Assembly (NCBI RefSeq): GCF_000317205.1
Contig: NZ_AJLK01000018.1
Span: forward strand, 1-35,421
Length of the DNA stretch: 35,421 nucleotides
Reading direction: 5' to 3'
DNA from: Fischerella muscicola PCC 7414
GTDB lineage: Bacteria > Cyanobacteriota > Cyanobacteriia > Cyanobacteriales > Nostocaceae
A program made the position numbers and the translations under genes. The notes beneath the pieces were generated by a model. It was given only the letters and a program-made list of their open reading frames with translations, was not told the origin of the DNA and did no database searches. The stretch's first letter is position 1. Every line of letters begins with the position of its first letter. Below, piece after piece: positions 1 to 35,421 of this stretch.

Positions 1-305
1 AGATACAGCGATCGCAAGTCATTTGGGGTGGGTGCTTCAGCAACATGATGGGCAAAAATATCAAATCTTCCTTTAAAGGGATAGTTGAGATGTGCTGTTG
101 GTACTTTCTTGCCTTCACCAGGAAAGGTAGAAAGGAGAATTCCTTCAGTCAGAACTTTTTCTGGACTATTGCTATTAAAGGTTGGTATTCGATCCAGTTT
201 TCCTGGTAAAGGACGTACTTGTTGAGTTTGTACTACTTCTTCTGGTGGTGATGGTGGCAGAGGAATTGTTTGAGCGATTGGAAGAATTAGTAAGATTGGC
301 AACAT
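1..305 (-). CDS. DUF3370 family protein, N-terminal part (runs off the window)
   Basis: An open frame enters from the window edge on the minus strand and begins at the ATG at 305-303. The first 101 codons are visible. The protein opens with a short hydrophobic stretch (MLPILLILPIAQT) that looks like a compact signal peptide, followed by a proline-rich linker. The next segments (VRPLPGKLDRIPTFNSNSPE, ILLSTFPGEGKKVP, NYPFKGRFDIFAHHVAEAP) are the conserved opening of the cyanobacterial DUF3370 family as I remember it. The family is probably exported, and its function is unknown. The C-terminal part lies outside the window, so length and integrity cannot be judged. Confidence 0.75.
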   Translation of the reverse strand, partial: MLPILLILPIAQTIPLPPSPPEEVVQTQQVRPLPGKLDRIPTFNSNSPEKVLTEGILLSTFPGEGKKVPTAHLNYPFKGRFDIFAHHVAEAPTPNDLRSLY

Positions 306-917
306 ATACCTAGAGAAATTTTTCTACAAACAGACGCAAAAAATATTATCAAAGTGCCACCCTGTGAATAATTAATAAAAAATCAGCAACTATTGAGGAA
401 GATTTTTCTTTAGTCAAAATAGAAACGTGGATAAAGATGCAAACTCTTAATTAGAACTGTCGGGAGTAATCTAGTGCTGAATAATATAGAGCTGCAACAG
501 ACAAATTGGCCGCAGTCATGGCTAATCTCAATATTCTCTGTCTCTACCACCAATTGCTCTAAATTCAACGTTGTATGCAACACAGTTTCACTAAAATTAG
601 CATTGGACTCCACGCTTAATTACCTCTGCTTTTCGCTCATGCTACAGCAGTTCATCCCATCCGGCCAGAGTTCTGCAATTTTTTCCAGTACTCGATTACT
701 GACAAGTTGCACATCCACAGGCAACAATCAAGGAAGAAAGTTAAATCATGAGAGAACTAATGAAGTTTAGCCAGTTCAATCAATAAATCATCAGAGGAAT
801 TTGACTGTTGATCAGGTAGCCAAGTTTCAAAATAAAATTAATAGCAACCTTCTCTTCATAAGGAATATTATTTAAAATAGAAATACCCTCCATAATAAAT
901 TGACAGGGAGCAAGTTA
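306..917. other. Intergenic stretch with possible gene remnants
   Basis: About 610 bp without a convincing intact gene. On the minus strand, a frame starting at an ATG near 892 reads MEGISILNNIPYEEKVAINF. After a shift in a T-rich run it continues as ETWLPDQQSNSSDDLLIELAKLH and a stop. Farther down the same strand are short protein-like pieces in changing frames (for example VSNRVLEKIAELWPDGM and TAANLSVAALYYSALDYSRQ). This looks like a decayed minus-strand gene, but no family is recognised. The open frames at 474-770 (+) and 410-613 (-) are not credible genes. The hisH promoter must lie in the right-hand part. Confidence 0.35.
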
Positions 918-1559
918 ATGGCGGTTATAGCAGTCGTGGACTACGACATGGGAAATTTGCACTCAGTCTGTAAAGGTTTAGAAAAAGCTGGGGCAACTCC
1001 TAAAGTTACAGATTCTGCAAAGGAATTAGAAAAAGCAGATGCGATAGTATTACCGGGAGTGGGTGCATTTGACCCGGCAGTACAACATTTAAGATCGCGG
1101 AATTTAGAAGCACCCATCAAAGCAGCGATCGCATCTGGTAAACCATTTTTAGGTATTTGTTTGGGATTGCAAATTTTGTTTGATTCCAGTGAAGAAGGCA
1201 GTGAACCAGGGCTAGGAATTATTAAAGGAAAAGTACGCCGCTTCCGTCCAGAACCAGGCATCACTATTCCCCACATGGGTTGGAATCAACTCGAATTGAC
1301 TCAACCAAAATGTCTTTTATGGGAATACTTAGCGCCTCAACCTTGGGTATATTTTGTCCATTCTTATTATGTTGACCCCGCCGAACCTGAAGTCCGTGCT
1401 GCTACCGTCACTCACGGTAGTCAAATAGTTACAGCCGCTATTGCTTACGAAAACTTAATGGCAGTCCAGTTTCACCCCGAAAAATCTTCTAATATCGGAT
1501 TGCAAATTCTGTCTAATTTTGTTGCCCAAGTCCGTGATCGCGAAGAAATTGCTGCTTAA
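918..1559 (+). CDS. hisH: Imidazole glycerol phosphate synthase, glutamine amidotransferase subunit HisH
   Basis: HisH hydrolyses glutamine and channels ammonia to HisF, which makes imidazole glycerol phosphate and AICAR in histidine biosynthesis (cytoplasm). The 213-residue product is a class I glutamine amidotransferase. It opens with the typical VVDYDMGNL segment, has the oxyanion strand LPGVGAFD (about 45-52), the nucleophile Cys81 in GICLGLQILF, and the His186-Pro-Glu188 end of the triad in QFHPEKSS. The frame is open back to a TTG at 900, but the ATG at 918 is preferred: it has a GGGAG ribosome site at 906-910 with 7 nt spacing and gives the usual N-terminus. hisF is not in the window. 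rsmD follows on the same strand after about 220 bp. Confidence 0.95.
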   Translation: MAVIAVVDYDMGNLHSVCKGLEKAGATPKVTDSAKELEKADAIVLPGVGAFDPAVQHLRSRNLEAPIKAAIASGKPFLGICLGLQILFDSSEEGSEPGLGIIKGKVRRFRPEPGITIPHMGWNQLELTQPKCLLWEYLAPQPWVYFVHSYYVDPAEPEVRAATVTHGSQIVTAAIAYENLMAVQFHPEKSSNIGLQILSNFVAQVRDREEIAA

Positions 1560-1778
1560 AATCAAGTTAAATTTTGTAAATTTCTCCCATTACTCACCTG
1601 TTTTATTCACTCCACCATCCACATCAAGAATGATGGAAAAATTCTGCTAAAAAGTGGTGGATAGCTGTCTCATGGGACAAAAATTAGTTAATATTTTACC
1701 TAAACCACTTTTTGTGATGAAAAGTTAGAGCGAAAGTGAGTTTGTACTTAAGTCTGCGTTAATTTTTACCCCAAGCTC

Positions 1779-2333
1779 ATGGCTCTGAGAATTTACGGTA
1801 ATCGCCCGTTAAAAACATTACCAGGTAAAGACACTAGACCCACAAGTGCGCGGGTTAGAGAAGCCATATTTAATATTTGGCAAGGAACAATCGAAGGATG
1901 TCGCTGGCTAGATTTGTGTGCCGGTACAGGTTCGATGGGTGCAGAAGCATTGTGTAGAAGAGCAAAAAGCGTGATCGCGATCGAACAATCCAGTCGTGCT
2001 TGTGCAATTATCCAACAAAACTGGCAACAAGTAGCAAAAGATGAACAGGAATGGAAAGTGCTGCGCGGTGATGTAGTGCAGTGGTTGCCAAAACTAGCAG
2101 GACAGCAGTTTGATCGAATTTACTTCGATCCGCCTTATGCTAGTCAAGTTTACCAGCCAGTATTAGAAGCGATCGCATCATACCGATTATTAGATGCTGA
2201 TGGGGAAATAGCAATAGAACACAGTCTTCAAAATCATACACCGCTCGTAATTCCCGGTTTAGAAATTTGTCGTCAAAAAATTTACGGAAACACGGCCATT
2301 ACTTTCTACAGAACAACAGAAACAGAAGATTGA
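1779..2333 (+). CDS. rsmD: 16S rRNA (guanine(966)-N(2))-methyltransferase RsmD
   Basis: RsmD methylates N2 of G966 in 16S rRNA using S-adenosylmethionine. The 184-residue protein has the family pattern: the N-terminal RPTSARVREAIFNI segment (about 20-33), the SAM-binding motif LDLCAGTGSMGAEA (44-57), an acidic residue after the second strand (IAIEQ, about 66-70), and the catalytic motif DPPY at 117-120 typical of N-methyltransferases. Length is normal. hisH, rsmD and petG are, from memory, neighbours in other cyanobacteria too. The gene ends in front of a hairpin shared with convergent petG. No strong ribosome site is visible before the ATG (CCCCAAGCTC upstream). Confidence 0.93.
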   Translation: MALRIYGNRPLKTLPGKDTRPTSARVREAIFNIWQGTIEGCRWLDLCAGTGSMGAEALCRRAKSVIAIEQSSRACAIIQQNWQQVAKDEQEWKVLRGDVVQWLPKLAGQQFDRIYFDPPYASQVYQPVLEAIASYRLLDADGEIAIEHSLQNHTPLVIPGLEICRQKIYGNTAITFYRTTETED

Positions 2334-2360
2334 GAAGAAGGCGTGGGAGAACAAGGACAC

Positions 2361-2402
2361 AGACAATTAAAAATTTTTAATTTTTTGTTTTTAATTGTGT
2401 CT
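2361..2402. terminator. Bidirectional hairpin between rsmD and petG
   Basis: The arms AGACAATTAAAAA (2361-2373) and TTTTTAATTGTGTCT (2388-2402) pair with one bulge around a T-rich loop. It lies between the convergent genes rsmD (+) and petG (-), so it probably ends transcription from both sides. The A/T-rich half of the stem supplies a U-tract in either direction. Confidence 0.6.
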
Positions 2403-2507
2403 CCCCATCACCCCAACATCCTAATTTCCCCAATAATTAACAGTTATCAGTTATCAGTTTCATAAGTGGGTATCATATACCTGATAACTGTTCACTGTCC
2501 ACTGAAT

Positions 2508-2621
2508 TTAACCTCCCAACTGATTGGGGCGTTTAAATTGCTGGTAGGCTTTGTAGAATAATCCACCCAGAGTTACGAAGATTAGACCCAGAACAATGCC
2601 ATCTAGCAGGGGTTCAACCAC
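2508..2621 (-). CDS. petG: Cytochrome b6-f complex subunit 5 (PetG)
   Basis: PetG is a 37-residue single-span subunit needed for assembly or stability of the cytochrome b6f complex in thylakoid membranes. The product [20 protein letters not shown] (first 20 residues) followed by [17 protein letters not shown] matches PetG end to end. The frame stays open upstream to 2720, but the start is the GTG at 2621-2619 because an AAGGAG ribosome site sits 7 nt before it and the family begins at exactly this residue. The TM helix covers about residues 5-27, followed by a basic stromal tail. The cytochrome gene at 2861 is divergent, so the 240-bp space between them must hold both promoters. Confidence 0.96.
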
Positions 2622-2628
2622 TTGAAAT

Positions 2629-2634
2629 CTCCTT
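2629..2634 (-). promoter_or_regulatory. Ribosome binding site that fixes the petG start
   Basis: AAGGAG on the minus strand lies 7 nt before the GTG start at 2621. It settles the choice of GTG over upstream in-frame starts. Confidence 0.85.
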
Positions 2635-2860
2635 GTTGCAGTTGTTAAAGATTTATGTCCTGTTCCCAATCTTACCAAATTTGGCATCAATCCCAGTCTG
2701 AATATGGTTTTAGGCGACAACAGAACACAGAAAATGTAGATTTTGTGCTTGCAAACACAATCAAAGAAATTTTAAGCTATGTGTATGAAATGAAAAACTT
2801 TTGTACACCTAACTTTGACAGCAAAAAAATTTGGATAACCAAATTACCCAACCTAAAATC

Positions 2861-3205
2861 ATGATTCAGCGCATCGCTTTGATGGCTCTGGCGATTTTGC
2901 TAGCGCTTGCCTTGGGGATTTTTGCTGTTCGCATGGTAAGAGCTTCCGATCCCTATGTCAAGACAGTTTTATCCCTGACTGGCGATCCGGTACAGGGACA
3001 TGCCATCTTTCAAATCAACTGTGCTGGTTGTCATGGTTGGGAAGCAGATGGTCGTGTCGGTCCCAGTTTACAAGGAGTCTCCAAGCGCAAATCACCCTAT
3101 GGTCTAATTCATCAAGTGATCAGTGGCGACACTCCTCCTATGCCGAAATTCCAGCCTAGTGCCAAAGAAATGGCAGATTTGCTTAGCTATTTGGAAACGT
3201 TGTAG
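2861..3205 (+). CDS. Membrane-anchored monohaem c-type cytochrome (CytM-like)
   Basis: A 114-residue protein with an N-terminal hydrophobic anchor or uncleaved signal (about residues 3-25), then a small class I cytochrome c domain. The haem site is CAGCH at 54-58, and the likely axial methionine is Met94 in TPPMPKF. The closing helix is KEMADLLSYLETL. It should be exported across the membrane and carry one covalently bound haem for electron transfer. Size and single anchor resemble cytochrome cM, but I cannot separate it from other small cyanobacterial c-type cytochromes. The frame is open from a TTG at 2831; the ATG at 2861 is preferred because it places the anchor at the N-terminus, although no clear ribosome site precedes it. 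It is divergent from petG, which fits a photosynthetic or respiratory electron-transfer role. Confidence 0.85.
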   Translation: MIQRIALMALAILLALALGIFAVRMVRASDPYVKTVLSLTGDPVQGHAIFQINCAGCHGWEADGRVGPSLQGVSKRKSPYGLIHQVISGDTPPMPKFQPSAKEMADLLSYLETL

Positions 3206-3361
3206 TTTTGTTGGTGGTTGATGGTTGATGGTTGGTTGTTGGTGGTCTATGATTCCAAACAACAAAATTTAGTTGGTTGTTGATGATTAATAGTTTATGA
3301 TTCCAAACAACAAACAACAAACAACTAACAACTAATAACTAATAACTAACAACCAAGAAAA
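3206..3361 (+). repeat. Short tandem repeats (GTTGGTG/AACAAAC family)
   Basis: The space between the cytochrome and RLP genes is built of degenerate 7-nt units: GTTGGTG/GTTGATG on the left and AACAAAC/AACTAAT on the right. TGATTCCAAACAACAAA-like text occurs twice (near 3250 and 3299). The two halves are roughly inverted and could pair. This is the short tandem repeat class common in Nostocales. Confidence 0.7.
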
Positions 3362-4540
3362 ATGACCATTGAAGTAGACTACCGCTTTCCTGCTGGTGTA
3401 GACGCCCATAAACAAGCCAAAATAATCGCCGTGGGGCAAACAGTCGGAACTTGGGATGCACGTTTTGCCCATAGAGAAGCAGCTTTGCGATCGCACCTTG
3501 CAGAAGTAGTCTCAGTCCAAACCGAAACCGAAACAGGTCACAGCCTTGCCACGATTCGCTTTCCCAAAGCTAATGTGGAAAACGATATATCCAGCCTCTT
3601 GACAATGATATTTGGTAAATATTCCATGGCTGGTGCGGCAAAAATTGTGGCGGTACGTCTACCAGAAACCTACGGTCATTCTCCCAAACTTGGAATTAAA
3701 GGTATTCGTGAACGCTTGGGGGTGTTTGACCGCCCCTTGATTATGGCTATATTCAAACCAGCATTGGGTCTTTCAGCCTCAGATCACGCCGCTATTTTGG
3801 CAGAAGTAGCCCATGCTGGACTAGATATTATCAAAGATGATGAAATTTTGGGCGATTTAGATATTGCCCCCACCCTACAACGCCTCCAGGCTTGTCGCCA
3901 AGTTTTAGATGAGGTCAAGCAAAAAACAGGGCGTACAGTATTGTACGCAGTCAACGTCACAGGTACAGCAGACAGATTACTAGAGAAAGCGCGTCTTTTG
4001 GTACGGGAGGGTGCTAACGCACTTTTATTAAATGTCCTTACCTACGGTTTTTCAGTCCTATCTGCCCTAGCTAGTGACCCCGAAATCAACGTTCCCATTT
4101 TCGCCCATCCAGCATTCGCCGGGGCAATGTGTGCCGCTCCCGATTATGGTATGGCATACTCAGTGGTATTAGGAACCCTCATGGCTCATGCTGGTGCTGA
4201 CGCTGTCCTATACCCAGCACACTACGGCAGTTTACCTTTTGATCCAGCAGAAGAAGCCCAAATTAGAGATATCCTACGTAGTCGTGGAGTCTTCCCCATC
4301 CCTTCTGCTGGCATTCATCCAGGTATAGTTCCCAAAGCCTTAACCGATTACGGTCAAGATGTGATTCTCAACGCTGGTACTGGCATCATGGATCATCCAG
4401 ATGGTGCTGCTGCGGGTGTGCAGGCATTTTTTGAAGCTTTAGAACGTGTTGCCCAAAGTCAATCTTTTGGCCCAGAAAGTTTGCCACCGGGTTCACTACG
4501 TCGGGCTGTGGAAAAGTGGGGTTTTTCAGATAACCTCTAA
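3362..4540 (+). CDS. mtnW: RuBisCO-like protein (form IV), MtnW-type 2,3-diketo-5-methylthiopentyl-1-phosphate enolase
   Basis: The 392-residue protein is collinear with Bacillus MtnW (YkrW), the enolase of the methionine salvage pathway. Shared blocks include AVGQTVGTW (23-31), LLTMIFGKYSMAG (79-91), FKPALGLS (131-138), IIKDDE (156-161), YAVNVTG (195-201), FAHPAFAGA (248-256), PSAGIHPG and NAGTGI near the C-terminus. Lys158, Asp160 and Glu161 are the metal-site residues, with Lys158 the expected carbamylated lysine; Lys132 matches the MtnW catalytic base. The second lysine of the RuBisCO KPK motif is Ala, and the loop-6 lysine region of true RuBisCO is not seen, so it should not fix CO2. A MtnW role in a cyanobacterium has, as I recall, been shown for Microcystis. 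No other mtn gene is in the window. The start ATG at 3362 directly follows the repeat tract, with no clear ribosome site. Confidence 0.88.
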   Translation: MTIEVDYRFPAGVDAHKQAKIIAVGQTVGTWDARFAHREAALRSHLAEVVSVQTETETGHSLATIRFPKANVENDISSLLTMIFGKYSMAGAAKIVAVRLPETYGHSPKLGIKGIRERLGVFDRPLIMAIFKPALGLSASDHAAILAEVAHAGLDIIKDDEILGDLDIAPTLQRLQACRQVLDEVKQKTGRTVLYAVNVTGTADRLLEKARLLVREGANALLLNVLTYGFSVLSALASDPEINVPIFAHPAFAGAMCAAPDYGMAYSVVLGTLMAHAGADAVLYPAHYGSLPFDPAEEAQIRDILRSRGVFPIPSAGIHPGIVPKALTDYGQDVILNAGTGIMDHPDGAAAGVQAFFEALERVAQSQSFGPESLPPGSLRRAVEKWGFSDNL

Positions 4541-4557
4541 TGCGAATCAATCATATA

Positions 4558-4870
4558 CCACTAGAACACCAACGCATCATCCATCTGTGTGTATCCGTGT
4601 GCATCCGTGTGCATCTGTGTTCGATTATTCAAAAATATAGCGCTTGGCGACCAAACCCAGTAGAAGAAAGACGAACACCAATGAACACCGATGAACACCG
4701 ATTAGAAGCACCATACCACTAGAACACCAACGCATCATCCATCTGTGTGTATCCGTGTGCATCTGTGTTCGATTATTCAAAAATATAGCGCTTGGCGACC
4801 AAACCCAGTAGAAGAAAGACGAACACCAATGAACACCGATGAACACCGATTAGAAGCACCATACCACTAC
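4558..4870 (+). repeat. Tandem direct repeat, two copies of about 150-158 bp
   Basis: A unit beginning CCACTAGAACACCAACGC at 4558 is repeated almost exactly at 4716, and the start of a third copy appears at 4864. Copy 1 is 158 bp and copy 2 is 148 bp. The difference is one extra 10-mer (GTGTGCATCC) in copy 1. Each unit has GTGTGCATCY-type decamers on the left and AACACCRATG-type decamers on the right. These are imperfect inverted matches that could fold into a hairpin around a central AT-rich core with GCGCTTGGCGACC. The tract lies between the convergent RLP and EndoU genes. Open frames through it are repeat artefacts. Confidence 0.9.
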
Positions 4871-4916
4871 ATCTGTGTGTATCCGTTGAATTACGCGATC
4901 GCTTTCCATAAACACC

Positions 4917-5762
4917 TTACTTTCTACATGCTTTTCCCTTAGGAGTCGCATCAGGATAAAAAGTAATGATCGCCTTATCTTCCCTAACAAAAACAGTGGG
5001 GAAAGACTTGCCAGTTTCTCCATCGCGAACATTATAAATACAAGCCCCTTCAGTATTTCCTTGGAGTTTAAATATTTTTGTAGCGTCTAAAAGCATTTCT
5101 TGGGCATTACTTAGATACCCATACCCTTTAATTACATCAGTGACTGTGCGATCGCCTTGCTTAATCACTACGCCCATTGTATAGATTACACCAGGAACTA
5201 CTTCTTCCCGTGCTTGATTATTGGGAAGGCGTCCACCAATACCTTGATTTTGTAACTGCAAATATCTACCGTAAAAATGCAAGCCGCCTATATCATTTTC
5301 GTTATATATCTCACCACAAAAAATGTGTTCAAAACCCTGTTTTTTAAACCAAATATTAGTTAAATCTTGTAAAAATTCTGCTTTTTTCTTCCTACCCGGA
5401 CGTAATTCGCCACCAGTGACTTTTTGCAGCTTGCTCAATACATCTGGATAATTGGATAATAGTTGCCTAAATTGATTTGGGCTAACCCTCGTACCCATTG
5501 CACCACAAATATTCAAAACAGCCTGATCAAAAGCATTTAGCTTTGGTGCAGGCGGTGAAATGTCTAACTGCTGTCCGGTGGGATACCCAACCGGGACAGG
5601 ATTATCTTCATGATCAAAAAATGGCAGAAGTTTGGTATTTTGCTGAGCTGTAACTGAAGGATGTAACCAAAATGGCACAGCTGCTAGCAAATAAAATAAT
5701 CCCAGTCTTAACCAAATTAAGTTAGCTTTAATTTTTTGGTAGTCTTTTTCATTTCTTGCCAT
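4917..5762 (-). CDS. Secreted EndoU-like nuclease domain protein
   Basis: A 281-residue protein with an N-terminal signal or anchor (hydrophobic 14-33, likely cleavage after SVTA around 39), a linker, a helical segment (about 74-145) and a C-terminal domain resembling bacterial EndoU (Pfam EndoU_bacteria). Visible signatures are His146 in FEHIFCGE, His162 in GGLHFYGRYLQ, and Lys252 in ETGKSFPTVF. These correspond to the two histidines and one lysine expected in EndoU RNases. Bacterial EndoU domains are best known as toxin tips. Here the domain stands alone on an exported protein, and no immunity gene is seen. The start ATG at 5762 lies inside the end of the tgpA-type gene (46-nt overlap), and no other ATG would keep the signal peptide, so the two are probably translationally coupled. 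Nuclease activity is inferred only. Confidence 0.72.
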   Translation of the reverse strand: MARNEKDYQKIKANLIWLRLGLFYLLAAVPFWLHPSVTAQQNTKLLPFFDHEDNPVPVGYPTGQQLDISPPAPKLNAFDQAVLNICGAMGTRVSPNQFRQLLSNYPDVLSKLQKVTGGELRPGRKKKAEFLQDLTNIWFKKQGFEHIFCGEIYNENDIGGLHFYGRYLQLQNQGIGGRLPNNQAREEVVPGVIYTMGVVIKQGDRTVTDVIKGYGYLSNAQEMLLDATKIFKLQGNTEGACIYNVRDGETGKSFPTVFVREDKAIITFYPDATPKGKACRK

Positions 5763-8071
5763 TTTTGTTGCAGTCTCTGCACATCATGAGTATGACCACC
5801 ATAACGCCAACTTACATAGGCTTGGGAGATTTCCTCTATCACCTCAGCCGTTGCCGTCGCATGATGTTGGTATAAAATTGTCGCATACTCTAGCGGTGTT
5901 TGGGCTGGGTGTTTCACTAAACCTTGTTGACTTGTCCAGCGCAGCATTTGCTGATACAAACGTTCCATCGGTGGTAATTTCCTCAAAGCCGAGTGATAGC
6001 GCCACTCCCGCCATCTATCCCAGCCTAACCAACTTAAGAAAGCTGCTGTTGTGGCAAAAATTAAGCCAGTGAAAACACCCAGCCATCCTTGGTAAAATAG
6101 CGACACAAACCAAGAAAAAGCTTTGCTAGCCCAGGTGAATATAGCCCCAAATACATAATTCAGCAAACCTGTTACAGGAGAGGGTAGCCAGCCAGCAACC
6201 CAATTCCAAAATTGACGCAATGTGTTGAAAGTCTGCTCATCTTCTACTGAAGGAGGAATTAGGGGGTGGTTGGGAATGGGGTCAAACGCAAACCAGCCAT
6301 ATTTGGGAAAATACACCTCTGTCATTGCATAGGCGTCGGTGTTTCGGACGATGTACATCCCCGTAAAAGGATTAAACTCTCCCGGCGCAAACCCCGCTAC
6401 CAAGCGTGCGGGAATGCCAATGGAACGTAGCATTACCGTTAAGACTGTAGAGAAATGGTCTGGATAGCCGCCTTTATGTTTGAATAAAAAAGCTTCTACT
6501 AAGTCTTCGTTTTCACTCAAATAAGGTAAATCTAGGGGATTTTCCGGGACTTTATAGTTTTGTTTGAGATACTGAGCTAGGTAAAGAGCTTTTTCGTAAG
6601 TAGAGTCTAGTGATTTATTTGACTGTGCGACTCTTTGTTGGTTGTAGTTAGCTAGAATCTCTTCTGTAAGTTTACGGACTTTGACGGCAGTTTCTAGCGG
6701 AACTTGCAGATAGTAATTTTTAATATTTTGTGGATATTTATTAGAAGATTTGCCTAACAAAGTCTGATCGCGATAGGGAACTTGGGAAATGACTGTGTAG
6801 GTCATGCCTTCTGATAATCCTACAGGCGATCGCAATCCGTCTTCTTGATCCACAGCCAGCATCGGTGTCGGGAAGTAAATTTCTTTGGGAAATGCCATTG
6901 CTGGAATCAGGTTTGGCAAATCAGACACCACTGTGTAAGTCTGGATAATTTCTTTAGTTTGAGCTGCACTGATTGGCGGGTCAAGAAAAATTTGGTAAGA
7001 CCAAGGCGATCGCTGTAAGCGTTTGACTTGATCATTGCGGGAAACTTCCCAGCCTTTACCTGTGTAGCGGTCAAAAGCCAACACTCGCCAGAAACCTGCT
7101 GCTTGCGATCGCACCCGCATGACTATTTTGGGTGTCATCTCTCCGCGCAAGTTTTGGTTGATTTGGCTATTAAAACCATAATAAAAGCTATTATCTACTT
7201 TTCCTGGTTGACCAGTTTGGCTGCTGCTAGTACCACTGCTACCATTACCTTGATTGTTAGGATTACCTTGGCGGACATAGCCAGGGTTAATGATATTACG
7301 TCCTGAAAATTCGCCTCTAGTCTCAATTGGAGAACTGACCGGAAACATCCGCAATTGATAACCTGGTAGGCGTGGTAAAAGGGCAAAGATTACCAGCCCC
7401 AGCCCCACTATCATCACAAAATTAAATATTAAAAATTTTAAATTAAAAACAGAGGAATTCCCCTGTGTAGGGGAATTCCTCAAAATTTGTTCATTTTGAG
7501 TATTTAATTGCTCCAATCCAAGTCGGGAACGGTAATCTACTACTAAAGTAGGCAGGGCGATCGCTAAAAATAACAGTAATATAGGCGCAAACGCTAGAGT
7601 TTGACTCAGTGTTGCTGCCACACCCAGCAGAATTAATCCAATGAGAATTGAGTAACTCAAGTCTTTCCGACGAGGAACATCAAAGCAATGCAGCACCTGG
7701 AGTTGAATTAATAGTTCTGCTAAAGCTAGTCGTGTATCATTCAATTCTCCTAACAATCGCCCTAAGAAAGCACCTAGTGCTACTAACATTCCTATGGCAA
7801 TACAAAATTTAACTGGGATATTGCGATCGCGGCGACGGTAATAACTCCAAATTGCACCTAATATCGACAGTGGTACTGCCCAGAAACTAGACCAAGTTTC
7901 AGCGGCAATATCCGTCGCCACAATGCCCACAATTACCAACGCTAGCACCAGCACCCGCAAGGTAATTGAATCTTCCACTTCTGCTGTTACAGGCGACTGG
8001 AGCATATTTTGCCGCCAGTCATGGCCCAAAGGTAGACGCCAAAGCCAATTCATCCTGGAAAAGTTAAACAT
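5717..8071 (-). CDS. TgpA-type membrane protein with inactive transglutaminase-like domain
   Basis: A 784-residue protein with the TgpA/DUF3488 layout: about six N-terminal TM helices (residues about 30-240), a periplasmic transglutaminase-like domain (about 300-620), one TM (about 650-680) and a cytoplasmic DUF4129-like tail. In active relatives the core reads GYC...F, then HAW, then FDP. Here the Cys position is Pro537 (GGYPDHFSTVLTVMLRSIGI), the His position is Tyr581 (TDAYAMTEVYFP), and only Asp597 (WFAFDP) remains. I recall the same substitutions in other cyanobacterial homologues, which suggests a conserved non-catalytic family rather than a local mutation. ATG at 8071 is used; a second ATG at 8053 is possible. 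The gene follows patU by about 240 bp and overlaps the EndoU-like gene. Confidence 0.85.
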   Translation of the reverse strand: MFNFSRMNWLWRLPLGHDWRQNMLQSPVTAEVEDSITLRVLVLALVIVGIVATDIAAETWSSFWAVPLSILGAIWSYYRRRDRNIPVKFCIAIGMLVALGAFLGRLLGELNDTRLALAELLIQLQVLHCFDVPRRKDLSYSILIGLILLGVAATLSQTLAFAPILLLFLAIALPTLVVDYRSRLGLEQLNTQNEQILRNSPTQGNSSVFNLKFLIFNFVMIVGLGLVIFALLPRLPGYQLRMFPVSSPIETRGEFSGRNIINPGYVRQGNPNNQGNGSSGTSSSQTGQPGKVDNSFYYGFNSQINQNLRGEMTPKIVMRVRSQAAGFWRVLAFDRYTGKGWEVSRNDQVKRLQRSPWSYQIFLDPPISAAQTKEIIQTYTVVSDLPNLIPAMAFPKEIYFPTPMLAVDQEDGLRSPVGLSEGMTYTVISQVPYRDQTLLGKSSNKYPQNIKNYYLQVPLETAVKVRKLTEEILANYNQQRVAQSNKSLDSTYEKALYLAQYLKQNYKVPENPLDLPYLSENEDLVEAFLFKHKGGYPDHFSTVLTVMLRSIGIPARLVAGFAPGEFNPFTGMYIVRNTDAYAMTEVYFPKYGWFAFDPIPNHPLIPPSVEDEQTFNTLRQFWNWVAGWLPSPVTGLLNYVFGAIFTWASKAFSWFVSLFYQGWLGVFTGLIFATTAAFLSWLGWDRWREWRYHSALRKLPPMERLYQQMLRWTSQQGLVKHPAQTPLEYATILYQHHATATAEVIEEISQAYVSWRYGGHTHDVQRLQQKWQEMKKTTKKLKLT
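7452..7481. repeat. Perfect 12-bp inverted repeat inside the tgpA-type gene
   Basis: GAGGAATTCCCC (7452-7463), a 6-nt loop, and GGGGAATTCCTC (7470-7481). With the adjacent A/T-rich stretch it encodes the odd segment ILRNSPTQGNSSVFNLKF and the following hydrophobic residues in the TM region. It resembles an in-frame repeat insertion. Confidence 0.7.
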
Positions 8072-8313
8072 TTCGATCTAAAAAGCAGCGGATGGGTACA
8101 AAAGCAAAGCGATAATAGTAGACGCTACTGACGCAAAACGAGCGAGGTCAACTTTTACCTCTCTCGTATTACAAATCTCCTCACTGTAGCTGCCTGTAGA
8201 CGCCCTAATAACCGCTTTTTAAAAAATGGGAACTCTTTCAAAACCAGGATGATATTCATTTCATAACAAAGGCTATTATCAAGTTTCAGTGCTAGCGATC
8301 GCTAACTATTGAG

Positions 8314-9288
8314 TTATTTTGTGGGAATAATTACAAACAACAAAGGCTGCTGGTCTATTTCTTTCAACTCAACGATTAAAGTATAAGCTTCATCAAGTTG
8401 AGTACAGCATAATTCCACACTCAAACAACCTGGGCTAGAAGACTCTGCCCTTGCTTGGGAACCACTACCTTGAAGTTTGACTACCCCTTTCGAGGGTAAA
8501 TCTCCTCGAATCAGCAATTTCGGCACTGGGCCTTGAGATTGGTATTCTACTCTCAAATTAAGAACACCCACGCTAGTTAGCCATTGCCTTTCTAACACTG
8601 GGCTTGTAGTAGAAATTGGCAGAGTCAAACTTTCTAACAGTTGTTGAGCTGCTAGCAACGACACCAGCATCTGTTGCTGTGGTTGTAAATCTGAATAATC
8701 GCTATCCAGATTCGGCATAGGATTTAGAGTATCGCCATACCGGAGGTTGGCTCTTAGCTGGATTGTCCCTGCTAAGTCGTTTAAGAGTTGAGATTCATTA
8801 GGGAAAAAGCTTTCCACTGCTTGGACTAATTTTGCCCCTAATGGTAGAGAAGATGTTATGAGTGCTTGACATCTGTCGAGCAATTGCCGGAAAATGTTCT
8901 CCGGCAGAAGTGTCGGTAAATTCAGTTTGGACTGGTGGGCCACCCACGCCCAGCTAGGAACTAGCTCCATCACTGGTTCGTCTATATACTCGGGATAATC
9001 TAGTATTTGTGTTTCCCAAGGAAATAGCGGAGGCTGGTCTTCAACTTCGACTTTTAACCGACGTTTAAGTACGGCTTGGAAACGTTCTTGCACAGTTGGA
9101 ATTTCTCCCAATAAATATATTTGGGGCTGCCACCCCTCTTGTTCGCCACTGGTAAAATCGGTGGTTGTTAGCAAAGGGTTGTCTGCCCCGTTGATATCCT
9201 TAACTTGCGTATACTCTCTGGAACTGACAGGATCTGTCAATAACCAAGAGAGTAAATCTGTTTGTAAGGTTTCTGAGTGACTATTCAT
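8314..9288 (-). CDS. patU: Heterocyst pattern protein PatU (PatU3-like), hetZ partner
   Basis: A 324-residue, mainly acidic, soluble protein without signal peptide or TM helix. It directly follows hetZ: the ATG at 9288 overlaps the hetZ stop by 8 nt, so the two genes must be co-translated. In Nostoc PCC 7120 the hetZ gene is followed by patU5 and patU3, while other species carry one undivided patU. The single long frame here fits the undivided form. PatU3 has been linked to inhibition of differentiation and to HetZ binding. I see no catalytic motif; conserved-looking blocks are PETQILDYPEY-like text (about 90-105), the helical LLDRCQALITSSLPLGAKLV (about 138-157) and a beta-rich C-terminus. 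The identification rests mostly on gene order. A GTG at 9300 could add four residues. Confidence 0.75.
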   Translation of the reverse strand: MNSHSETLQTDLLSWLLTDPVSSREYTQVKDINGADNPLLTTTDFTSGEQEGWQPQIYLLGEIPTVQERFQAVLKRRLKVEVEDQPPLFPWETQILDYPEYIDEPVMELVPSWAWVAHQSKLNLPTLLPENIFRQLLDRCQALITSSLPLGAKLVQAVESFFPNESQLLNDLAGTIQLRANLRYGDTLNPMPNLDSDYSDLQPQQQMLVSLLAAQQLLESLTLPISTTSPVLERQWLTSVGVLNLRVEYQSQGPVPKLLIRGDLPSKGVVKLQGSGSQARAESSSPGCLSVELCCTQLDEAYTLIVELKEIDQQPLLFVIIPTK

Positions 9289-10468
9289 GAGTAGAAGCAC
9301 TTGATCCGGACACTAAGGAGTTACGAATCTCCCAAGCTTGTTCAAGAATTTTAAACCAACGCTTCTGAAGTTGTGCCATTGATAAACCCAAAGTTTTAGC
9401 TATTTTTTCATCAGTTTGTCCCTGCTGCTTCAGTTCTAATAAAGAGCGCTGCTTTTCGTCAAGCTTTTCAGTGTAAGCTTGCCATTGTTGAGGAGTTAAA
9501 CCCAAGTTAGTTTGCAAATCCGCTTCTAACCACTCGTGAACTAACTCCCAACGATGCAACAAAGCAAACCGAATTAAATGATACTTGAATCGTTGCTGTA
9601 AGTAATCCCTCTGACGAGGGGTTAAGCCCAAAATTGTCTCGATTTCTTGAGCGGACAAATCTTGGAGGCGCAAAGCAAAGTAATCAGCGCAATCAGTTTG
9701 TTGACGTTCTTCTAAATAATTCATTAATTCTGTAACCACAACTGATCGCAGGGTATCTTCTTGGGGTTCTGGTTCAGTCTGTGTGGCCATTGCGCTTCGC
9801 AATTGTTGTACTGCTGGATCTTCCCAAGAACCTTCAGCTTCACCACTACCTTCTGCCGCTTGTTCTATGTCTACACAAGTTTCTGGAGGTTGCTGTTGCG
9901 AGAAAGTTTGTGCCCGTAGGATGATCAATTGTTGCTGACGTCCTGGTAAGGGAATGCGTCGCTTACCGTAGCGTTCTGTAAATGCCATGTACTCTGCTAA
10001 TTCCAGCAGTGTGCGTGGACGGTAAGTTGGTTCTAACTGATTTTCTCGTCGGAAAGCGTTTAAAGCCTCCAAGTAAAAACTTTGCAGAAAATCTTCAATT
10101 ACGGTTAGTCGGCCTTGATAACTCAATTGCCTTTGTGGCGGATTGATGTAACGGTAGATGATCGCACTCAAGGTACTATGTAATTCAACCCTGCCGCGAT
10201 TTGAACCCAATTGGTAGTATCTCAGGCACTGTTGCAGGCGATGCTTGGCTAGGGTCATTGCCGAATTTTCTACAGAACCGGAAGCCTGAATACGTTTACT
10301 TTCATTGCAAATCCGGTAGACCTCGGCAGCAATTCGCATTGCTACGTCACGGCAATTCTGTTCGCAAGCTTTAGTTGACTGCTGAAGTTCTTGGAAAAGG
10401 AATGGAAATATCGCCTCCACGCCGATAGAAAATTCTCCCTGAATAGTTGTGGTTGCGGCTAATTTCAT
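9281..10468 (-). CDS. hetZ: Heterocyst differentiation regulator HetZ
   Basis: A 395-residue protein close in length to the 401-residue HetZ of Nostoc PCC 7120. The N-terminal half is very like what I remember of HetZ (VGVEAIF-like start, RDVAMRIAAEVYRICNESKR, YYQLGSNRGRVELHSTLSAI, RRENQLEPTYRPRTLLELAE, YGKRRIPLPGRQQQLIILRA). The C-terminal half has helix-turn-helix-like segments (ETILGLTPRQRDYLQQRF, IAKTLGLSMAQLQKRWFKIL). HetZ is a DNA-binding protein acting below HetR in early heterocyst commitment. An acidic, variable linker separates the halves (about 215-255). The frame is open upstream to 10738, but ATG 10468 (MKLAATTTIQGEFSIG) gives the family N-terminus. The upstream region is shared with a divergent gene at 10672. 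Confidence 0.93.
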   Translation of the reverse strand: MKLAATTTIQGEFSIGVEAIFPFLFQELQQSTKACEQNCRDVAMRIAAEVYRICNESKRIQASGSVENSAMTLAKHRLQQCLRYYQLGSNRGRVELHSTLSAIIYRYINPPQRQLSYQGRLTVIEDFLQSFYLEALNAFRRENQLEPTYRPRTLLELAEYMAFTERYGKRRIPLPGRQQQLIILRAQTFSQQQPPETCVDIEQAAEGSGEAEGSWEDPAVQQLRSAMATQTEPEPQEDTLRSVVVTELMNYLEERQQTDCADYFALRLQDLSAQEIETILGLTPRQRDYLQQRFKYHLIRFALLHRWELVHEWLEADLQTNLGLTPQQWQAYTEKLDEKQRSLLELKQQGQTDEKIAKTLGLSMAQLQKRWFKILEQAWEIRNSLVSGSSASTHE

Positions 10469-10523
10469 AAGTTTCGTGTCTAAACTGACCCTAACATACT
10501 TGTTGACAACCTGTATGACTGTG

Positions 10524-10552
10524 GGTATTGGGAGGGGTTTTACGTATAAGCT
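10524..10552. promoter_or_regulatory. Candidate HetR-type box upstream of hetZ
   Basis: The 203-bp space between divergent hetZ and the 157-residue gene contains GAGGGGTTTTAC (10532-10543). Its first seven bases equal the left half of the HetR recognition core as I remember it from hetP (GAGGGGTCTAACCCCTC). The right half does not match well. hetZ is a HetR-dependent gene in Nostoc PCC 7120, which makes the site plausible but unproven. I see no NtcA box (GTA-N8-TAC) in this space. Confidence 0.3.
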
Positions 10553-10671
10553 AAACCCAAGGCAGTTTTGCCCTGAGAATGCGGCTGATTTTATGATTCC
10601 CGATTTTTGTTTGATTGTTCGCACAGCCCTTGAAGTTATAGCCAATACCGATAAGCCATTTACAGGTAAAT

Positions 10672-11145
10672 ATGGACTTAAAAGCACAAATCCAATCGCT
10701 GATTGATAATGCACCCCAAGATGGTATAACACCAACACTGGTCACAGCAATTGCCCCCGCCTTGAGTGCGATCGCTCAGAAGTTACGCCATCCCCAATAC
10801 TATATTCTCCAAAACTTGGATGAGGAATGGGTCTTAACTACATTAAGCAACCGTGGAAATCCACAAGAAGAAAAGCAGGTAATTTATGCTTTTCCTACCT
10901 TACAGGATATTCCTACATCTTATAGTGCTGGGCTTGACCCTCAAGTAATAGCTGCCCCCATACCTGTTACCCATATATTGTTCCAGCTACTGGCACTAGA
11001 ACCCGTAGATAGTATAGTATTTTTTGACACGGCTAGCACCATCACAAATGGAATTGAAGTCAAACGAACGCATTTGCAGCATTTAGTCCAACAGCAGCTG
11101 CAAAAAAATCAACCAAAGAATCAAGTACCACCAGATATTGCTTGA
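10672..11145 (+). CDS. Conserved cyanobacterial protein of unknown function next to hetZ
   Basis: A 157-residue soluble protein, predicted alpha/beta, with no recognised catalytic motif. It begins MDLKAQIQSLIDNAPQDG, and a central part (QYYILQNLDEEWVLTTLSNR) looks like strands of a small sandwich domain. The C-terminus ends in a Gln-rich helix (HLQHLVQQQLQKNQPK). The ATG at 10672 has a weak ribosome site (AGGT about 7 nt upstream). It is divergent from hetZ and convergent with sds. From memory an ORF occupies the same place beside hetZ in Nostoc PCC 7120, so it is probably real, but I do not know its function. Confidence 0.75.
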   Translation: MDLKAQIQSLIDNAPQDGITPTLVTAIAPALSAIAQKLRHPQYYILQNLDEEWVLTTLSNRGNPQEEKQVIYAFPTLQDIPTSYSAGLDPQVIAAPIPVTHILFQLLALEPVDSIVFFDTASTITNGIEVKRTHLQHLVQQQLQKNQPKNQVPPDIA

Positions 11146-11155
11146 GGAGACTAGA

Positions 11156-11200
11156 GATTTTAGATTTTGGATTTCAATCTAAAATCCAAAATCTAAAATC
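11156..11200. terminator. Long hairpin between convergent genes
   Basis: An 18-bp perfect stem: GATTTTAGATTTTGGATT (11156-11173) and its complement at 11183-11200, with a 9-nt loop. It lies between the end of the 157-residue gene (+) and the end of sds (-) and is A/T-rich on both sides. It is probably a bidirectional terminator and is built from the same 'aatctaaaatcc' units that recur in Nostocales genomes. Confidence 0.65.
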
Positions 11201-11225
11201 CAAAATTCTTTCCAATTCCCGATCC

Positions 11226-12197
11226 CTAATAAAGCCGACTCAACACATAATCAGCTATTTGGATCAATGCCTGACGTGCATCTGAAGGCACAAGCACCTC
11301 AAGTTGTTCAACTGCCAACTTCGCATGGTGAGCCGCTAAATCCCTTGCCCGTTGGATACCTTGGCTATCATGAATCAGTGCTAATGCTTGTTCTAAATCG
11401 CCTTCTTGAGCAAATTCTCTTTCAATCAGTACTTCTAAGTAAGGTTTTTCTTCCAAGGCAAATAACACTGGTGCAGTCAAATTACCACTTTTGAGATCCG
11501 AACCAGCTGGTTTACCGAGAGTATCTGTTGAACTGGTGAAATCTAAAATGTCATCGACAATCTGAAATGCTAAACCCAGATTCCGACCATAGTGATAAAA
11601 ATGTTCGGCAGTTTCTTTTGATACTTCACTAATAACTCCGGCAGCTTTGGAACTGTTAGCAATCAGAGATGCTGTTTTGTAATAGCTTTTTTTTAGATAG
11701 GTTTCTAGAGAAATATTGGTATCAAAGCGATTCAACCCTTGCTGAATCTCTCCAGCGGCCAAATCCATGATCACTTCTGATAGCAGCTTTACAACTTCTA
11801 AATTGTCTAAATTTGCTAGATACCAAGAAGACTGAGCAAAGAGAAAATCCCCTGCAAGGACGGCTATACGATTGCCAAACAGACTATGAACTGTGGGTAC
11901 ACCACGCCGCATTTCTGATTCGTCAACAACATCATCATGTACCAAGCTCGCTGTATGAATCATTTCCGTAATTTCAGCTAAGCGGCGATGACGTGGTGTA
12001 ATGTCTGTATCGAGCATGACTGCTCGTGATATCAGTAGAACAATGGCTGGTCTGATGCGTTTTCCCCCAGCTCCGAATAGATGTTCGGCTGCTGCATAAA
12101 GGATGGGATGACGATTCCCAACTAGCTGTTTGAGGTTATCTGCTAGTATTTGCAGGTCTGCTTCCACAGGGGAAAATAGGGAGGTAGCTGGGGTCAT
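11226..12197 (-). CDS. sds: Solanesyl diphosphate synthase (long-chain trans-polyprenyl synthase)
   Basis: A 323-residue head-to-tail prenyltransferase that adds isopentenyl diphosphate units to make the C45 side chain, which in cyanobacteria supplies plastoquinone. It shows the GGKRIRP motif (44-50), the first Asp-rich motif LVHDDVVDESEMRRG (Asp88, Asp89, Asp92) and the second FQIVDDILDF (Asp215, Asp216, Asp219). Small residues before the first motif (TASLVHDD) fit a long-chain product. Length is normal and the start is the ATG at 12197. murI lies farther upstream on the same strand, separated by 1.2 kb that holds a candidate structured RNA and a small opposite-strand gene. Confidence 0.93.
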   Translation of the reverse strand: MTPATSLFSPVEADLQILADNLKQLVGNRHPILYAAAEHLFGAGGKRIRPAIVLLISRAVMLDTDITPRHRRLAEITEMIHTASLVHDDVVDESEMRRGVPTVHSLFGNRIAVLAGDFLFAQSSWYLANLDNLEVVKLLSEVIMDLAAGEIQQGLNRFDTNISLETYLKKSYYKTASLIANSSKAAGVISEVSKETAEHFYHYGRNLGLAFQIVDDILDFTSSTDTLGKPAGSDLKSGNLTAPVLFALEEKPYLEVLIEREFAQEGDLEQALALIHDSQGIQRARDLAAHHAKLAVEQLEVLVPSDARQALIQIADYVLSRLY

Positions 12198-12585
12198 GGA
12201 TTGGCGGACTTTGGCTTAGGTTACGAAAGTTTACATATCCTATACTCATTTTAAGATAACCCAGAATTAGCGCAAAGTTTTTCTCAGGAAGTTCCTAATT
12301 TTGGGGACAATCAAATAAAATATACTTGTACTAATTTCAGCGAAATTTACATTTTATTGATATATTTATTACACTAAGTTTTGCGTATATGTTGACTAAA
12401 TACGGTAAGTACGCAATTTTTAACAAAAAATTTATCTCTACTCTATAAAATCTTTAAGTAAAGGCGAAAAAAACTACAAAACACTACTGAGAAGTTACCT
12501 ATAAAATATTACACATAAGTTATTTCTCATATAAAGAAAAATTTCTGAAATCTCTTGTGCAATAGTTTAGAAAATTTTTGAATTA
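12198..12585. other. AT-rich upstream region of sds, no gene seen
   Basis: About 390 bp of strongly A/T-rich DNA between sds and the hairpin cluster. No open frame, ribosome site or repeat family stands out. It should contain the sds promoter near its left end. Confidence 0.5.
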
Positions 12586-12970
12586 GCACAAAAGTTGCCT
12601 GAAAAAGTCAGGGCTATTGTGTTACGCTAAAATCTAGGGATTTTAAATTTTTCAGATGTTCACCACAACAGCAAGGTAAATACCCTTTAGGTAAATTTGC
12701 TTAGGTGTTGTGAATGAACATGAATAATCGCAGGTCAAGCCAAAAATTTGATTTTTGTGCTTCGTCCTGTGGTGTGCGAACCTCCAGGTTAGGATCTGTG
12801 GATTTCCTTTAGAGGAAGCAGAGTGTTTACACATCTTCGACGCTGTTTGTGTGTCGGCGTCGCTCCTACCAATTAAAGGTACGCGTTAAATATAGCAGAC
12901 TGGGTAGACTGCTGAAGCAGTAGTTAAATTTCTTTTGGATTATTTAACTGCTGTGGTAAGTGTGGTCTGC
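12586..12970 (+). ncRNA. Candidate structured RNA: run of about eight hairpins with no gene
   Basis: Hairpins follow one another with little space. H1 12586-12622 (GCACAA/TTGTGT with inner CCTGA/TCAGG). H2 12628-12645 (TAAAATC-TAGG-GATTTTA, followed by AATTTTTC). H3 12659-12718 (TTCACCACAACA with TGTTGTGAATGAA, inner AGCAA/TTGCT). H4 12729-12771 (CGCAGG/CCTGTG, AAGC/GCTT, CAAAAAT-TTG-ATTTTTG). H5 12779-12790 (AACC/GGTT). H6 12796-12821 (TTCCT/AGGAA inside CTG/CAG). H7 12838-12862 (CGACGC/GCGTCG). H8 12895-12970 (GCAGAC/GTCTGC outside, AGTTAAAT/ATTTAACT inside). The sequence does not match what I know of RNase P RNA, tmRNA, SRP RNA, 6S RNA or Yfr1. The strand is uncertain: plus would make it a leader of, or a separate RNA before, the small gene at 13128. 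The open frame at 12652-12834 (-) is not credible. Confidence 0.4.
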
Positions 12971-13127
12971 AAAAAAATCGTACAAAACACAATCTATTTA
13001 ATTCGGAAGGACAAAAGTTCTCCCGTTAGTCTCGTATGTAATATTAAAGCCACACAAATTATGGGTGGCTGAATTCCTGCTAATTTTACTCAATTTATAT
13101 TTCTTTGGCAAAGGCACTGGTAGAAAA

Positions 13128-13325
13128 ATGATTTATGGGAAGATGCCTATGATGATCTTTATATTAGCTTCTGGATACTTGTTCACTATTTACTTGCTAT
13201 TGGCACTAGCAAAGCGAACAGGTAATAAAACAACACCTAGTAATGTTGCTTTAAATCATAAAGGAAATCATACACAGGAAGTATCGGTAACACCAAATGT
13301 CACCGAAGCCAGTAGTGTACGTTAG
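13128..13325 (+). CDS. Small membrane protein, function unknown
   Basis: A 65-residue protein with one clear TM helix (MPMMIFILASGYLFTIYLLLALAK, in two parts MPMMIFILASGYL and FTIYLLLALAK, about residues 6-29) and a polar Asn/Thr/Val-rich tail. The frame is open upstream to a GTG at 13065, which would add a second hydrophobic stretch (AEFLLILLNLYFFGKG); I choose the ATG at 13128, but neither start has a good ribosome site. From memory a small ORF also lies between murI and sds in Nostoc PCC 7120, which supports a real gene. It converges on murI across a tandem-repeat spacer. No function can be assigned. Confidence 0.5.
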   Translation: MIYGKMPMMIFILASGYLFTIYLLLALAKRTGNKTTPSNVALNHKGNHTQEVSVTPNVTEASSVR

Positions 13326-13443
13326 TCAATGGTCAATTGTCAATGGTCATTTGTTCTTTGTCATTAGTTATTAGTCAATTGTCCTTTGTAACAATTAGTA
13401 ACTATTAATCAATGACCAATGACCAATGACCAATGACCAATGA
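13326..13443. repeat. Heptanucleotide tandem repeats arranged as an inverted pair
   Basis: The left half carries GTCAATG/GTCAATT units, and the right half carries at least four perfect AATGACC units ending at the murI stop. The halves are complementary, so a long hairpin can form between the convergent small gene and murI and may act as the terminator of both. Confidence 0.8.
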
Positions 13444-14304
13444 CTAATTACTAGAAACAGCTGTATTAGATAAGCATACGACCTCAGCCATAGGAGTAAA
13501 ACCTAACCATACCGCAGATGACTCAGCAAATTGTTGTGGACAACCACTAACAACAAAGCGGGTTGGCAAAGCTGGATGGGTATTCTTAAGACCAAGTAGG
13601 TCTAACTCTTTTGCACAGGCAGCTACCACATGTACAGCCGGATCAATTAGTTTCACAGAAGTTGAAAGGAGCGATCGCAATACTGGTGCTAGGTGGGGAT
13701 AATGGGTACAGCCATAAACAAGAGTATCTATTTGCTGTTGTACTAAAGGCTCTAAATAGGAACGTGCCACTTCAACTGTGTAGGGGTCATGAATGCGATT
13801 TTGCTCTATTAGCGGCACAAATTCCGGGCAACCAACCTGCCAAACCTGGACATCGGGATTTATTTCAATAATAGCACGCTTGTAAGCATTGCTCTTAGCG
13901 GTTGCGGGAGTGGCAATTACACCTATGCGCTTTCCTTGCTGCACTGCTGCCCTTGCTCCTGGTAGAATCAGCCCCAGAATTGGCATGGGAAATTCCTCCC
14001 GTACTATCTCTAGCGCTAGGGCAGAACTGGTGTTGCAAGCCATAATCACCATTTTCACCTGTTGCTGTTGCATCCAAGTGAGTATTTCTCGGACAAACTG
14101 GAGAATTTCTGCTTGGGAACGAATGCCATAGGGAAGTCTAGCTGTATCGCCAAAATAAATAATTGATTCATTTGGGAGTTGGCGATAGAGTTGCCGCAGT
14201 ACCGTCAGTCCACCCACACCACTATCAAAAATACCAATTGGCGCACGCTGGGGTTCTTGGGAGAAATCGTATAGATTGCCTTCAAACTGAGAAGATGAAA
14301 TCAC
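13444..14304 (-). CDS. murI: Glutamate racemase
   Basis: MurI makes D-glutamate for peptidoglycan by a cofactor-free two-cysteine mechanism. The 286-residue protein has the Asp27-Ser28 motif in GIFDSGVGGLTVLRQL, the segment IIYFGDTARLPYG (48-60), the first catalytic cysteine Cys90 in MACNTSSA and the second, Cys199, in VYGCTHYPHL. Length is normal. The first codon is the GTG at 14304 (start of ISSSQFEGNLYDFSQEPQ); the family core begins only at residue 21, so the exact start is uncertain and no strong ribosome site is visible. It lies downstream of the two amidase genes on the same strand, a coherent cell-wall group. Confidence 0.95.
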   Translation of the reverse strand: MISSSQFEGNLYDFSQEPQRAPIGIFDSGVGGLTVLRQLYRQLPNESIIYFGDTARLPYGIRSQAEILQFVREILTWMQQQQVKMVIMACNTSSALALEIVREEFPMPILGLILPGARAAVQQGKRIGVIATPATAKSNAYKRAIIEINPDVQVWQVGCPEFVPLIEQNRIHDPYTVEVARSYLEPLVQQQIDTLVYGCTHYPHLAPVLRSLLSTSVKLIDPAVHVVAACAKELDLLGLKNTHPALPTRFVVSGCPQQFAESSAVWLGFTPMAEVVCLSNTAVSSN

Positions 14305-14375
14305 AGGCAGAATTTGATGTCAGTATTGCGATATTTAAGATACAGGATTTTGTAACAATTTGTTCATAGTTGATT

Positions 14376-14698
14376 GTTGGTGGTTGATGGTTGGTAGTTG
14401 TTAGTTCTTTGTCAAGGCAACTTTGTGGGGTAGAGTCATAAACCGCCCTCCGGGTACTCTTACCTTGAAGCCGCGCAAAGCGCGTCTACGCCACCTTGCC
14501 AACCCTTACGGGAAGCCACTACGTGTCTACGTGACGGAGACCGCCAAGAGCGGCAAGTGGACTCACCAAGACGCCAAGTGCGCCAAGAACAAGAGAAAAA
14601 GAGAATTTGAGAAGTTAATTCACCTGGCAAAGTTGGTGTGACAGAGTACTAGTTACGGCACTCAAACAACAAACAACAAACAACAATTAACTACACTT
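14376..14698. repeat. Spacer of dispersed repeats between amiC2 and murI
   Basis: The stretch is a mosaic. It has GTTGATG/GTTGGTG units at 14370-14400, then the Nostocales short dispersed repeat marked by GCGCGTCTACGCC (about 14470) and TTACGGGAAGCC (about 14503). These are followed by text of the ACCAAGACGCCAAG type (14567-14580) and AACAAAC units at 14664-14690. The open frame at 14423-14641 is made of these repeats and is not a gene. Confidence 0.75.
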
Positions 14699-16549
14699 CT
14701 ATCTTTGCTGTAAGTATTGGAGTATACCACCAGCAATGCCTTCTGCCATACGATTTTGATATTCGGGGTTTCCTAGTCTAGGGTTGTCCTCCCGACCAGT
14801 CATATAACCTGTTTCTACTAATATTGAGGGCATAGAGCTTTTTCTAAGGACGTAAAATCTGGCTTTCCTGACACCCCGGTCTTTGAGAGTACCTATTTTA
14901 CTAAGAATAGAATTGTGAACTACTTGCGCCAAGCGGTAGCCACTGTCGTAATAGTAAGTTTCTAGACCATTTACCTCGGGGCGTTGTCCCACGGAATTGG
15001 CGTGAATGCTAACAAACAAAGTGGCATTAGCACGCTCTGCAATATTTACCCTTCCCTGTAATTCTACAAAATAGTCAGAATCACGCGTCAAAATAGCTTG
15101 ATAGCCATTTTGTTCCAAAATAGCTGCGACTCTTCTCCCAATAGGCAGAACTACATCTTTTTCTAACAGTCCACCTATTCCTGGCGCGCCGGGGTCTTTA
15201 CCACCGTGTCCGGGGTCAACGACTATTACTACTCGTCCTCTAGGCGCTGGACGTGGTGGTTGTGTCTTTGGTATACCGTCGGGATTATTGGCGTTTGGTA
15301 CTGGTAATGGTTGTGGGTCTGCTTGTGGTAGGGGAGGTAACACAACAGAGGCACGATTACGTTGTAGGTCTACAGAGACAAATTGATCATCAATTTGGTT
15401 AACAGGCCCAATTTGTACTCCAGAAGCGGGTTGGACGTAAACAACAACAGTATTAGAGTCTTGTTGTTGCAAGCGCACCCGGAGGATGGGGCTGTTTGCA
15501 TCCATGACTGGGCCTTTGACAGGTGTAGACAACTTGGCATTGGGAATGGTGATGCGGAACAAACCGGAGGATCTATCCCAACCACCACTTGCAGTTAAAT
15601 TGCGATCGCCTTTAATAATTAATTGTCTGCCAGTAGCACTGAGTTCCACAGCTTGAATTGTGGCCACATCATTGGTAACAATGGGTGAAGGGCTGGGATT
15701 ATTAGCTAAATTACCTCCTGGTAATCTAGTGACGCCACTATTAGGTAAAATCACTAAACCACCAATCGCACTGGTACTTGCCCGCCAATCAGGACTGCTC
15801 TTATTTACTCGCATTGTCATGCGGACTGTGGGTGGTGTAGTTGCCAGTTGAGTGAATTGGATACTGCCAACACCGTAGCGATTCACATTTACATTCTGCT
15901 GTACTAACTTAGGTGATAAAGTGGCGCCAGCAATATCAATATCAACCGTGCTTTTGTCTTGACTACGATTTACCTGTATTTGGGGACGGCTACCACTAGT
16001 GCGAACAAAAAATCCATCTCCTGTGACTCTCAAGCTTTCTATTTGTGTTGTGCCAGTATTGGCACTAACCAATGTTCCTTTATTTGCAGGAGGAGTATTA
16101 GGTTTGTCTGGAGTCACCACACTATAGATATTTCTAGTAGTGGTAGCAACTTCCTGTCGTTTGGGCTGTGGTAATTGCACCTGCCAGCGACTAGCTGTAA
16201 CTCCTTCAAATTTTACTTGTTGGGGGTCGAGGGTATAACCAGGAGTCAGTTCAACTACTACCCTTGTGGTTTGGGGGTCAAACTGGCCGATACGGATAGC
16301 ACGAATCGCACCACCAACAGACTGGACAAGTTGTGGACGCCCAAATTTAATCCCGGGTAAATCAATTACTAAGCGTGTGGGATTGAAAACAAGTTGGGCA
16401 GTGGGTTGGACAGCACCATCAGTATTAAGTTCTAATCGATTTTGATTGGCATCAAAACGCCAAGATTGTAAATTCGCTGCATTAGCAGGCGACGATAACA
16501 GGCAGATACTTAAAAAAGTAGTAGGTATCAACCAGTGGTGTAGTTTCAC
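14699..16549 (-). CDS. amiC2: N-acetylmuramoyl-L-alanine amidase with AMIN domains (AmiC2-like)
   Basis: AmiC enzymes cut the amide bond between muramic acid and L-Ala. In filamentous cyanobacteria AmiC2 makes the nanopores in septal peptidoglycan used for cell-cell communication. The 616-residue product has a signal peptide ending near SPANA, AMIN-type beta domains (first about 25-125, a second before the linker), a Pro-rich linker (LPQADPQPLPVPNANNPDG) and an Amidase_3 domain with zinc ligands in VDPGHGGKDPGA (His), LLEKDVVLP (Glu) and FVSIHANS (His), plus the catalytic ILVETGYMTG (Glu). The frame extends to 16612, but the GTG at 16549 is preferred: AGGAG lies 7 nt before it, and the paralogue starts at the same place. 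It is the downstream copy of a tandem pair, about 460 bp after amiC1. Confidence 0.9.
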   Translation of the reverse strand: MKLHHWLIPTTFLSICLLSSPANAANLQSWRFDANQNRLELNTDGAVQPTAQLVFNPTRLVIDLPGIKFGRPQLVQSVGGAIRAIRIGQFDPQTTRVVVELTPGYTLDPQQVKFEGVTASRWQVQLPQPKRQEVATTTRNIYSVVTPDKPNTPPANKGTLVSANTGTTQIESLRVTGDGFFVRTSGSRPQIQVNRSQDKSTVDIDIAGATLSPKLVQQNVNVNRYGVGSIQFTQLATTPPTVRMTMRVNKSSPDWRASTSAIGGLVILPNSGVTRLPGGNLANNPSPSPIVTNDVATIQAVELSATGRQLIIKGDRNLTASGGWDRSSGLFRITIPNAKLSTPVKGPVMDANSPILRVRLQQQDSNTVVVYVQPASGVQIGPVNQIDDQFVSVDLQRNRASVVLPPLPQADPQPLPVPNANNPDGIPKTQPPRPAPRGRVVIVVDPGHGGKDPGAPGIGGLLEKDVVLPIGRRVAAILEQNGYQAILTRDSDYFVELQGRVNIAERANATLFVSIHANSVGQRPEVNGLETYYYDSGYRLAQVVHNSILSKIGTLKDRGVRKARFYVLRKSSMPSILVETGYMTGREDNPRLGNPEYQNRMAEGIAGGILQYLQQR

Positions 16550-17009
16550 AATTTTTCTCCTGATTGGCTTTTTAGGGGAGATGTAATTTATCAAGTGTTG
16601 GCTAAGCCTCAAATCCTCACACCGTTATCGCCCAAGTCTTAGCTTATACATTTGATGTATCGGTTTGTACTTTCTAGACAAAGATACTTTATAAAGTTAC
16701 AGCTAATGGCGTCAAAATCTAGTAAAATCTCTGAGTTTTTGCTGCGGCGATCACAGAAAAAACTGTCTGGTAATAGCAGCAAATTACACCAGTATATAGA
16801 TAACCAAAACTAACTACTGTTGTTAATTTTGGTCAACAATATGGTTGGCAGCCAAAAATTTTTGTATTGTGTAGTTTCTGGTAGTTTATACATTCAGGCT
16901 GAGAGTAAAACTGGAAAATACCATAGTTTAATTGCTGAAAAAATCTTGCCGCTTCAGCATAAATACGGTAATAGCTAAGGTAATCATTTAAAGTATATTG
17001 TGATCTAAA
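16550..17009. other. Spacer between amiC1 and amiC2
   Basis: About 460 bp without a gene. It holds one clear hairpin at 16827-16857 (TTTTGG...CCAAAA with inner CAAC/GTTG on the minus strand) that could be a weak terminator for amiC1. The rest is A/T-rich and probably contains a separate amiC2 promoter. Confidence 0.45.
16557..16561 (-). promoter_or_regulatory. Ribosome binding site that fixes the amiC2 start
   Basis: AGGAG, 7 nt before GTG 16549. The paralogue amiC1 has AGGAG 8 nt before its GTG at 18911, so both genes use the same GTG-Lys-Leu-His start. Confidence 0.8.
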
Positions 17010-18911
17010 TTATCTGCGCTGAAGATACTGGAGAATACCACGCGCGATCGCCTCTGCCATTTGATTACGGTAAGATGCACTTCTTAACTTAGCCATATCC
17101 TGCCGACCAGTCATATAACCTGTTTCTACTAAAATTGAGGGCATAGAACTTTTCCGGAGAACATAAAATCTAGCCTTTCGCACTCCTCTGTCTCTAACGT
17201 TCACACTTTGCAGAATACTCCTATGCACAATACCTGCCAGACTTAAACCAGTATCGTAATAATACGTCTCCAAACCACTGACATCCGGACGACCTGCACC
17301 TGCTGAATTTGCGTGAATGCTGACAAATACATCCGCATTCACACGTTCAGCCATTTGTACTCTAGCTGGAAGAGTGACAAAGTAGTCAGAATTCCGCGTT
17401 AATACAACTTGCACGCCATTTTTTTGCAATACCTCTGCTATTTTTTTGCTGATAGGTAGAATAATATCCTTTTCTCTGGCTCCGCCAATACCAACAGCCC
17501 CTGAGTCTCTACCACCATGTCCTGGATCTATAAGAACTACCACTTTTCCCTTGACAGGACGTAACGGTGGGGGTTGATTTGGATTGGGAATTTCTGACAA
17601 AGGTTGCGGGTTCGGTCTTGGTAAAGGAGGTAAAACAACAGGCGGTGGTGTTACTCGATTTGATAATCTATTTGATGATCGGCGTAACTCTAGGGCTAAA
17701 AGCCGACCGCCTGGTTTGTTAAGTTCGCCAATTTGTATCCCTGCTGCGGGTTGAACAAAGACAACGACAGTACGGGGGTCTTGCTGTTGTAGGCGTACCC
17801 GTAAAATTGGGCTAGTGGCATTTAATTCTGGCCCTTTGACATCAGAAGCTAGGCGCGCATTGGGAATAGTGATGCGGAACAATGTAGAGGATCTATCCCA
17901 ACCAGCATTACCAGATAAAGATTGATCACTTTTAATGAGTAATTGGGTGCCATTACCAGCCAATTCTATAGATTCAATTGTGGCTAGTGAATCATTATCA
18001 TTGTCAGAGTCTCGGGAATCAGAGTTACGGAGTATTAATGGTTTTTGGTTATCGCCAAAAGAAATACTAGAATTACTGCCCCTGGGCAATTTACTCAGCA
18101 CAGCATTGGGTAAAATTACCAAACCATCCCCACCACTAACTGTTGCCCGCCAGTCGGGACTATTTCTGTTCACCCGCATTGTCAACCGAACTGTGGGTGG
18201 TGTGGTTTCGAGTTGAGAGAGTTGGATATTGCTGACACCATAGCGATTAATTGGTAAATCGCGCTGTACCAGATTTTGTGAGACAGTAGCGTTAGAGATA
18301 TCCATGTAAATGTTTGTGCGATCGCTACTGCGTCTTACCTTCACCTCTGGTTTTCTACCACTGGTGCGAACAAAAAAGCCATCTCCTGTGACGCGTAAAC
18401 TTTCAATTTGAGTCGCACCAACTGCGGTTTGAACTACCGTCTCCCTATTATTGGATGAGTTACGAGATTCGGTTTTGACCACACTGTAAAGATTTCTGTT
18501 GAGTGAGTTAGTTTCCTCACGTTTTGGTTTGGGTAATTGCACCCGCCAGCGATTAGCACTTATCCCCTCAAATTTCACCTTCTGGGGGTCAAGGGTATAA
18601 CCAGGAGTCATTTCAACTACTACCCTGGTGGTTTGGGGGTCAAACTGACCGATACGGATAGCACGAATTGCACCACCAACCGACTGGACAAGCTGTGGAC
18701 GCCCAAATTTAATCCCGGGTAAATCAATTACTAAGCGTGTGGGATTAAAAACAAGTTGGGCTGTGGGTTGGACAGCACCATCAGTGTTGATTTCTAACCG
18801 ATTTTGATTGCTATCAAAACGCCAAGATTCTAGATTCGCTGCATCAGCAGGCGACGATAAAACAGAGGAGATACTTAAGACAGTACTAGGTATCAACCAG
18901 TGTAGTTTCAC
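17010..18911 (-). CDS. amiC1: N-acetylmuramoyl-L-alanine amidase with AMIN domains (AmiC1/HcwA-like)
   Basis: A 633-residue paralogue of the next gene with the same layout: signal peptide (IPSTVLSISSVLSSPADA), AMIN-type domains that bind peptidoglycan, a Pro-rich linker, and Amidase_3. Catalytic zinc residues lie in LIDPGHGGRDSGA (His), GAREKDIILP (Glu) and FVSIHANS (His), and the catalytic Glu is in ILVETGYMTG. The start is the GTG at 18911, with AGGAG 8 nt upstream. In Nostoc PCC 7120 the first gene of this pair (alr0092, hcwA/amiC1) is needed for normal filament and heterocyst development. A Ser/Asp-rich insert (SRDSDNDND) between the AMIN regions is absent from amiC2. The ends of the two genes are nearly identical in DNA while the middles differ. 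Confidence 0.9.
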   Translation of the reverse strand: MKLHWLIPSTVLSISSVLSSPADAANLESWRFDSNQNRLEINTDGAVQPTAQLVFNPTRLVIDLPGIKFGRPQLVQSVGGAIRAIRIGQFDPQTTRVVVEMTPGYTLDPQKVKFEGISANRWRVQLPKPKREETNSLNRNLYSVVKTESRNSSNNRETVVQTAVGATQIESLRVTGDGFFVRTSGRKPEVKVRRSSDRTNIYMDISNATVSQNLVQRDLPINRYGVSNIQLSQLETTPPTVRLTMRVNRNSPDWRATVSGGDGLVILPNAVLSKLPRGSNSSISFGDNQKPLILRNSDSRDSDNDNDSLATIESIELAGNGTQLLIKSDQSLSGNAGWDRSSTLFRITIPNARLASDVKGPELNATSPILRVRLQQQDPRTVVVFVQPAAGIQIGELNKPGGRLLALELRRSSNRLSNRVTPPPVVLPPLPRPNPQPLSEIPNPNQPPPLRPVKGKVVVLIDPGHGGRDSGAVGIGGAREKDIILPISKKIAEVLQKNGVQVVLTRNSDYFVTLPARVQMAERVNADVFVSIHANSAGAGRPDVSGLETYYYDTGLSLAGIVHRSILQSVNVRDRGVRKARFYVLRKSSMPSILVETGYMTGRQDMAKLRSASYRNQMAEAIARGILQYLQRR

Positions 18912-19795
18912 AGTGCTTTCTCCTGAGTCGCATTTTATGAGAGCGGTTAATCTGTAGAGGTGTTAGTCAATCCAACAGATGGTTACTGCCAATTTTTGGC
19001 TTGGATGAGTAATCTAAATAGCAAGCAGCTACTAGCTATACGATTAAATAAGTTGCTAGAAAAGAGAAATTCCTTTTTGCATACGGTTTCAATCATTGGT
19101 GTTTCATGTATAATTTTGTTCACCTAATTGTTGCATTTGTATAGTTGGTGTCACTACTAAAAAACGTGATTTTGAACTTAGATAAACTGGCAAATAATGG
19201 CGTAAGATTTTAGCATGTTACTTACTCTTACCGTGCCTTGATGACAGGAATATTTCATCTGCAAAGCTCAGATTAAATCAACAAAATAAATGGATAAAAT
19301 TAACAATAGCAGTCAATCACAACGATATACACTTGCGTTGCACAAAGATTTTTTGAATTTTTCGGTTGTTGGCAACTGATGCACCTTCCCTATAAGGAAG
19401 CCGAACTAACAGAAGTAATTGCTAGGGACTGTATAAAAGTCAAAAGCCTTCTTTTGTGAGAATTCCTTCTCTTGTCATTTGGTAGGTTGATTTCTCCTAT
19501 CAGTACTGGCTACAAAAAATCAGCCTTTCTTAATTGATGACTCAAGACTAGTAGGTGATACTTTTGTCCTTTGTACAACACCAAATGCCTCAAATGACTT
19601 AATGATAAATGATCATCTCACAATTTAATATGCAATTTAAATGCATGGCTATTTAGTAATTAAGAAAAGCTCCTCAAAAGCATAACTAGGAGTGACGGGT
19701 AGTGCAGCAGAGATGTTTCCTATCTTCATGAAATCTTCTCAATAATTACCAGAATTGGGTGAGGTGAAAGCTTGTTCTTTGAAAGATATGGATAA
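18912..19795. other. Long intergenic region upstream of amiC1
   Basis: About 880 bp between amiC1 and the antiporter gene, both on the minus strand. I see no credible open frame or known RNA. There is a small hairpin TTCC-CTATA-AGGAA near 19386-19399. The part near 18920-19000 should hold the amiC1 promoter. Confidence 0.5.
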
Positions 19796-19912
19796 CACGG
19801 CACGTCGCCCGGTAATAGGTAATAGGTAATGGGTAATAGGAAAGAACTTTTTCTAAATTTTCCAATTACCAATTGACGATTACCTATTACCGGACAATCT
19901 CCGCTACCCGTG
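19796..19912. mobile_element. MITE-like palindromic element
   Basis: About 117 bp flanked by CACGG (19796) and CCCGTG (19907-19912). The long inverted arms CGGTAATAGGTAAT (19810-19823) and ATTACCTATTACCG (19879-19892) enclose further GGTAATA/CCAATTACC units. No coding capacity. Arms, size and position just behind the antiporter gene fit a small non-autonomous inverted-repeat element, though expansion of short tandem repeats is an alternative. Confidence 0.55.
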
Positions 19913-19953
19913 CATTGGGCGAATCCCCGTATATTTATGTCGGGGAGTGTCCC

Positions 19954-21429
19954 TCAATTGGCTTCTTGAGAATTTGGATTGGCTTCTAGGCTTTCACTAT
20001 TAGAGGAATTTATTGCTAACGAAGTTCCAGAGGAAGCATCTAGAAGTAATTCATTGGAGTTTCCTGACACCAATGTTGGTTCTGGAAAAACGAACCTTAA
20101 CAAAGGAGGGGCTAAAAAGGTTGTGATAATCACCATCATGATAATTGCTGCCTCCAGTGGTTTCGAGAGAATATTAATACTCGAACCAATACCCAGAAAC
20201 ACCAATCCGACTTCGCCCCGAGGAATCATTCCCACACCAATTGCCAAGCGATTGATTTGAGGTTGACCAAACACGCTAAAACCTGTGACAAGTTTACCGA
20301 GAATGGCAACTAAGATCAGGAAACAAGCCATAACTAGACCTTCTCGGTTGGTAGGAACTGCTGGGTTTAGCACACTCAAGTCAGTTTTTGCTCCTACAGT
20401 TACAAAGAAAATCGGCACTAGCATATCAGCAATAGGAACGATTTGCTTTTGGAGTTCTTTACGTTTATCTGTCTCTTCCAAAACCAAACCGGCTGCAAAA
20501 GCCCCCAGAATTGCTTCTAGCTGGATGACGGCAGCAATATATGCCATCACAAAAGCAAAAATAAATGCTGGTATGACCAGTTCGCCGCGTGTTTTGAGCT
20601 TATCAACGATCGCCACAAAAGTTTTGTTGAAAATGTTACCAAGAGCGATCGCACCCAAAAGAAAACCACTAGCACTAATAATTAAATAAACGACCTTACC
20701 GACATCAACAGCGCCGTCTTTGGCAAGGCTGGCCACCACAGCCAGAACAATAATCCCCAGTACGTCATCTATGACAGCCGCACCCAGAATAATCTGTCCC
20801 TCTTTAGAATTGAGACGCCCTAACTCTGACAAAACTTTGGAAGTAATTCCAATACTAGTGGCAGTTAGTGCCGCCCCAGCAAAAATTGCTGGAACAGCAG
20901 GGATACCAAACAAAATCATCAAACCCGCCGTACCAGCAGCAAAGGGTACAGCCACCCCTACTATTGCCACAATAGTAGCTTGAATACCTACTGCCATTAA
21001 GTCTTTGAGGTTTGACTCCAGACCAATTTCAAACAGTAGGATAATTACACCTAGTTCTGCTAAAACAGAAATTACCTCTGATTGAGCAACAAACACACTC
21101 TCTGCGGCATCAGGATTCAAGCCAGCAGTGGTTTTCAGAAAGGAGATAATTAAAGAACTAGAACTATCTGCGCCTGTTTCTGGAAATACCAACAAATGCA
21201 GAATAGATATACCCACTACTACACCACCTACAAGTTCGCCTAATACCGGTGGTAGACCGAAGCGATTGGATAATTCTCCACCAAGTTTACTAGCAAAGTA
21301 GACTACTACCAAACTCAGCAGCACTGCTGCCACTACTAGGGAACTATCAGCGGTTTCACCCGTAGTTGCGAGTAAGGGTAACGATGAGTTGATTGCACTT
21401 AGAAACTGCATTGATTCTGTGGAAATCAT
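19954..21429 (-). CDS. nhaS3: Na+/H+ antiporter, CPA2 family (NhaS3/NapA-like)
   Basis: A 491-residue integral membrane protein with about 12-13 TM helices, which exchanges Na+ for H+. The ion-binding double aspartate is Asp221-Asp222 in LGAAVIDDVLGIIVLA. Other family segments are GLPPVLGELVGGVVVG (58-73), ELGVIILLFEIGLE (125-138) and VGMIPRGEVGLVFLGIG near the C-terminus. The polar tail (Asn/Ser/Glu-rich, about 450-491) has no known domain. There is no TrkA-type NAD domain, which argues against a Kef channel. Similarity to cyanobacterial NhaS3 is by recollection; subcellular site is not visible here. ATG 21429 is used; a second in-frame ATG at 21411 is possible. It is divergent from the StyA-like gene. 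Confidence 0.82.
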   Translation of the reverse strand: MISTESMQFLSAINSSLPLLATTGETADSSLVVAAVLLSLVVVYFASKLGGELSNRFGLPPVLGELVGGVVVGISILHLLVFPETGADSSSSLIISFLKTTAGLNPDAAESVFVAQSEVISVLAELGVIILLFEIGLESNLKDLMAVGIQATIVAIVGVAVPFAAGTAGLMILFGIPAVPAIFAGAALTATSIGITSKVLSELGRLNSKEGQIILGAAVIDDVLGIIVLAVVASLAKDGAVDVGKVVYLIISASGFLLGAIALGNIFNKTFVAIVDKLKTRGELVIPAFIFAFVMAYIAAVIQLEAILGAFAAGLVLEETDKRKELQKQIVPIADMLVPIFFVTVGAKTDLSVLNPAVPTNREGLVMACFLILVAILGKLVTGFSVFGQPQINRLAIGVGMIPRGEVGLVFLGIGSSINILSKPLEAAIIMMVIITTFLAPPLLRFVFPEPTLVSGNSNELLLDASSGTSLAINSSNSESLEANPNSQEAN

Positions 21430-21446
21430 TCTTTACTAATGTATAT

Positions 21447-21630
21447 GTTGTTAGTTGTTAGTTGCTCGTTATTTGGAGAATCAATCATCAAGTATCAACC
21501 TGCAACCAAGACATTTTAGGTTTGAAACGTACGATCGCACCTTTTATCCGAAATCCCCAGTTGTGTCTTGGTAGTTGATTTTTAGTGTTTAACAAACCAA
21601 ACAACAAACAACTATCAACTAACAACACAC
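21447..21630. repeat. Divergent promoter region with short tandem repeats
   Basis: GTTGTTA units at 21447-21464 and AACAAAC/AACTAAC units at 21591-21629 are inverted relative to each other and flank about 125 bp of unique DNA between the divergent antiporter and monooxygenase genes. Promoters of both genes should lie in the unique part. Confidence 0.6.
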
Positions 21631-21639
21631 ATAATAAAT

Positions 21640-22881
21640 ATGCGACGAATTGGAATTATCGGGGCAGGACAAGCAGGACTTCACTTGGGTATTGGTCTGG
21701 TTGATGCGGGTTACGCAGTGACATTGTATAGCGATCGCACTCCAGAAGCGATCCTCAATGGTAAACCAATGGCATTGCCATTGTTGTTCCCCAATGCACT
21801 GCAACTAGAACGTGATTTAGGAATAAATTTCTGGGATGATGAATTTCCTGGCTGCGATCGATTCCACAACGAGATTTATGATCCAGAGGGAAATCTAGCC
21901 TTAACTTTGTCCTCTGATTTAGAACAACCCTGGCAAGGTGTGGATCAGCGCCTGAAATTTTTTACTTGGATGCAAGAGTTTGTCAAAAGAGGTGGTGAAC
22001 TTGTCATTCAAGCAATGACACCACAAGACCTAGAAGAATGTGTGCAAAACTATGACTTGGTTGTGGTAGCTGTGGGTAGGGGTTCCTTCTCGACTTTGTT
22101 TGCGCGAGACGCCGAAAAATCCAAGCACGATCAGCCAAAGCGCCATTTAGCAGGAGGTCTTTTTACAGGACTCAAGGGAGAAGCGATAGATTACCGTACC
22201 TTCAGAGTCACTAATCTGCCTGGCATTGGTGAGATGATGCAAGTTCCTTTCTACGCTAAAGATAAAATCCCAGCCTATGCTGTTGCTTTTGAAGCCCATC
22301 CTGGCGGAGTAATGGATCAATTTTCCCAGGTACAGAGTGGTCAGGAATTGTTAGAGGTGAGCAAAAAGGTAATCCAGCAACTCAAACCTGGCGACTACGA
22401 AATTGTCAAAGATATGCAACTGGTAGACGATCAAGCATGGGTTAAGGGTGCGATTACACCAATAGTCCGTCAGCCAATTGGTCATTTGCCTTCAGGTGCA
22501 ATAGTCATGGGTATTGGCGATGCAGTGATTTTACATGATCCTCTTGCTGCCCAAGGAGCAAATAACGCTACAAAGATGGCTCATCTGGTCAAGCAACGTA
22601 TTATTGAACATGGTAATCAACGCTTTGATGAGTCATGGATGCAAGGCGTATTCGATGAATTTTGGAATTACGCTCAGTATACCCAAACCTTAACTGATTG
22701 CTTCTTGAATCCCCCAGAGCATATGCGAGATATCATGGTCGCAATGGCTCAAAACCCAGAAGTTCTTAAAGATCACTTCAATGGTATGAACCATCCACCC
22801 AGTATTGCTGCTTGGTTTGATGCTGAAAGCAGCAAGAAATATCTAGCACAAAAGAAGGCCTGTGTTGGAGTTGGGGGATAG
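21640..22881 (+). CDS. Styrene/indole monooxygenase-type flavoprotein (StyA-like)
   Basis: A 413-residue protein nearly the same length as StyA (about 415) and collinear with it. It has the FAD-binding GIIGAGQAGLHLGIGL at the N-terminus, followed by VTLYSDRTPE. Later come YDLVVVAVGRGSF (about 139-151), IVMGIGDAVILHDPLAAQGA (about 289-308) in the second FAD region, and a helical C-terminus. StyA-type enzymes take reduced FAD from a separate reductase (StyB) and epoxidise styrene or indole. No reductase gene is in the window, so the partner must be elsewhere or shared, and the natural substrate is unknown. The start ATG at 21640 follows the repeat tract, with no strong ribosome site. Downstream are a VOC protein (opposite strand) and a broken P450. 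Confidence 0.82.
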   Translation: MRRIGIIGAGQAGLHLGIGLVDAGYAVTLYSDRTPEAILNGKPMALPLLFPNALQLERDLGINFWDDEFPGCDRFHNEIYDPEGNLALTLSSDLEQPWQGVDQRLKFFTWMQEFVKRGGELVIQAMTPQDLEECVQNYDLVVVAVGRGSFSTLFARDAEKSKHDQPKRHLAGGLFTGLKGEAIDYRTFRVTNLPGIGEMMQVPFYAKDKIPAYAVAFEAHPGGVMDQFSQVQSGQELLEVSKKVIQQLKPGDYEIVKDMQLVDDQAWVKGAITPIVRQPIGHLPSGAIVMGIGDAVILHDPLAAQGANNATKMAHLVKQRIIEHGNQRFDESWMQGVFDEFWNYAQYTQTLTDCFLNPPEHMRDIMVAMAQNPEVLKDHFNGMNHPPSIAAWFDAESSKKYLAQKKACVGVGG

Positions 22882-22924
22882 GGGAGAGATTAATAACGGC
22901 TAACTATGGACAATTGACAATTGA

Positions 22925-23371
22925 CTAACCAGCCAATTCTGCTGCTGCTTGTCGCATCATTTCTTCTCGTGATACATCTCCAATTTGGCTAGCGATCGAC
23001 CAATAGTGACCAAAAGGATCAATTAATCTACCATAGCGATCGCCCCAAAACATATCATCTAAAGGCATAGTGACTTCTGCACCTGCATTCACAGCGCGGT
23101 TAAACCAAGTGTCTGCATCATCAACTTGTAGGTGAATCGTCACAGGAGAACCATTGAGAGTTGCAGGTGACTCTAAACCATACTCAGGAAATTCATCATT
23201 TAAAAATATTACTGAGTTCCCAATTTCTAACTCGGCAAACATAATTCCATCACCCGTCAAAGAAGGCATACTATATTTCTCCACGGCGTCAAACGCTGCT
23301 TTATAAAATTCAATTGCCGCCTTGGCATCACGGACAGTTAGGTGTGGAGTGATCATGGAAGACTCTGCCAT
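22925..23371 (-). CDS. VOC superfamily protein (glyoxalase/PhnB-like)
   Basis: A 148-residue protein with the paired beta-alpha-beta-beta-beta modules of the vicinal oxygen chelate fold. It begins TPHLTVRDAKAAIEFYKAAF (9-28), has the middle strand TIHLQVDDADTWFNRAV, and ends with YGRLIDPFGHYWSIA. Similar PhnB/YdiE-like proteins are common and mostly of unknown substrate; metal-dependent glyoxalase activity is not shown by the sequence. The ATG at 23371 has GAGGA at 23382-23386, 10 nt upstream. It is convergent with the StyA-like gene and divergent from the P450 remnant, whose 5' end is lost right at this gene's promoter. Confidence 0.85.
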   Translation of the reverse strand: MAESSMITPHLTVRDAKAAIEFYKAAFDAVEKYSMPSLTGDGIMFAELEIGNSVIFLNDEFPEYGLESPATLNGSPVTIHLQVDDADTWFNRAVNAGAEVTMPLDDMFWGDRYGRLIDPFGHYWSIASQIGDVSREEMMRQAAAELAG

Positions 23372-24609
23372 TGGTTTATTTTCCTCACAGTTGTGAACTT
23401 AATTTTTTTGAAGCCCCATACCATAAAAAATTTTGCCACCATAGCATCATAAGTATTCAAACCAAGAGTAATTTATTTCACAAAAATAGAAGTTTACAAC
23501 TTTTTCGGCGAATTTTTGGTAATGGACTAGTTAGTAGTGAAGGAGAATTTTGGCAGCGTCAGCGGCGATTAATGCAGCCAGCTTTTTACCGAGAGCGAAT
23601 TTTTGCCTATGGTGAGGTGATCGTTGACTACGCCCAACAGTTACTTGCCACATGGCAGGATGGCGACATTCGAGATGTTCACGAAGAGATGATGGCGCTA
23701 ACGCTGGAAATTGTAGCGAAGACACTGTTTGAAGCTGATGTGGAACAGCAGGTGAAAACGATAGGTACAGCGCTACAGGAAAGTATCGAGTATTTTGAGG
23801 CGCGTAACAATAATCTGTTTTTATTTTTACTGCCCGAATGGTTTCCCACTAGAAAAAATTTGCGTTTTTTAAGGGCAGTGCAACAGTTAGATGAGATAGT
23901 TTATACTTTGATTCGCCAGCGACGCATGAGTGGTGAAGACAAGGGTGACTTGCTATCGATGCTACTGCAAGTTAAAGATGAAGATGGCATTGGTATGAGT
24001 GACCAACAAGTACGAGATGAAGTGATGACGTTGTTCATCGCAGGTCATGAAACCACTGCTTTAACTATGTCGTGGACATTTTACTTGCTTTCGCAGTATC
24101 CCGAAGTTGAAGCTAAGTTAGTGCAGGAATTGCAGAGTGTGTTAGGTGGACGGATGCCAACTCTTGCTGACTTACCCCAGTTACGTTATACAGAATGGGT
24201 AGTGATGGAGTCGATGCGGCTATACCCACCTGTTTGGGCATTAGGACGCACAGTTATGCAAGACTGCGAAATCGCTGGGTATGGGTTGCGTGCTGGCGAT
24301 AGCGTAATTGTCAGCCAGTGGGTAATGCACCGCGATTCCCGCTATTTTGACAATCCAGAAATCTTTAAGCCGGAACGCTGGCAAGGTGATTTTGCAAAAA
24401 AACTACCAACATTTGCGTATTTTCCCTTTGGTGGTGGGCCGAGAATTTGCATTGGTAAATCCTTTGCAATGATGGAAGCAGTACTACTGTTGGCAAGTAT
24501 TGCTCAGAAATTCCGTTTAATGCTAGTACCAGAGCAGAAAATTATACCTTGGCCTGCTTTTACCCTGCGTCCGAAATATGGAATAAAAATGTTATTGGCT
24601 GAGCGATAG
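23371..24609 (+). pseudogene. Cytochrome P450 lacking its 5' end
   Basis: From about 23460 the frame is a normal bacterial P450: the C-helix region GEFWQRQRRLMQPAF, the I-helix AGHETT (224-229 of the open frame), the K-helix ESMR, the PERW segment, and the haem loop FGGGPRICIGKSFA with the ligand cysteine. A complete relative has about 450 residues and a Pro-rich N-terminus followed by helix A and the beta-1 sheet. Here only about 40 weakly matching residues precede the conserved part, and there is no ATG in frame before residue 68 (23572). The open frame begins with a TTG inside the VOC promoter. I read it as a gene whose first 50 or so codons were removed by a rearrangement, leaving all catalytic motifs intact. 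A rare short P450 with a non-ATG start is the alternative. Confidence 0.65.
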
Positions 24610-24754
24610 TGAAAGTAGGAGAACCCAGCATTCTTGATGTGTTAGGGAGTTCACGCTTGTCAACTTTAAGCGTTTTTAAACGCACCAGGTAGCTGAGGAA
24701 AGCGCAGAGGGACGACGCAGAGTTTTTTTACATAATATTCACTATGAAGCAATT

Positions 24755-24841
24755 AGGACTTACGCACACTCTATGAATCCTTGGCGTTCTTGGCGTCTTG
24801 GTGGTTAAATAAGTTAAGCTTTTTGGTCTAGCGTAAGTCCT
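24755..24841. mobile_element. MITE-like element with AGGACTTACGC ends
   Basis: Perfect 11-bp terminal inverted repeats, AGGACTTACGC (24755-24765) and GCGTAAGTCCT (24831-24841), enclose 65 bp that include TTGGCGTTCTTGGCGTCTTG. The same ends are, from memory, frequent in Nostocales. There is no open frame, and the rest of the 24610-24974 spacer shows nothing else. Confidence 0.65.
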
Positions 24842-24974
24842 GGCAATAAGTAGTCACTTGTTACAATCGCTAGACCAATTTTTGCCAAAGTTTTGATACA
24901 CTTGGAAGAATTTACCTGCGGGAAGGCACTCTTATGGTGTCTAAATATCCTTGTGCAGTTCGATGATTCTCAAT

Positions 24975-25889
24975 ATGTCTTTTCAACATACAATTGCGAG
25001 TATATATACTGATGGTGCTTGCATCGGTAATCCTGGCCCTGGTGGTTGGGGTGTTGTCGTCTACTTCGATGATGGATCGGTGCATGAAATGGGCGATGCT
25101 GCTGCTAAAACCACAAATAACAAAATGGAAATGCAAGCGGCGATCGCAGCTTTATCTTTCCTCAAAGCATCAGGACAAACTCAACCTATCACTCTCTATA
25201 GTGACAGTGAGTACCTGATTAATTGTGTAACTAAATGGATCAAAACCTGGAAAAGAAAAGGCTGGAAAAAGGCAGATGGCAGTCCTGTTCTTAACCGAGA
25301 CTTGCTAGAACAACTTGAGCAACTCAACAGCCGTCAGGTAAAATGGCAACATGTCCGTGGCCATGCTGGTAACGAAGGCAACGAACGCTGTGATGCGATC
25401 GCTCGTGCTTTTGCTAGTGGCAAAACTCCAGTGTTACGAAAAATTTCTGATATCAGTTTATTTGATGATTTTTTAGGAGCATCAACTGATGTTGTGGTAG
25501 CAAGTGTATCTGATTCTGATCCCGAATCGATGATAATTAACAAAAACACACGAGAGATCAGTACCCTTGCATCAGAAATAACCATGACGGACACATCGAA
25601 TCATTCAACGGCCCTTTCCCATGAAGAGTTACCTCGCGAAATGAGGGTAGTACAACTCCGCAACTTAGTTGAAACTCTACGGATTGCTGACGAAATAGCC
25701 GAAAAAGGTTATTTAATTACTAGTTCTGAATTAGCAGATTTAATGGATGTCCACGCTAGTGCTGTCACTAGTCGCGGTGATCAATGGCGCTGGCGTAACT
25801 GGATTGTTTCGCGAGTCCGACGAGAAGGCAATCAAATTCTTTGGGAATTGGAACGTGGTGATCATCTGAACGATGAAAATGATAGTTGA
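24975..25889 (+). CDS. rnhA: Ribonuclease HI with an extra C-terminal domain
   Basis: Residues 1-145 are a complete RNase HI, which cuts the RNA strand of RNA-DNA hybrids: Asp13 (YTDGACIGNPGPGGWG), Glu52 (MEMQAAIAAL), Asp77 (YSDSEY), His130 (VRGHAGNEGNERCD) and Asp140. The basic handle KRKGWKKADG is present. A variable acidic linker (about 150-220) leads to about 80 further residues (LPREMRVVQLRNLVETLRIA, ELADLMDVHASAVTSRGDQW, RVRREGNQILWELERGD) that look like a small helical, possibly DNA-binding domain. Typical RNase HI is about 150-160 residues, so this is twice the size. The frame extends to 24951; ATG 24975 (MSFQHTIASIYTDG) is chosen to fit the family, with ATG 24963 possible. Confidence 0.9.
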   Translation: MSFQHTIASIYTDGACIGNPGPGGWGVVVYFDDGSVHEMGDAAAKTTNNKMEMQAAIAALSFLKASGQTQPITLYSDSEYLINCVTKWIKTWKRKGWKKADGSPVLNRDLLEQLEQLNSRQVKWQHVRGHAGNEGNERCDAIARAFASGKTPVLRKISDISLFDDFLGASTDVVVASVSDSDPESMIINKNTREISTLASEITMTDTSNHSTALSHEELPREMRVVQLRNLVETLRIADEIAEKGYLITSSELADLMDVHASAVTSRGDQWRWRNWIVSRVRREGNQILWELERGDHLNDENDS

Positions 25890-25956
25890 TAGTGTTGTTT
25901 GTTGCTTGCTACTTGTTGTTAGAACTAGCACATTACCAACTCTCAACCACGAACAA

Positions 25957-27120
25957 TTAGTTATAATTCCTTCCTCGCCACTGTCGTGGAGTGCGAAATG
26001 CTGATAAAAAGATTCGCATGACGGCTAAGGGGTCAGCCAATGGGGAAAGCCAAAACAGCCAACCGCCTCTGGTCTGAGTGCGATCATAACAGGGTGCGAT
26101 CGCCAAAAGCATACCAAAGCGAACTATCAACAAAAATAGGTTCAGTCCCAGTAATAGGAGATGGGGCGATGGGGTGATGGGGTGATGGGGCGTAGACGCG
26201 CAAGCGGCTTCCCGTAGGGTAGGGGTGATAGGGAGATGGGGGGAAAGCAATAAGTAACTGAGGATGATCAAAACAGGTAAAGCTTGAGTTGAAGTTAGTA
26301 CCCATAAATCAGTCCATAGCTGAGTGCGGGAAGAAGCATCTTTTAAGTCGAGACTCCGACCCCATTCTTTCCAAGTCTCTATTGCCCCTTCGTACATCCG
26401 CACTTTCAAGACTTTTGACCCATCTAGAAAGCCTACCTTAAAACCGGAAGCGGCTATGTGTCGAGCCAAAGTAACATCATCGCAAAAAGAACTTTTGGCA
26501 CTAGTATAACCATTGACAGCAGCTAAAACAGAACGGCGGCATAAAAAGCATTGTCCATTAGCCATAACTCGTTCTGGCTGTTGCGTATTGATACCAGCAG
26601 GATCGAATCTATAAAGCAATGTCATTAACAACGCTGGTTGTAGCCAGCACTCTCCTGGATACTTAAGGATGAATTGCGGCGAGAGAGAAACTAAATCATA
26701 TCCTCCAGTTATTGCCGTTTTTACCAAACCCGCAACTAAACCTGGTGATGGTTGAGTATCAGCATCCATACCCAAAAACCACTCGCTTGCTTCGCAAGAG
26801 TGTAAAAAGCCGTTGTGTAAAGCCCAAGGACGTCCTACCCAAGCGGGGGGTAAAGGATCATCGATAATTAAACGAAAGCGGGGGTCTTTTTTTTGTGCAG
26901 CTTTCACTAAATCAGGAGTGTGATCTTGGGAATTACTATCTACAACAATCACTTCCCGGACTTCATAACTTTGACGACTTAAGCCAGCCAATAGGGGGCT
27001 GATGCGGAGGGCTTCATTCAGGGTAGGAACAACTACACTCACACTACCTAAAAGGTCTGGTGTTGGGTTTTGTGGCGTTACAGGAGGTTGACGTAGAGGA
27101 CCTTTCAACAGACGTGACAA
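25957..27120 (-). CDS. cruG: Carotenoid glycosyltransferase CruG (2'-O-glycosyltransferase), start uncertain
   Basis: CruG transfers a sugar to the 2'-hydroxyl of myxol-type carotenoids, giving myxoxanthophyll. The 387-residue frame has a family 2 glycosyltransferase domain (SVVVPTLNEALRISPLLAGL near 28; the DxD-like MDADTQPSPG; CDDVTLARH) and C-terminal TM helices. No ATG or GTG opens the frame: the first possible start is TTG 27120. Upstream codons in the same frame back to about 27171 encode a hydrophobic helix (FFSFFLLLIQVPAVAILLSR) that belongs to this family's usual N-terminus, yet no start codon precedes it. A dispersed repeat lies in frame within the C-terminal part. cruF follows 0.6 kb away on the same strand, supporting the assignment. 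Confidence 0.78.
   Translation of the reverse strand: MSRLLKGPLRQPPVTPQNPTPDLLGSVSVVVPTLNEALRISPLLAGLSRQSYEVREVIVVDSNSQDHTPDLVKAAQKKDPRFRLIIDDPLPPAWVGRPWALHNGFLHSCEASEWFLGMDADTQPSPGLVAGLVKTAITGGYDLVSLSPQFILKYPGECWLQPALLMTLLYRFDPAGINTQQPERVMANGQCFLCRRSVLAAVNGYTSAKSSFCDDVTLARHIAASGFKVGFLDGSKVLKVRMYEGAIETWKEWGRSLDLKDASSRTQLWTDLWVLTSTQALPVLIILSYLLLSPHLPITPTLREAACASTPHHPITPSPHLLLLGLNLFLLIVRFGMLLAIAPCYDRTQTRGGWLFWLSPLADPLAVMRIFLSAFRTPRQWRGRNYN
26159..26244. repeat. Short dispersed repeat inside cruG, in frame
   Basis: GATGGGGTGATGGGG-type units flank CGTAGACGCGCAAGCGGCTT and CCCGTAGGG (26191-26219), the same dispersed repeat seen near 14470-14515. Translated on the minus strand it gives SPHLPITPTLREAACASTPH and HPITPSPH between two TM helices of CruG, a segment unlike the rest of the protein. 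Confidence 0.8.
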
Positions 27121-27299
27121 CAGAATTGCTACTGCTGGTACTTGTATAAGTAGTAGAAAAAACGAAAAGAACTTACTATAGTTAACGAGTCTATCACTGT
27201 AAAAATACTGAAGTTAATATAACGTGAGTTCGATTAATATTATCAGACTAAACAATTGAATCGCCCGCAAGTAAACTGCGCCCTAATACCCTAAGTCTA

Positions 27300-27605
27300 C
27301 TAAAAGTAGACTGAATGAATAACCCCATCAACCCAGTTTAAGTGGGTTTTTGCCCCGCACCAGCAATTTATTGCAAAGCTGTTACTACGTGAGGCAAATT
27401 TGAGATAGTAAATCTCACTGTCAGCTTTGAGTTTTGCAACCAATCCATAGGCAATATGCAGCATCTCAACCGAAACTTCTTGGAACTGATAGTGCTGTTG
27501 AATATGACGAATCATAAAATCCGTCGCTGTCTCTACCGAGTCAAAACCATAAATGTTTTTTAGTTCAGCAAGAACGTCTTTGCGATAGGGTGATAAGACT
27601 TGCAT
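27300..27605 (-). CDS. Small protein of unknown function between cruG and cruF
   Basis: A 101-residue soluble protein starting MQVLSPYRKDVLAELKNIYG. The N-terminal two thirds are helical and well behaved in codon use (DFMIRHIQQHYQFQEVSVEM). The C-terminal part is Cys/Trp-containing (AINCWCGAKTHLNWVDG). I do not recognise a family. The ATG at 27605 has a weak ribosome-like GGTGAG upstream. It lies on the same strand as cruF and cruG, with 130 bp to cruF and about 180 bp to cruG, so it may be transcribed with them, but no carotenoid role can be inferred. Confidence 0.6.
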   Translation of the reverse strand: MQVLSPYRKDVLAELKNIYGFDSVETATDFMIRHIQQHYQFQEVSVEMLHIAYGLVAKLKADSEIYYLKFASRSNSFAINCWCGAKTHLNWVDGVIHSVYF

Positions 27606-27698
27606 CAATTCTCACCAAACTCTAAACCTTTTACTCCAAAGACATCGCAGTAATGCAGGGTGGGCGTCACCGTGCCAAAACCAGCAGACTTTATTCCC

Positions 27699-27728
27699 CC
27701 GCCATGCCGCGACTTTTTCGGCTGGCGG
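27699..27728. repeat. GC-rich hairpin downstream of cruF
   Basis: CCGCCA/TGGCGG outer stem with GCCG/CGGC inner pairing, just after the cruF stop. There is no U-tract on either side, so a processing or attenuation role is as likely as termination. Confidence 0.5.
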
Positions 27729-27736
27729 TGGGTAGT

Positions 27737-28645
27737 TTACTTAAGACCAACTTTTACCGGAGCTATTTGTACTTTATTGCTAGCAGGTTCTACAGCAGCA
27801 TCTGTAGAAGTACTTTGAGTCTTCCACCATAAGACTACAGCTGGAACTGCACCTAAGAACAAACCTAGTAAGACGGGGATGGAAAAACCAGCCGCCAAAC
27901 TCATGACTGTTGCAAAGCCAAAGTTACTTAAATAAACAATTAAAGGTAAATTAAGTTGCGATCGCTCTAATTTGATCGGTGTATTCCGCCACAACAATGC
28001 AGCTACCGTCATAAATACTGAGCCAGTACCAATCCAGCCAGCAAAGTTTTGATAAGGCATTCCAAAGAAAGCTCCTGGTTGCTGCCAATACCAAAAAGGT
28101 AGAGATGTTTGGCTCATTGCTGGATCAAGTACAAAGTCCCAAGAAGTCAACAATAAAGCACCTAAAGCGATCGCGCCTAAATGACGCCACAAACTAGGTT
28201 TTTTATCAACTTCTAAACCAGCACGTGCTAGTAGGTAAGCTACACATCCCACGTAAAACCAAGATAAAGGAATAGTAAAAGGTACTAAACCCGCAATTTT
28301 ATAACCCAAGCCACTTAAGTAGCTGTAATGACCGAAAGGGAAGCCAGTACTGGTTCCTAGTAATTCACTGCTTAAAGAAATCAACACCGATGGCAGCAGA
28401 AATGAGAGCCACAAACCTAAGCCTAATGTTCTATAAGCATATAAGGAAACTGCTGCTGCTCCCAAAATCATATAAACTACGCCGCCTCCAGCCAAACTCC
28501 ATTGCATGGCGGTTTGTCCAATCTCAGCTAAATTCAAAATTATTTCAGCGTGAGGAACGACCAGTAATATTCCTACCAGTCCAAACACCATTGATACAAT
28601 ATGACCAATCAGGCACACGCGCTCAGCGATAACAAGTTGTCTCAT
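27737..28645 (-). CDS. cruF: Carotenoid 1',2'-hydratase CruF (gamma-carotene hydratase)
   Basis: CruF adds water to the psi end of gamma-carotene, giving the 1'-hydroxyl that leads to myxol and myxoxanthophyll. The 302-residue protein has about seven TM helices and the DUF422-type pattern: GTSTGFPFGHYSYLSGLGYK (about 95-114), IPLSWFYVGCVAYLLARAGL, and SWDFVLDPAM around 170. The acidic Asp and the aromatic residues in these loops are the expected active site. The frame is open to 28672, but ATG 28645 is chosen because AGGA (28652-28655) lies 6 nt upstream and the N-terminus MRQLVIAERVCLIGH fits. It is divergent from the membrane protein gene at 28893; cruG lies downstream. Confidence 0.88.
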   Translation of the reverse strand: MRQLVIAERVCLIGHIVSMVFGLVGILLVVPHAEIILNLAEIGQTAMQWSLAGGGVVYMILGAAAVSLYAYRTLGLGLWLSFLLPSVLISLSSELLGTSTGFPFGHYSYLSGLGYKIAGLVPFTIPLSWFYVGCVAYLLARAGLEVDKKPSLWRHLGAIALGALLLTSWDFVLDPAMSQTSLPFWYWQQPGAFFGMPYQNFAGWIGTGSVFMTVAALLWRNTPIKLERSQLNLPLIVYLSNFGFATVMSLAAGFSIPVLLGLFLGAVPAVVLWWKTQSTSTDAAVEPASNKVQIAPVKVGLK

Positions 28646-28892
28646 AATATTTCCTGAATCAAGATGTGACACGTGGCTATATAACTGCTAACAGTTTACA
28701 AATGTTTAAGAATATATATAACTTAATTTTGCTGAAATTCTTCTGTTAAATTGCTGAATTGTTTTTTAGCAGAGCATTATCGCCTATTGATTATAGACAA
28801 GACAAGTCAGAAAATTTTAGTTATTGTTGCAGCTATTTAGCTTAAAAACAGCTTAAAAACGGGATTATTAAGTAAGCAAGCCTGTAGATCCT

Positions 28893-29339
28893 ATGGCTTT
28901 TTTGAAAAGACTTCCTTGGTTTTCTTTAATACTGCTGTTGCTTACGTACACTACCTTCGGCTGGGTACTATCAAGAACCAGAACTCAGCCCATAATATGG
29001 CTAGTGGTTGCGATCGCTATTGTAATTTTTATTGCTATCTTGACTATTCCCCTGTCAAAAATGGCTGACTATTCTGTAAGTTTATTTAGATCAAATCTCA
29101 AGTCATTTGGTATCGCTGTATTGGGGGCTTTTTTGTTCTTTCTCATTGTTGCCCGTTTTCGTCTATTTCTTGATACCTTAGTAATTATTGCTGCGACTAT
29201 GTTGGTAAAAATAGATTTTCAAGCAGCAGGATTTAGCCAAGGACTAGCTTTTTGGATCACAACAGCCTTTTCCTTTGCAGGTTTAGCCTTAGGTGTCTTA
29301 GCAGAAAAGTTGATGTTGAATTATGGTCTAATTTTGTGA
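28893..29339 (+). CDS. Conserved integral membrane protein, function unknown
   Basis: A 148-residue protein with four predicted TM helices (about 9-26, 33-52, 69-88, and 117-142 with a break) and short basic loops (MAFLKRLPW at the N-terminus, ARFRLFLD in the middle). No motif points to transport or catalysis. Similar small cyanobacterial membrane proteins are common and uncharacterised. The ATG at 28893 is the only sensible start; no strong ribosome site is seen. A small hairpin follows the stop. Confidence 0.7.
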   Translation: MAFLKRLPWFSLILLLLTYTTFGWVLSRTRTQPIIWLVVAIAIVIFIAILTIPLSKMADYSVSLFRSNLKSFGIAVLGAFLFFLIVARFRLFLDTLVIIAATMLVKIDFQAAGFSQGLAFWITTAFSFAGLALGVLAEKLMLNYGLIL

Positions 29340-29368
29340 ACTACCCACACTAACTTGGAGTACGTTGA

Positions 29369-29384
29369 GCAGCGCTTACGCTGC
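29369..29384. terminator. Hairpin after the membrane protein gene
   Basis: GCAGCG-CTTA-CGCTGC, followed within 20 bp by CCCCTTTTTG. It may end the gene at 28893-29339. The GCTTACGCTGC core is also a common Nostocales dispersed repeat. Confidence 0.45.
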
Positions 29385-29476
29385 GTTGCTAGGCTTCACC
29401 CCTTTTTGTAAACGTTTTATCCCTGACCTGGAGTACTAGGTTCAGTGGGGGACTTACGGCGAGTTAGTTAAAATTA

Positions 29477-29498
29477 GGGCGGGTAGCAATACCCGCCC
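29477..29498 (-). terminator. Rho-independent terminator of rplU-rpmA
   Basis: GGGCGGGT (29477-29484) pairs with ACCCGCCC (29491-29498) around a 6-nt loop. On the minus strand it is followed by TAATTTTAA, 15 bp after the rpmA stop. Confidence 0.85.
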
Positions 29499-29512
29499 CA
29501 AGATTACTGATA

Positions 29513-29791
29513 TTAAGATGCAGCAACAGCTTCAGTAGCAGCAGGATAAACACTGACTTTTTTACGAGTTTTACCCTTGCGTTCAAATGTTACTACACCA
29601 TCAACTAGGGCAAATAAAGTGTCATCGCTACCAATTCCGACGTTATTGCCGGGGTGAAATTTAGTTCCACGCTGACGCACTAGAATATTACCTGCGCGAA
29701 CAACTTGGCCACCATAGCGTTTGACACCCAGTCTTTGAGCATTTGAGTCACGACCGTTACGTGTACTACCTGTTCCTTTCTTATGAGCCAT
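29513..29791 (-). CDS. rpmA: 50S ribosomal protein L27
   Basis: A 92-residue L27, whose N-terminal tail reaches the peptidyl transferase centre. It begins [20 protein letters not shown] and continues [10 protein letters not shown] and [15 protein letters not shown], all family hallmarks. The tail does not carry the N-terminal extension cleaved in Firmicutes. A strong ribosome site (AAGGGAG) lies 6 nt before the ATG. It follows rplU on the same strand, the usual L21-L27 operon, with about 100 bp of repeat DNA between them. Confidence 0.98.
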
Positions 29792-29812
29792 GATTTTCTC
29801 CCTTACAAAAAT

Positions 29813-29890
29813 TGTTGTGGGTTGATAGTTGATAGTTGGTTGGAATAACTAACAACCAACAAACAACAACCAACAATCAACTAATAACAA
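29813..29890. repeat. Inverted heptad repeats between rplU and rpmA
   Basis: GTTGATAGTTGATAGTTGG on the left and AACAACCAACAATCAACT on the right can pair into a stem within the transcribed spacer of the L21-L27 operon. Confidence 0.75.
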
Positions 29891-29891
29891 A

Positions 29892-30296
29892 TTATTCCGC
29901 AGATTCTTGTGCAACCTCACTTGTTGCTTCTGTTGCTTCACTACTTACAGAAGTTTCTGCTTCTGAAGCAAGCACAGAACCATTGAGACTAATAGAATTG
30001 ATCATCAGTCTAGTGATTTCTTGGCGATGTCCGCGTTTTTTGCGGGTTTTCTTTTTCGGCTTCATTTTATAAACTAGGACTTTACGGCCCCGCAAGTGCC
30101 GCATCACTGTCCCTTCTACTTTTGCTCCTGTTACTAACGGCTGCCCAATTGTTACTTCGCCGTTGTGTTGCACTAGTAATACTGATTCTATGCTAACTTT
30201 CTCATCGGGTTGGACAGCAAGCAGTTCAATGTCATAAAAGCGGCCTGGTTCAACTCGTAATTGCTTACCGCCAGTTTCAATAATTGCGTAAGTCAT
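29892..30296 (-). CDS. rplU: 50S ribosomal protein L21
   Basis: A 134-residue L21. Residues 1-100 are typical ([51 protein letters not shown]). The remaining about 30 residues are an acidic Ser/Glu/Ala-rich tail ([17 protein letters not shown]) not needed for the fold. The ribosome site AAGGA lies about 8 nt before the ATG at 30296. First gene of the rplU-rpmA operon. A Cys-containing open frame just upstream (30342-30527) is not accepted as a gene. Confidence 0.97.
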
Positions 30297-30563
30297 GTGA
30301 TTGTCCTTATGAGGTTGCCGTACAGGTAGCTGACTGTGGTCTCAAAATAAACGCGATCGCTTGCGTTTTGGAACTACTTTTGCCAGCTTTTGCAATGCGT
30401 CTACCTGATCCGAGCAGGAATTAGACAGACAATCTACCATTTTACTTTGCAAGGATATATTCGTCAAGCAATTACCACATTTGAGATAGCCCAAAAAAGG
30501 CGATGTTTTAGAGCGTATGGTATGCAACAGAAGACTTAAAGTTCTCAGGGGTTACGAGGGGCC

Positions 30564-30596
30564 AGATCCCCGACTTTTTAAAAAATTCGGGGATCT
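30564..30596. repeat. Dispersed palindrome, copy 1
   Basis: AGATCCCCGA...TCGGGGATCT with an A/T-rich middle. It is the same family as the perfect copy at 34627-34659. The surrounding 30541-30861 spacer contains no gene. Confidence 0.8.
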
Positions 30597-30861
30597 CGCA
30601 GCCTATCAAAATCAATGTGGTTGAGTAGTAGGTTCACTAGAGGGACTGTTCTTGTGATGAATGTTCTCCTTGGTGGTGAAATTTTTTCATTATGACTGTC
30701 CTCTGCCTTTATTTTGATAAAACCTTTTTTTAAACCCTACAGCACATATTCATACAGTCAGTAATTAATTGTTAACAGCTGATATTTAGCGAAAAGTTAT
30801 TCTTATACATCAACAACAAACAATAAGTAATAATTACAAATTATGATTGTAATTGTATTAA

Positions 30862-31059
30862 TTAGTGTTTTGAGTTAAGGCTGTGAATAGTATCTATGCT
30901 TTCCCAAGAGGGAGCAAAAGATGGAATTGATAAAGAGCAAGCTTTCCAGCCAGACTTTACTGCTACATTTAATAGATTACACGTACCCCCACGCTGCCCT
31001 ACGGGCGTATAATGCCGACAGTAGCGACAAGCAGAAACACAAGATTTTAAAGTTGTCAT
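30862..31059 (-). CDS. Small cysteine-rich conserved cyanobacterial protein
   Basis: A 65-residue protein with five cysteines: Cys7, Cys11 and Cys14 (KSCVSACRYCRHYTP), one in GGTCNLL and one in GWKACSLSIPSFAPSWE. I recall similar small cyanobacterial proteins with a CRYCRYY-type motif and the closing PPFAPSW segment. Metal or Fe-S binding is likely from the spacing but not shown. The frame is open to a TTG at 31083; ATG 31059 is preferred. Function is unknown. Confidence 0.72.
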   Translation of the reverse strand: MTTLKSCVSACRYCRHYTPVGQRGGTCNLLNVAVKSGWKACSLSIPSFAPSWESIDTIHSLNSKH

Positions 31060-31554
31060 AACCAATTGTTTGTGATTAAACAAGCATTCTCACCGGGAAA
31101 AATTTTTCCCCATCAAGTATGGCAATTATTTCCTCAAAAACACATAATAATTGTATTTTTTAATATAAAAACTTTGCATTACTAAACATAAGTTTATGTA
31201 GTAATTATTATAAGGTTTTTTGCTTACGTATATTTGATGAATTTGGTGTAAAAATACGAGAAATTACGGTGCTCAATAATTAAGTATCAATACTTATAAT
31301 TAGTAATTACCGATAGCATTTATTAACTACCTAAACAAAATTATTAATTACAAATTTTCCTTGTTGGAATAGTAAACAGCCAAACCCTACTCCTGTTTCC
31401 TTCTCTAACAGATAAATTAGACCTGCCTTGAAAATGGGTGTAGGGGTATAAGGGTGGAAGGGTGCAAGCGGATGAAATTTTCATACCCTCGTTGTGAATT
31501 ATATTCATGGAGTCTCTTGCAAAATTTATAGATGTTGAATAGTAGGAAATATAT
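31060..31554. other. AT-rich intergenic region
   Basis: About 495 bp between the Cys-rich gene and the nucleotidyltransferase gene, strongly A/T-rich. It has no credible frame. A GGGTGTAGGGGTATAAGGG-type purine-rich stretch at 31437-31465 is the only marked feature. Promoters of both divergent genes must lie here. Confidence 0.5.
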
Positions 31555-32649
31555 ATGAAAAGAATTGAAGTTGAAAAAAGAACTATTTTAATCGGTTTAG
31601 CAGGTAGTCATGGATATGGTTTAAATCGTCCAGAATCCGACTATGATTATCGAGGAGTTTTTATTGCCCCCAAAAGATATTACTTAGGGTTTGACCAGAT
31701 TGAACAAAAAGATAGTGATTGGGATGAAGTAGGAATATTTTCATTTTTAGATGGAAATAAAGATACAGTCATTTATGAATTAAGAAAAATCATTCAGTTG
31801 TTAGCCGGAGCAAATCCCAATGTTTTAGAATTGCTATGGTTGAATCATTATCCAGTATTGACATCGGTAGGACAGTACTTAATAAATCATCGAAAAATCT
31901 TTTTAACTAAGAAGGTTAAGCATACTTATTCTGGGTATGCTTTTGCCCAAATCAAAAAAATGGAAACTCATCGTAAATGGCTCTTGAATCCACCAACCAA
32001 GAAACCAGTACCATCTGATTTTGGTATAGAAGATGAAGCACCGCTGAGCAAAGAAGAGTTAAATGCTTTTTTGGAGTATCTTTATAATTTAGTTAAAGGC
32101 AAGATTGAATATTTAGAAGAAGCAGAAACATTATATAAATTATTAACAGCAGATATTGATATTAAAGCTATACTCAAACAGTATACATTGCCTGATGAAA
32201 CTTTAGAATATACTCAAAAGTTAACTAATAGCCGCAAAGATTTTATTCGCTTACTTCAGAAAAGCCAAAGCTATCAAATTGCTTTGAGAGAGTGGAAAGC
32301 ATATTTATCATGGCAAGAGAATAGAAATCCTGTACGAGCAGAAATGGAAAGAAAGTCAGGTTTTGATTTGAAACACGGAATGCATTGTATTAGATTACTA
32401 CGTAGTGGACTAGAAATATTACGAACAGGAGAATTGATAGTAGATAGAAGAATTGCTGGGGATGTAAATGAATTAAAAGCAATTCTGAGGGGAGATTATT
32501 CTTATGAACAAGTAATGAAAATGGCTACAGATTTGATGACTGAGATCCAAAAAGTTGATGAAGAATCAATATTACCTGAAAAACCTGATTTAGAGAAAGT
32601 TAACGAATTATGTATAAAATTAGTAGAAATACAGGGGTGGGATGATTAA
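31555..32649 (+). CDS. RlaP-type nucleotidyltransferase (DNA polymerase beta superfamily)
   Basis: A 364-residue protein. The N-terminal domain has the nucleotidyltransferase signature LAGSHGYGLNRPESDYDYRG: Gly17-Ser18 and the metal-binding Asp29-x-Asp31. It then has the RlaP/YcgL-like core (PNVLELLWLN) and a helical C-terminal part with SGYAFAQIKKMETHRKWLL and KSGFDLKHGMHCIRLLRSGL. Members of this family are often beside RNA ligases and have been proposed to act in RNA repair; no ligase is in the window. The gene is visibly richer in A/T than its neighbours, and no HIP1 site lies between 30353 and 33440, which may mean transfer. The ATG at 31555 has AGGAAA about 8 nt upstream. Confidence 0.8.
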   Translation: MKRIEVEKRTILIGLAGSHGYGLNRPESDYDYRGVFIAPKRYYLGFDQIEQKDSDWDEVGIFSFLDGNKDTVIYELRKIIQLLAGANPNVLELLWLNHYPVLTSVGQYLINHRKIFLTKKVKHTYSGYAFAQIKKMETHRKWLLNPPTKKPVPSDFGIEDEAPLSKEELNAFLEYLYNLVKGKIEYLEEAETLYKLLTADIDIKAILKQYTLPDETLEYTQKLTNSRKDFIRLLQKSQSYQIALREWKAYLSWQENRNPVRAEMERKSGFDLKHGMHCIRLLRSGLEILRTGELIVDRRIAGDVNELKAILRGDYSYEQVMKMATDLMTEIQKVDEESILPEKPDLEKVNELCIKLVEIQGWDD

Positions 32650-32929
32650 GGGCAAAAGGGTAAGGGGGAAGGGTTAAAGGGATTAAAAAATCCTTTTCCC
32701 TAAAAGATACATTACCAACTTTAATGATTGAAAAAATACTCAGAATATAGATGAGGTTAACTTTATTAAACAAGCGCTGCAATATCCTTATTCTTAATCT
32801 TCATCAAGTTATGAATCAAATTATTAAGTTTGTAATAACACTTGTGTCAGCTTGTAGGCTAATGCCGGAACTTGCAATCTAAATTGTGTATCCTGAAGAC
32901 AACTGACATTACGACAAAATGGAGGTCTG

Positions 32930-33148
32930 ATGACTCCCAAAATTATGCGTCAGCTTTGGTCTGTAATAGAGACTACTCAAACAAAGACGCTATTGCAATT
33001 AGATGATGCTAGCTTAGTACAGTGGTTGGTTAAGCAAACCAAAACGCAAGCTTTGCTAGATTGCCAAGAAACAGATTTTCTCTGTGACTACATTCAATCT
33101 CGCTTACCCCTCATCCGCGATCTTGCTAATGAACGTCAGTATTCATGA
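32930..33148 (+). CDS. Small conserved protein, function unknown
   Basis: A 72-residue, mostly helical protein (MTPKIMRQLWSVIETTQTKT, LLQLDDASLVQWLVKQTKTQ, ...DYIQSRLPLIRDLANER). The start is supported by a strong ribosome site GGAGG at 32921-32925, 4 nt before the ATG, one of the best in the window. No TM helix, signal or motif is seen. It converges on ribD across a repeat hairpin. Likely a real gene, with no function assignable. Confidence 0.72.
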   Translation: MTPKIMRQLWSVIETTQTKTLLQLDDASLVQWLVKQTKTQALLDCQETDFLCDYIQSRLPLIRDLANERQYS

Positions 33149-33244
33149 AAATAGTCATTGGTCATTGGTCATCAGTCATGGGTCATGGTTAACAACTACT
33201 AAACATTAACTCTTGACAAATGACAAACGACAAATGACAAATGA
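33149..33244. repeat. Inverted heptad repeats between convergent genes
   Basis: GTCATTG units on the left and CAAATGA units on the right are complementary. Same arrangement as at 13326-13443, again between two convergent genes, so a terminator role is plausible. Confidence 0.75.
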
Positions 33245-34378
33245 CTACAGATTAATGACTTTTTGAGGTAAATATCCTTCTATTAAACAATCTGCTCCCA
33301 CCACACGCACCTCTACACGTTCCAATGACAATGCTTCAGTCATGGTGGTTAAACCTAAGTCACCGACGGGTGTAGGAGCATTGCTTCCACCAATTATTTT
33401 TGGAGCAATGAATGCTAAGATTTTCTGTACTGATCCTTGAGCGATCGCATTAGCTGCTAGAGTTCCACCACATTCCCACAGCACGCTACAAAAACCGCGA
33501 TCATACAAGTAAGCCATTACTTTTTCTGGTGTCAGTGGCGATAATTCGATTACTTCTACTCCCTGTTTGAGCAGCATTTTTCGAGAAACAGGGTTGGCTC
33601 CTACATCTGTCAGCACCAAAGTAGGAGCCTCTTCAGTTTTCCATAGATTAGCTTGTGCTGGTAAATTTAGACTGCGACTCATGACTATCCGCAGGGGATT
33701 ATGCGCTCCCTGTTGACGGCTAGTCAAATGTGGATTGTCCAGTCTGACCGTATTTCCACCGACAATGACAGCATCACAGGCAGCACGTAATTGATGCACT
33801 ACGCTACGAGCCTCCTGGTTAGTCACCCAAGCGCTATGACCAGTAGTCGTAGCTATTTTGCCATCTAAGGTCATAGCGTATTTTAATATGCCCAAGGGTC
33901 TTTTGTAGAGAATGCGATGGATAAAGCCTTCATTCAACTTTCGACAAGCTTCTTCTTCCACTCCTACTATTACTTCTATGCCCGCCGCACGTAATTTAGC
34001 AATACCACCACCAGCTACCAGGGGGTTAGGATCAACCATACCGACTACTACCTTGGCCACTCCAGCAGCAATTAATGCTTCTGAACAAGGAGGAGTGCGT
34101 CCGTAGTGATTGCAAGGTTCCAGACTAACATAAATAGTTGCCCCACGAGCGTTTGCACCTGCTGCTTTAAGTGCAAAAACTTCAGCGTGCGGTTCACCTG
34201 CACGGGGATGAAAGCCTTCTCCAATAATTTCACCATCTTTAACAATCACTGCCCCTACCATCGGATTTGGGGAAGTGCATCCCAAAGCGCGCCGAGCAAG
34301 TTCCAAACAGCGCCGCATCATTGCCCGGTCAAACTCAGTTCCTACTTTTTGTTGGGGATGTGAATCTGATTTAATCAC
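33245..34378 (-). CDS. ribD: Riboflavin biosynthesis bifunctional deaminase/reductase RibD
   Basis: RibD carries out the second and third steps of riboflavin synthesis: deamination of the pyrimidine, then NADPH reduction of the ribosyl side chain. In the 377-residue protein, residues about 18-145 are a zinc deaminase with His64 and Glu66 (PHAEVFAL), Cys89 and Cys98 (LEPCNHYGRTPPCSE). Residues about 155-370 are the RibD_C reductase (ILKYAMTLDGKIATTTGHSA, and GGNTVRLDNPHLTSRQ). The frame opens with a GTG at 34378; the N-terminus up to EFDRAMMRRCLELA matches cyanobacterial relatives. No FMN riboswitch was noticed in the 380 bp upstream, which instead hold three palindromes. Confidence 0.95.
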   Translation of the reverse strand: MIKSDSHPQQKVGTEFDRAMMRRCLELARRALGCTSPNPMVGAVIVKDGEIIGEGFHPRAGEPHAEVFALKAAGANARGATIYVSLEPCNHYGRTPPCSEALIAAGVAKVVVGMVDPNPLVAGGGIAKLRAAGIEVIVGVEEEACRKLNEGFIHRILYKRPLGILKYAMTLDGKIATTTGHSAWVTNQEARSVVHQLRAACDAVIVGGNTVRLDNPHLTSRQQGAHNPLRIVMSRSLNLPAQANLWKTEEAPTLVLTDVGANPVSRKMLLKQGVEVIELSPLTPEKVMAYLYDRGFCSVLWECGGTLAANAIAQGSVQKILAFIAPKIIGGSNAPTPVGDLGLTTMTEALSLERVEVRVVGADCLIEGYLPQKVINL

Positions 34379-34419
34379 TGAATTTACTATAAGTACATTT
34401 TCTTAACTGTGATCAACTA

Positions 34420-34475
34420 GGGGCTGGAAATCAATTAAAAACAGAAAATGATAAATTTTTAATTTTTCTAGCCCT
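34420..34475. repeat. Palindrome 1 in the ribD-mreD spacer
   Basis: GGGGCTGGAAA and AATTAAAAA on the left pair with TTTTTAATT and TTTCTAGCCC on the right. First of three hairpins in a 380-bp gene-free spacer. Confidence 0.65.
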
Positions 34476-34533
34476 GCTCCAACTCTAGCTTTAATCCATC
34501 TTGCCAGAGGTTGCCAAAATTCCAGAAAAAATT

Positions 34534-34581
34534 AAGGGTGAGGATAATTTGGGATTGTTGTCTCAAATTATCTCCACCCTT
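34534..34581. repeat. Palindrome 2 in the ribD-mreD spacer
   Basis: AAGGGTG-A-GGATAATTTG pairs with CAAATTATC-T-CCACCCTT around a short loop; nearly perfect over about 20 bp. Confidence 0.75.
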
Positions 34582-34626
34582 GACTCTTTGCCTAGTGATT
34601 CATCGCATTAATTTTGCTGGGCTACA

Positions 34627-34659
34627 AGATCCCCGACTTCTTCAAGAAGTCGGGGATCT
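34627..34659. repeat. Dispersed palindrome, copy 2 (perfect)
   Basis: Arms AGATCCCCGACTTCTT (34627-34642) and AAGAAGTCGGGGATCT (34644-34659) are perfectly complementary around a single C. Same family as 30564-30596. Lies downstream of mreD (minus strand), where it could also serve as terminator. Confidence 0.9.
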
Positions 34660-34762
34660 GATCCCTCACAACTTCTCATAACTTTTGCGATAGACCACTA
34701 GTTGGAATCCAGGTTATCCACACTCCGCCCACAGAAATTTAAAAACTAACTTTTAAACTTAT

Positions 34763-35398
34763 TCATGATTGTTGCTCGGCTAATTTCAGTTGTTGCCACC
34801 AACGATTCAGAGGAAAATAAACCACTGGCGCCCAGAGGCTACTAACTATAGCAGAGGCTAGGGCTACCTTTTGATAATAACCCCAGATGTCTGCCGTATT
34901 ACGATCGCCCATAAAAATTAGTTGTAAAGCAAAAATTGTTTCCACCAAAACCGCCATGCCGAAGACAATTAAGGCGATTGAAATAAAATCTTCTTGAATA
35001 AAACGCTGTTTTTGCAGCAAAGCTGTTAGACATCCTACCACTGCTAAACTGAGGGCGTGAGTGGGATCTGGTGATGTCATTGCATCTTGAAGTAATCCCA
35101 AAACTATACCTGCTAATGCACCTTGGAAAGGTGTACGCTTTACACTCCAAGCCACTACCCAAATTAATAACCAATTCGGGCCAATGCCTAATAGTTCCAT
35201 ACCAGGAAGACGGGTAAGCAGCATCAGCAAGCAGAGGATTACAGAACCAAAAATCACAGCCCAATTTACCAGTAGTCGGAGGCGCGGATGCCAACGTGAA
35301 ATGGGGTTGATTTTTATAATGGATTTTCGCGATCGCGATTTTGGCTTATTTTGCCTGCCACCCCTAAATGCAGGAATTTTCATTTTTTTATTAAACAC
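34763..35398 (-). CDS. mreD: Rod shape-determining protein MreD
   Basis: MreD is a membrane component of the elongation machinery that works with MreB and MreC in lateral cell-wall growth. The 211-residue protein has a basic N-terminal tail (about 1-40, GGRQNKPKSRSRKS), then five to six TM helices. Family segments are GIGPNWLLIWVVAWSV, FQGALAGIVLGLLQDAM (about 93-109) with the conserved Gly-rich QDA region, and THALSLAVVGCLTALL. The GTG at 35398 or the ATG at 35383 (MKIPAFRGG) may be the start. mreC is expected immediately upstream, but only 23 bp remain in the window, too few to identify it. Confidence 0.88.
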   Translation of the reverse strand: MFNKKMKIPAFRGGRQNKPKSRSRKSIIKINPISRWHPRLRLLVNWAVIFGSVILCLLMLLTRLPGMELLGIGPNWLLIWVVAWSVKRTPFQGALAGIVLGLLQDAMTSPDPTHALSLAVVGCLTALLQKQRFIQEDFISIALIVFGMAVLVETIFALQLIFMGDRNTADIWGYYQKVALASAIVSSLWAPVVYFPLNRWWQQLKLAEQQS

Positions 35399-35421
35399 TC
35401 ATGTGTAAAGTACACAAAAAT

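Follow-up and report, generated by a model that had tools for sequence, protein, structure and literature searches.

A structured RNA of about 490 nt, probably a 5' leader, between sds and a small membrane-protein gene in Fischerella and other Nostocaceae

The locus in Fischerella muscicola

The window (the whole stretch of DNA analysed, 35,421 nucleotides of Fischerella muscicola PCC 7414) contains, between the divergent gene sds and a small gene that starts at 13128, a hairpin-rich stretch which a sequence-only reading had picked out as a candidate structured RNA. The features discussed below are collected in Table 1. Heptad tandem repeats (GTCAATG / CAATGAC) lie at 13323-13453, between the small gene and murI, and the two genes beyond murI encode AMIN and Amidase_3 domains.

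Table 1. Coordinates of the features of the locus. Positions are those of the window; the two strands of a stem are separated by a slash.
Feature	Position	Strand	Basis
Promoter-like block, nearly invariant (AGAAAATTTnAAATTTAGC ... TTGTGTTACGCTAAAATC)	12569..12635	+	column conservation in 81 sequences
Candidate extended -10, TGTTACGCT (TGnTAnnnT)	12620..12628	+	nearly invariant; within core TTGTGTTACGCTAAAATC
Structured body of the putative leader, four covarying domains	12636..12976	+	67 pairs, covariation
Domain A, hairpin	12658..12715 (outer stem 12658-12663/12710-12715, inner stem 12675-12685/12690-12701)	+	helices 1 and 2: 10 of 16 pairs changed on both sides
Domain B, hairpin	12727..12773 (12727-12733/12767-12773, inner stem 12743-12747/12752-12756)	+	helices 3 and 4: 12 of 12 pairs changed on both sides
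Domain C, variable multi-stem	12781..12879 (closed by 12781-12782/12878-12879 and 12792-12796/12862-12866)	+	helices 5-9
Domain D, 3' domain: GCAGAC...GUCUGC closure and inner long stem	12894..12971	+	helices 10-14; model R2
Tail hairpin X	13002..13025	+	6 of 8 pairs changed on both sides; 76.5% paired
Tail hairpin Y (CAGCCA-CAAG ... CTTG-TGGCTG in relatives)	13047..13071	+	6 of 10 pairs changed on both sides; 88.7% and 90.4% paired
Helix Z, around the likely ribosome-binding region	13074..13126 (13074-13081/13119-13126)	+	83.4% paired
Small gene, predicted one-helix membrane protein, 65 aa	13128..13325	+	profile kept downstream of core; helix read from sequence

The minimum free energy of 12586-12970 on the + strand is -128.8 kcal/mol, against a mean of -97.9 for shuffled sequences (z -5.24; none of 100 shuffles was equal). 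With z -6.52 the reverse strand folds well too, and single-sequence folding therefore does not give the strand. The corresponding values are z -5.91 for 12636-12974 (+) and z -5.75 for the entire leader, 12636-13135. GC content is 0.39-0.44 within the stretch, compared with 0.26-0.30 upstream and about 0.35 downstream, so that the stretch is less A/T-rich than its flanks. The earlier description of its composition as less skewed is correct in this sense, but the GC skew itself, at about +0.15 to +0.17, is higher inside than in the flanks.

Within its own genome 12586-12970 is single copy (next matches at E > 0.1), the region contains only short two-copy matches, and blastn found no match to the stretch in plasmids or phages. 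A mobile or repeated element was rejected on these grounds.

Rfam 15 has no family that matches the window at its gathering score, and a search of 12500-13130 at E values up to 10 gave seven matches, all far under the gathering score. The OLE covariance model of Rfam 15 matched neither the window nor, at E up to 10, 12500-13130. The covariance search that had been suggested therefore places the stretch in no Rfam family, and agrees with the earlier judgement that it is not RNase P, tmRNA, SRP or 6S RNA. RNase P RNA and 6S RNA were located on other contigs of the same genome, and these two identities were rejected for that reason; a tRNA or tmRNA identity, searched for across the window, was rejected as well. 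An RNA of the HEARO/OMEGA kind had also been proposed. This finds no support, since there is no Rfam match, the stretch is single copy in a fixed synteny, and it is flanked directly by sds and the small gene, with murI and two amidase genes farther out. No nuclease domain, such as an adjacent IscB- or TnpB-type gene would encode, was found in the nine neighbouring proteins scanned.

Covarying structure in the Nostocaceae

Ninety Nostocaceae loci were collected (the window included), of which 81 entered the long alignment; four with a long insert and five without a 3' match were left out. Non-redundant subsets comprise 61 (A1), 49 (A2), 48 (A4) and 47 (A6) sequences. The aligned stretch measures 414-452 nt in 70 of the 81 members, though its middle diverges. 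In L033, L035, L037 and L040 there are about 300 extra bases between domains C and D; three of these genomes were searched for a copy of the extra bases, which revealed no second full copy and, in two of them, pieces of 41-64 nt.

The structure of the body was drawn from the pair probabilities of sequences that include those of A4, and is therefore favoured in a comparison with slid versions of itself: 83.1% of cells are paired, against 35.9-44.7%, and the covariation is 0.276, against 0.091-0.115. It has 198 double-changed cells and 46 double-changed pairs, with at least one such pair in each of the 14 helices. The slid control at -1 also has 46 double-changed pairs, with fewer such cells (113 against 198). 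None of the measures was reached in any of 500 shuffles (0/500), a test which, as the tool itself warns, is inflated by relatedness. In a plain ranking by mutual information, clade effects swamped the signal. Domain C is weaker than the other domains (42.9-81.0% of cells paired), while the closing stem of domain D is 94.0% paired, its outermost pair being UA in 17 sequences and CG in 16.

Over the 67 pairs there are 418 G-U cells against 140 A-C cells, which indicates the + strand. The mean pair probabilities of the 81 sequences, as summed column maxima, give 107 for + and 82 for -. An RNA from the reverse strand was rejected: that strand folds well alone, yet both the conserved pairing and the wobble counts favour +.

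A terminator-like hairpin at 12907-12925, with the tail AAATTTCTTT, lies inside domain D. Within 12895-12971, GCAGAC and GUAGAC are both able to pair with GUCUGC, and by eye GCAGU can pair with ACUGC on either side. These alternative pairings and the terminator-like hairpin could together form a switch.

Conserved structure continues downstream of domain D. In A6, which covers hairpins X and Y and helix Z, 83.6% of cells are paired, against 36-46% in slid versions, and the covariation of 0.213 is reached by none of 500 shuffles (0.161); the double-changed pairs, 13 against 10.8 in shuffles (79 of 500), do not stand out. Helix Z encloses a loop of 37 nt, and its 3' strand stops one base short of the ATG. 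It has one double-changed pair, the rest being one-sided G-U changes. Covarying structure on the sense strand extends up to the start codon within the Nostocaceae, where the pairing of helix Z has moderate support and may play a role in translation. A simple pattern located the start of the small gene in 72 of the 90 loci, and in 70 of these domain D and the ATG are 158-177 nt apart, a figure that includes 12 nt of the ORF. Between 12970 and 13128 the scan for terminator-like sites lists none.

The most conserved block of all is 12569-12635. The TGnTAnnnT in TGTTACGCT we take to be an extended -10 motif. The core, TTGTGnTAnnCT...TARGGATTT (TTGTGnTAnnCTA...TARGGATTT), keeps a near-constant spacing in related loci of other families, and TTGTGTTACGCTAAAATC is unique in its own genome save for one match with three mismatches. 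The block is more likely a promoter than part of the RNA, with a start site estimated at about 12634-12637. This proposed promoter is absent from the list of a sigma-70 scan that depends on a -35 hexamer.

The hairpins within 12586-12645 have six double-changed pairs, against 5.0 in shuffles (reached in 171 of 500); their pair types were reached by 166 of 500 shuffles, and their covariation score, marginally above the shuffles, by 26 of 500. Against their slid versions they do better, with 72.8% of cells paired (33.7-51.3% slid) and a covariation of 0.133 (0.059-0.096 slid), as tends to happen when a structure is taken from the window itself. The short hairpin at 12628-12645 is 88% paired but almost invariant, and may yet be genuine. 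RNAalifold found no pair in A2, which is weak evidence because A2 includes domain A, which covaries in A4. Since the first hairpins do not beat shuffles in double-changed pairs or pair types and covary little, a structured RNA starting at 12586 was rejected. The proposal of a structured RNA at 12586-12970 is therefore upheld by its folding and covariation, but with different borders: roughly 50 bases at its 5' end are more likely promoter, and the conserved structure runs past 12970 to the ATG at 13128.

Distribution and the partner gene

R1, which models the sequence of the 5' block from 49 examples, has matches at E <= 0.01 in 110 of the 388 genomes that represent the order. These comprise 69 of the 71 Nostocaceae genomes listed, two being without a match, and 41 genomes of other families, with weaker E values (4.9e-8 to 0.0099). 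A lack of conservation outside the species, which would have refuted the sequence-only reading, is not what is seen; the conservation and the covariation support its candidate structured RNA, as one without an Rfam family. The core pattern was also scanned over 84,980 species genomes. It was found at at least 80 loci, of which those listed all carry cyanobacterial titles, nearly all of them from heterocyst-forming genera.

All 29 close loci (L021-L049) have murI and the small gene, and 28 have sds, L036 stopping at a contig edge. The regions of 40 weaker R1 matches were then examined, 31 of the 41 outside the Nostocaceae and nine inside, and the weak matches are regarded as confirmed because the synteny is kept. 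sds is found in the fetched DNA of 36 of the 40, mostly adjoining the match (about 1.5 kb off in L237), and is absent from that of L246, L247, L248 and L256. The last is a Nostocaceae locus with the small gene and murI. The other three have neither sds nor the small gene in the fetched DNA and are probably false matches, kept nevertheless in the denominator of 40.

The small gene was located with a profile of 24 sequences (A5). It lies on the same strand, 305-1133 nt downstream of the core, in 37 of the 40 loci, each at E < 1e-10; 14 of these loci had contributed to A5 and match it by construction, and 23 had not. Outside the Nostocaceae the gene follows the core in 28 of 31. It is therefore a constant downstream partner of the core. 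sds and murI are less constant: L252/L253 have no murI in the fetched stretch and L292 has neither sds nor murI, and in each case the core and the small gene remain.

These counts bear on the suggestion that the RNA stands alone. It could be a trans-acting or scaffold non-coding RNA of about 340 nt (12636-12974), cut off by processing or termination ahead of the small gene, with that gene conserved next to it only through a shared promoter and synteny. The strong stem with which domain D shuts the body would suit such an RNA, as would the narrow range of aligned length despite the diverging middle and the terminator-like hairpin inside domain D. However, conserved structure spans the 150 nt that separate domain D from the ATG, the bases after domain D are A rather than U, no terminator-like site is listed from 12970 as far as 13128, and the small gene is present in 37 of the 40 core loci. 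We therefore consider a stand-alone RNA unlikely.

In aligned members of other families the small protein has 37-45 aa. It follows the pattern M-x-[YF]-x-x-MP-[LM]-x-I and has one hydrophobic stretch and then a short tail. Pfam, NCBIfam and PDB gave no usable match, the best isolated Pfam value being 0.0022, in one of 24 members. The profile matches 76 of 292 genomes of a phylum sample at E <= 0.001. Among 20 further phylum-wide loci found via the protein, sds is in the fetched DNA of 18, and a simple pattern recognised a TTGTGnTA core in seven, 386-794 nt upstream, of which only L295 is outside the order. The leader and the small gene thus appear to occur in several families of the order, plus one locus beyond. 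The family is one of uncharacterised small membrane proteins, and its gene usually adjoins sds in the cyanobacteria examined. Gene order suggests that the small gene is probably asl0095 of Nostoc sp. PCC 7120, which in the open-access literature searched is mentioned only in PMC10406281, where its product is called hypothetical and a FurC site is predicted for it.

The position of murI (13444-14304, minus strand), convergent to the small gene and followed by the two amidase genes, raises the question of antisense transcription. In Nostoc PCC 7120, amiC1, amiC2 and murI are alr0092-alr0094 (PMC8472315), and strand-specific RNA-seq of that strain gave antisense reads from alr0091 to alr0094, described as a potential noncoding RNA (PMC3141674). 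Their direction matches that of the leader, which the paper does not name. The main product could then be a long promoter-driven transcript that traverses the small gene, continues antisense to murI and both amidase genes and regulates these cell-wall genes, with the leader and the small ORF as passengers. This is highly improbable: murI was not found in the fetched stretch of L252/L253 or of several more distant loci such as L295 and L296, yet the small gene is kept in all of these, and the covarying leader and the conserved protein would be left unexplained. The PCC 7120 reads could correspond to run-on from the leader and small gene into murI and the two AMIN/Amidase_3 genes (13444-18911, minus strand).

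Leaders from other families were analysed separately. A simple pattern delimited 28 leaders from core to ATG (the window included); seven of them are long (669-1070 nt), and the remaining 21 were folded and compared with 30 shuffles apiece. Eighteen of the folded leaders come from outside the Nostocaceae; 16 of these have z values of -1.95 to -7.0, and the other two, L223 (z -0.96) and L237 (z 0.22), are not clearly better than shuffles. The consensus fold over the 18-leader set of all families was 0, with no shared structure aligned; a consensus fold did emerge in small subsets (seven leaders of f33 and four of f12), where the + strand gave a better one than the - strand. The domain D model, R2, matches none of the 31 loci outside the Nostocaceae and misses two of the nine inside. 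As the leaders do not align into one structure, what is conserved across families is the promoter core, a long leader and the gene. Conservation beyond the Nostocaceae may be limited to the promoter, a folded leader and the gene, the detailed fold being that of the Nostocaceae.

A probable cis-acting leader and related systems

Conservation, structure, strand and a constant partner gene have all been observed. On the basis of these observations, we think it probable that the RNA is a structured 5' leader of about 490 nt that controls the small gene, and from them we infer the transcript, its start site and translational control. Several lines of evidence argue for this. The small gene is on the same strand in nearly all core loci, and sds or murI may be absent while the core and the small gene remain; domain D keeps a nearly constant distance from the ATG, and covarying hairpins come close to the ATG; the body covaries with an excess of G-U over A-C cells, the leaders of other families mostly fold well, and no terminator-like site is listed downstream of domain D. 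The antisense reads over alr0091-alr0094, being transcription in the direction of the leader, give further support. Of the three options offered by the sequence-only reading, a long leader of the gene at 13128 is therefore the best supported, because the gene follows in 37 of 40 loci and the structure runs to the ATG; a wholly stand-alone RNA has less support.

The leader would work as follows. A conserved promoter just downstream of the divergent sds would start a transcript near 12636. Its first 490 nt or so would form the structured 5' leader, with four domains, two hairpins and a helix around the ribosome-binding region, and the coding part for the tiny membrane protein would follow at 13128 in the same message. 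The leader would most likely act in cis and fold while being made. Alternative folds, or folds stabilised by a ligand or protein, could then open or close the start region at helix Z and so set the level of the small protein, with attenuation through the terminator-like hairpin in domain D as a possible second layer.

Some observations count against the leader. The proposed promoter escapes the sigma-70 scan, and the hairpin at 12907-12925 could end the transcript early. The leaders of other families do not align with it, two of them fold poorly (L223 and L237) and seven are long. Helix Z has a single double-changed pair, A6 has 13 such pairs against 10.8 in shuffles, and the slid control at -1 reaches 46. 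Finally, the simple pattern found the core in only 7 of the 20 loci found via the small gene.

The RNA and the protein might instead form a pair like that of OLE, in which a large ornate RNA and a membrane protein encoded downstream make up a ribonucleoprotein at the membrane. The core and the gene do occur together in 37 of the 40 core loci, the RNA is large and has several domains, and OLE RNA has a membrane protein partner, OapA (PMC12286853). Against this, neither OLE nor another Rfam family matches, the partner has only 37-65 aa and one predicted helix, and the RNA body cannot be aligned outside the Nostocaceae though the protein can, unlike an RNA that is itself the machine. Such a pair is very unlikely. 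A broader speculation, also quite improbable, is that the RNA of about 490 nt and the tiny membrane protein are an ancient cyanobacterial pair that act together, the RNA binding the protein or delivering it at the membrane; the RNA body would evolve fast under structural constraint, and the promoter and protein would be fixed across the order and perhaps beyond.

The open-access literature searched contains no description of an RNA at 12636-13128. Locus terms were looked up in PMC11288750, PMC12157317, PMC10287535 and PMC11332333, which gave nothing on the locus. The main texts of two ncRNA screens (PMC11109978 and PMC8632094) do not mention murI, Anabaena or Synechococcus, and in them the string 'cyanobacteri' occurs only in one reference of PMC8632094. 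The sRNA screen of PMC4734099 took only segments of 45-350 nt with a predicted terminator at the end, and its selected Table 1 has no entry from 39081 to 268249, where alr0094 should lie judging from its gene number.

What emerges is a long structured RNA that occurs together with a small membrane protein across many cyanobacteria, usually beside sds; no description of either was found in the literature searched. A leader so conserved and costly implies tight control of the small protein, on which the same search found no study. Close relatives occur in heterocyst-forming cyanobacteria, the clade of Nostoc sp. PCC 7120, and the function is therefore directly testable.

Three known systems invite comparison. 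OLE lies near isoprenoid-synthesis genes, much as the leader here adjoins sds. The likeness to OLE RNA and OapA of the Bacillota is that of a large multi-domain RNA with a membrane-protein partner (PMC12286853), the gene of the membrane protein being adjacent here. The differences are that the present RNA has no similarity in Rfam, a far smaller partner, a body that cannot be aligned across the order and a membrane location that is hypothetical. The sRNAs of heterocystous cyanobacteria NsiR3, NsiR8, NsiR9, 268249f and 2462444f (PMC4734099) resemble it in being conserved in heterocyst-forming cyanobacteria, and some are 250-350 nt long. From structured 5' leaders and orphan riboswitch candidates it differs in having no ligand or known aptamer, an unusual length of about 490 nt, a tiny orphan membrane protein gene and no match in Rfam 15. 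With these it shares a long covarying RNA upstream of, and co-oriented with, one conserved gene, a helix adjoining the start codon and, in domain D, a terminator-like hairpin.
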